Source: Bacteroidales bacterium (GTDB lineage Bacteria > Bacteroidota > Bacteroidia > Bacteroidales > UBA12170). From it: a stretch of 64,000 nucleotides of DNA. Positions 1 through 64,000 of the stretch are shown here, in pieces. Made by a program: the position numbers and the translations under genes. Every line of letters starts with the position of its first letter. Positions within the stretch are counted from its first letter, which is position 1. Below the pieces are notes generated by a model. The model saw only the letters and a program-made list of their open reading frames with translations. It made no database searches and was not told the origin of the DNA. The DNA lies in the NCBI GenBank assembly GCA_021158405.1, contig JAGGUP010000029.1, forward strand, positions 1 to 64,000. The letters run 5' to 3'.

Positions 1-29
1 CCTATCGGTTTTTGTTTTAGTCGTGTTTT

Positions 30-347
30 TTATAAAAGTGGTTCTAGTTTTCCAACAAGAACTTGTTTTGGAACAGCACCCACTTGTTTGTCTACAACTT
101 CACCATTTTTAAAAAATAAAATTGTAGGGATATTTCTGATGCTATATCTGCGTGCAATCTCTGGATTATTATCCACGTCGAGCTTGCCAACAATAGCTTG
201 TCCTTCATATTCAATTCCTATTTCTTCGACTATGGGACCTACCATACGGCAAGGACCACACCAAACTGCCCATAAATCAACAATTACGGGGACGTCTGAT
301 TTCAATACGAGTTCTTCAAAATTTGCATCTGTAAATTCAAGTGCCAT
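30..347 (-). CDS. trxA: Thioredoxin
   Basis: 105 aa with canonical WCGPC active site (LWAVWCGPCRM) and cis-Pro loop (IPTILFFKNGE). Confidence 0.96.
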   Translation of the reverse strand: MALEFTDANFEELVLKSDVPVIVDLWAVWCGPCRMVGPIVEEIGIEYEGQAIVGKLDVDNNPEIARRYSIRNIPTILFFKNGEVVDKQVGAVPKQVLVGKLEPLL

Positions 348-420
348 GTTTTCTGGTTTAAGATATTTTTAAGGCTCAAAGATAGAATTTTTTGTGTTTA
401 AAAAAACCTGCTGAAAATGA

Positions 421-894
421 TTATTTTCCAATAGTTTTCATCAGGTTTACCATTTCGATGGCCGTAACGGCAACGTCAAAACCTTTGTTGCCCGATTTAG
501 TTCCTGCGCGCTCAATGGCTTGCTCAATATTGTCGGTAGTTAGGATTCCGAAGATTACAGGAATTTCAGTTTCTAAAGAAACATGTGCGATTCCTTTTGA
601 TACTTCTGCTGACACATAATCGAAATGAGGAGTAGCTCCTCTAATAACTGCGCCTAAACAAATAATTGCATCGTATTTGTTTGTTTTCGCCATTTTTTTC
701 GCTACGAGTGGAATTTCGAAAGCTCCCGGAGTCCAGGCAATTTCAATGTTTTCTTCAGATGCTCCATGTCTTTTCAAGGCATCTAAAGCGCCATCTAAAA
801 GTTTACTTCCAATAAATTCGTTAAAGCGGCCAACAATAATTCCAAATTTGTGATTGCCAGCGTGTAAGTTTCCTTCTAATTTTTTCATAGTCAT
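421..894 (-). CDS. ribH: 6,7-dimethyl-8-ribityllumazine synthase
   Basis: 157 aa; lumazine synthase motifs ([29 protein letters not shown]); in the rib operon. Confidence 0.97.
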
Positions 895-909
895 TCGATT
901 TATATTTTT

Positions 910-2133
910 CTATTGATGTTTTTCAATTGTAATATTGTGTAAAATATGTCCCATTTTAAGTGCTTTTGTTTCCATGTAGAAATGATTTTTTTCGTGATGA
1001 TTCATCTCAATATGAACGCGTTCCACTACTTCGATTCCGAAATCTTTAAGTGAATTTATTTTATCGGGATTGTTAGTCATCAGTTTTACTTTCTTAACTC
1101 CTAAATAGGCTAAAATCTCACCGCTAATAGTATAATTTCGCATATCGGGCGCAAAACCCAAAGCTTCATTGGCTTCAACGGTATCCATTCCTGCATCTTG
1201 TAATTTATAGGCTTTTAACTTGTTCATCAAGCCAATGCCTCTGCCTTCCTGGCGTAAATAAATGAGAACTCCACTTCCTTCTTCTGCAATTCTTTTCATA
1301 GCTTCGTTAAGCTGTTCTCCACAATCGCATCTTAAAGAACAAAAAACATCACCAGTTAGACATTCAGAATGGATTCTGACTAATACAGGTTTATTATTTT
1401 TTACATCACCCATAACCAAAGCCATATGTTCTTTGCCTGTCATTTTGTGAGTAAATCCAAAAGCTTGAAAATTACCGTGCTTGGTTGGCATTTCTACTTC
1501 CGTTACAAAGTGAGCCATGCTTTCTGTTTTACGGCGATATTCTATAAGAGACGCGATGCTGATTAATTTTAAACTGTGTTTTTTTTTGAATTGTATAAGC
1601 TCCGGAAGTCTGGCCATACTCCCATCTTCGTTCATTATTTCACAAATCACTCCGGCAGGTTCAAATCCGGCAATACGTGCTATATCAACTGCTGCTTCCG
1701 TATGACCCGCACGCTCTAAAACGCCTCTTTCTTTGGCGACTAAAGGAAAAACATGACCGGGATGATTAAAATCTGTTGATTTTGCATTTGGATGAATTAA
1801 CAACTGAACAGTGGCCGATCTTTCAAAGGCAGAAATGCCTGTCTTTGTATTTTTAGCATCTACCGAAACAGTAAAAGCTGTATTGTGAGGGTCGGTGTTC
1901 TTTTGAACCATGGAGTTTATTCCCAAAGCATTTAATCGGGAGGAAGTCATGGGAGTGCAAATCAAACCACGGCCATAAGTGGCCATAAAGTTAATAGCTG
2001 CAGGAGTAGCGAATTCGGCGGCCATTAACAGATCGCCTTCGTTTTCTCTATTTTCATCATCAACAACTATCAGCATTTTGCCGGCTTTAATATCTGCCAA
2101 TGCTTCTTCAATCGAATTAAAATATTTGTTCAT
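910..2133 (-). CDS. ribBA: Bifunctional 3,4-dihydroxy-2-butanone 4-phosphate synthase / GTP cyclohydrolase II
   Basis: 407 aa; DHBP synthase motif DDENRENEGD, and GTP cyclohydrolase II motifs HSECLTGDVFCSLRCDCGEQL and YLRQEGRGIGL. Confidence 0.97.
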   Translation of the reverse strand: MNKYFNSIEEALADIKAGKMLIVVDDENRENEGDLLMAAEFATPAAINFMATYGRGLICTPMTSSRLNALGINSMVQKNTDPHNTAFTVSVDAKNTKTGISAFERSATVQLLIHPNAKSTDFNHPGHVFPLVAKERGVLERAGHTEAAVDIARIAGFEPAGVICEIMNEDGSMARLPELIQFKKKHSLKLISIASLIEYRRKTESMAHFVTEVEMPTKHGNFQAFGFTHKMTGKEHMALVMGDVKNNKPVLVRIHSECLTGDVFCSLRCDCGEQLNEAMKRIAEEGSGVLIYLRQEGRGIGLMNKLKAYKLQDAGMDTVEANEALGFAPDMRNYTISGEILAYLGVKKVKLMTNNPDKINSLKDFGIEVVERVHIEMNHHEKNHFYMETKALKMGHILHNITIEKHQ

Positions 2134-2795
2134 TATAGATATCCGTTTTCAGTTAAAAAATTCATATTTATTTTGGAGGTTTTAGCGGTGTTTAAGTTTT
2201 CTTTTTTATTGGTATTTAAAAAGCGCAAAACATATTTGCCAATCATATCTGTTTCCAGATTGACAAAATCTCCTATTTGCTTTTTTAAAAGTGTTGTTTC
2301 TTGCGAAGTATGTGGAATAATACTGACTTGAAATTCTTTATCGCCAACTGCAATTATTGTTAAAGAAATGCCATCGATGGCTACTGAACCTTTGTTTAGT
2401 ATTTGATCAAGCAGTTCTTTAGAGGCTTCGATACTGAAAATAGTAGCAATATCCTCTTTTTTAATAGAACTAATTTTTCCTGTCCCATCAATATGGCCGG
2501 AAACTAAATGACCTCCAAGACGATCGGATAGGCAAAGCGCTCGTTCCAGATTTACAAAGTCGCCAAGTTTTAATTGGCTAAAATTGGTTCGCTTTACGGT
2601 TTCGGTCATAATATCTACGGTGAATTGGGTTTCATTTTTTGAAATTACTGTGAGACAAGCGCCGTTGGTGGCCACAGAATCGCCTACTTTTAGATCGTCT
2701 AAAATAGTTTTAGCTTGAATACTAAACTGATACGAATTATTCCCTTTCGTGATCTTGCTGATTTTTCCTATTTCTTCAATTAATCCTGTAAACAT
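2133..2795 (-). CDS. ribE: Riboflavin synthase alpha chain
   Basis: 220 aa; MFTGLIEEIG start, duplicated lumazine-binding domain, GGHLVSGHIDGTG. Confidence 0.96.
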   Translation of the reverse strand: MFTGLIEEIGKISKITKGNNSYQFSIQAKTILDDLKVGDSVATNGACLTVISKNETQFTVDIMTETVKRTNFSQLKLGDFVNLERALCLSDRLGGHLVSGHIDGTGKISSIKKEDIATIFSIEASKELLDQILNKGSVAIDGISLTIIAVGDKEFQVSIIPHTSQETTLLKKQIGDFVNLETDMIGKYVLRFLNTNKKENLNTAKTSKINMNFLTENGYL

Positions 2796-3910
2796 TAGGT
2801 ATAGGCTTCAATTAATAAATCATTTTTCATTTTTGTATAGGAAAGGTTTTTTAATTCTATGGCATCGCTTAAAGTCGCAAATCCATCGCCTTCCATTCCT
2901 GTTTTAGCACTTTTCCCTCCAATAAGTTTAGGTGCAAAAAAAGCATAGACTTTATCCACTAATTTTTCCTTGGCAAAGCCGAAATTTACTGTTCCTCCGC
3001 CTTCAACAAGCACGCTATCTATGCCAATACTTCCCAGCTTTTCAATTAAGAATTGCAAATCAATTCTGCCTTCTTTAACTGGACAAAGTAGCACTTGTAC
3101 ACCCAAATTTTCTAATTGTTTAATTTTATCCAAAGCTGCTTGTTCAGTAGTCGCAATCAGCGTTGGAGCAGTGCTGATATCAAGAATTTTCGCGTCTAGA
3201 GAAATCTGCAATTTGGAATCCAGAACAATCCGTAAAGGGTTTCTGGTTTTGATATTTTTTAAGCGTACATTCAATACAGGATTATCTGCAAGAATGGTAT
3301 TGATTCCTACCAGTATGGCTGAATATTGCAAACGTAATCGATGCGAAAAAAGTCTGGATTTTTCATTAGTAATCCATTTTGAATCGCCAGTATAAGTTGC
3401 GATTTTTCCATCCAAGCTGTTTGCCATTTTAATTGCAATGAATGGCTGTTTGCTTTGTATAAATTTAAAAAAACGTTCGTTTAATTTTAATGCTTCCTTT
3501 TTTAGAATCCCCGTTTCTACTTCAATTCCAGCTAGTAAAAGCATATTTACACCCCTGCCAGAAACAAGAGGATTAGGGTCGAGACTAGATATAACCACTC
3601 GCTTAAATTTGTTTTGGATAAGTGCCAACGAACAAGCCGGCGTTTTCCCTTGATGAGAACAAGGTTCAAGATTTATATAAATAGTAGAGCTTTCGACAGA
3701 TTCTATTGAATTATTGATTGCATTTATTTCGGCATGGGTTTCCCCATATTTTGCGTGCCATCCTTCTCCAATAATTTTTCTGTTTTTCACTATGGTTGCA
3801 CCAACGAGCGGATTTGGAGCAACAAATCCATAGCCTTTTTTTGCCAAACGAAGACTGTTTCGCATCATTTTGCGATCAAATTCCAGCTGCTGTTTGGTGT
3901 TTTTTGTCAT
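2795..3910 (-). CDS. ribD: Bifunctional diaminohydroxyphosphoribosylaminopyrimidine deaminase / 5-amino-6-(5-phosphoribosylamino)uracil reductase
   Basis: Deaminase zinc motif (HAE...PCSHQGKTPAC) plus reductase domain. Start moved from the ORF-track 3925 to the ATG at 3910 because the upstream codons (MRAFF) lie in a terminator hairpin. Confidence 0.93.
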   Translation of the reverse strand: MTKNTKQQLEFDRKMMRNSLRLAKKGYGFVAPNPLVGATIVKNRKIIGEGWHAKYGETHAEINAINNSIESVESSTIYINLEPCSHQGKTPACSLALIQNKFKRVVISSLDPNPLVSGRGVNMLLLAGIEVETGILKKEALKLNERFFKFIQSKQPFIAIKMANSLDGKIATYTGDSKWITNEKSRLFSHRLRLQYSAILVGINTILADNPVLNVRLKNIKTRNPLRIVLDSKLQISLDAKILDISTAPTLIATTEQAALDKIKQLENLGVQVLLCPVKEGRIDLQFLIEKLGSIGIDSVLVEGGGTVNFGFAKEKLVDKVYAFFAPKLIGGKSAKTGMEGDGFATLSDAIELKNLSYTKMKNDLLIEAYT

Positions 3911-3952
3911 AAAAAAAGCCCTCAAGTTTTCAAAAAAACTTCAGGGCTTTAA
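3911..3952 (-). terminator. Riboswitch expression platform: intrinsic terminator abutting ribD ATG
   Basis: Minus strand AAAGCCCTGAAG..CTTGAGGGCTTTTTTT followed directly by ATG; stem with one mismatch and a U tract. Confidence 0.82.
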
Positions 3953-3999
3953 TAAGCACACCACAAACAAAGGCATACGCCTTTGAAGCAATCGCTTTT

Positions 4000-4116
4000 G
4001 TTCTTCTTCCATCCAGACTTTACTGTCGATTTTGGAATTTCACCAAATCAGTTCCGAGTATTCGGAAGTCGCGGATTATCACCGCCGGTCGGGAATTACA
4101 CCCTGCCCTGAAGAAC
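4000..4116 (-). promoter_or_regulatory. FMN riboswitch (RFN element)
   Basis: Minus strand GTTCTTCAGGGCAGGGTGTAATTCCCGACCGGCGGTGATAATCCGCGACTTCC...GGTGAAATTCC...AGTCTGGATGGAAGAAGAAC matches the RFN consensus, with GTTCTTC/GAAGAAC closing P1; upstream of the rib operon. Confidence 0.95.
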
Positions 4117-4130
4117 CTTATAAACTAGTG

Positions 4131-4138
4131 CAAAATTA
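4131..4138 (-). promoter_or_regulatory. Bacteroidetes -7 promoter element (TAATTTTG) of rib operon
   Basis: Matches TAnnTTTG about 15 nt upstream of the FMN aptamer. Confidence 0.6.
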
Positions 4139-4181
4139 CAAATATTTTTAGAGTAGCAATTATTTAAATGAAAATTTTCAT

Positions 4182-4213
4182 AAAAAAAGTCGAGTGAATG
4201 ATCACCCGACTTT
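4182..4213 (-). terminator. Intrinsic terminator after thioredoxin reductase-like gene
   Basis: Minus strand AAAGTCGGGTGATCATTCACTCGACTTTTTTT hairpin with U tract. Confidence 0.75.
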
Positions 4214-4238
4214 AACCAACTAATTACCTAACTAAAAA

Positions 4239-5168
4239 TCATTTTTTATTGATATATTCTAGTGCACTTAAGGCCGCTATAGTTCCATCAGAAACCGCAG
4301 TTGTTATTTGTCGATAACGTTTTGCCAAGGAATCTCCGGCTGCAAAAATGCCTTCAATATTGGTTTGCATAGCTGCATCGACGAGTATTTCTTTGTAGTC
4401 GTTGAGTTTTACAGCTGTATTGTGTAATATTTCTGTTTGGGCTTCGTAACCGATAAAAATAAAAACTCCATTAATTTCTTTTGTTTCTTTTTTACCGGTA
4501 GGAATATGCTCTATTTCTACTGCTTGTAAACCGGCTTCACCTTTAAATTCGTTGATCTGTGATTCCATAATGAAATCTATTTTTTCATTCGCTTTGACTT
4601 CGTCAATAGCATGTTGAAAAGCCTGGAAATGATCAAATTGATGAACAATAGTTACTTTGCTAGCATAATTCGTTAAAGAAACGGCTTCTTCAAGAGCAGA
4701 GTTTCCTCCGCCGACAACAATAATTTCTTTGCCTGTAAAAAAGTCCCCATCGCAGGTTGCACAATAGGAAATCCCCATGCCTTTGAATTGTTTTTCTCCT
4801 TTAACTCCGAGCATTCTGGAACGACCTCCGGTAGCTAAAATTATAGCTTTAGCTGTATAAATCTCGCCATTAGCTATGCGAATGCTTTTCCGATTGCTTT
4901 CCAAAACCAATTCCTCTACTTTAGCATTGGATTTAATTGTACAACCGAAATTTTCCGCCTGCTTTTTCATTGTGTTGGCAAGCATAAATCCGCTGGTACT
5001 TTCAATGCCCGGGTAATTTGCAATTTCATGAGTAAGAATGGTTTGGCCGCCAATCATACTACTATCGATAATCAAGGCTTTAGCTTTGCCTCTTGCAAGA
5101 TACATACCGGCTGTTAAACCTGCAGGTCCGCCGCCGAGAATAATAACATCAAAGTTTGTATTTTCCAT
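4239..5168 (-). CDS. Thioredoxin reductase-like flavoprotein
   Basis: 309 aa; FAD motif GGGPAGLTAGMY, redox motif CATCDGDFF, C-terminal GIFAAGD. The canonical NADPH motif HRRxxxR is not seen (VHQFDHFQAF). Confidence 0.88.
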   Translation of the reverse strand: MENTNFDVIILGGGPAGLTAGMYLARGKAKALIIDSSMIGGQTILTHEIANYPGIESTSGFMLANTMKKQAENFGCTIKSNAKVEELVLESNRKSIRIANGEIYTAKAIILATGGRSRMLGVKGEKQFKGMGISYCATCDGDFFTGKEIIVVGGGNSALEEAVSLTNYASKVTIVHQFDHFQAFQHAIDEVKANEKIDFIMESQINEFKGEAGLQAVEIEHIPTGKKETKEINGVFIFIGYEAQTEILHNTAVKLNDYKEILVDAAMQTNIEGIFAAGDSLAKRYRQITTAVSDGTIAALSALEYINKK

Positions 5169-5343
5169 TTTGTTAAGAAACTAAAAAATTGTCTAAAAAG
5201 TCCTTTGAGCTCCTTTGTGAAATCCTTAGAGTTCCTTTGTGGTAAATTTATGAAAAAAAACCACGAAGTATATCAAAGTTGACACGAAGTATCGCGAAGG
5301 AAAAATCTAAAATCTCTTTAGACTCTTTCTTTTAAATTAAAAA

Positions 5344-5697
5344 TTATTTTGCAAATTCTGAGTCAAGAATGAGTGTAATCATATCCATACTTTGGATACT
5401 CGTTGTTGCTTTAACTACTTTACCGTTTTTATAGTAAACGTTAAAAGGAAGACCCATAAATGAGCGACATTCAGGTAAGTTTCTGATAATGGCAGCTTCT
5501 GGGCTATCAAAAAGCATATCACGGAATTCAATATGATCGTAATCACCTGATTCTTCGAGTGTTTTCATGCTATCGTAAACAGGTAGGCACATTGGCCCCA
5601 TACGACCAGCGCAAACCATTACATTTTCTTTTTCGTTGATTAAGTCTGTTAGCTCTTGAGCTGTTGCAACGTGTTTTAAATTTGTTGGTAATACCAT
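5344..5697 (-). CDS. Atypical thioredoxin-like protein
   Basis: 117 aa thioredoxin-like fold; CAGRMGPMC replaces WCGPC; cis-Pro-like GLPFNVYYKNGK; upstream of the TrxR-like gene on the same strand. Confidence 0.7.
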   Translation of the reverse strand: MVLPTNLKHVATAQELTDLINEKENVMVCAGRMGPMCLPVYDSMKTLEESGDYDHIEFRDMLFDSPEAAIIRNLPECRSFMGLPFNVYYKNGKVVKATTSIQSMDMITLILDSEFAK

Positions 5698-5881
5698 TTC
5701 AATTATTATTTATTGTTATTTATATCGTTTGAACATCCTTATCAGAAATTATGCCAAAAGGTGATTCTAAAGCGATTTAAAGTTTGGGCTTAAAAAATCA
5801 TTTAGGTAGAGACAATATGTCAGTTTATAAATGCATAAACGTCATTGTTCAAAAGAATTTAAGAAGATGAATTAGGATTGC

Positions 5882-7204
5882 TTAATTTAGTTTGACATCG
5901 TCAATCAGCTCTGTTTCAAAGAAGAATTTCTTCTTACCAAAAGCTGGTTTTAAGTCGTTTAGCCAAGTTGCATTTTCATCATATTCTGCAAAGAAAGGTT
6001 GTTTTACCCAGTTTGAATTGCGCCCTTGAATAAAATTAAGGGTAAGTACTTCTTCGCCATTTATGGTAGCTGGGCCAACAATTTCGATTTTACCAGGATG
6101 AGCTGACATACTTGGGCCTCTCACTGTTCTTGCAATACCACTAACCTGACGATAAGCATCTTTATAAATCTGCCAAGCTTTTACCAATGGAACAGAGAAA
6201 TAATGTTGTGCTCCTGTATCACGGGCTATAAACATATAGTAAGGAATTAATCCAAGCTGAACTTGTATATTCCACATATCTCTCCAAGTACAAGCTTTAT
6301 CGTTGATATGACGCATTATTGGCGACTGTGTTCTAATCTCAACACCTATTGCCTTGATATTTTTGATGGCTTGAACAACAGCTTCCGTTTTTAATTCTGC
6401 AGGATGGTTTATATGAGCCATAAAAGCCAAATGTTTTCCAGCTTCGGTTATTTGACGGAATAAATCCAATAACTCTTCAGTGTCCTTATCATTTATATAG
6501 CGGTAAGGCCAATAAGATATAGATTTTGTGCCAATTCTAATGGTTTGAACATGGTCTAGTTCTGGGCTTAAAAATGGTTCGAGGTAAGCTCTCAGGCGAC
6601 TAGCACTCATAGTCATAGGATCTCCTCCCGTAAATAATACATCTGTAATTTTTGGATGGCGTTTTAAATATTCAATAACATTTGAAGTTTCATTTTGAGC
6701 AAATTTCAGATTTTTATCGCCAATAAATTGAGGCCAACGGAAACAGAAGGTGCAGTAGGCGTGACACGTTTGTCCGTGACTGGGAAAAAATAAAAGTGTT
6801 TGGTCGTATTTATGCTGAACTCCATGTAGGCGTTGTCCATCCAAAATGGGAACATTATGATCTTGTTGTCCTGCAGGATTTGGATTAAGTTCAGCTCGTA
6901 TTGAATTTACAATTTTTTTTAACTCAATTTGTGGTATTTCATTTTTTAATGCTTGATCAACAAGATGATAATGTTCTTCTTTAAGCATCTCCTTTTGTGG
7001 GAAAGTAAGGATGAAAATAGGATCGTTTGGGACATTGTCCCAATTAATCAATTCATCAATTACGTAATTATTTACTTTAAAAGGGAGTACGGTGCCAACA
7101 ACTTCGATGGCTCGATACTGTTCTGCGTTTAAGTATTTGTTTACCTGCGGAATTTGATCGAAATTGTGTAAGGTGAAGACAATATAATCTTGAGTCTCAG
7201 TCAT
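5882..7204 (-). CDS. KamA-family (lysine 2,3-aminomutase-like) radical SAM protein
   Basis: CHAYCTFC (CxxxCxxC) radical SAM motif, TGGDPMTM, aminomutase-like arrangement; 440 aa. Confidence 0.8.
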   Translation of the reverse strand: MTETQDYIVFTLHNFDQIPQVNKYLNAEQYRAIEVVGTVLPFKVNNYVIDELINWDNVPNDPIFILTFPQKEMLKEEHYHLVDQALKNEIPQIELKKIVNSIRAELNPNPAGQQDHNVPILDGQRLHGVQHKYDQTLLFFPSHGQTCHAYCTFCFRWPQFIGDKNLKFAQNETSNVIEYLKRHPKITDVLFTGGDPMTMSASRLRAYLEPFLSPELDHVQTIRIGTKSISYWPYRYINDKDTEELLDLFRQITEAGKHLAFMAHINHPAELKTEAVVQAIKNIKAIGVEIRTQSPIMRHINDKACTWRDMWNIQVQLGLIPYYMFIARDTGAQHYFSVPLVKAWQIYKDAYRQVSGIARTVRGPSMSAHPGKIEIVGPATINGEEVLTLNFIQGRNSNWVKQPFFAEYDENATWLNDLKPAFGKKKFFFETELIDDVKLN

Positions 7205-7335
7205 AGATTTAAACGGGTTTTATTAAGTTAGAGTTCAAAATAACAAAAAAAAATTGAAAAAATCAAGTTAGAGAAAAAGTGATTTTGCTTTGAAATATTT
7301 ATTCCCTGTTCCTATGAGATAAAAAATTAGTTAAA

Positions 7336-7343
7336 TATCTTTG
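7336..7343 (+). promoter_or_regulatory. -7 promoter element TATCTTTG upstream of galM
   Basis: Matches TAnnTTTG just upstream of the start codon. Confidence 0.5.
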
Positions 7344-7356
7344 CCAAAACATTGAG

Positions 7357-8403
7357 ATGGAAGTAAAAGAAGACTATTTTGGCACAACTAAAAGCGGAGA
7401 AAAGGTTTCCACTTATGCTTTGGAAAACAATAATAAAACACGTGTAGTGGTTTTGGACTATGGTTGTATAATTCAATCTCTAGAAACCGTTGATAAATTT
7501 GGTCAATTTGCCGATGTCGCTTTGGGTTATGATACTTTAATTGAATACGAAAACGACCCACATTATATAGGTGCCATTGTTGGCCGTGTAGCCAACCGTA
7601 TTGGAAATGCAAGTTATATAGATGGTCCTTTTATGGTGAAACTGGATAAGAATCTAGGGAAGCATCATATACATGGAGGATTTAAAGGTTTAAATAAAGT
7701 GGTATGGAAATCGAAATCGTTTACAAAAAACAATTCGATTGGAGTAGAATTTACTTATCAATCTCCAGACGGAGAAAATGGTTATCCCGGAAATGTTGAT
7801 TTCAAAGTAAAATATATTTTAAATAATAAGAATCAATTGATGGTTTATTTCAATGCCGAAACGGATAAGCGGACTCCACTTAATTTAACTTCACATCTCT
7901 ATTACAATCTGGCTGCAAATAAAGCTAAAACTGTTTTGGATCATTATGTTATGATCAATGCGTTAAAATATTTGGAAACCGATTCGGATCTTATTCCTAG
8001 TGGAAAATTTAATTATGTGATGGGAAGTCCAGTCAATTTTTCGCGCGGAAAAACAATAAGAGAGGACTTGGCAAAAACGAATGGAGGATTCGATCATACT
8101 TTTGTGATAAATAAAGAAATTGGCAGTCTTTTAGTTACTTCTCGTGTAATAGAACCAACAAGTGGACGGATTTTAGATATAGTAACTGATCAGCCAACGC
8201 TGCAATTTTATACAGCCAATAATTTTGATGGCAGTTTAACCGGGAAAAAAAGTATAAAATACAGTAAACATGCAGGATTTTGTATGGAAACACAAGGATT
8301 TCCCGATGCCCCAAATCATCCTGATTTCCCATCCATTTTTATTAATCCGGGAGAGAAATACAGCAGTCATACCCAAATTAGCTTTCTGGTAAAAAACGAT
8401 TAA
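7357..8403 (+). CDS. galM: Aldose 1-epimerase
   Basis: 348 aa; YGTTKSGEKVSTY-like N-terminus, RVANRIGN, HHIHGG, NLTSHLYYNL, DHTF, GFCMETQGFPDAPNHPDFPS. Confidence 0.93.
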   Translation: MEVKEDYFGTTKSGEKVSTYALENNNKTRVVVLDYGCIIQSLETVDKFGQFADVALGYDTLIEYENDPHYIGAIVGRVANRIGNASYIDGPFMVKLDKNLGKHHIHGGFKGLNKVVWKSKSFTKNNSIGVEFTYQSPDGENGYPGNVDFKVKYILNNKNQLMVYFNAETDKRTPLNLTSHLYYNLAANKAKTVLDHYVMINALKYLETDSDLIPSGKFNYVMGSPVNFSRGKTIREDLAKTNGGFDHTFVINKEIGSLLVTSRVIEPTSGRILDIVTDQPTLQFYTANNFDGSLTGKKSIKYSKHAGFCMETQGFPDAPNHPDFPSIFINPGEKYSSHTQISFLVKND

Positions 8404-8405
8404 GC

Positions 8406-9326
8406 TTAGGCTTGTTGTCTTTTATTATCGGAGTTTAAGCGAATAATGGCAAATATCATAAGGCCAGCACTCAACCATTGTATAAGACTTAGCAAGTGGT
8501 TGTTAAATATATAATCAAATAGTATTGCGGAAATAGGGAAGAATAATTCTGAAATTGTTGATATGATTGCTCTTACATGTTTGAGTCCGTAGTAATATAA
8601 AAAGATAGCTCCCGATCCGGTGGTTAATGAAATAATACCAATAATCCACCAATTTAAGGTTGTAAGGTTCTGAAATTCGGTAAGGCTACCGTTTCCCAAA
8701 ACAATAAGAAGCATAATTATACTCGTTAGTCCGTACCTAAAAAATGCTGCCGAAATAAAATCGAGTTTTCGTAATAGGCGTTTACTGAAAACCGTTGAAC
8801 TACCAAATGAAAATGCTGCCAAAATACTGAAAAGAGCAGCCATCATGGAGTTTTGGTCTTCATGAAATTTTGGTAGAGCAAAACCAAAAGTTAGGAAATA
8901 ACCTGCCACTAGTGCCACGGAAGCCCAAAGTATGAAATTTTTACCGAGTCTTTCTTTTAAAAAAGTGGCGGCTAACAAAATAGCAAATATGGGTTGTAGT
9001 TTTTGCAATAAAACGACAATACTAAGATATTGAAAATCGACTAAAAATAAAGCTTTCACAATGGAGACTGTTCCTAGAGCTCCGCCAAATAGAGCGACTC
9101 CAAACAAGGCAATGATTTCGTTCACACTTAATTTCTTAATCAGCTTATAGCGCTTAAATAAGAAAAGATTCATGAGCAGAAAAGGGAAAAAGTGTAAAAC
9201 AAAAACGACAAAATCGATGTTTAGATTACTTAATCGTGGTGTTAAAACAACACCGTCGAATCCCCATAAAATTGCCGAGAAGCTTATTAAAACAGCACCT
9301 AATATTACATTTTTTCTATTTTCCAT
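8406..9326 (-). CDS. EamA/DMT-family transporter
   Basis: 306 aa, about ten hydrophobic segments in two EamA-like halves. Confidence 0.85.
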   Translation of the reverse strand: MENRKNVILGAVLISFSAILWGFDGVVLTPRLSNLNIDFVVFVLHFFPFLLMNLFLFKRYKLIKKLSVNEIIALFGVALFGGALGTVSIVKALFLVDFQYLSIVVLLQKLQPIFAILLAATFLKERLGKNFILWASVALVAGYFLTFGFALPKFHEDQNSMMAALFSILAAFSFGSSTVFSKRLLRKLDFISAAFFRYGLTSIIMLLIVLGNGSLTEFQNLTTLNWWIIGIISLTTGSGAIFLYYYGLKHVRAIISTISELFFPISAILFDYIFNNHLLSLIQWLSAGLMIFAIIRLNSDNKRQQA

Positions 9327-9455
9327 ATTGCTTTTTAAAGGAGCAAAGGTCTTAAAAATTTGAACACTAAAAAACGCATTATTATTTTTTGTCAGGTGTG
9401 AGATTTTGATTAAGAAAGTCCTTTTTTTAGTACATTTGGATTAAAACTTAGACGA

Positions 9456-10550
9456 ATGGAAATTACTAAACCTACTTTGGTTGTCGATTTAAAAATTGCG
9501 GAGCAAAATATTAAAAGGATGGCCGAAAAATTTACGCAAAAGGGCATCCAATTTCGACCACATTTTAAAACACACCAATCTCATTTTATAGGGGAATTAT
9601 ATCGCAAGTTTGGGATAACTAAATGTACGGTGTCCTCGGTAGGAATGGCATCGTATTTTGCTAAAAATGAATGGACCGATATTACCATTGCTTTTCCGGC
9701 TAATCTGTTAGAAATTAAAGAAATGAATGCTTTGGCGGAACAAATACAATTGCAAATATTGGTTGATTCGCTAGAAAAAGTGAAGATATTGTCAGAAGGT
9801 ATTTCTCCTAAAATTAGTTTATTTATAGAAATTGATACAGGTTATTTTCGTTCTGGTATTTTATGGGAAGAGTTAACGCAAATAGAGGAGGTTATTCGTG
9901 CTATTGAAGCTGTTCCGCAATTTGCATTTGTCGGTTTTTTAAGTCATACTGGAAATACGTATTCTCAGCCTAAGGTAGAGGATGTGCTTTCGCTTTTTGA
10001 TACTTCAAGACGAAAAATGCTTGATTTGAAGCACTATTTTATACGAGACTATCAAAATTTGATTCTTTCGTTGGGAGATACTCCTGCGGCTTCTTTAGCT
10101 ATAGAATTTGATGGTGTTGATGAAATGCGCCCAGGAAATTTTGTTTTTTATGATGTTATGCAATATCTCTTGGGGGCTTGCAAAGTCGAGAATATTGCGG
10201 TTGCTGTATATTGTCCGGTGGTGGCCAAATATCCAAAAAGAAATCAAATCGTCATTTATGGAGGCGGAGTTCATTTATCAAAAGAAAAATTAAAATGGAA
10301 AGGAAAAGATATTTTCGGATTGGTTTCTATTCCTGATGAGCAGGGTTTTGGCCGTTTAATTTCGGGAGCTTATGTCGAAAGTTTATCTCAGGAACACGGA
10401 TTAATAAACATGCCAAGTACAGAGATAGACCAAATCAATTTGGGTGATTTGCTAGCGATATATCCCATTCATTCTTGTATGACGGTAGACTTGAACATAG
10501 AAATGCTCAGTCTCGATGGTTCTGTCATCTCTAAATATCGGACGTATTAA
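9456..10550 (+). CDS. D-threonine aldolase-like / alanine racemase N-domain PLP enzyme
   Basis: N-terminal TPTLVVDL..., FRPHFKTHQS (PLP Lys), C-terminal HSCMTVDL metal site typical of the DSD1/D-threonine aldolase family. Confidence 0.8.
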   Translation: MEITKPTLVVDLKIAEQNIKRMAEKFTQKGIQFRPHFKTHQSHFIGELYRKFGITKCTVSSVGMASYFAKNEWTDITIAFPANLLEIKEMNALAEQIQLQILVDSLEKVKILSEGISPKISLFIEIDTGYFRSGILWEELTQIEEVIRAIEAVPQFAFVGFLSHTGNTYSQPKVEDVLSLFDTSRRKMLDLKHYFIRDYQNLILSLGDTPAASLAIEFDGVDEMRPGNFVFYDVMQYLLGACKVENIAVAVYCPVVAKYPKRNQIVIYGGGVHLSKEKLKWKGKDIFGLVSIPDEQGFGRLISGAYVESLSQEHGLINMPSTEIDQINLGDLLAIYPIHSCMTVDLNIEMLSLDGSVISKYRTY

Positions 10551-12538
10551 TTCTCTTTATTGCGATTCAATAAGAGAAGAGCCATTTTTTCGGATAATAT
10601 TTTCCAATCGATGGGTTTGGAAATATAATCATCACAACCAGCTTCGATAGCATTTTCAGCTTCATTGTTAATTGCATAAGCAGTTTGGGCAATTATGGGA
10701 GTGTCCGGCGAAATCCGTTTAATTTCTTTTGTTGCATCATAACCGCTTAAAACAGGTAGCTTTATATCCATTAGAATGATATCAATCTCCTTATTCAATT
10801 CAAAAAGGCTGATGGCATCAACACCATTTTTAGCCCAAATTATTTTGGTTCTCCACGGCTTCAAATACATATTGAGCAATTCAAAGCTCTGCATATCATC
10901 TTCTGCGATTAGAATTGTTTTGCCTGTGAGTATGGATAAATCAATGATAGGATCGTGGAAAACGGTCTTCTTCTTTATTGTCGCATTTTTATGAGGAAGC
11001 GTAAAATAAAAAGTAGATCCTTTACCCAGTTCAGATTCTAAACTGATTTCTCCACCTAGATTCTCGCAAAATGATTTAGCTATAGATAGACCTATTCCAA
11101 CACCTTCGAATTCACGCGTATGTTTATCGTCAATTTGGCGGAATACATCAAAAACTTGTGCTTGTTTCTCTTTTGCAATACCAATTCCGGTGTCTTTAAT
11201 ATAAAATTTTAATTGGGTAACTTGTTTTTCATAACCCACTTCAATAGTTCCTTTTTTGGTATATTTTAAAGCATTTTTTAATAGATGAATAAAAATTTGC
11301 TTAAAGTGTTTTGGGTCTGTCTCTACTTGCAAATTACTATCAGTAGTATCGAACTTAAAGATAAGATTGATGTTCTCTTTATTCATTTTTCGTTTTTCCA
11401 GAAAAATGTATTCTTCGATTTCATCCAGCAAGCTGTGGAGGTTTATTTTCTCTTTTACAAAAACTGCAGTTCCATCGGCAAGCATGCTTAATTCGAAAAT
11501 ATCGTTGAGAATTTCTAGTAAATGATTTCCGCTTTTGAAAATCAATTTAGATAATGAAGCGGCTTCTTCAATTTCCATGCTTTCATCAATCAAATCCGAA
11601 AAACCAATAACGGCATTCAATGGAGTACGCAATTCATGAGAAATTGTTGAAAGAAAAGTTGATTTGAGTCTGTCCGATTCTTGTGCTTCAAGAAGGGCTT
11701 TTTTTAATTTTTCTTCATTTTCTTTCCTCTTTTGAATATCGCGTAGAGCTACAATACGAATTTCTTGTCCTTGATATATTATATTTTTTGCCTCAACTTC
11801 CACCCAAATCAATGCTCTATCTTTACGAATTATTTTAATTTCATAAGGGGAAGTATGTTTGTTTTTGATATTTTTGATAATCAGAGGTTTAAATTCTTCA
11901 GGAATAAATTGATTAATGATGTTTTTGTCAATTATTTCCTCTCTCTTATATAAAGTAAGGCGTTCTAGACTGGAATTTATATCGATAACAATCCCCTCTT
12001 TATGAATAATAATTCCTTCAAAGGTTAATTCTGATAGCATTTTATAACGAGCATTGCTATCGTTAAGCTCTTCTTGAAGCTTGTTTTTTTCAGTTATATC
12101 CAAGGCCATAGAGGAAATACCTATTATTTTTCCTTCAAGGTCGATATTAGCGATGTTATACCATTCGCAAACAATTAGTTTTCCATCTTTTCTAATATTT
12201 TCATTGGTATTTCTATACCCACCCTTATTCTTATAAAGTAAATCCCAAATTTGGTCTGTTATTTTTTTGGCGGAATCGGGAACGATGAGTTCTGAAACTC
12301 GTTTGCCAAGCACTTCTTCTTTTGTGTAGCCGAATATAGTTTCCGCAGATTTATTCCAATCTGTAACACAATAATTTGAGTCCCATTCAATAACAGCCAA
12401 AGGAGTATTTTCATTGAATAAATCTAATTTTTGCAACAGCAAACGCTCCTTATTAAATTGGTTTTCCTTGTCTTTGAGAAGGTCTAAAAGGCGTTTGTTT
12501 TCTTGTTCTAAGTTAGTATTTTCGGAAATGCTTTCCAT
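10547..12538 (-). CDS. Hybrid sensor histidine kinase (PAS-PAS-HisKA-HATPase-REC)
   Basis: PAS motifs, HELRTPLNAVIGFSDL H-box, DTGIGIAKEKQ and GVGIGLSIAK boxes, C-terminal receiver (LMDIKLPVLSGYDAT). Confidence 0.93.
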   Translation of the reverse strand: MESISENTNLEQENKRLLDLLKDKENQFNKERLLLQKLDLFNENTPLAVIEWDSNYCVTDWNKSAETIFGYTKEEVLGKRVSELIVPDSAKKITDQIWDLLYKNKGGYRNTNENIRKDGKLIVCEWYNIANIDLEGKIIGISSMALDITEKNKLQEELNDSNARYKMLSELTFEGIIIHKEGIVIDINSSLERLTLYKREEIIDKNIINQFIPEEFKPLIIKNIKNKHTSPYEIKIIRKDRALIWVEVEAKNIIYQGQEIRIVALRDIQKRKENEEKLKKALLEAQESDRLKSTFLSTISHELRTPLNAVIGFSDLIDESMEIEEAASLSKLIFKSGNHLLEILNDIFELSMLADGTAVFVKEKINLHSLLDEIEEYIFLEKRKMNKENINLIFKFDTTDSNLQVETDPKHFKQIFIHLLKNALKYTKKGTIEVGYEKQVTQLKFYIKDTGIGIAKEKQAQVFDVFRQIDDKHTREFEGVGIGLSIAKSFCENLGGEISLESELGKGSTFYFTLPHKNATIKKKTVFHDPIIDLSILTGKTILIAEDDMQSFELLNMYLKPWRTKIIWAKNGVDAISLFELNKEIDIILMDIKLPVLSGYDATKEIKRISPDTPIIAQTAYAINNEAENAIEAGCDDYISKPIDWKILSEKMALLLLNRNKEN

Positions 12539-12682
12539 AGGAATTACTAATTGTGTTTTTTATGGTTTGTTTTCTTACTTTAAATGGTCTTTCAAAAGTC
12601 AAATGTATGCATTGTAAACAGAAAATACAAATGAAAAAATGATAATGAAAAGCTTTCTTAGTCAGTAAATAATATAGATTTA

Positions 12683-15049
12683 TTAAAAATTCTGATGTTC
12701 AGTACGTTTAATAATTTCATCTTGCAATTCCTCAGTCAATTCAATAAAATAATCGCTATAGCCTGCCACGCGTACAATTAAATCGCGGTATTTTTCAGGT
12801 TCAAGTTTAGCTTTGCGCAGAGTTTCCGCTGTAACCACATTGAATTGAATATGATGTCCATTTAGATTAAAATAGGTGCGAACCAAGTTTTTCACTTGTT
12901 CTTGCCCAGTTTCATCTTCTAATATCTGAGGTGTAAATTTTTGATTAAGCAAAGTGCCTCCAGTACGAAAATGATCAATTTTTGATGCTGATTTCAATAC
13001 GGCAGTTGGACCTTTTCTATCGGCGCCTTGAACTGGAGATATACCTTCTGAAAGAGGTTTGCCGGCTTTTCTTCCATCGGGTAAAGCGCCTATTTTGCTT
13101 CCGAAATAGACATGCGAAGTGGTGGGTAACATATTAATTCGGAAAGTACCTCCTTTTGCCGAAGGTCGACCATCAACAGCATTAAAATAGAGTTCGAAGA
13201 TTTGTACAGCAATAGCATCCACACGATCATCATCATTCCCGAATTTTGGTGTTTCCTCCAGTAATCGCTGTCGAAAAAGTTCATTGCCTTTGAAATTTTG
13301 TTTTAAGACTTCCGTAAAAGCGGAAAGGGTAATAGTTTTTTTATCAAAAACATGCTGTTTTAATGCGCTTAATGAATCTGTCAAACTACCTAATCCGACA
13401 CCTTGAATATAGCTTGTATTGTAGCGTGCTCCGCCCGCATTATAATCTTTCGCATTTGCAATACAATCATCAATAAAAACGGAGAGAAATGGAGCGGGAA
13501 GTTCTTTGGAAATCACGCGATCAATACTATTATTCCCTTCTATTTTAATATCAATAAAATGATTCAATTGCTTTTTATAAGCAAGCATTAAATCTTCGAA
13601 AGATGTAATGTTTTCAATGGTTCCGCTATTCATTCCAATAAATTTATTGGTAAGCGGATCAATTCCGTTATTGAGCGTTATTTCCAGGACTTTAGCCAGA
13701 TTAAAATAGCCTGTTAAAATATAGGCTTCTGTTCCAAAAGCACCTGTCTCAACACAACCGCTGGCGCCTCCTTTTCTTGCGTCTATTGTATTTTTCCCTT
13801 GATTAACTAATTCTTGAATAATTGCGTCGGTATTAAAGAGTGAAGGTTGTCCAAAACCTGTTTTTATGATATCGATCGCACGACGAATAAATTTATCGGG
13901 ATTGTGTTTGCTCAACTGTATCATAGAGCTGGGTTGCAAAATGCGCATTTCTTCAATGATATCTAATAGAATATAGCTCATTTCATTTACCGCATCTGTT
14001 CCATCTTCTTTTAATCCGCCCAGATTGATAAGTGCAAAATCGGTAAAAGTATTGCTTTCTTTGGCAGTCACACCCATTTTGGGTGGAGATGGATGATTGT
14101 TGAATTTCACCCAAAAGGCTTGTAAAAGCTCGATTATTTCATCTTTTGTTTGATGCTTTTCTGCCAAATCATTTTGATAAAAAGGGAAAAGATGTTGATC
14201 TAAACGGCCGGGATTAAAAGAGTCCCAAGGATTTAGTTCGGTTATAACTCCTTGATGTACATACCAATAATATTGAAGTGCTTCCCATGTGTTTTTAGGT
14301 TTGTTTTCAGGTACATTTTTCGATACTTGAATCATTTTTCGAAGCTCATTCTGTCTTGTTTTATCCGTCTCCGATTCCAGAATAGTGTTTAACTTTTCAA
14401 GGTGACGCTGAGCAAAAATGGAGACCGCTTCCAGACTAATTAACATTGCTTCTAATTCGTCTTTTTTGGCTTGCTCATCAGATTCTTGACTTCCCTTAAG
14501 TTGATCCAATCGCTGGTTTATTCTCTTACGGATATCTTTAAATCCTTGATGATAAATTACATCACCCAAAACGGTATGACCTGGAGCACGCTGTTCTAAA
14601 AATTCCGTAAAAACTCCTGCTTCATAAGAATTAAGCCATTTTTGAGGAAGTTGGGCAAAGATTTTATCCCGATTGCTTTTGCCTTTCCAAAAAGGAATCA
14701 GTTTTTCTGTATATAGTTTTTTTACTTCCTTGTTTACGATGAATCTAACTTTGGGTCGCTCGTCTATCATTTCTAAATCAGAAATAGTGTGGAGGCAAAC
14801 TTCCGGATAAGTGGGCGTTTGCTGAGGTGCTGGGCCGCGTTCCCCGATAATCAATTCACCCTCACCAATATAAATGGTTTTATTTTCCATTAGGTATTTA
14901 AAAGCTTTGGCTCTTAAAACTGGAACAGAAAGGTTTTCAGCTTCCTCCGATTGATAGAATAAGGTCATTAATTCTGCACGCTCTCCCGAGATGCTAGGTT
15001 TGGTATTTATGCTTTTATGTCTGAGGTTTTCTATTCTTTTCGTAATCAT
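12683..15049 (-). CDS. Glycyl radical enzyme, possibly trans-4-hydroxy-L-proline dehydratase (HypD)-like
   Basis: 788 aa; glycyl radical motif VRVAGYSDYF, thiyl motif GASGCVETGAFGTEAY; activase gene directly upstream. GRE family is secure, subfamily is tentative. Confidence 0.85.
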   Translation of the reverse strand: MITKRIENLRHKSINTKPSISGERAELMTLFYQSEEAENLSVPVLRAKAFKYLMENKTIYIGEGELIIGERGPAPQQTPTYPEVCLHTISDLEMIDERPKVRFIVNKEVKKLYTEKLIPFWKGKSNRDKIFAQLPQKWLNSYEAGVFTEFLEQRAPGHTVLGDVIYHQGFKDIRKRINQRLDQLKGSQESDEQAKKDELEAMLISLEAVSIFAQRHLEKLNTILESETDKTRQNELRKMIQVSKNVPENKPKNTWEALQYYWYVHQGVITELNPWDSFNPGRLDQHLFPFYQNDLAEKHQTKDEIIELLQAFWVKFNNHPSPPKMGVTAKESNTFTDFALINLGGLKEDGTDAVNEMSYILLDIIEEMRILQPSSMIQLSKHNPDKFIRRAIDIIKTGFGQPSLFNTDAIIQELVNQGKNTIDARKGGASGCVETGAFGTEAYILTGYFNLAKVLEITLNNGIDPLTNKFIGMNSGTIENITSFEDLMLAYKKQLNHFIDIKIEGNNSIDRVISKELPAPFLSVFIDDCIANAKDYNAGGARYNTSYIQGVGLGSLTDSLSALKQHVFDKKTITLSAFTEVLKQNFKGNELFRQRLLEETPKFGNDDDRVDAIAVQIFELYFNAVDGRPSAKGGTFRINMLPTTSHVYFGSKIGALPDGRKAGKPLSEGISPVQGADRKGPTAVLKSASKIDHFRTGGTLLNQKFTPQILEDETGQEQVKNLVRTYFNLNGHHIQFNVVTAETLRKAKLEPEKYRDLIVRVAGYSDYFIELTEELQDEIIKRTEHQNF

Positions 15050-15204
15050 AGCATTAAAGTTTAAAGGTTAAGAAGCTTTGTGTTGACATAACCGCAATGT
15101 CCGCAAAGAAGAGGCGGCGCAATGATCGCAAGGAGTTTAGATGGATAAATTGTTTTAATTGCGAGCTTAACGGTTAAAAAGACAAGAAATTTTTTTTTCA
15201 TTAT

Positions 15205-15978
15205 CTATCCTCCAATTTTTACATTAAATCCGCTCTTCTCAAAAAAGAATTTTGTATTTTCAACCTCATCTTTTGTGGGCTCTTGAATGCCATTCATTTT
15301 GTTTTCGAAATTTAATTGCTCGTATTTTCCCTGTGCAATTTTGTGGTAGGGCAAAATGAAAATGTTATTGATGTATTTGAGGCTGCTAAGGTATTCCGCT
15401 AGGTTTTCTAAATGGTTTGCTTGATCATTAATATTTGGAATTAATGGAAAACGAATATGCACTTCCTTTTTGGTTTCAACTAAATACTCCAAGTTTTTCA
15501 AGATGAGCTTATTCGAAACTCCGGTATATTTTTTATGATAATCATCATCCAAATGTTTTAAATCGAATAAAAATAAATCGATGTATTGACTGACTTCTTG
15601 AAAGATTTTTGGAGCTGTGTATCCTGTTGTATCAAGACAAAGATGAAAATTCTTTTGTTTAAAAAGCTTGGCAGTTTCCATTAAAAATTTTGCCTGTAAT
15701 ACAGGTTCTCCACCCGTAAAAGTAATACCACCATTAGATTGCTCATAGAATGGGCGATCTTTTTCAACTTCGATCAATAGTTCTTCAGCGGTAGTTTCCC
15801 ATCCGATGGAAAGGCTCCCCTTAAATTTAAATCTGAGATGTTCTATTCCCTTTTTCTGACTTTCAGGATTATGACACCACCAGCAACTTAAAGGACATCC
15901 TTTTAGGAATATGCTTGTTCTTATTCCGGGTCCATCGTGGATGGCAAAACGCTTAATATCGAAAACAATTCCAGTCAT
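15205..15978 (-). CDS. Glycyl radical enzyme activating enzyme (radical SAM)
   Basis: FDIKRFAIHDGPGIRTSIFLKGCPLSCWWCHNPESQ, TFTGGEPVLQ. Start set at the ATG at 15978 (MTGIVFDIKRF) rather than 16080. Confidence 0.9.
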   Translation of the reverse strand: MTGIVFDIKRFAIHDGPGIRTSIFLKGCPLSCWWCHNPESQKKGIEHLRFKFKGSLSIGWETTAEELLIEVEKDRPFYEQSNGGITFTGGEPVLQAKFLMETAKLFKQKNFHLCLDTTGYTAPKIFQEVSQYIDLFLFDLKHLDDDYHKKYTGVSNKLILKNLEYLVETKKEVHIRFPLIPNINDQANHLENLAEYLSSLKYINNIFILPYHKIAQGKYEQLNFENKMNGIQEPTKDEVENTKFFFEKSGFNVKIGG

Positions 15979-16264
15979 TGGATTGTACACATTTAAAAAA
16001 GAAAAAATGAAAACTAGTTGAATCGGGAGAGAATAATAATCAAGAAATCCAGCATTCAAATAGGCCACGACCAAAGGCACCGTATAAACGGAGGAACATA
16101 GCGATATTTGATTGTTTAATCATAGATTCAAAAATACATATCATTTTGATGCAAAAGTAAATGAATAGTAATTAATTTTATTATCTCGCAAAGGCCAAGA
16201 ATGAGCAAACGCTAAGAAAAGCGAGAAATTGATCTGCTTTTTGTATTTTCGCAAAAAATCAAGG

Positions 16265-16867
16265 ATGAAATTATTAGAAAATTATAAAGCCAAACTAAAG
16301 AAGAAATCAAAAGGAAGTTGGGCAAGCGATATCGTATTTCTATTGCTGATTATAGCCTTGATTTTTCCTACAACCAGAACGCCTATCATCGTTTTTATTA
16401 AAAGAGCAACTCTGTTTGGCCCTTCTGTTTCGGAAAAAGATAATTTTGGAAAATTAAATCAAAATGATCTTCAATGGCAGCTGATAAATGATCAGAATCA
16501 AACTGTTCGACTTGCTGACTTGAATGACAAACCTATTTTTATTAATTTCTGGGCAACTTGGTGTGCAACTTGTCTAGCCGAAATGCCATCCATAGAAAAG
16601 CTTTATATGGATTATAAAGACGATGTCTATTTTGTAATTGCTACTTATGAAGACAGAGCTTTAATAGACTCATTTTTGCAAAAACAAGGATTGAACTTCC
16701 CTGTTTATCGATACCAAACAAAAGAACCCAAATTGTTACAGTCGAAAACAATCCCCGCCACATTTATTTTAAACACTAAAGCACAAATTATTGTAAGTGA
16801 AAAAGGAACAAGCAATTGGAACAGTAAAAGTGTAAGGGAATTGTTGAATAAGTTAATAGAGCCCTGA
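16265..16867 (+). CDS. Membrane-anchored TlpA/ResA-like thioredoxin-fold protein
   Basis: N-terminal TM segment; FINFWATWCATCLAEMPS; start assigned at MKLLENY. Confidence 0.85.
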   Translation: MKLLENYKAKLKKKSKGSWASDIVFLLLIIALIFPTTRTPIIVFIKRATLFGPSVSEKDNFGKLNQNDLQWQLINDQNQTVRLADLNDKPIFINFWATWCATCLAEMPSIEKLYMDYKDDVYFVIATYEDRALIDSFLQKQGLNFPVYRYQTKEPKLLQSKTIPATFILNTKAQIIVSEKGTSNWNSKSVRELLNKLIEP

Positions 16868-16892
16868 CAGGGTTTGAAACCCTGTCAGGGCT
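16860..16892. repeat. 33-nt perfect hairpin, convergent-gene hairpin family copy 1
   Basis: AGCCCTGACAGGGTT-TGA-AACCCTGTCAGGGCT (15-3-15); overlaps the stop codon of the upstream gene. Confidence 0.9.
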
Positions 16893-16902
16893 GAATGGCC
16901 GT

Positions 16903-17946
16903 TTAATAAACTTCGTTTTTCTTTCTTTTCACCAACTCTTTGGTCGAAAGCAAACCACAAGCTGCAAAGATATCTTCACCTCTGGATGCTCTTATTGTGG
17001 TAACAATTCCTTTTCTCTTTAGTCCGTCCTGAAACCTCAAGATAGTTTCATTGGAAGAGCTTTCCAAAGGAGTTCCCGGGATAGCATGAAAACGAATTAG
17101 ATTAATCCGGCATTTTATCCCGTTTAAGATTCGTGCAAGTTCATTGATATGCTTTTGCTGATCGTTTACGCCTTTAAACATAATGTATTCGAAAGATACA
17201 CGACGTTGGCCGCCAAACTCAAAGGCACGAATCTCATCCAAAAGTTTTGGAAGATGATAAACACTTTCAATCGGCATAAGATTTTTACGTTCTTCTTCAA
17301 AAGGGCTATGCAGACTTACTGCCAAATTTGCTTTAGAAAGAACTAAAAATCTTTTCATTGCGGGGATTATTCCTATGGTAGAAACCGTAATTCTTTTCGG
17401 ACTCCAGGCCAAACCATAATCAGCCGTTAATATTTCGATGCTTTTCAACACCTCATCCAAATTATCTAAAGGCTCACCCATGCCCATATAAACCACATTA
17501 GTCAATTTTTCAAAATCCGGTAAATTAAAAATCTGATTCAAGATCTCGCCTGCAGTTAAATTTCCCTGAAAACCTTGTTTCCCAGTCATGCAAAACAAAC
17601 ATCCCATTTTACACCCTACTTGTGAGGAAACACAAAGCGTTGCTCTTTCGCCTTCGGGAATAAAAGCCGTTTCAATAAACTGATTCCCTTTTAAAGGAAA
17701 TAAATATTTCTTGGTGCCATCAATCGATTCTTGAACACTTGTTGAATCCGTAAAACTTAGTTTGTATTTTTCTGCAAGTTTTTCCCGAGTTGGTTTCGAC
17801 AAATTACGCATTTCTTCAAAAGAATGAATACGTTTTTTATACATCCAGTCGGTTAACTGTTTCGCAACAAATTTTTGAAATCCCAATTTCACTACAATTT
17901 CCTGAAGTTCAAAAAGGGTTTTTCCAAATAAATTCTCTTTTATCAT
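16903..17946 (-). CDS. rlmN: 23S rRNA (adenine-2503-C2)-methyltransferase
   Basis: SSQVGCKMGCLFCMTGKQGFQGNL, YMGMGEPLDN; start set at MIKENLFGK (17946). Confidence 0.95.
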   Translation of the reverse strand: MIKENLFGKTLFELQEIVVKLGFQKFVAKQLTDWMYKKRIHSFEEMRNLSKPTREKLAEKYKLSFTDSTSVQESIDGTKKYLFPLKGNQFIETAFIPEGERATLCVSSQVGCKMGCLFCMTGKQGFQGNLTAGEILNQIFNLPDFEKLTNVVYMGMGEPLDNLDEVLKSIEILTADYGLAWSPKRITVSTIGIIPAMKRFLVLSKANLAVSLHSPFEEERKNLMPIESVYHLPKLLDEIRAFEFGGQRRVSFEYIMFKGVNDQQKHINELARILNGIKCRINLIRFHAIPGTPLESSSNETILRFQDGLKRKGIVTTIRASRGEDIFAACGLLSTKELVKRKKNEVY

Positions 17947-17947
17947 T

Positions 17948-18613
17948 TTAAAAATATATTTCGGCAATTATTTGATTATACGGCACTCCTCTTTTAATTA
18001 ACAGATCGCGAACATCGACAACCAATTGAGAGCTTCCACAGATATAATAATTAATATCCATGGGTAAGTTTTCAATATGTAAAAGATATTCCGTCAAACG
18101 ACCCGCATAAATTCCCTCCTCGTTTAAAACGGAAGAACATCGAATATAATTATCCTTTAAAACCAACTTAAACGCATCCGCAAAATAAAAAGACTCCAAT
18201 TTTCGACCTCCGTGGATAAGTGTCTTTCCTTCAGCCATGCCAACTTCTAACATTGAAATAAACGGAGCAATTCCGGTTCCGGCGGCAATCCACCAATCTA
18301 ATCCACTACCGCCATAAAAAGAGCCAAATGGACGAGAAATATAAAGCGTATCTCCACTTTTTAATTCAGCTAAACGTGGTGTTAGAAATCCTTCAGATTG
18401 AATATCAAAAAGAATACGATATTCCTTTTCAAAATTACCACTTGCAATACTATATAAACGAGGATCTTCAGCCTTGTTTAAGGTAATGGCTAACATTTGC
18501 CCTGGACGAAAATCTTCTGTACGTGGAAAAGTGAGTGTAAAGACTCCCGGAGCAATTTTCTGAATAGTGTTAAAATTTGTTTTGAAAAGCGGTATTTTAC
18601 CTGATTTATTCAC
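17948..18613 (-). CDS. Ferredoxin-NADP reductase-like FAD/NAD(P)-binding protein
   Basis: RLYSIAS flavin motif, GTGIAPFISML, YICGSSQLVVDV. Start proposed at GTG 18613 because the ORF-track start (18679) overlaps a terminator and lies upstream of a TACTTTTG element. Confidence 0.8.
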   Translation of the reverse strand: MNKSGKIPLFKTNFNTIQKIAPGVFTLTFPRTEDFRPGQMLAITLNKAEDPRLYSIASGNFEKEYRILFDIQSEGFLTPRLAELKSGDTLYISRPFGSFYGGSGLDWWIAAGTGIAPFISMLEVGMAEGKTLIHGGRKLESFYFADAFKLVLKDNYIRCSSVLNEEGIYAGRLTEYLLHIENLPMDINYYICGSSQLVVDVRDLLIKRGVPYNQIIAEIYF

Positions 18614-18632
18614 AATAAAATATTTTATTTTG

Positions 18633-18640
18633 CAAAAGTA
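18633..18640 (-). promoter_or_regulatory. -7 promoter element TACTTTTG for the ferredoxin reductase-like/rlmN operon
   Basis: CAAAAGTA on the + strand; matches TAnnTTTG, just upstream of the proposed GTG. Confidence 0.55.
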
Positions 18641-18670
18641 CAGAAAGGAAATTGAATTATTCAAAACAAA

Positions 18671-18704
18671 AAAATGCACTTACCAAAAAAAGGTAAATGC
18701 ATTT
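18671..18704 (-). terminator. Intrinsic terminator after trans-sulfuration PLP enzyme
   Basis: AAATGCATTTACC TTTTTTT GGTAAGTGCATTTTTTT on the minus strand. Confidence 0.8.
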
Positions 18705-18748
18705 AATTCCTTGATATTGACCAGCTAATTTATTTTTTGCATTCTCAA

Positions 18749-19930
18749 CTATATTTGAGCCAAAGCCTGATCTAAATCAGCGATGATATCTTCAACATCT
18801 TCGATACCAATAGCTAAACGAACCAAACCTTTGGTGATTCCACCTTCCAATTGTTTTTCATCGCTGAGTTTAGAATGTGTCATACTTGCCGGATGCTGAA
18901 TCAATGTTTCGATTCCTCCTAATGAAACAGCCAATAAAGCCATTTTCACAGAATCCATAACAATTTTTCCACTTTTTACCCCCCCTTTAACTTCAAAAGA
19001 AATCAAAGAGCCGGGACCTTTCATTTGCTCTAATCCTAATTCATATTGAGGATGAGATTTTAAACCAGGATAACGAACCCACTCCACTTTTGAATGATTT
19101 TCTAGATAATCAGCAACTTTAATGGCGTTTTCTTGTGCTCGATCAATTCGAATTGCAAGAGTTTTCAATCCACGACGAGTTAACCAAGCTTGATGAGGAT
19201 CCATATTGCACCCCACATTCATCATCACACCTTTGATATTTTTATAATCTTCTTCCGTTTTTGTCACAACAATTCCGGCAACTATATCAGCATGTCCATT
19301 GATAAATTTTGTCATAGAATGCAAAACAATATCAGCACCTAAATCCAAAGGTTTTTGCAAATAAGGCGAGCAAAAAGTATTATCGACAACCAATTTTAAG
19401 TTGTGTTCTTTTGCAATCTTTGCCATCGCTTTTAAATCGGTAATTCCGATAGTAGGGTTAGCAGGTGTTTCAATATAAAGCACTTTGGTATTTGGACGAA
19501 TTGCCTTAATTACATTATCAACATTTGTAGTATCAACATAGGTTGACTCCACTTTAAACTTTGAATACAAGGTTTCCATAATACTGCGCGTAGGCCCGTA
19601 AACAGCATTATGACTTACCATGTGATCGCCTGCAGCAAGCAAGCCAAGATACACAATATTTACAGCCGCCATTCCTGATGATGTCGCTATTCCTCCAAAA
19701 CCGTTTTCTAATTCTGCAACCGTTTTTTCCAGCTCATCAATATTCGGATTTCCCAAGCGCGTATATATATAACCTTCACTTTCACCAGCAAAACAAGCAG
19801 CTCCGTGATCGGCATTTTTAAAAGAAAATGTAGATGTTTGATAAATTGGAGTTACGGCACTTCCATTAACATCGTGAAAGCCTCCTGCATGAATGAGTTT
19901 GGAGTTAAATCCAACTTTTTTAGTATCCAT
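18749..19930 (-). CDS. Cys/Met metabolism PLP-dependent enzyme (methionine gamma-lyase or cystathionine gamma-synthase type)
   Basis: 393 aa; ATSSGMAAV, VVDNTFCSPYLQKPLDLGADIVLHSMTKFINGHAD. Confidence 0.9.
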   Translation of the reverse strand: MDTKKVGFNSKLIHAGGFHDVNGSAVTPIYQTSTFSFKNADHGAACFAGESEGYIYTRLGNPNIDELEKTVAELENGFGGIATSSGMAAVNIVYLGLLAAGDHMVSHNAVYGPTRSIMETLYSKFKVESTYVDTTNVDNVIKAIRPNTKVLYIETPANPTIGITDLKAMAKIAKEHNLKLVVDNTFCSPYLQKPLDLGADIVLHSMTKFINGHADIVAGIVVTKTEEDYKNIKGVMMNVGCNMDPHQAWLTRRGLKTLAIRIDRAQENAIKVADYLENHSKVEWVRYPGLKSHPQYELGLEQMKGPGSLISFEVKGGVKSGKIVMDSVKMALLAVSLGGIETLIQHPASMTHSKLSDEKQLEGGITKGLVRLAIGIEDVEDIIADLDQALAQI

Positions 19931-20007
19931 TATAAATTGTTTTTTATGTGTTTTTTATTTGATTTACAAATATATAAAATTCTTCGATATTATTATTTTC
20001 CAGATCA

Positions 20008-20874
20008 TTAATCCTTTTCTAATCGATTCCAAACCTCAGTAAGCATCTTACTAAGTTCTGATTCAGGAGCATATTCTACCACTGTTTTCTGATTTACCAT
20101 AGCATCAACAAAATCGCGATTAAACGGAACTTTTGCTAGAACTTCAAGCTCTTCTTTTAGACATAATGCTTCAATTTCATCGCTTATATTTGGATTTAAG
20201 TCGTACTTATTAATTAAAACATAAGATTTTAATTTAAACCCCTTTGCCAGTTCAATAAGACGATTTAAATCGTGCATCCCCGACAATGTTGGCTCTGTTA
20301 CCATCAATGCTACATCAACTCCTGTTAGTGTAGAAATTACGGGGCAACCAATGCCCGGAGGGCCATCAATTAAAACCGTTTCAATTTCTTGTTCTTTTGC
20401 CTTTTTATTGGCAATATCACGAATCTTAGTAACCAGTTTTCCGGAATTATCCTCACCTATTCCCAATTTTGCATGTATCATTGGTCCGAAACGTGTTTCT
20501 GATTCAAACCAACGGCTATCCATATTTTCTACCATTTTTATGGCATCAACAGGGCAAGCAATTTCGCAGAGCTTACATCCATCGCAAGAGAATTCCGAAA
20601 TCGTAGTTTGTCCATCAACAAGACTAATAGCATCAAATCGACATAATTCCTCGCAAATCCCACAATTTGTACAAACTTCAGGATCTAATACCGCTATTTT
20701 ACCGCCTTCATATTCGTGACTCTCAAGGATTGTTGGTTGGGTAATCAGAAATAAATCGGCAGCATCAACATCGCAATCTACAAGAATTTTATTTTGTGCT
20801 ATAGAAGCAAAAGCAGAGGTAATACTCGTTTTGCCTGTACCACCTTTCCCACTAACTATAACTATTTGCTTCAT
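20008..20874 (-). CDS. MinD/Mrp-superfamily P-loop ATPase with inserted 2[4Fe-4S] ferredoxin domain
   Basis: GKGGTGKTS Walker A; CTNCGICEELCRFDAI and CDGCKLCEIACPVDAI inserts; IDGPPGIGCPV. Confidence 0.93.
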   Translation of the reverse strand: MKQIVIVSGKGGTGKTSITSAFASIAQNKILVDCDVDAADLFLITQPTILESHEYEGGKIAVLDPEVCTNCGICEELCRFDAISLVDGQTTISEFSCDGCKLCEIACPVDAIKMVENMDSRWFESETRFGPMIHAKLGIGEDNSGKLVTKIRDIANKKAKEQEIETVLIDGPPGIGCPVISTLTGVDVALMVTEPTLSGMHDLNRLIELAKGFKLKSYVLINKYDLNPNISDEIEALCLKEELEVLAKVPFNRDFVDAMVNQKTVVEYAPESELSKMLTEVWNRLEKD

Positions 20875-21739
20875 CTAAATTCAATTTTACTTTATCGAAC
20901 AACTTTACATATTTCTCATAAATAGCAGGAACTTCATCCACCATTATTTTTCCTTCAGAATATATTCTGGCTAAGTTTTTATCAAAAGGGATTTCCATCA
21001 ATAATTCTATTTTCTCCTCTTTTAGATAATCGTAAATAGCTAAATTGCCTAAACCGGCACGATTGATAACAACGCCAAATTTTCCTTTCATTTTCCGCAT
21101 TGTTTCAACCATCAATTTCAAATCGTTCAAACCAAAGGGTGTTGGTTCAGTAACTAAAATAGTATAATCAACATCTTTGATAGTTTCCATAACGGGACAA
21201 GATGTCCCTGGAGGCGCATCAATAATCCGAAGTGCATTTTCATCAGTCGATTTCAACGTTTTTCCAATCACCGGAACGGCTATGGCAGAACCTATTTCGA
21301 TTTTTCCTTCTACCAACTCATTACCATTCTCTAAAGAATAAACATTTACTTCACCTAATTTCTTATCTTTTTCAACAATTACATCAGGCTGATTACAAAC
21401 ATAAGTACAAGCACCACAACCGTGACATAAATCTTCGAGTACGGCAATATGAGAAATGGATTTGACAAAAAGAATAGCATTATAGGCACAAGCCGAAGCA
21501 CAGTCGCCACAATACACACATTTATCCGAATCAATTACCGGAATCTTAATATTTACATCACTAACTGAATGAAGCTCACCTTTTGTAAATAAGTTAATAT
21601 TAGGCTCTTCAACATCGCAATCGACCAGTTGAATTTTTTGATCCAATTGCTTTTGAAGAGTATAAAACAAATTAAGCGAAACGGTGGTTTTTCCAGTTCC
21701 ACCCTTTCCACTAGCAATAGCAATTTTATAAGTCATCAT
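20852..21739 (-). CDS. MinD/Mrp-superfamily P-loop ATPase with inserted ferredoxin domain (second paralogue)
   Basis: GKGGTGKTTVS; CVYCGDCASACAYNAI, CHGCGACTYVCNQPDV; IDAPPGTSCPV; overlaps the neighbouring paralogue. Confidence 0.93.
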   Translation of the reverse strand: MMTYKIAIASGKGGTGKTTVSLNLFYTLQKQLDQKIQLVDCDVEEPNINLFTKGELHSVSDVNIKIPVIDSDKCVYCGDCASACAYNAILFVKSISHIAVLEDLCHGCGACTYVCNQPDVIVEKDKKLGEVNVYSLENGNELVEGKIEIGSAIAVPVIGKTLKSTDENALRIIDAPPGTSCPVMETIKDVDYTILVTEPTPFGLNDLKLMVETMRKMKGKFGVVINRAGLGNLAIYDYLKEEKIELLMEIPFDKNLARIYSEGKIMVDEVPAIYEKYVKLFDKVKLNLDEANSYS

Positions 21740-22078
21740 TTAATGATCGCAATAATTAGCCCCTTTTTCAAGGCGATTATGTACTAAATCAACGGCTAAA
21801 TCAGCAGCTGGCTTCAAAGCAACACCTACAAAAACATTGATATTATTATTTAAAAATAATTGAATAGCACGTTCACCCATTCCACCGGATACAATATCAG
21901 TGGCACCCAAATTAGCTAACCAAGCAGGAAGAACACCCACGTCGTGTGGTGGAGGAACCAGCATTTCTTCTTTTACAATTTTATCACCATCCATCTCGAT
22001 GAGAGCAAATAATTTGGCGTGACCAAAATGGCCTGTCATAATTCCATTTTCAACGGGAACTGCAACTTTACGTTTCAT
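21740..22078 (-). CDS. NifX/NifB-like Fe-Mo cofactor-binding family protein (MTH1175/ORP type)
   Basis: MTGHFGHAKLFALIEMDG, GGMGERAIQLF, C-terminal NYCDH. Confidence 0.88.
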   Translation of the reverse strand: MKRKVAVPVENGIMTGHFGHAKLFALIEMDGDKIVKEEMLVPPPHDVGVLPAWLANLGATDIVSGGMGERAIQLFLNNNINVFVGVALKPAADLAVDLVHNRLEKGANYCDH

Positions 22079-22116
22079 ATTACTTTGATTTAATTAATTA
22101 TATATACTAATTTGTG

Positions 22117-22431
22117 TTAACTATTTTCCAATAAAATTTCTTCTACTGTTTTTACTTCGTTGGAATACAAAAGCATTTCTATACCCATGCCTTCCAAAGC
22201 TGCTTTTGCTTTAGGTCCAAAATCGGAAGAAAGCAATTTATTTACTCCTAAATTTACAACTAGTTCAGCTGCTTTTGGACCCGCGCCACCTTGCGCATCT
22301 TTTGCTTCATTTTCATAAAAACTAAATTCTTTATTTTCAGTATCATAAACGGCGAAGAATGCACCACGTCCAAAACGCGGATCCATTTTTGAAGCTTTAT
22401 TGTTTTCTAAAGATGTAATAGCAATTTTCAT
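22117..22431 (-). CDS. NifX/NifB-like Fe-Mo cofactor-binding family protein
   Basis: MDPRFGRGAFFAVYDTEN, GPKAAELVVNLGVNKLLSSDFGPKA. Confidence 0.88.
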   Translation of the reverse strand: MKIAITSLENNKASKMDPRFGRGAFFAVYDTENKEFSFYENEAKDAQGGAGPKAAELVVNLGVNKLLSSDFGPKAKAALEGMGIEMLLYSNEVKTVEEILLENS

Positions 22432-22433
22432 AA

Positions 22434-23057
22434 TTAAGTTTTATTTTTTTGTTGATTTTTAATAAAATTTATATTGTTATGTTCTGCAGAATTTTCGCGC
22501 ACAAAATGTACCTGACAATTTCTACAAATTAATGATTTACATGGAACACCAACCTGATGTTTTTCTCTAAAACCACAAGCCGGACAAACACAGTAACCCA
22601 ACTGACCCATAGCATTTCGCTGAACTTTAGGAATAATATTCTTTTCATGCAAAGTTCCATTTATATGCTCAATATCAGTAGATTGACATACAGGACAATT
22701 TTTTCCTTTATTATGAACAGTTTCCCTAAAAGTAGTATCGCAACTTAAACATCTGTACCATTCGTGTTCAAATTTCACATGACCGCCTGCAACATGTAGG
22801 ATTTTATTTTCTACTAAAGCCATTGCCATTTTCCTTCGAGCAACATCATAAATACGAGTAAAAGTTGGACGCGAAACATTCATTTCACGCGCAGCTTCCT
22901 CTTGTGAAAAGCTTTCATAATCGGCCAAACGCAAGGATTCGTACTCCTCAAATAACAACTGGACTCCCTTATCTTCATCTAAATTAACACGTAAAGGACG
23001 GAATCCGTATCCTACAGGAGGCTTTTGTAATCTTCTTTGTCGTTTTGGTCTTGGCAT
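22434..23057 (-). CDS. DUF134 (UPF0251)-family HTH protein with C-terminal zinc-ribbon-like extensions
   Basis: MPRPKRQRRLQKPP, ESLRLADYESFSQEEAAREMNVSRPTFTRIYDVARRK; CxxC pairs CLSC/CPVC and CVCPAC/CRNC. Confidence 0.88.
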   Translation of the reverse strand: MPRPKRQRRLQKPPVGYGFRPLRVNLDEDKGVQLLFEEYESLRLADYESFSQEEAAREMNVSRPTFTRIYDVARRKMAMALVENKILHVAGGHVKFEHEWYRCLSCDTTFRETVHNKGKNCPVCQSTDIEHINGTLHEKNIIPKVQRNAMGQLGYCVCPACGFREKHQVGVPCKSLICRNCQVHFVRENSAEHNNINFIKNQQKNKT

Positions 23058-23099
23058 AACTTTAAGAATCTATTATCTTAAAAGATTCATCGGCAAAAA

Positions 23100-23119
23100 T
23101 AATGAACATATGTTCATTA
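23100..23119. promoter_or_regulatory. 20-bp perfect palindrome upstream of DUF134 operon, candidate operator
   Basis: TAATGAACATATGTTCATTA, about 43 bp upstream of the DUF134 start codon. Confidence 0.6.
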
Positions 23120-23170
23120 ACCAAATTTCAGAGCTTTTTTTTAGAAAAAAATCAGAATACAAAAAAACCT

Positions 23171-25162
23171 TTAGACTCTTTCTTTTATCAAGCCTTTGGT
23201 ATAAGCGAATAAAAGTTTTTTAAGATCAATCACTTGTTCTTTTATATCCGTTCCAATATCGGTATCAGCCACCCGCTTTCGCGTAGCATTTGTTTCCACT
23301 ATCTGACGAGAAGAAACGATATCTAAATTATTTTTAACTGCTTCTTCAATCGATGTGAAATGCTTATGTTCAACCAAAACCAATCCATAAGAATTATAAA
23401 TCAACGTATAGCCTGATAATCCGGTAACTTTCTGATAAGGAATAGACATCCCTCCATCAATCACAAACAATTTTCCATTAGCTTTAATTGGACTTTCGCC
23501 TTTTCGTGCTTTCACAGGAACATGTCCATTAATGATATGAGAAGTTTTCGGATCAATACCAAAATCTTCGAATATCCTGTTACAGGTTTCTTCCTCATCT
23601 CTGTATTTATAATATGGATTCCGTTTTTCAAAGTGAGTAGATTCATCTGCTATAAAATAGCGCTCAAATGTTGTCATGCGATGTTTACCAAATAAAGGAG
23701 AATTAGGGCCTGTCCACAAATACCACATATAAGCTTTATCCCTTGGATCAGCATCAGCACGGTGGCAAGTAAAATAGGCTCTTCTTGCAATAATATCCAG
23801 TTTATCGAGAAGCGCTTTTCCTTTGTATGTTTTATTATTAATAGTCATTTCATAAAAGGATCCATCCTCATTCATAGGGATACTTCCATGATACATCAGA
23901 TTAGAATTGTAGGTCAAATACATGCTTCCCTTTGCATAAAGCACTTCAATATGTTTTTGCAACAAATTGCTTTTTAAAAAGGATAATTGCAAACGATTCA
24001 TTAGCTCATCTTCCGCTTTTGTCAGTTTAAAAGGATCTTTAGGATCAATGGTTGGAAAATAAGTATCCAATAGAGCATATTCCTTTCCCTCTATGATAAT
24101 CGTTCCTTTTTCATAATCAATTTTATCCAGCAATAAGCGATCTTCCACTTCAAATTGAGGGTTCGATATGATAATTTGAGCCTCTAATTTGAATTGAATA
24201 ATAGAAATAGCCTTATGCATCTGCTTAATCAATTCGATACTCTTTCCATTTTTATCCCCATTTTCTTTAGGTGTAAAAACTTCGGCGGGATCTTCTCCAT
24301 AATACTCCATGGCAAAAGTGGCCAATGGCAGTAAATTTATTCCATACGCATCCTCGATAGTGTCCAGATTGATATAACGGGCACTAATTCTAAGTACAGT
24401 CGCTATCAGCGCTTTACAACCCGCAGCAGCTCCCATCCAAATAATATCATGATTTCCCCATTGAATATCAACAGCATGATGATTCTGCAACACATCCATC
24501 ACCTTTTCCGCAGAAGGCCCTCTATCATAAATGTCGCCAATAATATGCAAACGATCAATCATTAAACGCTGAATAAAATGTGATATCTCAATTACAAATT
24601 CTTTTGCCCTGTCAATTTCAATAATTGTGCGAATAATTCCGTTGTAATATTCATGCTTCTCCGGACCGCTTTCATAAAGTAACTCATCAATTATATAGGC
24701 ATAAGCGAGAGGCATCGCTTTACGCACTTTCGATCGTGTATATTTATAGGAAACCTTACGCGCAATCATGGACAAGCGCTGCAAAGTAATCATATACCAT
24801 TCATGCAAATCCTCAATATTCTCATCCTGAAGAATCATTTCCATCTTTTCTTCCGGATAATAAATAAGAGTCGCCAGAGCATCTTTTTCGCTTTTACGCA
24901 CACTCAAACCAAATATATCTTCAATTTTTCGTCGAACCACACCTGATGCATTTCGAAGAACATGAGTAAAGGTTTCATACTCACCATGTATATCCGTCAG
25001 AAAATGTTCTGTACTTTTTGGAAGGCGCATAATAGCTTCCAAATTAATAATTTCCATACTTGCTTTTTGAATACTTGGAAATCGATCAGCCAATAATTCC
25101 AAATAGCGTTTCTCCTTAAGGAGTTCTACTGGTGTAAACTCATTATTTGATGTTGTAATCAT
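23171..25162 (-). CDS. fbp: Fructose-1,6-bisphosphatase class III
   Basis: 663 aa; DIHGEYETFTHVLRNASG, IIGDIYDRGPSAEKVMD, QWGNHDIIWMGAAAG, INGHVPVKARKGESPIKA. Confidence 0.95.
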   Translation of the reverse strand: MITTSNNEFTPVELLKEKRYLELLADRFPSIQKASMEIINLEAIMRLPKSTEHFLTDIHGEYETFTHVLRNASGVVRRKIEDIFGLSVRKSEKDALATLIYYPEEKMEMILQDENIEDLHEWYMITLQRLSMIARKVSYKYTRSKVRKAMPLAYAYIIDELLYESGPEKHEYYNGIIRTIIEIDRAKEFVIEISHFIQRLMIDRLHIIGDIYDRGPSAEKVMDVLQNHHAVDIQWGNHDIIWMGAAAGCKALIATVLRISARYINLDTIEDAYGINLLPLATFAMEYYGEDPAEVFTPKENGDKNGKSIELIKQMHKAISIIQFKLEAQIIISNPQFEVEDRLLLDKIDYEKGTIIIEGKEYALLDTYFPTIDPKDPFKLTKAEDELMNRLQLSFLKSNLLQKHIEVLYAKGSMYLTYNSNLMYHGSIPMNEDGSFYEMTINNKTYKGKALLDKLDIIARRAYFTCHRADADPRDKAYMWYLWTGPNSPLFGKHRMTTFERYFIADESTHFEKRNPYYKYRDEEETCNRIFEDFGIDPKTSHIINGHVPVKARKGESPIKANGKLFVIDGGMSIPYQKVTGLSGYTLIYNSYGLVLVEHKHFTSIEEAVKNNLDIVSSRQIVETNATRKRVADTDIGTDIKEQVIDLKKLLFAYTKGLIKERV

Positions 25163-25278
25163 TGTGCGATATTAAAAAGTGAATGATTATTAAGCATTAT
25201 CCATAAGAGATTGAATAAAAAATAATGATTATCTTTACAAAGATGATAATTTCTGTTCTCAATACCAAATAAAATATT

Positions 25279-25974
25279 ATGAATATTCAAACTAAAAGCT
25301 TATTTAAACAGCTGATTAATAAAGGAATACTTAAACAAAAAGTATATGCAAATACTGTGGAGTCCTTTCAACTTTTCAAACAAGAAGTTTTAAAGTTGGC
25401 CGAAGCCTACGTAAGTAATTCGACAGAAAATAAAGTTGTCTTTGAATTCAGAGATCGTGGAGAATTTGAATTTGAAGTGAAATTTGCCGGTGATATTTTA
25501 GTTTTTCTTATGCACACCAATGTATTTGAGATCCCCCGACAATACGCGCTTATGCGAACATCCTATATCAAACAGGATAAAAACCGTACCTATTGCGGAA
25601 TTATTAATATCTATAATTTCCTGGCAGATTCGTTTAAATACGCAAGAGAAAACGATTTGGGTTATTTGATTGGGCGCATATTTATTAATCATGAGAAGCA
25701 TTTTCTTATTGAGGGCAAAAAAGAAATCGGAATGATCTACAATAATTTTGAACAATCCATACTCAATACAGAATCTGCTCACGAAATTGTAACTTCTGCC
25801 ATCGAATACACCATCAATTTTGATTTACTTATTCCACCCTTTGAAACTGTTAAAATGGTCAGTGTTTTTGATATACAAAAACATACACAAAGTCTTTCTA
25901 TGCGAACAGCCAAACGATTAGGCTATAAATTCCAAGCCGATGAAAAGAAAATAGAAGGACATCATAAGGATTGA
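25279..25974 (+). CDS. Conserved hypothetical protein
   Basis: Intact 231-aa ORF, no motif recognised; divergent from fbp. Confidence 0.7.
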   Translation: MNIQTKSLFKQLINKGILKQKVYANTVESFQLFKQEVLKLAEAYVSNSTENKVVFEFRDRGEFEFEVKFAGDILVFLMHTNVFEIPRQYALMRTSYIKQDKNRTYCGIINIYNFLADSFKYARENDLGYLIGRIFINHEKHFLIEGKKEIGMIYNNFEQSILNTESAHEIVTSAIEYTINFDLLIPPFETVKMVSVFDIQKHTQSLSMRTAKRLGYKFQADEKKIEGHHKD

Positions 25975-25986
25975 TTAAAAATAAAA

Positions 25987-26010
25987 CAGGTCTTCCGCTA
26001 GAAAGACCTG
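25987..26010. terminator. Hairpin between convergent genes
   Basis: CAGGTCTT...AAGACCTG 8-bp stem; weak U tract. Confidence 0.45.
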
Positions 26011-26181
26011 CAATAATCTATATGAGATAAATTTGTAAAACCGTTTAATTAGAAGCCAAAAACGTGCCGCAGAACACAAGTATCTATTATTTAGTTATTT
26101 ACTAAATAATATCAACTCTTTTTGTTAAAATAATGTTCATTTTCATATAAGAATGTTCAAAAACGAACAGCATATTTAGCC

Positions 26182-26463
26182 CTATCTATATAAACAACGA
26201 TAAGAAGTATCACCCTCTACTTTTACTTTGAATTTTACGTCTTTCTCTACAATAAAAGTTTCGAATTCACCATACACTTTCCACTCTGTCTGACCGGGCA
26301 ATTGCACACTCATTTTTCCACTTGTCACTGTCATATATTCAACAGTTGAAGTTCCAAATTCATATTCACCGGCTGCCATCACACCAATCGTAGCATCGCC
26401 ACCTTTTGTTTTAAATGCAATAGACATAACCTGTCCATCAAAATATTCATTTGTTTTAAACAT
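26182..26463 (-). CDS. ppnP: Pyrimidine/purine nucleoside phosphorylase
   Basis: 93 aa; NEYFDGQVMSIAF, GVMAAGEYEFGTSTVEYMTVTSG, SYRCLYR resemble YaiE/PpnP. Confidence 0.92.
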   Translation of the reverse strand: MFKTNEYFDGQVMSIAFKTKGGDATIGVMAAGEYEFGTSTVEYMTVTSGKMSVQLPGQTEWKVYGEFETFIVEKDVKFKVKVEGDTSYRCLYR

Positions 26464-26530
26464 ATTTATGAGTTTTTATTTCCGGTAAAATTAAAAATTT
26501 AGACTGAAGTAGTAACGTTAAAAATTTGAA

Positions 26531-26538
26531 TATATTTG
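26531..26538 (+). promoter_or_regulatory. -7 promoter element TATATTTG for lysC-lysA leader
   Basis: TAnnTTTG match; no clear -33 element seen. Confidence 0.5.
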
Positions 26539-26547
26539 CAGCCGATA

Positions 26548-26616
26548 ATGAAAATAAATAAAAAATATAATAAACAGAAGAAAATCCTATCGGGTGGGCA
26601 GGCTTTGTTATATTAA
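26548..26616 (+). CDS. Candidate Lys-rich leader peptide MKINKKYNKQKKILSGGQALLY
   Basis: 22-codon ORF with 6 Lys in the first 12 codons, upstream of a terminator and the lysine biosynthesis genes. Confidence 0.5.
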   Translation: MKINKKYNKQKKILSGGQALLY

Positions 26617-26634
26617 AATATAAAGAATCAAATA

Positions 26635-26669
26635 AAAAAGCCCAGTCGAATCCGATTGGGCTTTTTTTT
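26635..26669 (+). terminator. Intrinsic terminator (attenuator candidate) upstream of aspartate kinase
   Basis: AAAAAGCCCAGTCG-AATC-CGATTGGGCTTTTTTTT: 14-bp stem with one G.U, U tract, 17 nt before the lysC ATG. Confidence 0.85.
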
Positions 26670-26685
26670 ATTAAATGATAATTAA

Positions 26686-28005
26686 ATGATAATTAAAAAA
26701 TTTGGGGGTACTTCTGTTGGTGATGCTAAGCGCATGAAAAATTTGATTGAGCTAATTCAATCAGAAGAAACAACTATCGTGGTTTTATCTGCAGTTAGTG
26801 GAACAACAAATAAGTTGGTTGCAATTGCAGAAAGTTTATACCGACAAGATAAACCCGATGCTTGTAATCAAATTAAGGCATTGAAAAGTGAGTATTTAAT
26901 GTTAGCAGATGAACTTTTTGAAACTCCCAATAAAAACGAAGAAGGTAAAAAACTAATTGAAGCACATATTGGTTATTTAAAGGGATTTACAGAGCGCATT
27001 TTTACAATCCTTCAGGAAAAAGCCTTATTGGCTCAGGGCGAATTGCTTTCAACCGCACTCTTCCAGCTATTATTAGAAGAAAAAAATATTCCTTCTGCCC
27101 TATTGCCAGCTTTAGAATTTATGAGAATCGATAAAAATCTCGATCCGGATGAATATTATATCCAACAAAACTTAAATCGCATATTAAAAAAACACAGCAA
27201 CACTAAGCTATTTATCACTCAGGGTTATATTTGCAGAAATGCTTATGGCGAAATTGATAACCTAAAACGTGGCGGCAGCGATTATACCGCTTCGCTTATT
27301 GGACAAGCCGTACAAGCTGACAAAATTCAAATATGGACCGATATTGATGGTTTGCATAATAACGATCCCCGATTTGTAAACAATACAAATCCAGTTGCAG
27401 AATTATCTTTTGAAGAAGCTGCCGAATTGGCTTATTTTGGCGCAAAAATATTACATCCTTCCAGTATTCTTCCAGCAAGACAAGCTCATATTCCTGTACG
27501 TTTAAAGAATAGTTTACGCCCGAAAAGACCAGGTACCATCATACAAAATACAAAAGATAAAGCTGGAATAAAAGCCATAGCTGCCAAGGACAATATTACC
27601 ATCGTACGTATAAAATCAGACCGGATGCTTTTTGCTTACGGTTTTCTAAGAAAGATTTTTGAGATTTTCGAAATCTACAAAACACCCATCGATATGATTA
27701 CCACATCAGAAGTAGCCGTTTCGATGAGCATTGATGACACAAGCAATTTAGAAGCAATATTAACGGATTTAAAAAAATTCGGTCAAACCGAAATTGAACC
27801 TGATCAGGTAATTATTGCTTTAGTTGGTTATATCCCCACTTCCGGAAATGGATATGCCTCTCAAATATTCGATGCTCTTCTTGATATTCCAATTAAAATG
27901 ATTTCGTATGGAGCCAGTAATCATAATATCACTTTATTAATAGATAAAAACGATAAGATAATGGCATTAAATACATTACATCAAAAACTTTACTCAAATC
28001 TATAA
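26686..28005 (+). CDS. lysC: Aspartate kinase
   Basis: 439 aa; MIIKKFGGTSVGDAKRM, GGSDYTASL, C-terminal ACT regions. Confidence 0.94.
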   Translation: MIIKKFGGTSVGDAKRMKNLIELIQSEETTIVVLSAVSGTTNKLVAIAESLYRQDKPDACNQIKALKSEYLMLADELFETPNKNEEGKKLIEAHIGYLKGFTERIFTILQEKALLAQGELLSTALFQLLLEEKNIPSALLPALEFMRIDKNLDPDEYYIQQNLNRILKKHSNTKLFITQGYICRNAYGEIDNLKRGGSDYTASLIGQAVQADKIQIWTDIDGLHNNDPRFVNNTNPVAELSFEEAAELAYFGAKILHPSSILPARQAHIPVRLKNSLRPKRPGTIIQNTKDKAGIKAIAAKDNITIVRIKSDRMLFAYGFLRKIFEIFEIYKTPIDMITTSEVAVSMSIDDTSNLEAILTDLKKFGQTEIEPDQVIIALVGYIPTSGNGYASQIFDALLDIPIKMISYGASNHNITLLIDKNDKIMALNTLHQKLYSNL

Positions 28006-28007
28006 GC

Positions 28008-29144
28008 ATGGCCATCGATTATACAACTATAAAAACGCCTGCCTATCTCTACGATTTGGGACTTTTGCAACAAACGCTTAATTTTGTTAAAAAAGAAGCG
28101 GATGCCTTTGATTATCATGTTCATTACGCTTTAAAAGCGAACAATAATCCAAAAATATTGGAGCTCATATCCGAGAAAGGATTTGGTGCCGATTGTGTTA
28201 GCGGGAATGAAGTTGAAGAAGCTTTAAAACGTGGTTTCAAAAAAGAAGAGATTGCTTTTGCCGGTGTAGGAAAAACCGACGATGAAATTAATTTTGCTCT
28301 AGAAAACGATATTTTTAGTTTCAACTGCGAATCACTCCCTGAAATAGAAGTGATCAACGAATTGGCTTTCAAAAAACAAAAAATTGCTCCCCTAGCCTTG
28401 CGTATAAATCCAAATGTAGATGCCAATACGCACAAATATATTACAACTGGTTTAGATGAAAATAAATTCGGTATTAGTTTGTGGGAACTCGAATCTATTC
28501 TAGACAGAATGAAAGCGATGAAAAATGTCCAACTCAAAGGGTTGCATTTTCATATAGGCTCTCAAATTACCGATCTTGATACATTTAAAAATTTGTGTAA
28601 CCGCATAAATCAAATTCAAGAGCAATTTTATGCGCGACAAATCATTGTGGAACATATCAATGTTGGTGGAGGATTGGGAATTAATTATCATCAACCCGAC
28701 GAAGAGCCTATGTCTAATTTTAAGAGCTATTTTAAGATTTTCAACGATTTTCTCGAGTTACGTCCAATGCAACAACTTCATTTTGAATTGGGACGATCTA
28801 TTGTTGGACAAATGGGTAGTTTGCTAAGTAAAGTGATTTATGTAAAAAAAGCCAGCGCGAAAAGCTTCTTGATTATTGATGCTGCAATGACCGATCTAAT
28901 TAGACCCTCATTGTATCAGGCTTTTCATAAAATTGAAAACCTGAGCTCAAATGGAGAAGATCAAGAGAAATATGATGTCGTTGGGCCGGTTTGTGAATCG
29001 TCGGATATTTTTGCAAAATCAGTTACTTTGCCCTCTAGTAAAAGAGGTGATTATATATTAATCAGATCAGCAGGTGCTTACGGCCAAGTAATGGCATCGA
29101 ATTACAATATGCGTGATAATGCGCAGGTGGTTTTCATTGGTTAG
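28008..29144 (+). CDS. lysA: Diaminopimelate decarboxylase
   Basis: HYALKANNNPKIL (PLP Lys), HFHIGSQI, GGGLGINY, GPVCESSD, GAYGQVMASNYN; 2 nt after lysC. Confidence 0.95.
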   Translation: MAIDYTTIKTPAYLYDLGLLQQTLNFVKKEADAFDYHVHYALKANNNPKILELISEKGFGADCVSGNEVEEALKRGFKKEEIAFAGVGKTDDEINFALENDIFSFNCESLPEIEVINELAFKKQKIAPLALRINPNVDANTHKYITTGLDENKFGISLWELESILDRMKAMKNVQLKGLHFHIGSQITDLDTFKNLCNRINQIQEQFYARQIIVEHINVGGGLGINYHQPDEEPMSNFKSYFKIFNDFLELRPMQQLHFELGRSIVGQMGSLLSKVIYVKKASAKSFLIIDAAMTDLIRPSLYQAFHKIENLSSNGEDQEKYDVVGPVCESSDIFAKSVTLPSSKRGDYILIRSAGAYGQVMASNYNMRDNAQVVFIG

Positions 29145-29151
29145 GAGAGAA

Positions 29152-29188
29152 TTAGCCCTACGAGGGTTTAAAACTCTCGTAGGGCTAA
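29152..29188. repeat. 37-nt hairpin, convergent-gene hairpin family copy 2
   Basis: TTAGCCCTACGAGGGTTT-A-AAACTCTCGTAGGGCTAA (18-1-18, one G.U). Confidence 0.88.
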
Positions 29189-29217
29189 GGCACAAGGATA
29201 TCGGGATCTGGAAAATA

Positions 29218-30408
29218 TTACATTTTTCGCTTGTCACCTTTTTTAAGTAATTCCGATAAGACCCTTCCCGGATCTTTGTAACGGTTACTCAACATCATAG
29301 CAGCAATAACATAAGGTTTATAACCAGCTTCTTTATACGTTTCTATTCGGTATTTTTCAAAAACATCAGCACTTACTTCTCCTCTTTCACAAGAAATTCC
29401 AGAAATATCAGCAGGAAGGCAATGCATATACAATGCCGACCCGTTTTTAGTCAATTTCATTTTCTCAGCATCGGCTTCCCAATTCATAAATTTAGCATTG
29501 TTCAGTAGCGCTTTTTGCTCCAAAGTTTTCAATCCCTCACTATCGTTAGCACGCAATAATTCAGTACGTTGACCCATAACGGCATAAGGCGCCCAACTTT
29601 TCGGATAAACAATATCGGCATTCTTAAAAGCTTTGTCCATACTGTTCACTACTTTAAAACTACCACCTGTTTCTTTCGCTTGTCTGGCAGCGGTTTCCAT
29701 AACTTCAGGAATCAAACCATAACCTTCGGGGTAAGCCAATTCCACCTCCATTCCAAAACGTGTTAACAAACCAATTATTCCTTGTGGTACACTTAAAGGT
29801 TTTCCATAACTGGGAGAATATGCCCAAGTCATGGCCAATTTTTTTCCTTTCAAAGCCTCGAGAGATCCAAAGTATTGTTTTAAATGAGCCAAATCAGCCA
29901 TCGATTGAGTAGGATGATCAATATCGCATTGCAAATTGATAATTCCTGGACGTTGAGGCAAAACACCTTGTGCAAAACCATCATCCAAAGCAGCTCCAAC
30001 TTCGCGCATATATTTGTTTCCTGCGCCCAAATACATATCGTCACGAATACCAATGATATCAGATAAAAAGGAAATCATATTGACCGTTTCACGAATAGTT
30101 TCACCATGGGCAATCTGTGATTTCCCTTCTTCTAAATCCTGCAAGGCCAGGCCCAATAGATTAGCTGCAGAAGTGAATGAGAAACGAGTTCTGGTTGAAT
30201 TGTCCCGAAACTGCGAAATAGCCAAGCCCGTTTTAAAAACATCGGTAGCAATATTATGGCTTCGCAAACTTTTTAAGGCTTCGACAATATCCAAGACTTG
30301 TTCCAAATCAGCCATCGACTTCTCCCAAGTCAATAAAAAATCAGTATTAAAAAGGTGATCGGTATCGCGTGAAACGATATTATTTATTAATCTCTGTAAA
30401 TTCTCCAT
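29218..30408 (-). CDS. ygeW: Knotted carbamoyltransferase, YgeW family
   Basis: 396 aa; FRDNSTRTRFSF carbamoyl phosphate motif, MHCLPADISG; adjacent to ygeY-like gene. Confidence 0.85.
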   Translation of the reverse strand: MENLQRLINNIVSRDTDHLFNTDFLLTWEKSMADLEQVLDIVEALKSLRSHNIATDVFKTGLAISQFRDNSTRTRFSFTSAANLLGLALQDLEEGKSQIAHGETIRETVNMISFLSDIIGIRDDMYLGAGNKYMREVGAALDDGFAQGVLPQRPGIINLQCDIDHPTQSMADLAHLKQYFGSLEALKGKKLAMTWAYSPSYGKPLSVPQGIIGLLTRFGMEVELAYPEGYGLIPEVMETAARQAKETGGSFKVVNSMDKAFKNADIVYPKSWAPYAVMGQRTELLRANDSEGLKTLEQKALLNNAKFMNWEADAEKMKLTKNGSALYMHCLPADISGISCERGEVSADVFEKYRIETYKEAGYKPYVIAAMMLSNRYKDPGRVLSELLKKGDKRKM

Positions 30409-30433
30409 AAGTACAAAATTTGCAATTAATCAA

Positions 30434-31627
30434 TTATTTTTCAATAAGATAGGCATAAAGCGCATAGAATGCGGAGGCTTTTACCAAATCATCAACAGGC
30501 ACTTTTTCGTTTGGAGCGTGAGCCATCACTTCGTTTCCGGGACCAAACCCAATCATCGGAACTTTATAATATCCATTGATAGTTACTCCATTGGTAGAAA
30601 AAGTCCACTTATCTACAATTGGTTTTTTATCAAATAAATCTTCAAATGCTTTTACTCCTGTTTGAACTACATTAGAATCTTCTTCCATTTTCCAGGTTGG
30701 AAAATATTTTTCCATGCCATATTTCAATCCTGTATAAGCGGTTTCTTCATAATGCAAAACTTCGACAGTTGCATCCAGATCTTTCACTATAGCCTCAATC
30801 TCTGCAACAGCCGATTCTTTTGTTTCTCCCCATGTCAATCTACGATCGAGATGAATACGAGCAAAATCCGAAACGGCACAAAGTGAAGGACTTCCTGATT
30901 TTATCTCAGAAATGGTAATACTTCCTCTACCTAAAAATGGATCAAAAGCCAAATTCTCATTCAGTTTTTCAATTTCTAGCGCTGCGCGCGAAGCATTGTA
31001 AATAGCATTTATTCCTCTTTCAGGCGCAGAACCGTGAGACGATAAGCCTTTAAAGCTAACTGCAATTTCCATTCTTCCACGATGTCCGCGATAAATATTC
31101 AAATTAGTCGGTTCCGTACTGATGGCAAAATCGGGATGAATGCCTTCTTCTTCGTAGAGATATTTCCAGCACAAACCGTCACAATCTTCTTCCATAACGG
31201 TTCCTGTAAAATAGATTGTCCAATCACGATCGAAACCTAATTCTTTCAAAATCCTACCTGTTGTTACAAAAGCAGCAGGACCTCCTTCTTGATCAACGGT
31301 TCCACGTCCGAAGACATAGCCGTCTTTAACTTCGCCTGAAAGCGGATCAAAATCCCAGTTATCTATATTTCCAAAATCGACGGTATCCATATGACCATCA
31401 ATAGCTAAAATATTTTTTCCTGATCCAATTCTCCCAATTACGTTGCCAAGACCATCAATTCGAACTTCGTCAAAGCCAGCCTCTTCCATCTGTCTTTTTA
31501 GTTCCAACATCACTTCTTTCTCTCCTAAACTAATCGATTTTATTTTGACCATTTTGGCCAAATTATTGGCCGTATAGTCACGGTATTTATCGGCTAATTC
31601 ATTGATTTTTTGTCTTAATCTTTCCAT
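30434..31627 (-). CDS. ygeY: YgeY-family (selenium metabolism-linked) M20 metallohydrolase
   Basis: 397 aa; AIDGHMDTVDFG, GRGTVDQEGGPAA, EEDCDGLCW, STEPTNLNIYRGHRGR. Confidence 0.85.
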   Translation of the reverse strand: MERLRQKINELADKYRDYTANNLAKMVKIKSISLGEKEVMLELKRQMEEAGFDEVRIDGLGNVIGRIGSGKNILAIDGHMDTVDFGNIDNWDFDPLSGEVKDGYVFGRGTVDQEGGPAAFVTTGRILKELGFDRDWTIYFTGTVMEEDCDGLCWKYLYEEEGIHPDFAISTEPTNLNIYRGHRGRMEIAVSFKGLSSHGSAPERGINAIYNASRAALEIEKLNENLAFDPFLGRGSITISEIKSGSPSLCAVSDFARIHLDRRLTWGETKESAVAEIEAIVKDLDATVEVLHYEETAYTGLKYGMEKYFPTWKMEEDSNVVQTGVKAFEDLFDKKPIVDKWTFSTNGVTINGYYKVPMIGFGPGNEVMAHAPNEKVPVDDLVKASAFYALYAYLIEK

Positions 31628-31735
31628 TCTCTAAATTTTCCCCAAATGTACGAAAACTGCTGAATTTTCTATTATTTGGGTAATGCTCATTTTCTAAAAA
31701 ACCATTTATCTTTGTTCTAAATAAAACAAATTATT

Positions 31736-32539
31736 ATGGAAAACCTATGGAATGAATATTCCTCCTTAATTGTTGAATATGGTACTGGATTAATTTATGC
31801 ATTACTGATTCTTCTTATTGGCTTATGGATAGTAAATTTAATAACAAAATCAGCTAAAAAATTAATGCTTAAAGGCGCTTTGGACATTTCACTTGTTCCA
31901 TTCCTTACATCACTTATAAACATCGGGTTAAAAATTATGGTTGTCATTTCTACATTGGGAATGTTAGGTATTGAAATGACTTCTTTTATTGCACTTCTTG
32001 GTGCTGCCGGCCTTGCTGTTGGTATGGCTTTGAGTGGGACTTTACAGAATTTTGCTGGAGGAGTAATGATTTTGATTTTCAAACCTTTTAAAGCAGGCGA
32101 TTTTATCGATGCTCAAGGACATATGGGTGTTGTCAAGGAAATTCAGATTTTCAATACTATTCTTACAACAGGAGATAATAAAACGATTATTATTCCTAAT
32201 GGAGGTCTTTCAACTGGAGCAATGGTTAATTTCTCAACACAATCTACACGCCGTGTTGATTGGACTTTTGGAATTGGATATGGCGATGATGCAGACAAAG
32301 CAAAAAAAGTTTTACGTACTCTATTAGATGCCGACAAACGTGTTTTACAAGATCCAGAACCTTTTATTGCGCTCAGCGAATTGGCAGACATCTCTGTGAA
32401 TTTTGTCGTACGTGCTTGGGTTAATGCAAGTGATTATTGGGGTGTTTACTTTGCCATGAATGAGAATGTTTATAAAACTTTCGAGAAAGAAGGTTTGAAT
32501 ATTCCTTACCCACAAATGGATGTGCATTTAGATAAATAG
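31736..32539 (+). CDS. Small-conductance mechanosensitive channel (MscS family)
   Basis: 267 aa; LLGAAGLAVGMALSGTLQNFAGGVMIL pore helix, PNGGLSTGAMVNFS. Confidence 0.93.
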   Translation: MENLWNEYSSLIVEYGTGLIYALLILLIGLWIVNLITKSAKKLMLKGALDISLVPFLTSLINIGLKIMVVISTLGMLGIEMTSFIALLGAAGLAVGMALSGTLQNFAGGVMILIFKPFKAGDFIDAQGHMGVVKEIQIFNTILTTGDNKTIIIPNGGLSTGAMVNFSTQSTRRVDWTFGIGYGDDADKAKKVLRTLLDADKRVLQDPEPFIALSELADISVNFVVRAWVNASDYWGVYFAMNENVYKTFEKEGLNIPYPQMDVHLDK

Positions 32540-32590
32540 ACTTAAAAATTTTAAGATAAAAACCGGCTTAGGCGCAAATTTAATCTGGTT

Positions 32591-33565
32591 TTATTTTTTA
32601 CGCTCACAGGTATAATTTACCAGCTTAATCATTGCAGTTTGATATTCACTTTCTGGAAACTCCTTTAAAATTTCTAATGCTTTATCGCGATAAGCATACA
32701 TCTGCTTTTCAGCATATTCTATTCCTCCACTTGCATTAACTTGATCAACTAAAGCAGAAACTTTCTCTGGATTATTATAATATTTTTTCACTACCGTGAT
32801 AGCTTTCCGCCGCTCAGAAGCTGATAAATTATTTAGCATATAGATCAATGGCAGAGTCATTTTTTGCTCTTTAATATCAATGCCCTGTGGTTTCCCGATA
32901 GCATTAGTTTTTTGAAAATCAAAAATATCATCTTTGATTTGAAAAGCAATGCCCACATATTCTCCAAACTGTTTCATTTTCTCTATTATTTCATCTTCGG
33001 CATTAACCGAAGCCGCTCCGGCAGCACAACATGATGAAATTAAAGTAGCTGTTTTCTTACGGATAATTTCAAAATAAATCTCTTCCTTTATATCTAATCT
33101 TCGTGCTTTTTCAATTTGCAAAAGTTCTCCTTCTGCCATTTCACGAGTGGCTTCAGATACAATTTCCAAAACTTCATGATCCTTTGCGGCTAATGATAAA
33201 GATAATCCCTTCGATAAAAGAAAATCACCGACTAAAACAGCTACTTTATTTTTCCATAGAGCATTAATCGAAAACAGACTTCTTCTTTTTTCTGCCTCAT
33301 CCACCACATCGTCATGCACTAAAGTAGCGGTATGCAACAATTCGATCAGGCTTGCAGCCCGAGCAGTAGCTCCATTGGATTTTCCACAGATATGCGCACT
33401 TAAAAACACAAACATCGGGCGCATTCGCTTGCCTTTCTGCTTATGGATATATCTTAAAACGATGTCGAGCAATGGAATTTTTGAATCCATGGCCGTTTTA
33501 AAAACCTTTTGAAAGCTTTTCAAATCCTTATTTAAAAGCTGCTCTATTTCTTTGATTGCATCCAT
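32591..33565 (-). CDS. Polyprenyl (trans-isoprenyl) diphosphate synthase
   Basis: KGKRMRP, LLHTATLVHDDVVDEAEKRR, FQIKDDIFDF (two Asp-rich motifs). Confidence 0.93.
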   Translation of the reverse strand: MDAIKEIEQLLNKDLKSFQKVFKTAMDSKIPLLDIVLRYIHKQKGKRMRPMFVFLSAHICGKSNGATARAASLIELLHTATLVHDDVVDEAEKRRSLFSINALWKNKVAVLVGDFLLSKGLSLSLAAKDHEVLEIVSEATREMAEGELLQIEKARRLDIKEEIYFEIIRKKTATLISSCCAAGAASVNAEDEIIEKMKQFGEYVGIAFQIKDDIFDFQKTNAIGKPQGIDIKEQKMTLPLIYMLNNLSASERRKAITVVKKYYNNPEKVSALVDQVNASGGIEYAEKQMYAYRDKALEILKEFPESEYQTAMIKLVNYTCERKK

Positions 33566-33654
33566 ATTCGTTTCAAAATTAAAAATAAAGCCGATACTTT
33601 ACCGTTTTAAGTTCTATTCTCTTACATTTTCCTTTATTTTGCAAAAAAATTGCA

Positions 33655-34431
33655 ATGGGAGGATTTTTATTCGATGATATTATCTTTGGCCCGGTAAAAA
33701 GCCGTCGGCTCGGTGTTTCTTTGGGTGTTAATTTATTGCCAACCAATTATAAATTTTGCACTTTTAATTGTATCTATTGCGAATGTGGATGGACAAAAAC
33801 TGCCACAAAAAAGATTGAATTACCTACTCGGAAAGAAATTCAAGAGCGATTGGAATCGGTTTTTATTCAGAGAAAAAACGATTCTCAACCGATAGATTCC
33901 ATCACTTTTGCCGGAAATGGTGAGCCCACCTTACATCCTGTTTTTGTTGATGTGATTGATGATACTATACGCTTACGAGATCTCTATTTTCCAAACGCAA
34001 AAATTACCGTTTTATCCAATGCTTCATTAATCCATAACACCAAAATTATTGAAGCCCTATTAAACGTGGACAAAAATATCTTGAAATTGGATGCCGGATT
34101 TGAAGAAACATTCCAAAAAATAAATCAACCCAAAGGCAATTTAAAATTGAGTCAAGTGCTTGATTATTTGAAGAAGTTTAACGGAAAACTTATTATCCAA
34201 ACACTATTTGTGCAAGGGTATAACCAACATAATGGAATTGATAATACTACCGATGTTGAAGTAAAGGCCTGGATGAAATTAATAAAAGAGATTAATCCTC
34301 AGAGTGTTATGCTTTATCCAATTGAAAGAGAAACACCCGAAAATAGTATCCGAAAAGTGGACTCTCTGACATTGAATAAGATAGCAAAACAAGTTCAAGC
34401 AGCCGGATTTAAAACAGAAGTTTTTTCTTAA
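33655..34431 (+). CDS. Radical SAM protein
   Basis: FGPVKSRRLGVSLGVNLLPTNYKFCTFNCIYCECGW (CxxxCxxC), TFAGNGEPTLHP. Confidence 0.88.
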   Translation: MGGFLFDDIIFGPVKSRRLGVSLGVNLLPTNYKFCTFNCIYCECGWTKTATKKIELPTRKEIQERLESVFIQRKNDSQPIDSITFAGNGEPTLHPVFVDVIDDTIRLRDLYFPNAKITVLSNASLIHNTKIIEALLNVDKNILKLDAGFEETFQKINQPKGNLKLSQVLDYLKKFNGKLIIQTLFVQGYNQHNGIDNTTDVEVKAWMKLIKEINPQSVMLYPIERETPENSIRKVDSLTLNKIAKQVQAAGFKTEVFS

Positions 34432-34458
34432 ACAAGCCATTTCCCTCATACATTTTAG

Positions 34459-34466
34459 TACTTTTG
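34459..34466 (+). promoter_or_regulatory. -7 promoter element TACTTTTG upstream of TPP riboswitch
   Basis: TAnnTTTG about 10 nt before the aptamer. Confidence 0.55.
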
Positions 34467-34476
34467 CAACAATATT

Positions 34477-34552
34477 CACAGTAGGGGTGCCTTAATATAA
34501 CGGGCTGAGAACACACTCTTTGAACCTGAGCGGGTAATGCCGATTAGGAAAA
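34477..34552 (+). promoter_or_regulatory. TPP riboswitch (THI element)
   Basis: GTAGGGGTGCC...GGGCTGAGAACACACTCTTTGAACCTGAGCGGGTAATGCCGATTAGGAA matches the consensus; 60 nt before a TonB receptor. Confidence 0.94.
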
Positions 34553-34612
34553 AAAGATTTCAAATTTAAAGTTTTCACTCTATTGATTTTTAATTTATAA
34601 AAAAGTCAAAAG

Positions 34613-37057
34613 ATGTTTAAAAAAATTATTTTACTAAGCTTGATGAGCCTTCCGATGCTTCTATTTGCTCAATTTCAGATTCAGGGAAAAGTAAGCGACA
34701 AAAATACCGCCGAAAACCTTGAAGGTGCAAGCATACAACTTGTTGGCACATCCATATTCGCGATTAGCAATGTAGATGGTGATTTTATATTTAACACCGT
34801 TCCACACGGGATTTACATGCTTAAAGTGAGCTATTTAGGCTACACTTCTTTTGAGCAAACATTTAATCTCAAAGAAAACAAAACCTTTATTGTCCAATTA
34901 GACCCAAGAATGGTTTTAAGTGAGGAAATCATAGTATCCGCTTTGCGCGTGTCCGAAACTTCACCCGCAACTTATTCCGAGCTCAACAAAAAAGACATCC
35001 AAGAACGAAATCAAGGGAAAGGTCTTCCTTTTATTTTAAACACCAGTCCATCTATAGTAGTAACTTCTGATGCAGGTGCTGGATTTGGATATACAAATTT
35101 CAGTATTCGCGGAACCGATATGACACGTATTAATGTGACCATAAATGGAATTCCTATGAATGATCCGGAATCGCATAGTGTTTATTTTGTCGATTTACCC
35201 GATTTAGCCACTTCGCTCGATAATATTCAAATCCAGCGCGGTGTTGGTACTTCATCAAATGGAGCCGCCGCTTTTGGAGCAAGTGTCAACTTGCAAACAA
35301 AACACCTCAATCAAAATCCTTATGCCAGCTTGCAATCTTCTGCAGGTTCTTACAATACCTTCCGTAATTCTGTGAGTTTTGGAACTGGTTTATTGAAAAA
35401 CAAGATGGCTTTTGATGTACGACTGTCAAAAATTAGCTCCGATGGTTTTATCGACAGATCGAATGCCGAGCTAAAATCGCTTTACTTTTCCGGTGGCTAT
35501 TATGGCAAAAATGACATTTTGAAATTTACGCTCTTGAGTGGAACCGAAGAAACTTACCAAGCCTGGAATGGAATTCCTAAAGTGAAATTGAATAATGATA
35601 TGGAAGGTATGCTCGATTTAGCTTCAGATAATTGGTGGAATACAGAAACAACCAATAATTTACTCAATTCAAATTCAAGAACTTACAATTATTACACCTA
35701 CGATAATGAGGTTGATAATTATCAGCAAGATTATTATCAATTGCATTATTCTCACTTTTTCAATTCAGAATTGCAATTGAGCACCGCTCTATTTTACACA
35801 CGTGGAAAAGGCTATTATGAGCAGTTTAAAGCCGATCGTAAATTTGAAGATTATCTTTTTGAAGAAATCATTATTGGCGGAGAAACAATTAATCGAACAG
35901 ATTTGATTCAACGCAAATGGCTCGACAACCATTTTTATGGTTTAACTGCTGCCTTGACGTATCAAACGGATAAAATGGAAAGTGTTTTAGGAGGAGCATT
36001 AACACAGTATAATGGCGATCATTTTGGAGAAGTTATTTGGGCAGAATACGCTGGGGACAATGCTATTCGTAGTCCTTGGTATTTGAATAACGGATTAAAA
36101 ACCGATGGGAATATTTATGCGAAAACAAATTATAATCTGAGTGAGAAACTCATTGCTTATCTCGATTTGCAATACCGTTTTATTCATTATACCATTGAAG
36201 GCACACACGATGATTTACGTGATATTTCTCAAACACATAATTTTAGCTTTTTCAATCCTAAAGCAGGATTATTTTATCAAATCAATACTAAAAACAAGGT
36301 CTATGCCTCATTTGCCATTGCCAACCGTGAGCCTAGCAGAGGAAATTACCGTGATGCAGATATTGATTATCAACCAAAGTCCGAACGTTTAAACGATTTT
36401 GAATTGGGTTATCACTACATCAGTACACGATTTTCGGCTTCGGCAAATCTGTATTATATGAATTATAAAGATCAACTTGTGGCCACGGGTAAAATCAATA
36501 ATGTTGGCGATGCGATAATGACGAATGTAGCTAAAAGTTACCGCGCGGGAATAGAATTTTCGGGAGCATTAAAAATAAATGCAAAACTGGATTGGGCAGC
36601 AAACTTTACTTTTAGTCAAAACAAAATTCTAGATTTTATTCAATACATCGATGATTGGGACAATTGGAATCAGAAAGCTATTGAATTGGGAACAACGGAT
36701 ATTTTACTTTCACCCGATCAAATTGGATCTTCAACAATTAGCTATCGTCCAATCAAAAACTTTAGCATCAGCCTTATCTCAAAATATGTTGGCCAACAAT
36801 ATATCGACAATACCAGCAACGAATACAACAGCATCGATCCTTATTTTGTAAACGATTTAAGTCTCTCATACGAGATCAACCCAAAGGCTTTCAAAAGCAT
36901 AGAACTAAATCTTTTGGTAAGTAATATCTTTAGCGAAGAGTATGAAACCTATGGCTGGGCTTATAATTACATTTATAACAGTCAGCAAAAAGTTATGGAT
37001 GGCTATTTCCCAATGGCTCCAATTAACTTTTTAGCTGGAGTTAATATCAATTTCTAA
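34613..37057 (+). CDS. TonB-dependent outer membrane receptor, predicted thiamin uptake
   Basis: Carboxypeptidase-regulatory-like N-terminal domain, plug (FSIRGTDMTRINVTINGIPMNDPESHSVYF), beta-barrel C-terminus; TPP riboswitch upstream. Confidence 0.92.
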   Translation: MFKKIILLSLMSLPMLLFAQFQIQGKVSDKNTAENLEGASIQLVGTSIFAISNVDGDFIFNTVPHGIYMLKVSYLGYTSFEQTFNLKENKTFIVQLDPRMVLSEEIIVSALRVSETSPATYSELNKKDIQERNQGKGLPFILNTSPSIVVTSDAGAGFGYTNFSIRGTDMTRINVTINGIPMNDPESHSVYFVDLPDLATSLDNIQIQRGVGTSSNGAAAFGASVNLQTKHLNQNPYASLQSSAGSYNTFRNSVSFGTGLLKNKMAFDVRLSKISSDGFIDRSNAELKSLYFSGGYYGKNDILKFTLLSGTEETYQAWNGIPKVKLNNDMEGMLDLASDNWWNTETTNNLLNSNSRTYNYYTYDNEVDNYQQDYYQLHYSHFFNSELQLSTALFYTRGKGYYEQFKADRKFEDYLFEEIIIGGETINRTDLIQRKWLDNHFYGLTAALTYQTDKMESVLGGALTQYNGDHFGEVIWAEYAGDNAIRSPWYLNNGLKTDGNIYAKTNYNLSEKLIAYLDLQYRFIHYTIEGTHDDLRDISQTHNFSFFNPKAGLFYQINTKNKVYASFAIANREPSRGNYRDADIDYQPKSERLNDFELGYHYISTRFSASANLYYMNYKDQLVATGKINNVGDAIMTNVAKSYRAGIEFSGALKINAKLDWAANFTFSQNKILDFIQYIDDWDNWNQKAIELGTTDILLSPDQIGSSTISYRPIKNFSISLISKYVGQQYIDNTSNEYNSIDPYFVNDLSLSYEINPKAFKSIELNLLVSNIFSEEYETYGWAYNYIYNSQQKVMDGYFPMAPINFLAGVNINF

Positions 37058-37073
37058 GCTCATTTATAGAAAC

Positions 37074-37110
37074 AAAAAAGAGGCAACAAAGTATGCTTAG
37101 CCTCTTTTTT
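37074..37110 (+). terminator. Intrinsic terminator after TonB receptor
   Basis: AAAAAAGAGGC...GCCTCTTTTTT. Confidence 0.8.
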
Positions 37111-37210
37111 TAGTTTTTGTTGAAATTAAAATACTTGATAACTGTCAATTTGACTACGACTCAAAGCTTTGGCAAAAAATTTGAGAAACAACAAACGATT
37201 TAACGAGAAT

Positions 37211-37240
37211 AATATCAAATAAGTATATCTATTTGATATT
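37211..37240. promoter_or_regulatory. Inverted repeat 11-8-11 upstream of grpE
   Basis: AATATCAAATA-agtatatc-TATTTGATATT, perfect arms, 37 bp before the -7 element. Confidence 0.55.
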
Positions 37241-37277
37241 GTGATTATTATAATTATTTAAATAAAATAGAAAAAGA

Positions 37278-37285
37278 TATATTTG
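37278..37285 (+). promoter_or_regulatory. -7 promoter element TATATTTG of grpE-dnaJ
   Basis: TAnnTTTG match. Confidence 0.5.
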
Positions 37286-37349
37286 CATTTAGCCGACAAT
37301 TTTTCGGCCAAGCGCATAAAAGTACTGACAAAAACACCGTTTTTAAGAT

Positions 37350-37949
37350 ATGACAAAGCAAACAAAAAAGAGCAAAAAAGAGGATACTGCTTTACCAGAA
37401 GAAGAGCTTAAAAAAGTAGAAAACGAACAAGTTAAAGAAATTGTGGAAGAGGAGGATACGGAGACTAGTGTGGAAGAGGAAGAAATTCCACCTTGCGAGA
37501 TAGATATTGAACAATTAGAAGCCACCATAGCAGATTTGAAAGATAAGCATCTACGCCTTTTTTCAGAATTTGACAATTACCGTAAACGAACAACGAAAGA
37601 GCGAATTGAATTATTCAAAACAGCTTCATCGGAAATGATTATTGAGTTGCTTAGCATACTTGATGATTTTGATAGAGCAGAAAAATCGTTTGAAACAGCT
37701 ACCGATATTGAAGCTGTAAAACAAGGCTTTGTGCTTATCCATTCAAAACTTCAAAATCTTCTTGCAAAAAAAGGTTTAGAAAATATGGATTCGTTAGGAA
37801 AAAAATTTAATACCGATTTTCACGAAGCGATTACTGAAATACCTGCGCCAACGAAAAAACTTAAATCAAAAGTTGTTGATGTGGTAGAAAAAGGGTATTT
37901 ATTAAACGGCAAAGTTCTTCGTTTTGCTAAAGTGGTTGTAGGCAAATAA
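37350..37949 (+). CDS. grpE: Nucleotide exchange factor GrpE
   Basis: Acidic/coiled-coil N-terminus, [45 protein letters not shown]; next to dnaJ. Confidence 0.95.
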
Positions 37950-37963
37950 GTCAAAAAAAAAGA

Positions 37964-39106
37964 ATGAGCAAAAGAGATTTTTACGATATTTTAGGTGTAG
38001 ACAAAAACGCATCAGAAGCTGAGCTAAAAAAGGCTTATCGCAAGGTTGCAATCAAATATCACCCTGATAAAAACCCAGATGATGCTAGTGCGGAAGAAAA
38101 GTTTAAAGAAGCCGCAGAAGCATATGATGTCTTAAGCAACCCACAAAAAAAACAGCGCTACGATCAATATGGTCATGCAGGTGTTGGAGGAGCTGCCGGA
38201 GGTAGTGGCTTTGGTGGTGGAGGTATGAACATGGATGATATCTTCAGCCATTTCGGCGATATTTTCGGAGGTGGTTTTGGAGGTGGTTTTGGAGGTGGCA
38301 GAAGCCGTCGAAGTGTAAACCGAGGTTCTAACCTTAGAATAAAAGTCAAGCTAACACTCGAAGAAATTGTAAAAGGAGCCGATAAAAAAGTTAAAGTAAC
38401 TAAATATGTCGCTTGTAATACTTGTAGAGGAACCGGCGCTGAAAGTGGAGGTACACAGACTTGTACTACTTGTCATGGCACTGGTCAGGTGACACGTATA
38501 GTAAACAGTTTTCTCGGTCAAATGCAAACTACAACTACTTGTCCGCAATGTGGTGGCGAAGGTCAATTAATCAAAAATAAATGTAAAAGCTGTCATGGAA
38601 ACGGCATTGTGAAAGGCGAAGAAGTAATTTCTTTGTCAATTCCTGCTGGAGTTTCTGAAGGCATGCAATTATCCGTTTCAGGCAAAGGAAATGCCGCTGC
38701 CCGAGGTGGAGTTCCGGGTGATTTAATTGTGGCAATTGAAGAGATTCCACATCCAGATCTCGTTCGTGATGGCAGTAATTTATTACACGATCATTTTATT
38801 AGTTTCCCAAATGCAGCTTTAGGCTGTACTATTGATGTTCCAACGGTTGAAGGTTTTGCTAAAGTAAAAGTTGAATCTGGAACACAACCCGGAAAAGTAC
38901 TTCGCTTAAAAGGCAAGGGTTTACCCGATGTAAATTCATATGGTCGTGGCGACTTGCTCGTGACTATAAATGCCTGGGTTCCAAAAAAGCTTAATCCTGC
39001 TGAACGTGAAATGTTAAACAAAATGAATCAATCACCTAATTTTCGACCCAATCCTGACGGAAACGAAAAAGGGTTCTTTAATCGGATGCGAGATTATTTC
39101 AGGTAA
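37964..39106 (+). CDS. dnaJ: Chaperone protein DnaJ
   Basis: J-domain with HPD, Gly-rich region, four CxxCxGxG zinc repeats. Confidence 0.97.
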
Positions 39107-39124
39107 AAGATTCAAAATTCATAT

Positions 39125-39160
39125 AAAAGCCAAAACATTCATTGTGTTTTGGCTTTTTTT
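39125..39160 (+). terminator. Intrinsic terminator after dnaJ
   Basis: AAAAGCCAAAACATTCATTGTGTTTTGGCTTTTTTT. Confidence 0.8.
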
Positions 39161-39279
39161 GTAATTTGCAACAGATTAACAAAACCAAATGATGAAATAG
39201 CTATTAAGAAATCACCTATTGACATAAATATTTTCTTAAAGGCTGTTCCATTTATCATTTAAAAACAAATCATACACCT

Positions 39280-40788
39280 ATGAAAAACTATTTCCCTCTC
39301 CTATTTATTGCCTTTTTGAGCTTCACAATAACAGTAAATGCTCAACAAAAAATAAACACTAAGAAATTAGATAAACAACTAGAACAGTCTTTCCAGAATT
39401 TTGAATTGAACGGGCTTTCTGTACTTATTTTAAAAGATGGCGAACTTCTCTTCGACAAGAATTACGGAACTCGTGATTTGAAAAATCCGATAACTTCCAA
39501 TTCTTTATACAATATTGCTTCTGTAACAAAAGCTTTTACAGGAGCTTGTATGGCAAAACTAGTCAACGAGAAAAAAATAAAATGGGAGGATTTGGTGATT
39601 GATTATCTCCCCGATTTCAAATTAGCCGATCCCTATATCACTACGCATTTAACAATTGCCGATTTGTTAACACATCGAAGTGGAATGGGAACTTTTTACG
39701 GCGATCTACTTTGGTACGAAACAGAACGTAGCAATAAGGATATTCTTTATCGAATGAGGTATCTGCCTGTTACCAATCGCTTTCGCGATCAATTTGGTTA
39801 TCAAAACAATATGTATATCGTAGCTGCTGAAATCTTAGAAAAAGTGACTGGTCAGGACTGGGAAAGCTATGTTTCTGAAAATATTTTGATTCCTCTTGGA
39901 ATGCTAAATACACGAACTTCAGGAAATAAAATAGGAGAAAATCAAGAGCTGGCTCATCCAATCATTAACCATAAAGTGGTTGACATTACCATGAAAAAAC
40001 CTCATGCTGCTGCCAGTTTTTTTACCTCAACTTCTGAATTGAGCCACTGGGCAGAAATGTTACTTAACCAAGGAATTTATAAAGGCGATACCATATTAAA
40101 TCCTGCTGTCGTTGAAGATATGATGTCTGGAAGAACTCTTCGTCCGGTGACTGGTTTAAAAAAGATGGCAGGAGCAAATTTTAATACTTATGCTTTGGGT
40201 TGGTCAGTTTGGGATTTTCACGGAATTCGTATTCTGGAACACGGTGGTGGTATGCCGGGATATATATCAAATTTGACATTAATTCCTGAATATAATATGG
40301 CATTTATCATACTAACCAATACGTTGAGCAGTTTCCCTTCTGCCCTTGAATACCACTTATTGGCTGAATTGATGGATGATAAATCAAGAGATTGGCTCGA
40401 TCTTTTCATGGGATTTAAAACGCGTGGCGAAGCACAAGAAAAAGCCGAAGAGCAACAACGACTTGCTTCCAGAATAGAAGGAACACATCCACGTTTGGAA
40501 TTGAAAAAATATATTGGTACTTACGAGGATAAAATGTACGGAAAGGCTGAGATTACTTTAGTTAATGAAAAACTGCATTTGGTATTTCTTCCCGCAAAAC
40601 ATCTTTTTTATTCAGATATGGAGCATTGGAACAACGATACTTTTAAAATAAAATTTGCAGATGAATTTTTACCTGCCGGCTATATCATCTTCGATTTTGA
40701 TTCGTGGAATAAAATTTTAGGATTTAAGATAGATTTAAAAAGTAGTGATTTCCATTTCTTTAACCTCGACTTTAAGAAATTGGATTAA
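39280..40788 (+). CDS. Beta-lactamase-family serine hydrolase (class C-like), secreted
   Basis: Signal peptide; SVTKAFTGA (SxxK), YQNN (YxN), HGGGMPGY. Confidence 0.88.
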   Translation: MKNYFPLLFIAFLSFTITVNAQQKINTKKLDKQLEQSFQNFELNGLSVLILKDGELLFDKNYGTRDLKNPITSNSLYNIASVTKAFTGACMAKLVNEKKIKWEDLVIDYLPDFKLADPYITTHLTIADLLTHRSGMGTFYGDLLWYETERSNKDILYRMRYLPVTNRFRDQFGYQNNMYIVAAEILEKVTGQDWESYVSENILIPLGMLNTRTSGNKIGENQELAHPIINHKVVDITMKKPHAAASFFTSTSELSHWAEMLLNQGIYKGDTILNPAVVEDMMSGRTLRPVTGLKKMAGANFNTYALGWSVWDFHGIRILEHGGGMPGYISNLTLIPEYNMAFIILTNTLSSFPSALEYHLLAELMDDKSRDWLDLFMGFKTRGEAQEKAEEQQRLASRIEGTHPRLELKKYIGTYEDKMYGKAEITLVNEKLHLVFLPAKHLFYSDMEHWNNDTFKIKFADEFLPAGYIIFDFDSWNKILGFKIDLKSSDFHFFNLDFKKLD

Positions 40789-40817
40789 GGGATTAATAAT
40801 CTGAAAATCAAACTGTC

Positions 40818-40850
40818 AACCCTGTCAGGTTTTAGAAACCTGACAGGGTT
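40818..40850. repeat. 33-nt perfect hairpin, convergent-gene hairpin family copy 3
   Basis: AACCCTGTCAGGTTT-TAG-AAACCTGACAGGGTT (15-3-15). Confidence 0.9.
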
Positions 40851-40868
40851 TTCCAGAGCTTATCCACA

Positions 40869-43304
40869 TTATAAAGGCATGGCTAGCGTAAACTTATAAG
40901 CCACATTCTCTTGAAAACTATCAAAGCTATAGGGGCCGTATCGATACATTGCTCCTACACCTACATTAAACAATTGTAGTTTGATTAAATTATTAATCAT
41001 TAAACCACTTTCGAAATAACCTTCTTCCATTGTTTTAAAGTCAATATTTTGATGATATTTGGGATGTTTCAACCAACCAAATCCAATATTTGTTCCTATT
41101 TCAAATTCCGGCTTAAACTTTTTTCCTCTAAATAATAATGACCCAAAATTATGAGAAATAAAAAGTGATATATACCTGTCTGACAGAAATTCGTTGGCTC
41201 GCATAGTCCCGAAACTTCCTGGTGCAAAAAGCGCAAAAGGTCTGTAAGTTCCTCCACCAGAATGAAGTGTGGCATACGGAACATCACCTAATACCAAACC
41301 TGCTTTTAAACTTATATTTGTTTGGCCTAAGTATTTAATATAAAATGATTTTCGCATTTGAAAATCCATTTTTTTAAAGTCAAAACATCCTCCTAAAATA
41401 CCTGAAAAACCTTGCGAATAATTAAACCAGAACACGGGATATTTAGTCCCCATAGAAATGAGTATCCGACCATTATTAAAGTATTTTTCTTTATAGGCAA
41501 AGCGAAAACGAAGCTTTATCTCTGTCAATTGAAAATCTGTTATAGGAACTATATCTACTGGACGCTGAAAATAATATTCTCCAAGATTGTTAATTTTTCC
41601 ATGGCTAAAACCAGCATATGACTGAAGATAATTAAACATACGTCCACTTAAACCCGCTTCTTCTCGAACGGTATAATTCATTCGGTTTATAAAAAACTCT
41701 TGAAAAGCGAGCGGATCAAACAATGAGCTTTCATCCTGAAAAAAACTAACGCCTCCGCTCTCCATATTATCAGAAAGATAGGAAACATATGCTTTTATTT
41801 CTTTTGGCTTATAGATTTCAGTAGTAGTCTTGATACCAATTTTAGATATTTTGTCTTTCAAACTATAAGCATAATAACCTCCAACGGCGAAATCTTTAGA
41901 AAAGCGTTTATTCGTTTGCATTCCAATCCCAAACCAAAATCCTTCAAACGAATTGAAACCCATAAAACGATTCAAAAACAAATCGACTTTACCCAATCCG
42001 ATTTTTCCGGTTAATAAGGTTTCCAGTTCTTTTAGCGTTTTATCGAACTCGGCTTCTTTTCCGATGCTATCCATGAATTTATAGGTTTCTTTATCGCGTA
42101 GGCTTAAACTATCTCTTCGAAATGAATTCCATTGCTCCTCGTTACGGTAACCTGCATTTGGGTCTACTTCTATTTCCATATAGGAAAAGGCTTTTTTAAC
42201 CAAATCCGTGTTCAATTCAATATCACGTATATAGGTTTTTCCAATACCCAGCAAACGAGATTGTTGTCCACCTGAACTCACGCTTAAAGAAGCAAAAGTA
42301 ATCGTGGTATTCAACTGAACTGGAAACCAATGAATACCATCCACCAAATCATATTTTTGCTGAATTTGAATTGTAATTCCTTGATTCTCCTTGGCCGGCT
42401 CAGCTTTCACATTTACAATAGCCCATTTATTTGTACTAATATGAACAATACCTTGCATACCTTCAAAATTCGTGTTTCTATTTGGCCGAAAAGAAATAGT
42501 GTAAACAGTATCTGCAGACCCGGAATACAAAGTATCTTCCAATTGAAAATAATACTTATTCAAACTTCCTTTACTTATCGGATTGATGTATTTTTTCCCA
42601 ACTATCTGAATAATTTCATCATAAAAAGATGTCGATTGTATTTGCGATACCAAATAAATAATTATCGGATCTTTTAGGCCGGAAACCTTGGTAGCAATAA
42701 CTCGTTCATTGCTTTTGTCAGGAGCAAGAAACTTTTTCTCGACCACAGTTTCCATTAAAAAAACATCTTTATTCTTGAAAAAATCATTCAGGGCTTTAAC
42801 CGAATCATTTTTAATAGAAACACTATCAAGTGCATATGAAGTTGTATCAACGGACACTACCATCTTATCATAAGTAGTATATGTAAATGAAGCTAATTTC
42901 TTAGGATTGTTTTTGTCCCGATTTCTAATCGCATTTAATATTATTCTATGAGCTGGATTTGGCCCTGGAAATACTTCATATTCTGCTAAATTATATTTTA
43001 TAGATTTAACAAAAATCGTTTTTGGACCTTTTAAATTACGCGTTAAAATATATCGGGTTTCATATCCTAAGTATGAAAATCGAATGCTGTCAATCCGGCT
43101 AGGCAACACAATAGAGAATTTTCCATCAATATCGGTTGTTGTACCGAAATGTCCATCGTCAGAAATTAAATTTACAAAAGCAAGTGCTTCTTTTGTTTTT
43201 TCATCTTGAACCAAGCCTGAATATTTGATTCCCTGACCAAAAAGCCCAACACTAAAAATAAGTAGAAAACTTAAAATTATTATACGAAGATAAACTTTAA
43301 CCAT
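40869..43304 (-). CDS. DUF5686 / carboxypeptidase-regulatory-like outer membrane protein
   Basis: 811 aa; signal peptide, carboxypeptidase-regulatory-like N-domain, beta-barrel-like C-terminus. Confidence 0.82.
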   Translation of the reverse strand: MVKVYLRIIILSFLLIFSVGLFGQGIKYSGLVQDEKTKEALAFVNLISDDGHFGTTTDIDGKFSIVLPSRIDSIRFSYLGYETRYILTRNLKGPKTIFVKSIKYNLAEYEVFPGPNPAHRIILNAIRNRDKNNPKKLASFTYTTYDKMVVSVDTTSYALDSVSIKNDSVKALNDFFKNKDVFLMETVVEKKFLAPDKSNERVIATKVSGLKDPIIIYLVSQIQSTSFYDEIIQIVGKKYINPISKGSLNKYYFQLEDTLYSGSADTVYTISFRPNRNTNFEGMQGIVHISTNKWAIVNVKAEPAKENQGITIQIQQKYDLVDGIHWFPVQLNTTITFASLSVSSGGQQSRLLGIGKTYIRDIELNTDLVKKAFSYMEIEVDPNAGYRNEEQWNSFRRDSLSLRDKETYKFMDSIGKEAEFDKTLKELETLLTGKIGLGKVDLFLNRFMGFNSFEGFWFGIGMQTNKRFSKDFAVGGYYAYSLKDKISKIGIKTTTEIYKPKEIKAYVSYLSDNMESGGVSFFQDESSLFDPLAFQEFFINRMNYTVREEAGLSGRMFNYLQSYAGFSHGKINNLGEYYFQRPVDIVPITDFQLTEIKLRFRFAYKEKYFNNGRILISMGTKYPVFWFNYSQGFSGILGGCFDFKKMDFQMRKSFYIKYLGQTNISLKAGLVLGDVPYATLHSGGGTYRPFALFAPGSFGTMRANEFLSDRYISLFISHNFGSLLFRGKKFKPEFEIGTNIGFGWLKHPKYHQNIDFKTMEEGYFESGLMINNLIKLQLFNVGVGAMYRYGPYSFDSFQENVAYKFTLAMPL

Positions 43305-43343
43305 ACTAGTATTTAATGACGTATATTCGATGCCTTTATTACA

Positions 43344-43547
43344 TCAACCTCCACTTATTAAATGAAGAATTAAAACATTATCTCCATCTTTAGCAAAAGC
43401 CATGCCCCTATTTTCTTTTTTTATAAGTTCTCCATTTATCTTGGTAACTAATAATTTAAAAGTAAAATTCTTTTGTTGAATAATATCGCTAATACTTAGG
43501 GTATCTGCATTGAAATTTACTGGCCGATTATTGAGTATTATCTTCAT
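43344..43547 (-). CDS. ThiS-like sulfur carrier protein
   Basis: About 67 aa from MKIILNNRPV, beta-grasp-like, C-terminal ...LHLISGG. Confidence 0.75.
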   Translation of the reverse strand: MKIILNNRPVNFNADTLSISDIIQQKNFTFKLLVTKINGELIKKENRGMAFAKDGDNVLILHLISGG

Positions 43548-43557
43548 TCCGAAAGTT

Positions 43558-44244
43558 TTAAAAAAATACTTTTTTTGCAAAAGGACTAAAATAACGCGTC
43601 CCTAAATTTGCTCTAATAACATCTAGAACTCGCTGATCATTAGGTTCATAAATAGAGCCAAAAATCATTTCCACATTCCTATACTTTTTCATATCGGGAT
43701 GCATAATTGCCGAAGGGCCTAGGATATAAATCGGAGCATGTTCTGCACTATTCTCAACAAGTTCCATAAAGCTTTGATTGAACATACTTGTTGCAGTTAA
43801 AATAATGGCATCTGCATTCCTAATATATTGCATCTGATCCTTCATTTCTTGCAAGATATCTTCATCCTCACGCTTATCAAAAATAAAAAGCGGAATATTC
43901 GCTTTTTGAAAACGCTTTACGACCGGCCTGAAATTACCCACCATCACAATATTGGAAAATCGGGTAAAATCAACGGCTTCAAATATATCCTTTTCTTCAT
44001 TATAATCTTGGTCATAATTGAGTAAGGCATTATAATAAGCATTTAGAAATATCCGATGTTCAGCATTTTCTAAATCAATTTCTTTTGGAATTTCAGCTTT
44101 AACAGTTTCGCCCAAAGTGGCACAAAGGCCAATATTTCCGTTCTCAAACAGAACAGCTACATATCTTGCTCCACATACAAAATCTTTTACTAAAGAAGAA
44201 TCGAAGGCGTATTTTTGGTAATAATGAGTTATTGGATCTAGCAT
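43558..44244 (-). CDS. DUF364/DUF4213-type putative heavy-metal chelation protein
   Basis: 228 aa; VCGARYVAVLFENGNIGLCATL, NIVMVGNFRPVV, IFDKREDE, ADAIILTATSMFN, ILGPSAIMHPD. Confidence 0.72.
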   Translation of the reverse strand: MLDPITHYYQKYAFDSSLVKDFVCGARYVAVLFENGNIGLCATLGETVKAEIPKEIDLENAEHRIFLNAYYNALLNYDQDYNEEKDIFEAVDFTRFSNIVMVGNFRPVVKRFQKANIPLFIFDKREDEDILQEMKDQMQYIRNADAIILTATSMFNQSFMELVENSAEHAPIYILGPSAIMHPDMKKYRNVEMIFGSIYEPNDQRVLDVIRANLGTRYFSPFAKKVFF

Positions 44245-44292
44245 ATTGAGTGCAAAATTAAGAAGAATAGCAAGAGCAATCTAATGCTGGAC

Positions 44293-44760
44293 CTATTCAA
44301 TATTCAGTTTCCTATTAAAACCTTCTTCGAGTGACAAGAAAGTCTCTGTACCAGTAACTTCCAAAACAGACTGTATCCGATAAACTAAAATCCGTTTTAA
44401 ATCTTCATTATTCCGAGCATAAATCTTGAGCATATAAGAATATTTTCCCGTAATGGAATGACACTCTACCACTTCCGGTATTTCAACTATTTTCTGAAAA
44501 ACTTCTTGGTGGGTTTTCTCGGAAGTTAAATTAACTTGTATTCCTACAAATGCCAATGTATGGTAACCCAGTATTTTAGGTGATAAATTAAATTGAGAGC
44601 CCTTTAAAAGTCCCCCTTCAAACATTTTCTGAACCCTTTGGTGCACAGCCGATCCCGTTACTCCACATTGACGAGCCACCTCAACAAAAGGCATACGAGC
44701 ATCTGCACGTAAAAGGCGTAAAATACGCTTATCTAAAATATCCAAATGAAAGTTTTCCAT
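44293..44760 (-). CDS. Lrp/AsnC-family transcriptional regulator
   Basis: LDILDKRILRLLRADARMPFVEVARQCGVTGSAVHQRVQKM plus RAM domain. Confidence 0.94.
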   Translation of the reverse strand: MENFHLDILDKRILRLLRADARMPFVEVARQCGVTGSAVHQRVQKMFEGGLLKGSQFNLSPKILGYHTLAFVGIQVNLTSEKTHQEVFQKIVEIPEVVECHSITGKYSYMLKIYARNNEDLKRILVYRIQSVLEVTGTETFLSLEEGFNRKLNIE

Positions 44761-44932
44761 AGAATTAAATACAATATTATTTACATTATTTTAATATTTC
44801 ATCAAATTTACTTTTAATTTTAAACAAATAAATATATTCTACTATAAATTTATTATTTTTCTTGCATAGATAACTTTCAGTATTTAATTTTGTAAAGATA
44901 TAAATCAGCTATTCATATTAAAAACAATATTT

Positions 44933-46132
44933 ATGAACACGAAAAAAATTGATCCAGCAAGTAATATCCAGGCCTTAAAGCAATTTGGAGAATTTGGAGG
45001 TGTAAATCCATCCATAACTGATTCGGCAACTTTTACATTTATGACTGCAAAAAGCATGTTAGACACCTTTCATGGCGAAGCCGAAGGTTGTTTTTTGTAT
45101 GCACGTCATTGGAATCCAAGTAATAAATATTTGGCCGATGCTCTTGCTGCTATGGAGGGAACCGAAGCAGCATGGGTAACCGGTTCCGGTATGGCTGCTA
45201 TTACTACAGTATTCTTACAACTCTGTAATGCAGGCGACCATATTGTAAGTAGCATGACCACTTACGGAGGCACTTTTGCTTTTCTAAATAACTATTTACC
45301 CAAATTTAATATTGATGTTACTTTTGTTGATACCACAGATTTGGAAGCCGTAAAAAAAGCAATCAGACCTAATACAAAATTGGTCTATACCGAAACCATG
45401 TCAAATCCACTATTGCAAATTTCAGATATTCCAGCCTTGTCCGAAATTACAAAACAACATGGCATTCAACTTGTTGTGGATAATACTTTTACGCCAATGA
45501 TTTTCGCTCCCTATTTGATGGGTGCTGATATTGTGGTGTACTCTATGACTAAATATATTAATGGAAAAAACGATGCCGTAGCAGGCGCAATCTGTGCTTC
45601 TAACCAATTTATTCTCGATATTAGCGATGTAAACAAGGGTACAGCAATGTTATTAGGGCCTGTACTTGATCCTTTACGGTCTTCCAATATTTTAAAAAAT
45701 ATGTACACTTTACATATTCGCATGAAACAACACAGCAAAAATGCACTCTATCTTGCTGAACGCTTTGAAGAAATTGGTTTGAAATACAATTATCCCGGTA
45801 TGCCCAACCATCCTCAACATGAATTAATGAAAAGCCTGATGAACGAAGAATTTGGGTTTGGAGGAATGATTGCCATTGATATGGAAACCGCTGAAAGAGC
45901 AACCCAACTTATGGAATCGATGCAATTAAAAAACGTAGGCTATCATGCGGTTAGTCTGGGCTATTTTAGAACTTTATTTAGCAATTCAGGAAAAAGCACA
46001 TCTTCAGAAGTCCCCGTAGATATACAAAAAACGATGGGAATGTCTCCGGGTTTGGTACGCTTTTCCGTTGGATTAGATAACGATATTGAGGCTAGCTATA
46101 AATTGATAAAAGAGAGTTTGGACGAATTATAA
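44933..46132 (+). CDS. Cys/Met metabolism PLP-dependent enzyme (methionine gamma-lyase-like)
   Basis: ERHWNPSNKYL-like region, WVTGSGMAAI, VVDNTFTPMIFAPYLMGADIVVYSMTKYINGKND; divergent from the Lrp gene. Confidence 0.9.
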   Translation: MNTKKIDPASNIQALKQFGEFGGVNPSITDSATFTFMTAKSMLDTFHGEAEGCFLYARHWNPSNKYLADALAAMEGTEAAWVTGSGMAAITTVFLQLCNAGDHIVSSMTTYGGTFAFLNNYLPKFNIDVTFVDTTDLEAVKKAIRPNTKLVYTETMSNPLLQISDIPALSEITKQHGIQLVVDNTFTPMIFAPYLMGADIVVYSMTKYINGKNDAVAGAICASNQFILDISDVNKGTAMLLGPVLDPLRSSNILKNMYTLHIRMKQHSKNALYLAERFEEIGLKYNYPGMPNHPQHELMKSLMNEEFGFGGMIAIDMETAERATQLMESMQLKNVGYHAVSLGYFRTLFSNSGKSTSSEVPVDIQKTMGMSPGLVRFSVGLDNDIEASYKLIKESLDEL

Positions 46133-46157
46133 CTTATCTATTTTAACATAATTACCC

Positions 46158-46190
46158 AAAATAGCGGCAACTTAGGTTGCCGCTATTTTT
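46158..46190 (+). terminator. Intrinsic terminator
   Basis: AAAATAGCGGCAA-cttagg-TTGCCGCTATTTTT. Confidence 0.8.
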
Positions 46191-46232
46191 ATGTTTATTA
46201 TACCTGCTATCCTAAAAAAAATTGATTTTGTG

Positions 46233-46406
46233 TCAATGAACTTGTTTAAAGTCAAACAGCAAAACTGCGAGCGAACCCTTGGTGCCATTGACTTCAGCTA
46301 TTTTTGATTCCGTAGCTAAGGCTATGCAATAAAAAATGAGATTCGTCACTGGACACCAATGGTTTACTCTCGAAATCACTCTTTAACTTTAAACAAGTTC
46401 AATTCA
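46233..46406. mobile_element. MITE-like imperfect fold-back element, about 174 bp
   Basis: Left arm tcaatGAACTTGTTTAAAGTcAAA..GCGAGcgaACCcTTGGTG.CCAtTGAC and reverse-complemented right arm attGAACTTGTTTAAAGTtAAA..CGAGagtaAACCaTTGGTGtCCAgTGAC; pairing continues to the centre (GTAGC/GGCTATGC). Confidence 0.6.
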
Positions 46407-46429
46407 TAAAAAGTTGGGATACCCAAATT

Positions 46430-46458
46430 AAAAAAGCCAATCAACGATCGGCTTTTTT
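46430..46458 (-). terminator. Intrinsic terminator after gcvP
   Basis: AAAAAGCCaatcaacgatcGGCTTTTTT. Confidence 0.65.
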
Positions 46459-46486
46459 AATATTAAGGATTTGACTCTCTAAGAAT

Positions 46487-49351
46487 CTAGTCTTCGTAAT
46501 CTTCCACAGGAGCACAAGTACAAAATAAATTCCGATCGCCATAAGCATCATCCACTTTACTAACTGGAGGCCAGTATTTATCTTCTTTTGACCAAGAGCA
46601 AGGAAAAGCGGCTTGCATCCTGGAATAAGGATAATTCCATTCGTCCGAAGCAATTAAATCAGCGGTATGCGGGGCATTAAGGATTAAATTATTGATTTTG
46701 TCGGCGCTTCCATTTTCGATAGCACGAATTTCTTCACGAATTTGGTGCATGGCATCAACAAATCGATTTAACTCCGATAAAGGCTCACTTTCGCTTGGTT
46801 CAACCATCAAGGTACCATGAACAGGAAAATCAACTGTAGGAGCATGAAAACCATAATCCATCAATCGTTTGGCAATATCAATTGATTGAATACCTGTAGT
46901 ATGATGAATTTCTTTACAATCTAAAATCATTTCGTGTGCCACACGATCGTTATTGCCTGTGTACAAAACAGGATAATCGACCTTGAGAACATCTTTCAAA
47001 TAATTGGCATTTAGAATTGCCATTTTCGTTGCGTTTGTCAATCCTTCACCACCTAATAATTTAATATAAGCATAGGAAATTGGTAGGATACTTGCCGATC
47101 CAAATGCCGCTGAAGAGACAGCCGGAATAGCTTTTTCGCCACCCGCTTTAACAACAGGGCTTCCGGGTAAAAATTGCACTAAATGTTCAGCAACACCAAT
47201 TGGGCCAACACCGGGACCACCTCCTCCGTGAGGAATAGCAAATGTTTTATGTAAATTAAGATGGCAAACATCAGCACCAATATATCCTGGATTAGTTAAT
47301 CCAACCTGAGCATTCATGTTGGCGCCGTCCATATACACCTGACCACCATTTTGATGAATAATATCCATAATTTCTAAAACAGAAGCTTCGAATACGCCGT
47401 GAGTTGATGGATAAGTGATCATCAAAGCACCCAATTTATCTTTATTGGCTTCAGCTTTGCTTCTTAAATCGTCCATATCGATTTCGCCCTTTGCATTAGC
47501 TTTCACAACAATTACGTTAAAGCCTGCCATTACAGCACTTGCTGGATTGGTACCATGAGCCGAGGATGGAATTAAACAAACATTACGATTAAAATCGCCA
47601 CGGTTGCGATGGTAAGCACGGATTACTAGCAGGCCTGCATATTCTCCACTAGCACCGGAAATGGGCTGAAAAGACATGGCAGAAAAACCGGTAATCTCGC
47701 ATAAATCACTTTCTAAATCAGTAATTAATTCTTGGTAACCTTCGGCTTGGTAATAAGGAACAAAAGGATGCAAGGAACCAAATTCAGGCCAGCTTAAGGA
47801 AAATAAACTTACAGCAGGATTCAGTTTCATGGTGCATGATCCTAGCGGAGTCATCGCACGATTGAGTGCCAAATCTTTTATCTCTAATTTTTTCAAATAG
47901 CGCATCATTTCCGTTTCGGAATGATAACTATTAAAAACAGGATGGGTAAGAAAATCGGTTCTTCGTTGGAAAGCCTCAGGAATAATACTCTCCATAATTT
48001 CTTCATCCATGGCAATGGATTTGTTATCTTCCACTAGCATAGCAAAGACTTCAAGGATATCATTTAAATCGTCAAGGCTGGTGGTTTCATCGAGACTAAT
48101 TCCAATAGCATTTTCAAAATAGCGGAAATTCAACTCTCTTTGCTCGGCAAATTTGCGAAGAGCAGCAATATCCTCAACACCCTGAATGTAAAGTGTATCG
48201 AAATAAACCTGATTGGCTTGAGTAAAGCCTAAACTCTCTAATCCAATTTCTAAAGCTACAGCGTTCTGATGAATATCAGAAGCGATTAATTTTAAACCTT
48301 CCGGACCATGATAAACGGCATACATAGCAGACATAGAGGCTAGCAATGCTTGAGCTGTACAAATATTTGAAGTTGCTTTTTCGCGTTTAATATGTTGTTC
48401 ACGTGTTTGCAAAGCCATACGTAAAGCAGAATTTCCTTGAGCATCCTTAGAAACACCTATAATACGACCTGGCATGTTTCGTTTATATTTCTCTGTAGCG
48501 GCAAGAAATCCAGCATGAGGTCCACCATATCCCATAGGCAAACCAAAGCGTTGCGAAGACCCAACAACCACATCGGCGCCCCAAGTTCCAGGAGGCGTCA
48601 AAAGAACAAGGCTCATCAAATCGGCGGCAACGGTAAGCACACCATTTTTGGCATGAACAGATTCAGCAAAACTTGAGTAATCTATAACTTTACCTCTATT
48701 ATTAGGGTACTGCACAACAGCACCAAAAAAATCATCCGTAAATTCAAAGGACTGAAAATCGCCATAAACCAGTTTAATACCAAGCGGATTGGAACGGGTT
48801 TCGAGAACGGCTTTTGTTTGTGGAAAAATTTCGTTATCGACAAAATAACGAACAATTCCAGCTTTTGCCATCGCTCTTGGACGAGCATTAAAAGACATCA
48901 GCATAGCCTCTGCAGCAGAAGTTCCTTCATCGAGCAAAGAACAATTAGAAAGCGGCATAGCCGATAAATCAGAAACCATAGTTTGAAAATTTAGCAAAGC
49001 TTCTAATCTTCCTTGTGAAATTTCGGCTTGATAGGGGGTATAGGAAGTATACCATCCTGGATTTTCAAGTACATTACGTTGAATTACGGCAGGTAAAATC
49101 GTATTATAATAACCCATACCAATATAGGTCTTGAATAATTTATTTTTTGCTCCTAATTCTTTTAGATGCTGAATATATTCATATTCATTCATTCCCTCAG
49201 GTAAATTGAGTGGTGCATCTAAACGCAAACTTTCAGGTAGGGTCTGATCGATCAATTCGTCCAAAGAATCGGCATTAACCTTATTCAACATCAGATCTAT
49301 TTCACTGGCTCTAGGACCAATATGTCTAGCTTCAAAATTATTGGTTATCAT
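46487..49351 (-). CDS. gcvP: Glycine dehydrogenase (aminomethyl-transferring), fused P protein
   Basis: 954 aa; FKTYIGMGYY, HTFAIPHGGGGPGVGPIGV PLP region, SAAFGSASILPISYAYI. Confidence 0.97.
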   Translation of the reverse strand: MITNNFEARHIGPRASEIDLMLNKVNADSLDELIDQTLPESLRLDAPLNLPEGMNEYEYIQHLKELGAKNKLFKTYIGMGYYNTILPAVIQRNVLENPGWYTSYTPYQAEISQGRLEALLNFQTMVSDLSAMPLSNCSLLDEGTSAAEAMLMSFNARPRAMAKAGIVRYFVDNEIFPQTKAVLETRSNPLGIKLVYGDFQSFEFTDDFFGAVVQYPNNRGKVIDYSSFAESVHAKNGVLTVAADLMSLVLLTPPGTWGADVVVGSSQRFGLPMGYGGPHAGFLAATEKYKRNMPGRIIGVSKDAQGNSALRMALQTREQHIKREKATSNICTAQALLASMSAMYAVYHGPEGLKLIASDIHQNAVALEIGLESLGFTQANQVYFDTLYIQGVEDIAALRKFAEQRELNFRYFENAIGISLDETTSLDDLNDILEVFAMLVEDNKSIAMDEEIMESIIPEAFQRRTDFLTHPVFNSYHSETEMMRYLKKLEIKDLALNRAMTPLGSCTMKLNPAVSLFSLSWPEFGSLHPFVPYYQAEGYQELITDLESDLCEITGFSAMSFQPISGASGEYAGLLVIRAYHRNRGDFNRNVCLIPSSAHGTNPASAVMAGFNVIVVKANAKGEIDMDDLRSKAEANKDKLGALMITYPSTHGVFEASVLEIMDIIHQNGGQVYMDGANMNAQVGLTNPGYIGADVCHLNLHKTFAIPHGGGGPGVGPIGVAEHLVQFLPGSPVVKAGGEKAIPAVSSAAFGSASILPISYAYIKLLGGEGLTNATKMAILNANYLKDVLKVDYPVLYTGNNDRVAHEMILDCKEIHHTTGIQSIDIAKRLMDYGFHAPTVDFPVHGTLMVEPSESEPLSELNRFVDAMHQIREEIRAIENGSADKINNLILNAPHTADLIASDEWNYPYSRMQAAFPCSWSKEDKYWPPVSKVDDAYGDRNLFCTCAPVEDYED

Positions 49352-49562
49352 CTTTATAAACTTAATAGATTAATAAGTGTCTGTTTTTAAAAATTGTGGT
49401 GCAAAGGTATAAATCTTTCAGAGAAAAAAAGTTTAATGACAGCAAAATATGAAACGCAAAATCTTGTTTAGCTTGATTCAATTATACATTCTATATCATA
49501 CTGATTATTTGCATTTTATCATTCATTATTGCCGATAGTAATCCTTACTATAAATACTAAAA

Positions 49563-49589
49563 AAGGGCGACTTAAATAAAGCCGCCCTT
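49563..49589 (-). terminator. Intrinsic terminator after membrane pyrophosphatase
   Basis: AAGGGCGgctttatttaagtCGCCCTTTTTT on the minus strand. Confidence 0.75.
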
Positions 49590-49609
49590 CAATATAAATT
49601 TAAATACAA

Positions 49610-52045
49610 TTATCCATTAATACGCATTTTATAGAATGAACGATATACGAAATAAAGGGCTACCGCTAAAAACACAAGACCTACATAAGGTGCAATGTTT
49701 CTGAAATGTTCGGAGATAGCAATTTCCATAGCAAGTAAGCCGAAAAGAGTTGTAAACTTAATCACCGGATTCAGGGCAACAGAAGAGGTATCTTTATAAG
49801 GATCACCAACAGTATCGCCTACAACAGCTGCGGCATGAAGATCGGTTCCTTTTTCGCCCATATCGACTTCAATTACTTTTTTAGCATTATCCCAAGCACC
49901 ACCTGCATTTGCCATAAAAATGGCTTGATACAATCCAAAGAAAGCGATGGACAACAAATAGCCAATAAATAAAGCAACAGGCATAGAATGAGCCATTATA
50001 TCCGCTTGGCTCATTCCTTTTACAAGACCTACCGGAGCGGCAAGAAAAGCAAATGCAAGAGCAAAAGAAAAGAGAGCAATAAAAATATTCCACATTCCTT
50101 TTTGAGCATATAAAGTACAAATTTGAACAACTTCTTTTGACTTTTCGATATCGGCTTTTTTCTCGGCACCAAGTTCTAAATTAATGTTATGTTTGATGTA
50201 ATTGGTAGCACGAGCAGCACCTGTAGTAACTGCTTGAATAGATGCACCTGTAAACCAATAAATAACAGCTCCTCCAAGAAGGAAACCAAGTATGGTATAC
50301 GGATTTAATACATTTAATACCAATTCGGGTTGAATACCTAATGTACGCTCAATAACAAGAATAAGAGAGAAAATCATAGTAGTGGCTCCAACAACAGCAG
50401 TTCCAATTAATACTGGTTTTGCAGTAGCTTTAAAAGTATTACCTGCACCATCATTGGCTTCAAGAAAATATTTTGATCGCTCAAAATCAGGAGTAAAACC
50501 AAAATCTCTTTCAATCTCTGGAATTACTTCCTTTTTATTTTCTTCAATAAGCGAAAGCTCGTAAATGGATTGTGCATTATCAGTAACCGGACCATAACTA
50601 TCAACAGCGATAGTAATAGGGCCCATACCCAAGAATCCAAAAGCAACCAATCCAAAAGCAAAGATAGAAGGATAGATCATGATTTCACCTAAGCCAAAAG
50701 TACTAGCATAGTATCCAATAAACATAAGTAAGAAAAAGACCATTCCTTGCCAAAAGGCACTGAAATTACCAGCAACTAATCCGGAAAGAATATTTAAAGA
50801 TGCACCACCCTGTTTTGAAGCTTCAACTACTTCGCTAACATGTGTGGATTTGGGACTAGTAAAAAGCTTAGTAAACTCAGGAATCAAAGCGGCACCTAGA
50901 GTACCAGCACTGATAATCACAGATAATGGAATCCAAAGATTATTGGGCATATCACCTAACGTTAAATAGCTGGCTGCAAAAGTAACAAGTATAGAAAGAA
51001 TTGAAGCTATCCAAACTAATGAAGTTAATGGTTTCTCAAAATCAATATCTTTAGCATTACTATATTTTGATTTTGTAATGGCTGAGTTAATCCAAAAGGC
51101 AACAACAGAAGTAATCACCATTAGAATACGCATTACAAATATCCAAGTCAGTAAGTCAACTTGATTAGCCTCAAAAGCAGTACCTTTTGTAACAGCTAAA
51201 ACAATAAATGAGATAAGAGCTACACCGGTAACGCCATAAGTTTCAAAACCATCGGCAGTAGGGCCAACACTATCACCTGCATTATCACCAACACAGTCAG
51301 CAATAGTTCCAGGATTACGGGGATCGTCTTCGCCAATTTTAAAAATTACTTTCATCATGTCGGATCCCACATCGGCAATTTTTGTAAAAATACCACCTGC
51401 AATTCTCAATACAGAAGCACCTAAAGATTCACCAATAGCAAAGCCAATAAAACTTGCTCCGGCATATTCACCAGGAACAAACATTAAGATGATAAGCATC
51501 ATAGTAAGTTCTAATGAAATAAGAACAACACCGATACTCATACCTGCATTGATTGGAATCTGATGCAATTTTAAAGGCTTCTTTTCCAATGAAGCGAATG
51601 CCATACGCGAATTTGCATAGGTATTCATTCTAATTCCAAACCAAGCTACACTATACGAACCTAGTATACCAAGAACAGTCCAGCCCAGAATCATTAGAAC
51701 TCCTCCAAAACCAAAAGCACCTTCCGATAACCATCCAAAATAAAAGGCTACTACAGCACCAATAAAGAAGAATAAAATGGCAAGGAATTTACCTTGTTGA
51801 ATCAAGTAGGTTTTACTAGTTTGATAGATAACATCGGCTACATCAAGCATAGACTTATGTGCTCTAATTTTTTTTACTTTCAAAAATTGGTAAAGCCCAA
51901 ACAGAAAGCCAGCAAGAGTTATTAAAAATCCCCAATAGAGGATTGTTTCTTTAGCCATTCCTTTCGGAATAACCAGATCAGCTTCACTGGCCATGGTAAA
52001 AGCTGGCAGTGTTAGTCCGACAAAAATTGCGAATAGTTTTTTCAT
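49610..52045 (-). CDS. hppA: Membrane-bound ion-translocating pyrophosphatase
   Basis: 811 aa; many TM segments; DVGSDMMKVIFKIGEDDPRNPGTIADCVGDNAGD, DSYGPVTDNAQSI, NAGGAWDNAKKVIE, AAVVGDTVGDPYKDTS. Confidence 0.95.
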   Translation of the reverse strand: MKKLFAIFVGLTLPAFTMASEADLVIPKGMAKETILYWGFLITLAGFLFGLYQFLKVKKIRAHKSMLDVADVIYQTSKTYLIQQGKFLAILFFFIGAVVAFYFGWLSEGAFGFGGVLMILGWTVLGILGSYSVAWFGIRMNTYANSRMAFASLEKKPLKLHQIPINAGMSIGVVLISLELTMMLIILMFVPGEYAGASFIGFAIGESLGASVLRIAGGIFTKIADVGSDMMKVIFKIGEDDPRNPGTIADCVGDNAGDSVGPTADGFETYGVTGVALISFIVLAVTKGTAFEANQVDLLTWIFVMRILMVITSVVAFWINSAITKSKYSNAKDIDFEKPLTSLVWIASILSILVTFAASYLTLGDMPNNLWIPLSVIISAGTLGAALIPEFTKLFTSPKSTHVSEVVEASKQGGASLNILSGLVAGNFSAFWQGMVFFLLMFIGYYASTFGLGEIMIYPSIFAFGLVAFGFLGMGPITIAVDSYGPVTDNAQSIYELSLIEENKKEVIPEIERDFGFTPDFERSKYFLEANDGAGNTFKATAKPVLIGTAVVGATTMIFSLILVIERTLGIQPELVLNVLNPYTILGFLLGGAVIYWFTGASIQAVTTGAARATNYIKHNINLELGAEKKADIEKSKEVVQICTLYAQKGMWNIFIALFSFALAFAFLAAPVGLVKGMSQADIMAHSMPVALFIGYLLSIAFFGLYQAIFMANAGGAWDNAKKVIEVDMGEKGTDLHAAAVVGDTVGDPYKDTSSVALNPVIKFTTLFGLLAMEIAISEHFRNIAPYVGLVFLAVALYFVYRSFYKMRING

Positions 52046-52556
52046 TTAAAATTTAGATTAGTGATTATTTTTTTCTTTTTAAGAAGAATATGTAATTGGT
52101 TTTTAAAAACAGTTGATTCGCCGATAAAAATCCGGTTTTTAATAAATAAAAATGATGCACTAAAACCAATCATTTCGTTTTAATTTGCCAACAAAAATAG
52201 AAAATAATATACTAATTCATTATGCATGCAGAATAAATGTTCTACTTTGGAAATGTTTTTCACCGAATATTTTACCATAATATTCTCAAATAATATTTTA
52301 GCGATTGATTTTCAACATAATATAATATCATTTTAGAATGAAAATAATTTAAATAAAAAAATTCAATCGTTTGAAATTTATCCTATTTAGGTTTTTTTTA
52401 AGCGAAAAATAGCCGATTTTAATCAAAACCAAGTGGCTCTAATCACCCAAATATCTTTAACTGTAAAACAAAATATCAAAGCTAAAAGAGTATATAATCA
52501 AACTTGGCCTTAGCCGTAAATTTAAAATTAGCTCACATTCATTTATGAAAAACATG

Positions 52557-52564
52557 TACCTTTG
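52557..52564 (+). promoter_or_regulatory. -7 promoter element TACCTTTG
   Basis: TAnnTTTG, 18 nt before the start codon. Confidence 0.5.
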
Positions 52565-52581
52565 TTAGTAGCAAAGAACAT

Positions 52582-53160
52582 ATGCAGAAAATTGAATTAA
52601 AAATAGTAGGCTTATCTTATAGTCATTCACAAAGTAGTGCTTATGCCCTTATCTTGAGCGAAATAAATGGGAATAGGCGTTTACCTATCATTGTTGGGGG
52701 ATTAGAAGCTCAAGCCATTGCCATTGAAGTTGAAAAGTTAAAACCTGCTCGTCCACTTACTCACGACTTATTTAAAACTTTTGCTGAAACTTTTGACATT
52801 GAAGTTCTTGAAGTGATTATTAATAAATTCGAAGAGGGAATATTTTATTCCATCTTGGTATGTGAAAAAAATGGAGATGTGATTGAAATTGATTCACGTA
52901 CATCCGACGCCGTTGCCATTGCCTTGCGTTTTAATAGTCCTATTTATACCTATGAAAGCATTATGTCAGTTGGGGGTATTATTCTAGATCCTGAAGAAGA
53001 ATCGATTGAACAAGAAAAGGAGTCAACACAGGAAGATAATGAGTTTTCGAATATAAGCTTGAGTGATTTAGATGAGCTTTTACTCAAATCTATTGAGCAT
53101 GAAGATTATGAACGTGCATCCGTTATTCGAGATGAAATAAAAAAAAGGGGAAACAATTAA
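52582..53160 (+). CDS. Bifunctional nuclease (DUF151) family protein with C-terminal UvrB/UvrC-like motif
   Basis: LPIIVGGLEAQAIAIEVE, IDSRTSDAVAIALRFNSPIY; LLLKSIEHEDYERASVIRDEIKKRG. Confidence 0.9.
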   Translation: MQKIELKIVGLSYSHSQSSAYALILSEINGNRRLPIIVGGLEAQAIAIEVEKLKPARPLTHDLFKTFAETFDIEVLEVIINKFEEGIFYSILVCEKNGDVIEIDSRTSDAVAIALRFNSPIYTYESIMSVGGIILDPEEESIEQEKESTQEDNEFSNISLSDLDELLLKSIEHEDYERASVIRDEIKKRGNN

Positions 53161-53178
53161 ACCTCTAAATTAGTCAAC

Positions 53179-53216
53179 AAAAAAGCATCCTTTAACTGAA
53201 TATAGGATGCTTTTTT
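53179..53216. terminator. Bidirectional intrinsic terminator between convergent genes
   Basis: AAAAAGCATCC...GGATGCTTTTTT, A/T tracts on both sides. Confidence 0.8.
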
Positions 53217-53237
53217 AATTTCAAATCAAGACTCAAC

Positions 53238-54491
53238 TTAATGATGCACTTCGACCAATTTATCTGGATTATGCTTATATTTAAATACAATAGCAAATAC
53301 AATAGCGACAACTAAAGAATACGCAGCAAAAGAGAACCAAATTCCTTTCCATAAATACTCTCCGGTATCTGCTTTAAAGAATTTATCAATCATCAAACCA
53401 CTTAAAGCACTTCCGGCAATGGCTCCAAATCCATTGGTCATCATCATAAACAGACCTTGAGCACTGGCTCTTATACTTGAATCCGATTCCATCTCAACAT
53501 ACAGAGAACCTGAGATATTAAAGAAATCGAAAGCCATTCCATAAACGATGCACGATAAAATAATCATCCAAAGTCCTCCGGCAGGATCTCCAAGACCAAA
53601 AAGGCCAAAACGCAATACCCAAGCAAACATACTCATAAGCATCACTTTCTTAATACCAAATTTCTTCAAGAAAAAGGGTATCGCAAGTATAAATAAGGTT
53701 TCAGACATTTGAGAAATCGACATAATAATTGCGGGAAACTTTACGGCAATTAAGTCCTTATAGGCAGGTATTTTCGCGAAATCATGTAAAAAAGTATCCC
53801 CATACATATTTGTCAATTGCAAAGAAGCACCTAAAAGCATAGAAAATAGAAAAAACAAAGCCATTTTCTTTTGTTTAAATAAAGTAAAGGCTTTCAATCC
53901 CATTGATTCTATAAAGTTTTTCTTTTCAATGTTTTTGTTTATTTCACATTTTGGCAATGTAAAAGAATAAATTCCCAATACCAATGAAGCGCCGGAAGCA
54001 ATGTAAAATTGAGCCGCTGAGGTTTCGATTTTTAATAAACTAACAGTCCACATTGCTACAATAAATCCAATAGTCCCAAATACACGAATCGGCGGATATG
54101 ATTTTACGACATCAAGATTTTCTTTTTTCAAAGCCGAATAAGCAACCGCTATGGTGAGTGAAATTGTAGGCATATAAAAAATCATATTAATCAACATCAC
54201 CCAAAACATAACCGTTGGAGATTCCACCATTGGCACAGTAAAAAGTATAATTGCGCCCATAATATGAAAGGAGCCTAATAATTTTTCAGCATTTATCCAT
54301 CTATCGGCAATAATTCCAGCCAATGCCGGCATAAATAAAGACGCTATTCCCATAGTTGAAAAAATGGCTCCAAACTCAGCTCCAGACCAATGTTTAGTCT
54401 GAAACCAATAACCTCCAATAGTAATCAACCAAGCACCCCAAATAAAAAACTGGAGAAAATTCATGATTGTAAGTCGTAATTTAATTCCCAT
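53238..54491 (-). CDS. MFS nucleoside permease (NupG-like)
   Basis: MGIKLRLTIMNFLQFFIWGAWLITIGGYW N-terminus, about 12 TM segments. Confidence 0.87.
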   Translation of the reverse strand: MGIKLRLTIMNFLQFFIWGAWLITIGGYWFQTKHWSGAEFGAIFSTMGIASLFMPALAGIIADRWINAEKLLGSFHIMGAIILFTVPMVESPTVMFWVMLINMIFYMPTISLTIAVAYSALKKENLDVVKSYPPIRVFGTIGFIVAMWTVSLLKIETSAAQFYIASGASLVLGIYSFTLPKCEINKNIEKKNFIESMGLKAFTLFKQKKMALFFLFSMLLGASLQLTNMYGDTFLHDFAKIPAYKDLIAVKFPAIIMSISQMSETLFILAIPFFLKKFGIKKVMLMSMFAWVLRFGLFGLGDPAGGLWMIILSCIVYGMAFDFFNISGSLYVEMESDSSIRASAQGLFMMMTNGFGAIAGSALSGLMIDKFFKADTGEYLWKGIWFSFAAYSLVVAIVFAIVFKYKHNPDKLVEVHH

Positions 54492-54644
54492 AGTCTATGT
54501 TGTTATTGATATTAATATGTTTAATTTTGAAAAAAATAAAAGCAAATATAAACTAATTTCAAAGAAGTGTAATGCAATTGGTTATCATTACTCAATTTCT
54601 TTATGATTTTACTAATGTTCCAATTTACTTAAATATTTTCCATT

Positions 54645-55439
54645 ATGCAACAGTATCTCGACCTCCTGACCCATGTATTAAATAAGGGCACTAAAAAAGA
54701 AGACCGAACAGGAACTGGCACTATCAGTACTTTTGGACATCAAATGCGTTTTGATTTAGAAAAAGGCTTTCCGATTTTAACAACAAAGAAACTTCATCTT
54801 CGCTCTATCATTCACGAATTACTTTGGTTTTTGCAAGGGAATACTAATGTGAAATATTTACAAGAAAACAATGTAAGGATATGGAACGAATGGGCTAATG
54901 AAGAAGGCGAATTAGGGCCTATTTACGGATACCAATGGCGTTCTTGGCCAAGCAAGAACGGTGAACATATTGATCAAATCAGCCGAATTATTGATTCGAT
55001 TAAAAACAACCCCAATTCCCGCCGACATATTGTTAGTGCTTGGAATGTTGGCGAAATAAAAAATATGGCTCTACCTCCTTGTCATATATTATTTCAATTT
55101 TATGTGGCTAATGGAAAACTATCTTGTCAACTCTATCAACGAAGCGCTGATATTTTTCTTGGCGTGCCTTTTAACATTGCTTCCTACGCCTTACTTACTA
55201 TGATGATTGCACAAGTTACCGGATTAAAACCCGGGGAATTTGTTCATACTTTAGGAGATGCACATATTTATTTAAATCATATCGATCAAGTAAATTTACA
55301 GCTCACGCGAAATACTTTTGATTTGCCTCAAATGTATATTAATCCTGAAGTAAAATCTATTTTCGATTTTAAGTATGAGGATTTTGAATTGAAAAATTAC
55401 CAATCTCATCCTTCTATAAAAGGAGAAATATCGATATGA
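54645..55439 (+). CDS. thyA: Thymidylate synthase
   Basis: 264 aa; [55 protein letters not shown]. Confidence 0.98.
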
Positions 55440-55458
55440 GACCTTTGCAAAAATTATT

Positions 55459-57606
55459 TTACTTCCTACTCGCCTTCAAATCTTCAATTACATGAATTGC
55501 TTCGTAGATATAAATATCTTTTTCAATAGCCTTGTGCCATTCCTTATTAATTTCTTGCCGTGTTGAATCTGACTGAAAAAACACATTGTCGAGGGTGAGA
55601 TTTCTTACCTCTATAGGTAACACTTTTTTGCCGAAATTTTCAAATTTCTTCAATTCTTTTTCTTTGGAAACCTTCATTTCCTCAAATACTTCAAAATTTA
55701 AAGGATCAATTGTTTCCTCATTTTCTTGTTTTACAAGCTTCGCTCTTTCATCAAGCAAATTAAATTGTTCTGATTTTCCTATACGCTCTTTACTATTTTT
55801 TTCAATTTCGACATAATTAGGAATATAATTATAAGTAGGTGTATAACTTACCGCATTAATTTCGTCCCAAGGCATGGCTGATTCTTCTTCTTTTTCTCCA
55901 AAATCGATATAGCTATATATATCGGGCAAAATAATTTCAGGAATTACTCCTTTTTTCTGTGTTGCTCCTCCATTGATACGGTAAAATTTTTGCATCGAAT
56001 ATTTTAACGACCCCAACTCTTTGTATTGATTATAACGAGCAGGCAATATACGATCCAAATCTGTAAAACGCTGAACAGTTCCTTTTCCATAAGTCGATTT
56101 TGTTCCTACAATCACAGCTCTGCGATAATCTTGCATGGCAGCGGCTAAAATCTCTGAAGCAGAAGCACTGAATGAATTAACCAAAATAACCAGATTTCCG
56201 TCAAAATACACTTTAGTATCCTTATCACTTAACACTTGAACGTGCCCATTGCCATCTTTCACTTGAACAACCGGACCATTTTGAATAAATAGACCTGCAA
56301 TATTTACAGCGTCCATAAGGCTTCCTCCTCCGTTATTCCGCAAATCAAGAATGATATTTTTAATTCCTTCATTGTTTATTTTTTCCACCTCTTTTTTCAT
56401 GTCATCTGCACTGTTACGTCCATTGATATCGTTAAAATTTGAGTAGAAAGAAGGTAAATAGACATAAGCCACTTCCAAACCATTGTCATTCTTATCGGAA
56501 ATTACTGCCGATTTAGCATAAGTTTCTTCACGAATTACCTTGTCGCGAATGATGGGTATATTCAATACACGTCCGTCTGGTTTGCGAATAGTTAATCGAA
56601 CCTCCGTTCCCTTTGACCCACGAATCATTTTAACAGCATCATCCAAGCGCATATCATAAACATCAATCGGATCTTTTGCGCCCTGTCCCACCTTCATAAT
56701 TAAATCCTCCGCTTTCAAATCACCTTGTTTCCATGCCGGACTTCCGGGAACCACTTCTACAACTCGTACATAACCATCTTTGGTAGAAAGTGTTGCACCT
56801 ATTCCTTCTACTGTTCCCGAAAAACGAATATCGAAATCTTCTTTCAACTTTGGTGGAAAATAACTGGTGTGAGGATCAAAAGTAGCGGTCAATGAATTGA
56901 TGTAAACACTTATTTTATCCGTATTATTTGATTGTTCAATCATACGATGAAACCATTCATCATGGCGTTTAAGAATACTCTTTCTTGCTTCATTTTCGAG
57001 TATTGCAAATGATTTTACAGTAACCGTATCGCTTTTAGACGCCGCTTTTTTTTGCAGATTCATTGCATTTGCAACTTGACTAATAACCTGATATTTTAGC
57101 GCTTGTCGCCAAGAATCTTTTAATTCAACTAAGGTTTTAGAATAAGGAAGTTTATCCGAATCCAATTCTATCTTTTCGTCTGTAGTATAATCGAAAGGTT
57201 TGGCTAAAAGTTCTTTATAAATTTGCTGAACTTCTTTATTCCTTTTTTCAACGATTTCCATACTTAAATTAAAGAAATCCAATCTATCGGATGAAAGCTG
57301 ATCATCCAAATCATAACGGTAATTCTTCAGCAAATCAACATCTTCTTGGAGTAAAAATTTCTTAGTTCTGTCGATATTTTGAAGGTACTCATCAAAAAAA
57401 TCCGCTGAAAGGGAATCGTCAATTTTACGAGGGCTATAATGAGCACTTTCCAAAGTAGCACGAATAACGCTACTTAATAGTTTATTTTTCTGATTCTCGA
57501 ATATTTTTTGTTCTGCAATTTCAGCTACAGACTGCTGTGCGGACGCAAAAAAAGAAATAGCCCAAAATAATAAGCTAAAGAAATACATAGTGTTTTTAAT
57601 TCGCAT
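55459..57606 (-). CDS. prc: Carboxy-terminal processing (tail-specific) protease, S41
   Basis: 715 aa; PDZ domain, SFSASASEILAAAMQDYRRAVIVG catalytic region, TKSTYGKGTVQ. Confidence 0.92.
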   Translation of the reverse strand: MRIKNTMYFFSLLFWAISFFASAQQSVAEIAEQKIFENQKNKLLSSVIRATLESAHYSPRKIDDSLSADFFDEYLQNIDRTKKFLLQEDVDLLKNYRYDLDDQLSSDRLDFFNLSMEIVEKRNKEVQQIYKELLAKPFDYTTDEKIELDSDKLPYSKTLVELKDSWRQALKYQVISQVANAMNLQKKAASKSDTVTVKSFAILENEARKSILKRHDEWFHRMIEQSNNTDKISVYINSLTATFDPHTSYFPPKLKEDFDIRFSGTVEGIGATLSTKDGYVRVVEVVPGSPAWKQGDLKAEDLIMKVGQGAKDPIDVYDMRLDDAVKMIRGSKGTEVRLTIRKPDGRVLNIPIIRDKVIREETYAKSAVISDKNDNGLEVAYVYLPSFYSNFNDINGRNSADDMKKEVEKINNEGIKNIILDLRNNGGGSLMDAVNIAGLFIQNGPVVQVKDGNGHVQVLSDKDTKVYFDGNLVILVNSFSASASEILAAAMQDYRRAVIVGTKSTYGKGTVQRFTDLDRILPARYNQYKELGSLKYSMQKFYRINGGATQKKGVIPEIILPDIYSYIDFGEKEEESAMPWDEINAVSYTPTYNYIPNYVEIEKNSKERIGKSEQFNLLDERAKLVKQENEETIDPLNFEVFEEMKVSKEKELKKFENFGKKVLPIEVRNLTLDNVFFQSDSTRQEINKEWHKAIEKDIYIYEAIHVIEDLKASRK

Positions 57607-57751
57607 AAAAGTTAATAATTAAGTTCTGAGAGAAATACTAGTTTCCTCCGTGTCAAAAGTAGAAAATATCTATCAACAGCTCTTTATTTGGCTGTTAATT
57701 ATTGTTAAGCTCTACATGCTTATATTAAACCTTTCGAAACCGAACGGGCAT

Positions 57752-57780
57752 AAAAAAACCCGAAGTTATCGGGCTTTTTT
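57752..57780 (-). terminator. Intrinsic terminator after gyrB
   Basis: AAAAAAGCCCGATAACTTCGGGTTTTTTT on the minus strand. Confidence 0.85.
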
Positions 57781-57783
57781 CTA

Positions 57784-59796
<2,013 letters not shown>

Positions 59797-59913
59797 TTAA
59801 GAAACGCCTTTAATAAGCGGTTTTTGTTAACATTTGTTAAGAAATTTACGATTCAATTTTGAAGTAAAAAAACATGTCCATTTCAACTTAAAAACGAAAA
59901 AAAACCAGAAAAT

Positions 59914-61024
59914 TTATATCCCCTCTTTTTTACTGACAGAAGAACCAAATTCCATAAGATAGCCTTTAATAAACATTTCCAAATCTCCATCCATTACTGC
60001 TTGCACATTGGAAGTCTCCACTCCTGTTCTTACATCTTTTACAAGCTTATAAGGATGCATCACATAATTACGAATTTGCGAGCCCCATTCAATTTTCTTT
60101 TTCTCACTTTCAATAGCATCCGCAGCTTCTTGCTTTTTACGAAGCTCAATCTCATACAATTGCGATTTTAGCATTTGCATCGCTTTTTGTCGGTTTTGCC
60201 CTTGCGAACGTGTTTCCTGACATTCAACAATAATTCCTGAAGGTGCATGCTTTAATCGAACGGCGGTTTCTACCTTATTAACATTTTGGCCACCGGGACC
60301 ACCGGATCGGAATGTATCCCAACTGATATCAGCCGGATTCACTTCAATCTGAATATCATCATCAATAACCGGATACGCATAAACAGAGGCAAAGGATGTA
60401 TGTCTTTTATTGGCCGAGTCGAAGGGAGAAAGTCGCACCAAACGATGAACTCCATTTTCTCCTTTTAAGTAACCATAAGCATATTCTCCCTCAATCTCAA
60501 TGCTTACCGATTTTATTCCAGCAGTTTCGCCTTCCTGATAATCGATGGTTTTTACCTTATAACCTTTTCGCTCGCCATAACGAATATACATGCGCATAAG
60601 CATTTCAGCCCAATCCTGACTTTCTGTTCCACCGGCACCAGGATTTATTTTCACAATGGCCCCAAACTTGTCTTCTTCGCCACTTAGCATATTTATAAAC
60701 TCCAAAGCCTCAATATGTTCTATTGCTTCAGCATACTGTTCATTCACTTCCTGTTCGGTTGCTTCTCCTTGTTTAAAAAAATCAAAAAAAACTTCTAAAT
60801 CAGCCAAAGCACTTTCTGCTTTTGCAAAATCTTCAACCCATCTTTTTTTGATTTGAATCGCTTTTAATATTTTTTCTGCCAATTGGGAATTATCCCAAAA
60901 ATCAGGAGATTGCGTCCTTTCTTCTTCTTCTATTACTTCAATCTTCTTTCGGTCAACGTCAAAGATACCTCCTCAAAGCCTCTACGCGAGCACGTAAAAC
61001 TTTTAATTCATCTGCTATTATCAT
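59914..61024 (-). CDS. prfB: Peptide chain release factor 2, programmed +1 frameshift
   Basis: Frame 0 from ATG at 61024: [21 protein letters not shown] then TGA (60961-60959); +1 continuation [26 protein letters not shown]... into the ORF-track CDS. GGQ motif [11 protein letters not shown]. Slippery CTTTGA preceded by AGGAGG. Confidence 0.95.
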
Positions 61025-61049
61025 ATGCTTATAACTTATTTATTGTAAA

Positions 61050-61508
61050 TCAGCTTAATACCTCCCAAATCAATTCGGATTCATATCCTTTAGAATATAA
61101 ATATTGGGCAATTTTTTGCTTTTTCTCAAAATCGTTTTTCACTAAAATTTCCTTTTCTTTTTTAAGAATAAGCTTTTGCAAAGTTAAGCGATATTCTTCC
61201 TCTTCTATCGTCTCCAAAGCTTTATTAATTGAGTAACTTGAGATTTGTCTTTTTTTTAGTTCGATTTTAATTTTCAATTTTCCCCATTGTTTCATTCTAA
61301 AGCGACCGCTGGCAAACTGAATGGCAAATCGTTCTTCTTTTATAAAGTTTTGTTCTATTAACGTGGCTATAACCTCATCCTGTATTTCTTCATCGACCCG
61401 CCAATCTCTAAATTTCTTCTCTAACTCCCACTGACAACGTTCTTGATATGCACAATATTTTTGCGCTTTGCTTAAAACAATATCAAAATCGAATAATTGA
61501 GGCCTCAT
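61050..61508 (-). CDS. recX: Regulatory protein RecX
   Basis: 152 aa; CAYQERCQWELEKKF, FIKEERFAIQFASGRFRMKQWGKLKIKIELKKRQI. Confidence 0.88.
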   Translation of the reverse strand: MRPQLFDFDIVLSKAQKYCAYQERCQWELEKKFRDWRVDEEIQDEVIATLIEQNFIKEERFAIQFASGRFRMKQWGKLKIKIELKKRQISSYSINKALETIEEEEYRLTLQKLILKKEKEILVKNDFEKKQKIAQYLYSKGYESELIWEVLS

Positions 61509-61626
61509 TGCTATTTTATTTGATTTTCAAAAGTAAAGATTTCCCCGCAAATACAAGCCTGTCACTTTTTTTTGATTTAACTTCGCATCCACTTAAACAT
61601 GGAATCATTATCCTCAAGTTAAATAA

Positions 61627-62736
61627 ATGGCAATCAAAGTATTAGTAATTAGCGATTACAGAAATTATATAACGGCCCGCCCCGAAGCTGAAATTTTCAT
61701 CGGTCTGGCAAAAATGGGTTTTCAAATTTATATCATGACCTATAAAGAAGCTGAATTGGTTAAGGAATTTGAAGCTGTCGGCATCAAGGTGATTGATTTT
61801 CATCCAAAGAAAAAATTTGATAAATCCGAAATCCAAAGAATAAGAGAAACACTTATTGAAAAAGAAATCGATATTGTTCATTTATTTAACAATCCGGCAA
61901 TTGTAAAGGGAATCCGAGCCTCAAAAGGACTGAAAGTTAAAGTGGTTTTATATCGTGGTTATGCCGGAAATATACATTGGTACGATCCGTTTTCCTATCT
62001 GAAATTTTTGCATCCACGAGTGGATAAGATTTTTTGCAATTCCATGGGTGTGGAGGAATTTATACAAAAACAATTATTATTTAACAAGAATAAAACGATT
62101 ACGATTAATAAAGGGCATAATTTAAACTGGTATGCTGACTATCCACCCTACGGTATTAAAAAAGAGTTGGGCTTAGCTCCCGACACCTTCCTTTTGATAA
62201 ATGTAGCCAATAACAGACGAATGAAAGGGATTCCCTATTTGCTCAAGGCTATAAATAATTTGCCTAAAGAGTTGCCCATCCATTTACTATTGGTTGGACG
62301 CGATATGGATACCAAAGAAAATCTTCGTATTATTGAAAAAGGAGGAAGCAAAAAGAGAGTACATATCATAGGTTTTCGAAAAAACGTATTGAATATTGTT
62401 TCAGCTTGCGATGTATTTGTTTTGTCATCCATAAAAGGGGAATCAATTACAAAATCGGTTATTGAAGCAATGTCTTTAGGCCTAGCTCCTATCATTAGCG
62501 ATATTCCTGGAAATAAAGAATTGGTGATTAATGAGGAAAGCGGGCTTATTACAAGAGCCAAAAAACCAAAAGAATTAAGCAATGCCATTTTAAGGCTTTA
62601 TGAGAATAAAAGTCTTCGCGAAGGACTGGGTAGGAATGCGAAAAAACGCATCGATAGCTATTTGAACATAAATCAAACGATCCTTAAAACAAAACAACTT
62701 TACGAGGAGCTTGTTGCTAATAAAAACAGAAGATAA
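61627..62736 (+). CDS. Glycosyltransferase family 4-like protein
   Basis: GT-B fold; VANNRRMKGIPYLLKA, VFVLSSIKGESITKSVIEAMSLGLAPIISDIPGN. Confidence 0.88.
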   Translation: MAIKVLVISDYRNYITARPEAEIFIGLAKMGFQIYIMTYKEAELVKEFEAVGIKVIDFHPKKKFDKSEIQRIRETLIEKEIDIVHLFNNPAIVKGIRASKGLKVKVVLYRGYAGNIHWYDPFSYLKFLHPRVDKIFCNSMGVEEFIQKQLLFNKNKTITINKGHNLNWYADYPPYGIKKELGLAPDTFLLINVANNRRMKGIPYLLKAINNLPKELPIHLLLVGRDMDTKENLRIIEKGGSKKRVHIIGFRKNVLNIVSACDVFVLSSIKGESITKSVIEAMSLGLAPIISDIPGNKELVINEESGLITRAKKPKELSNAILRLYENKSLREGLGRNAKKRIDSYLNINQTILKTKQLYEELVANKNRR

Positions 62737-62753
62737 GAAATTTTGCTAGACTT

Positions 62754-63794
62754 TTATTTATCTGATTTATAGTTGTTTAAAATTGCAATAAATCTTTTTG
62801 CGATTTCGATATGATTGTATTGTTTGGTGATTAATTCAGAAGCATTCTTCCCAATCTCAATAATTTTCGAACGATTCTCACTAAGCAAAAGGATTTGCTC
62901 GGCAATCTTCTCGGCAGAATTATCACATAAAATGATGTTTTCGTTATGCGTAAAAATTTCATTTATACCGGGTGTATCCTTAGAAATTATGCATTTACCC
63001 ATAGAAGCATAATGAAAAACCTTATTCGGAACAACAGAATCTGCTTTTAACGAATCGCCAAAAATACCCAGACAAACATCAAATTTATTGAGCAGGCTGT
63101 TTAAATCATCATAATTTTTCCACCCCAACATAGTGATATTCTTAAGATTATACTTCTTAATCAAGTTGAGCGATTTCTTATAATCATAACCCGAACCGAT
63201 AATATCAAAAACAATAGTTGTATTCTCTTTTAGTCGATTTGCTACTTCGATAATTTTCGGTATTCCCTGCAGAGGCACAAACGTTCCATAAAATCCAATG
63301 TGAAAGAGTTGATCACTTTTTGCTTTTTGTGCTAACTTATGAAATTGTGAAATATCCACTCCTATTGGCAAAACAGCTATTTTTTTAGCTCCGATTTTAA
63401 ATTTATTTATAAAATAACGCTTATGCTCCAGTGTATCTGCAATTAAAATATCGCATTTTGAAAAAGGGATTTTATCCAAAAAATACTTTATTGGAGCCTT
63501 CCAATAATGTTTGTAATCAATTGCTTTGGTCAGGTATTTAGAAATGAGCGGATCAAAAACCACCGGTTTTGTACTTATTTTTTTTATAAACCTGACATCC
63601 CGATGCCTAAATGGTGGAATATATATAAAATCGACTTTATTTTGTAATTCAATAAAAGCTTGCTTATTGAAGGATTTACGATTTTTTATCGGAAAAAAAA
63701 TCACTTCAACATCCTCAATCTCATCTAAACCAGCTAGTAATACTCTAACCCGATTGTATTTAAAATCAGTTTTTCCGGTAAAAAGTATTTTCAT
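62754..63794 (-). CDS. Glycosyltransferase (GT-B, family 4-like)
   Basis: IGFYGTFVPLQGIPKIIEVA, NITMLGWKNYDDLNSLLNKFDVCLGIFG, PNKVFHYASMGKCIISKDTPGINEIF. Confidence 0.87.
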   Translation of the reverse strand: MKILFTGKTDFKYNRVRVLLAGLDEIEDVEVIFFPIKNRKSFNKQAFIELQNKVDFIYIPPFRHRDVRFIKKISTKPVVFDPLISKYLTKAIDYKHYWKAPIKYFLDKIPFSKCDILIADTLEHKRYFINKFKIGAKKIAVLPIGVDISQFHKLAQKAKSDQLFHIGFYGTFVPLQGIPKIIEVANRLKENTTIVFDIIGSGYDYKKSLNLIKKYNLKNITMLGWKNYDDLNSLLNKFDVCLGIFGDSLKADSVVPNKVFHYASMGKCIISKDTPGINEIFTHNENIILCDNSAEKIAEQILLLSENRSKIIEIGKNASELITKQYNHIEIAKRFIAILNNYKSDK

Positions 63795-64000
63795 TAATCA
63801 AATTTTGTGTTCAATGATAAAATTACTGTTTGCAAAATTAATAGGCAACAAATTTAATAACAGTATTTTATATTCCTTTAGCCTTTTATAAAAGTGTGAT
63901 TTTATCACATTAAAACCTCTGCAGCATAAAATAATACTACTGTTGCGAAATGATTCTCCAAATCTAATCATTCGACTAAAGTAAACTGTAATAATTAAAA

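Follow-up and report, generated by a model that had tools for sequence, protein, structure and literature searches.

The 33-bp palindrome at positions 16860–16892 of the window (the whole 64,000-nucleotide stretch of Bacteroidales DNA analysed) is a dispersed, non-autonomous REP-type repeat, a reading to which we assign a probability of about 0.88. Its cognate enzyme would be a Bacteroidota RAYT, a TnpA_REP-like HuH/Tyr single-stranded DNA transposase. The identification follows from hairpins found at the ends of RAYT genes in related genomes and from the covariation between hairpins and RAYT lineage. The broad description of a REP, a short (20–40 bp), dispersed, mainly extragenic and multicopy sequence, applies to this element, which is 33 bp long and present in low copy number.

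The palindrome, which has no strand, reads AGCCCTGACAGGGTT-TGA-AACCCTGTCAGGGCT and belongs to the GAC/GTC subtype. The left 15-nt unit, AGCCCT-GAC-AGGGTT (16860–16874, plus strand), is an inverted repeat by itself, with a 6-3-6 layout and one G·T wobble. It is followed by a 3-nt loop, TGA (16875–16877, plus strand), which is not the stop codon in use, and by the right unit, AACCCT-GTC-AGGGCT (16878–16892, plus strand), the reverse complement of the left one. The two arms are 100% complementary and allow a 15-3-15 or a 16-1-16 reading, with a computed RNA fold of −28.4 kcal/mol. The window contains three perfect hairpins whose arms are 14 nt or longer, whereas 12 first-order Markov simulations each yielded none. 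A perfect 14-4-14 hairpin at 46158–46189, AAAATAGCGGCAAC-TTAG-GTTGCCGCTATTTT, lies outside the 33-bp family and has a terminator-like look.

Each family member is exactly 33 bp long: a pair of 15-nt units, complementary to each other, encloses 3 nt, and each unit is a 6-3-6 inverted repeat of the form ARMCCT-NNN-AGGKYT. The genome contains at least 13 copies. Genome-wide searches returned six CCTGWCAGG hairpins and ten copies of CCTNNNAGG-N9-CCTNNNAGG, versus zero for the reversed pattern in both cases. Two other copies lie in the window, both strandless and between convergent genes: one of the GTC/GAC subtype at 40818–40850, and one of the ACG/CGT subtype, with one mismatched pair, at 29154–29186. 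The ACG/CGT triplet also occurs in copies on contigs C76 and C138. The preliminary description was thus accurate in the sequence and coordinates of the perfect 15-3-15 palindrome and in regarding it as one of a family rather than unique. It had also related the palindrome to hairpins at 40818 and 29152, and both belong to the same 33-bp family; the former shares the GAC/GTC triplet, and the latter carries ACG/CGT, with its 33-bp core at 29154–29186.

In a sample of the order comprising 393 genomes from 206 genera, 77 genomes, from 58 genera, carry the GAC subtype, compared with one genome for the reversed-pattern control. Across 145 copies, conservation ends exactly 3 nt outside CCT..AGG, which sets the element length at 33 bp. 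Among 95 distinct copies, each of the 15 outer-to-inner pairs is retained by 79–100%, and positions 3 and 13 within the 15-nt unit pair by either A-T (118) or C-G (53); in these counts the search pattern itself dictates the CCT/AGG positions and, in part, the triplets, and leaves the remaining positions free. Arms of RAYT-linked hairpins are also self-complementary (4.26 pairs versus 2.76 in shuffled arms), including those that are not of the CCTNNNAGG type (4.02 versus 2.73 pairs). One high-copy genome, G036, has 29 copies yet no A1-clade RAYT match. Literature searches with CCTGTCAGG and CCTGACAGG returned unrelated papers only, and an Rfam search gave a single meaningless sub-threshold match. 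In the congener G004, many of the copies are no more than 300 nt from the end of a contig, which makes the copy numbers obtained from these assemblies lower bounds.

The enzyme belongs to a clade of ~200-aa HuH/Tyr transposases of the RAYT/TnpA_REP fold that bear family-type hairpins at their gene ends. Members in G057 and G171, about 194–200 aa long and with weak Y1_Tnp matches, are flanked on both sides by such hairpins, and a two-sequence profile search found clade relatives in 151 of 393 genomes. A hairpin lies inside the gene or within 300 nt of it at 72 of 90 clade loci, compared with 1 of 20 other IS200-like loci used as a control. Hairpins are present on both sides at 29 of the 90 loci and inside the gene at 31, often in frame and mostly 220–290 nt from the RAYT start, between the HuH and Tyr motifs. 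Near RAYT genes there are 2.16 hairpins/kb; far flanks have 0.20/kb, and a 428-kb sample of this genome chosen partly around known copies has 0.11/kb, so that the density at the genes is 11–20 times background. Divergence of hairpin arms grows with RAYT divergence (Mantel r 0.375, 0 of 5000 permutations), and hairpin and RAYT presence are associated over 393 genomes (OR 6.7, p 1.6e-12), shared ancestry being only partly removed in both tests. The top-scoring PF01797 genes of high-copy genomes are mostly hairpin-free and IS200-like, and it is the weak-scoring ~200-aa members that carry the hairpins.

NHFH is present in 73 of 84 clade sequences and YI...P in 74 of 84, and the enzyme carries NHFH and YIHxNP. 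It matches PF01797 above the cut-off and NF047646 (REP_Tyr_transpos) with an E-value of 2.8e-17; its two scores, 62.9 and 50.7 bits, are below the curated cut-off of 80. The best PDB match to its predicted fold is 4ER8, the structure of a RAYT in complex with a REP hairpin (probability 1.00; model from six sequences, mean pLDDT 63.5, core 72–83); the match came from the fold search alone, as a PDB search by sequence returned none. Cognate RAYTs are flanked by the same repeat, of the GAC type in other families and of the ACG type within the genus (G001 contig C174, G007 contig C1 and G009 contig C233). Identity between G001 and G007 is 97.0% in the RAYT block, compared with 85.7% in the flanking genes, an excess that fits recent exchange or stronger constraint. 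A half-REP array that varies between these two loci (L187 and L188) lies downstream of the block.

Apart from the RAYT gene of contig C163, the genome studied here (G000) has a single member of the A1 clade, a frame-broken remnant (contig C184, 2527–3043), and no intact cognate RAYT of the clade was found in the assembly, which is 96.3% complete. The early suggestion of a REP/RAYT system is thus upheld for the relatives, which have the cognate clade, and for this genome extends only to the remnant. No clear hairpin was found at the remnant's ends; upstream of it, ACTCTGTCTGGT resembles, by eye only, a decayed half-REP, and a GAC-type REP lies close to this junction in G009. With no intact enzyme and no clear hairpin at the remnant, it is relatives that tie RAYT to the GAC subtype of this genome. 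Orphan copies are compatible with REP identity, and since the remnant is frame-broken, the 16860–16892 copy is probably a fossil that has lost its mobility. Two other RAYTs of the genome were considered and rejected as the cognate enzyme, as each has its own, different hairpins. The gene on contig C163 (L010:1068–2200) is accompanied by GATACGATGACT..AGTCATCGTATC hairpins, one of which lies within the gene in frame, and further copies of that type lie at L096:128, L099:94 and L110:15812. The RAYT-like gene on contig C132 (L009:1171–1935) has hairpins AAGCTTAATCT / CGGCCTAATCT on both sides.

The palindrome sits between two convergent genes. On the plus strand, a TlpA/ResA-like thiol-disulfide oxidoreductase gene (16265–16867; ATG at 16265, listed as an ORF from TTG at 16229) encodes a protein with Redoxin/AhpC-TSA (TlpA/ResA-like) domain matches. 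On the minus strand, rlmN (16903–17967), whose product matches the RlmN family TIGR00048, ends at 16903. The TGA stop of the TlpA-like gene (16865–16867, plus strand) is supplied by the left arm of the palindrome. These findings agree with the preliminary description, which placed the stop inside the hairpin and the hairpin between converging genes. In the comparison of orthologous loci with and without the element that it proposed, the junction holds a hairpin in G004 and none in four other congeners. The G004 hairpin reads AGACCTAACAGGTCT-CAA-AGACCTGTTAGGTCT, differing in four pairs with both sides changed, and the TlpA-like ortholog there ends with its own TAG, 6 nt before the hairpin. In this genome, the stop codon may have come to be provided by the REP copy together with a loss of ~14 nt beside it. 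No clean empty site flanked by near-identical sequence was found, the hairpin-free congeners being diverged at this junction; another candidate empty site, on G009 contig C92 compared with contig C52 here, was rejected as too diverged.

Several other sites are shared. The site of the 29154 copy is occupied in G001 and G007, with the ACG subtype in all three genomes, and that of the copy on contig C174 of this genome is common to G009. At four common junctions, TlpA-rlmN included, GAC in this genome corresponds to AAC in G004; the other three are the copies on contigs C54, C12 and C81 (C12 with one GAT). In G004, each of the 16 spacer-9 copies is of the AAC type and none is CCTGWCAGG, although six of the 16 fall in one locus with tandem arrays. 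AAC-type REPs occur in G004 in ~169- and 61-bp tandem arrays (L240:1–620 and 4220–4708, L251:1510–1754), and those of L240 flank two lipoprotein-like ORFs.

The GAC and AAC copies could stem from separate insertions into shared hot-spot junctions, an explanation with a nearly even chance of being right, which competes with concerted change and leaves REP identity untouched. It accounts for the match between each genome's copies and its resident type, 16 of 16 in G004, and for left boundaries at TlpA-rlmN that differ by 14 nt between the two genomes. Against it, the copy on C54 and its G004 counterpart on C159 agree in place and in inner sequence (TTTCAAAA), and the right boundaries of the copies on C12 and G004 C125 coincide. 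The difference in triplet at common junctions suggests concerted change, and the C54/C159 pair points to descent with such change, the other pairs being less clean. We offer, as a tentative proposal at somewhat below even odds, that the family is a distinct REP class, a palindrome of palindromes recognised via its central triplet, and that the dispersed copies within one genome switch type together, as if RAYT or inter-copy conversion rewrote the set upon a shift in specificity. This comparison of different types at the same sites makes REP persistence testable, as insertion versus rewriting of existing copies, and bears on why RAYTs are kept.

As a REP, the element would be recognised by the RAYT in folded, single-stranded form, either as one 15-bp hairpin or as two 6-bp mini-hairpins. 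Cutting and rejoining, probably at replication forks, would spread copies, and these would persist where they are least harmful, mostly just past stops between convergent genes. Twelve copies of this genome could be placed, all intergenic; 8 of 11 junctions are convergent and none divergent, versus 53 of 351 background junctions (15%, p 3e-5), so position relative to convergent 3′ ends is not random, as had been proposed. In relatives from the genus, each of the 12 copies that could be classed lies at a convergent junction, and with seven further independent genus junctions the count becomes 15 of 18 (p 2e-10). Order-wide, with one copy per genome, 7 are convergent, 10 tandem, 1 divergent and 6 inside ORFs, a weaker bias (7 of 18 intergenic, p 0.012). 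These tests used a simple ORF method for genes, left contig-end copies unclassed and assumed independent junctions. Convergent placement is strongly favoured but not obligatory.

This bias, the −28.4 kcal/mol fold, and the sites and pairing kept between species would also be expected of a bidirectional terminator or mRNA 3′-end stabiliser selected by the host at convergent junctions, with no mobile repeat involved. We consider this explanation improbable. No T run follows the stem on either strand, leaving no terminator-like site, so the palindrome is not a canonical intrinsic terminator, and ordinary T-run hairpin terminators exist in the same genome. The hairpin is absent at the junction in four congeners, copies also lie between tandem genes and inside ORFs, and hairpins cluster at or in RAYT genes and track RAYT lineage. 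A REP copy may still have such activity as a secondary role: an RNA hairpin of about −28 kcal/mol would form at the 3′ ends of both converging transcripts and could stabilise or delimit them. The binding site of a dimeric protein, whether an operator or a chromosome-organising site, would fit the perfect double two-fold symmetry and constant 33-bp length but is very improbable, given central triplets that vary freely with pairing kept, placement at 3′ ends and not promoters with divergent regions nearly avoided, and the link to RAYT genes.

Among known systems, the closest parallel is the E. coli-type REP with its TnpA_REP/RAYT (PDB 4ER8), likewise a set of short dispersed palindromes with a REP-flanked HuH/Tyr gene. 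REPs of that type, with GTAG feet, are reported to supply stop codons to neighbouring ORFs (PMC3733652), and both this property and placement at 3′ ends recur here. Unlike them, the 33-bp family lacks a GTRG foot, is symmetric and near-perfect with arms that are themselves inverted repeats, and numbers tens of copies or fewer, not hundreds. GT[AG]G stands at the stem foot in 6 of 159 copies versus 11 of 159 control windows, placing the family outside the GTAG/GTRG superfamily. The CGTC superfamily does not accommodate it either: a CGTC end tag occurs in 1 of 159 copies versus 6 of 159 controls ([TC]GTC, 7 versus 12 of 159). CGTC-tagged palindromic repeats are also short and reported from Bacteroidetes too (PMC3733652), whereas the present family has no CGTC at one end, a longer stem and a symmetric form.

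Two subclasses of TnpA_Y1 (PMC6006769) resemble the clade. Subclass 2.6, mostly from Bacteroidetes, has the HuH motif NH[LIV]H and "atypical secondary structures" of weaker folding, which published scans found by hand only (PMC6006769). The absence of GT[AG]G, the structures present beside the gene and again elsewhere in the genome, and the Bacteroidetes hosts are shared; the strong hairpins and NHFH (73/84) found here are not. Subclass 2.4, Bacteroidetes included, has NH[IFV]H, the Y motif YIxNNP and GT[AG]G-footed REPs. The clade shares NH[IFV]H and in-frame REPs between the HuH and Tyr motifs, unlike GT[AG]G feet, which are absent, and YIxNNP, which only part of the clade has. Agreement with either subclass, compared by published motifs, thus appears partial. 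The family gives Bacteroidota REPs a concrete sequence definition tied to an enzyme clade, which itself offers dozens of natural enzyme–hairpin pairs. REPs as a kind are known; the doubly symmetric form and the matched same-site change in a related species are little described.
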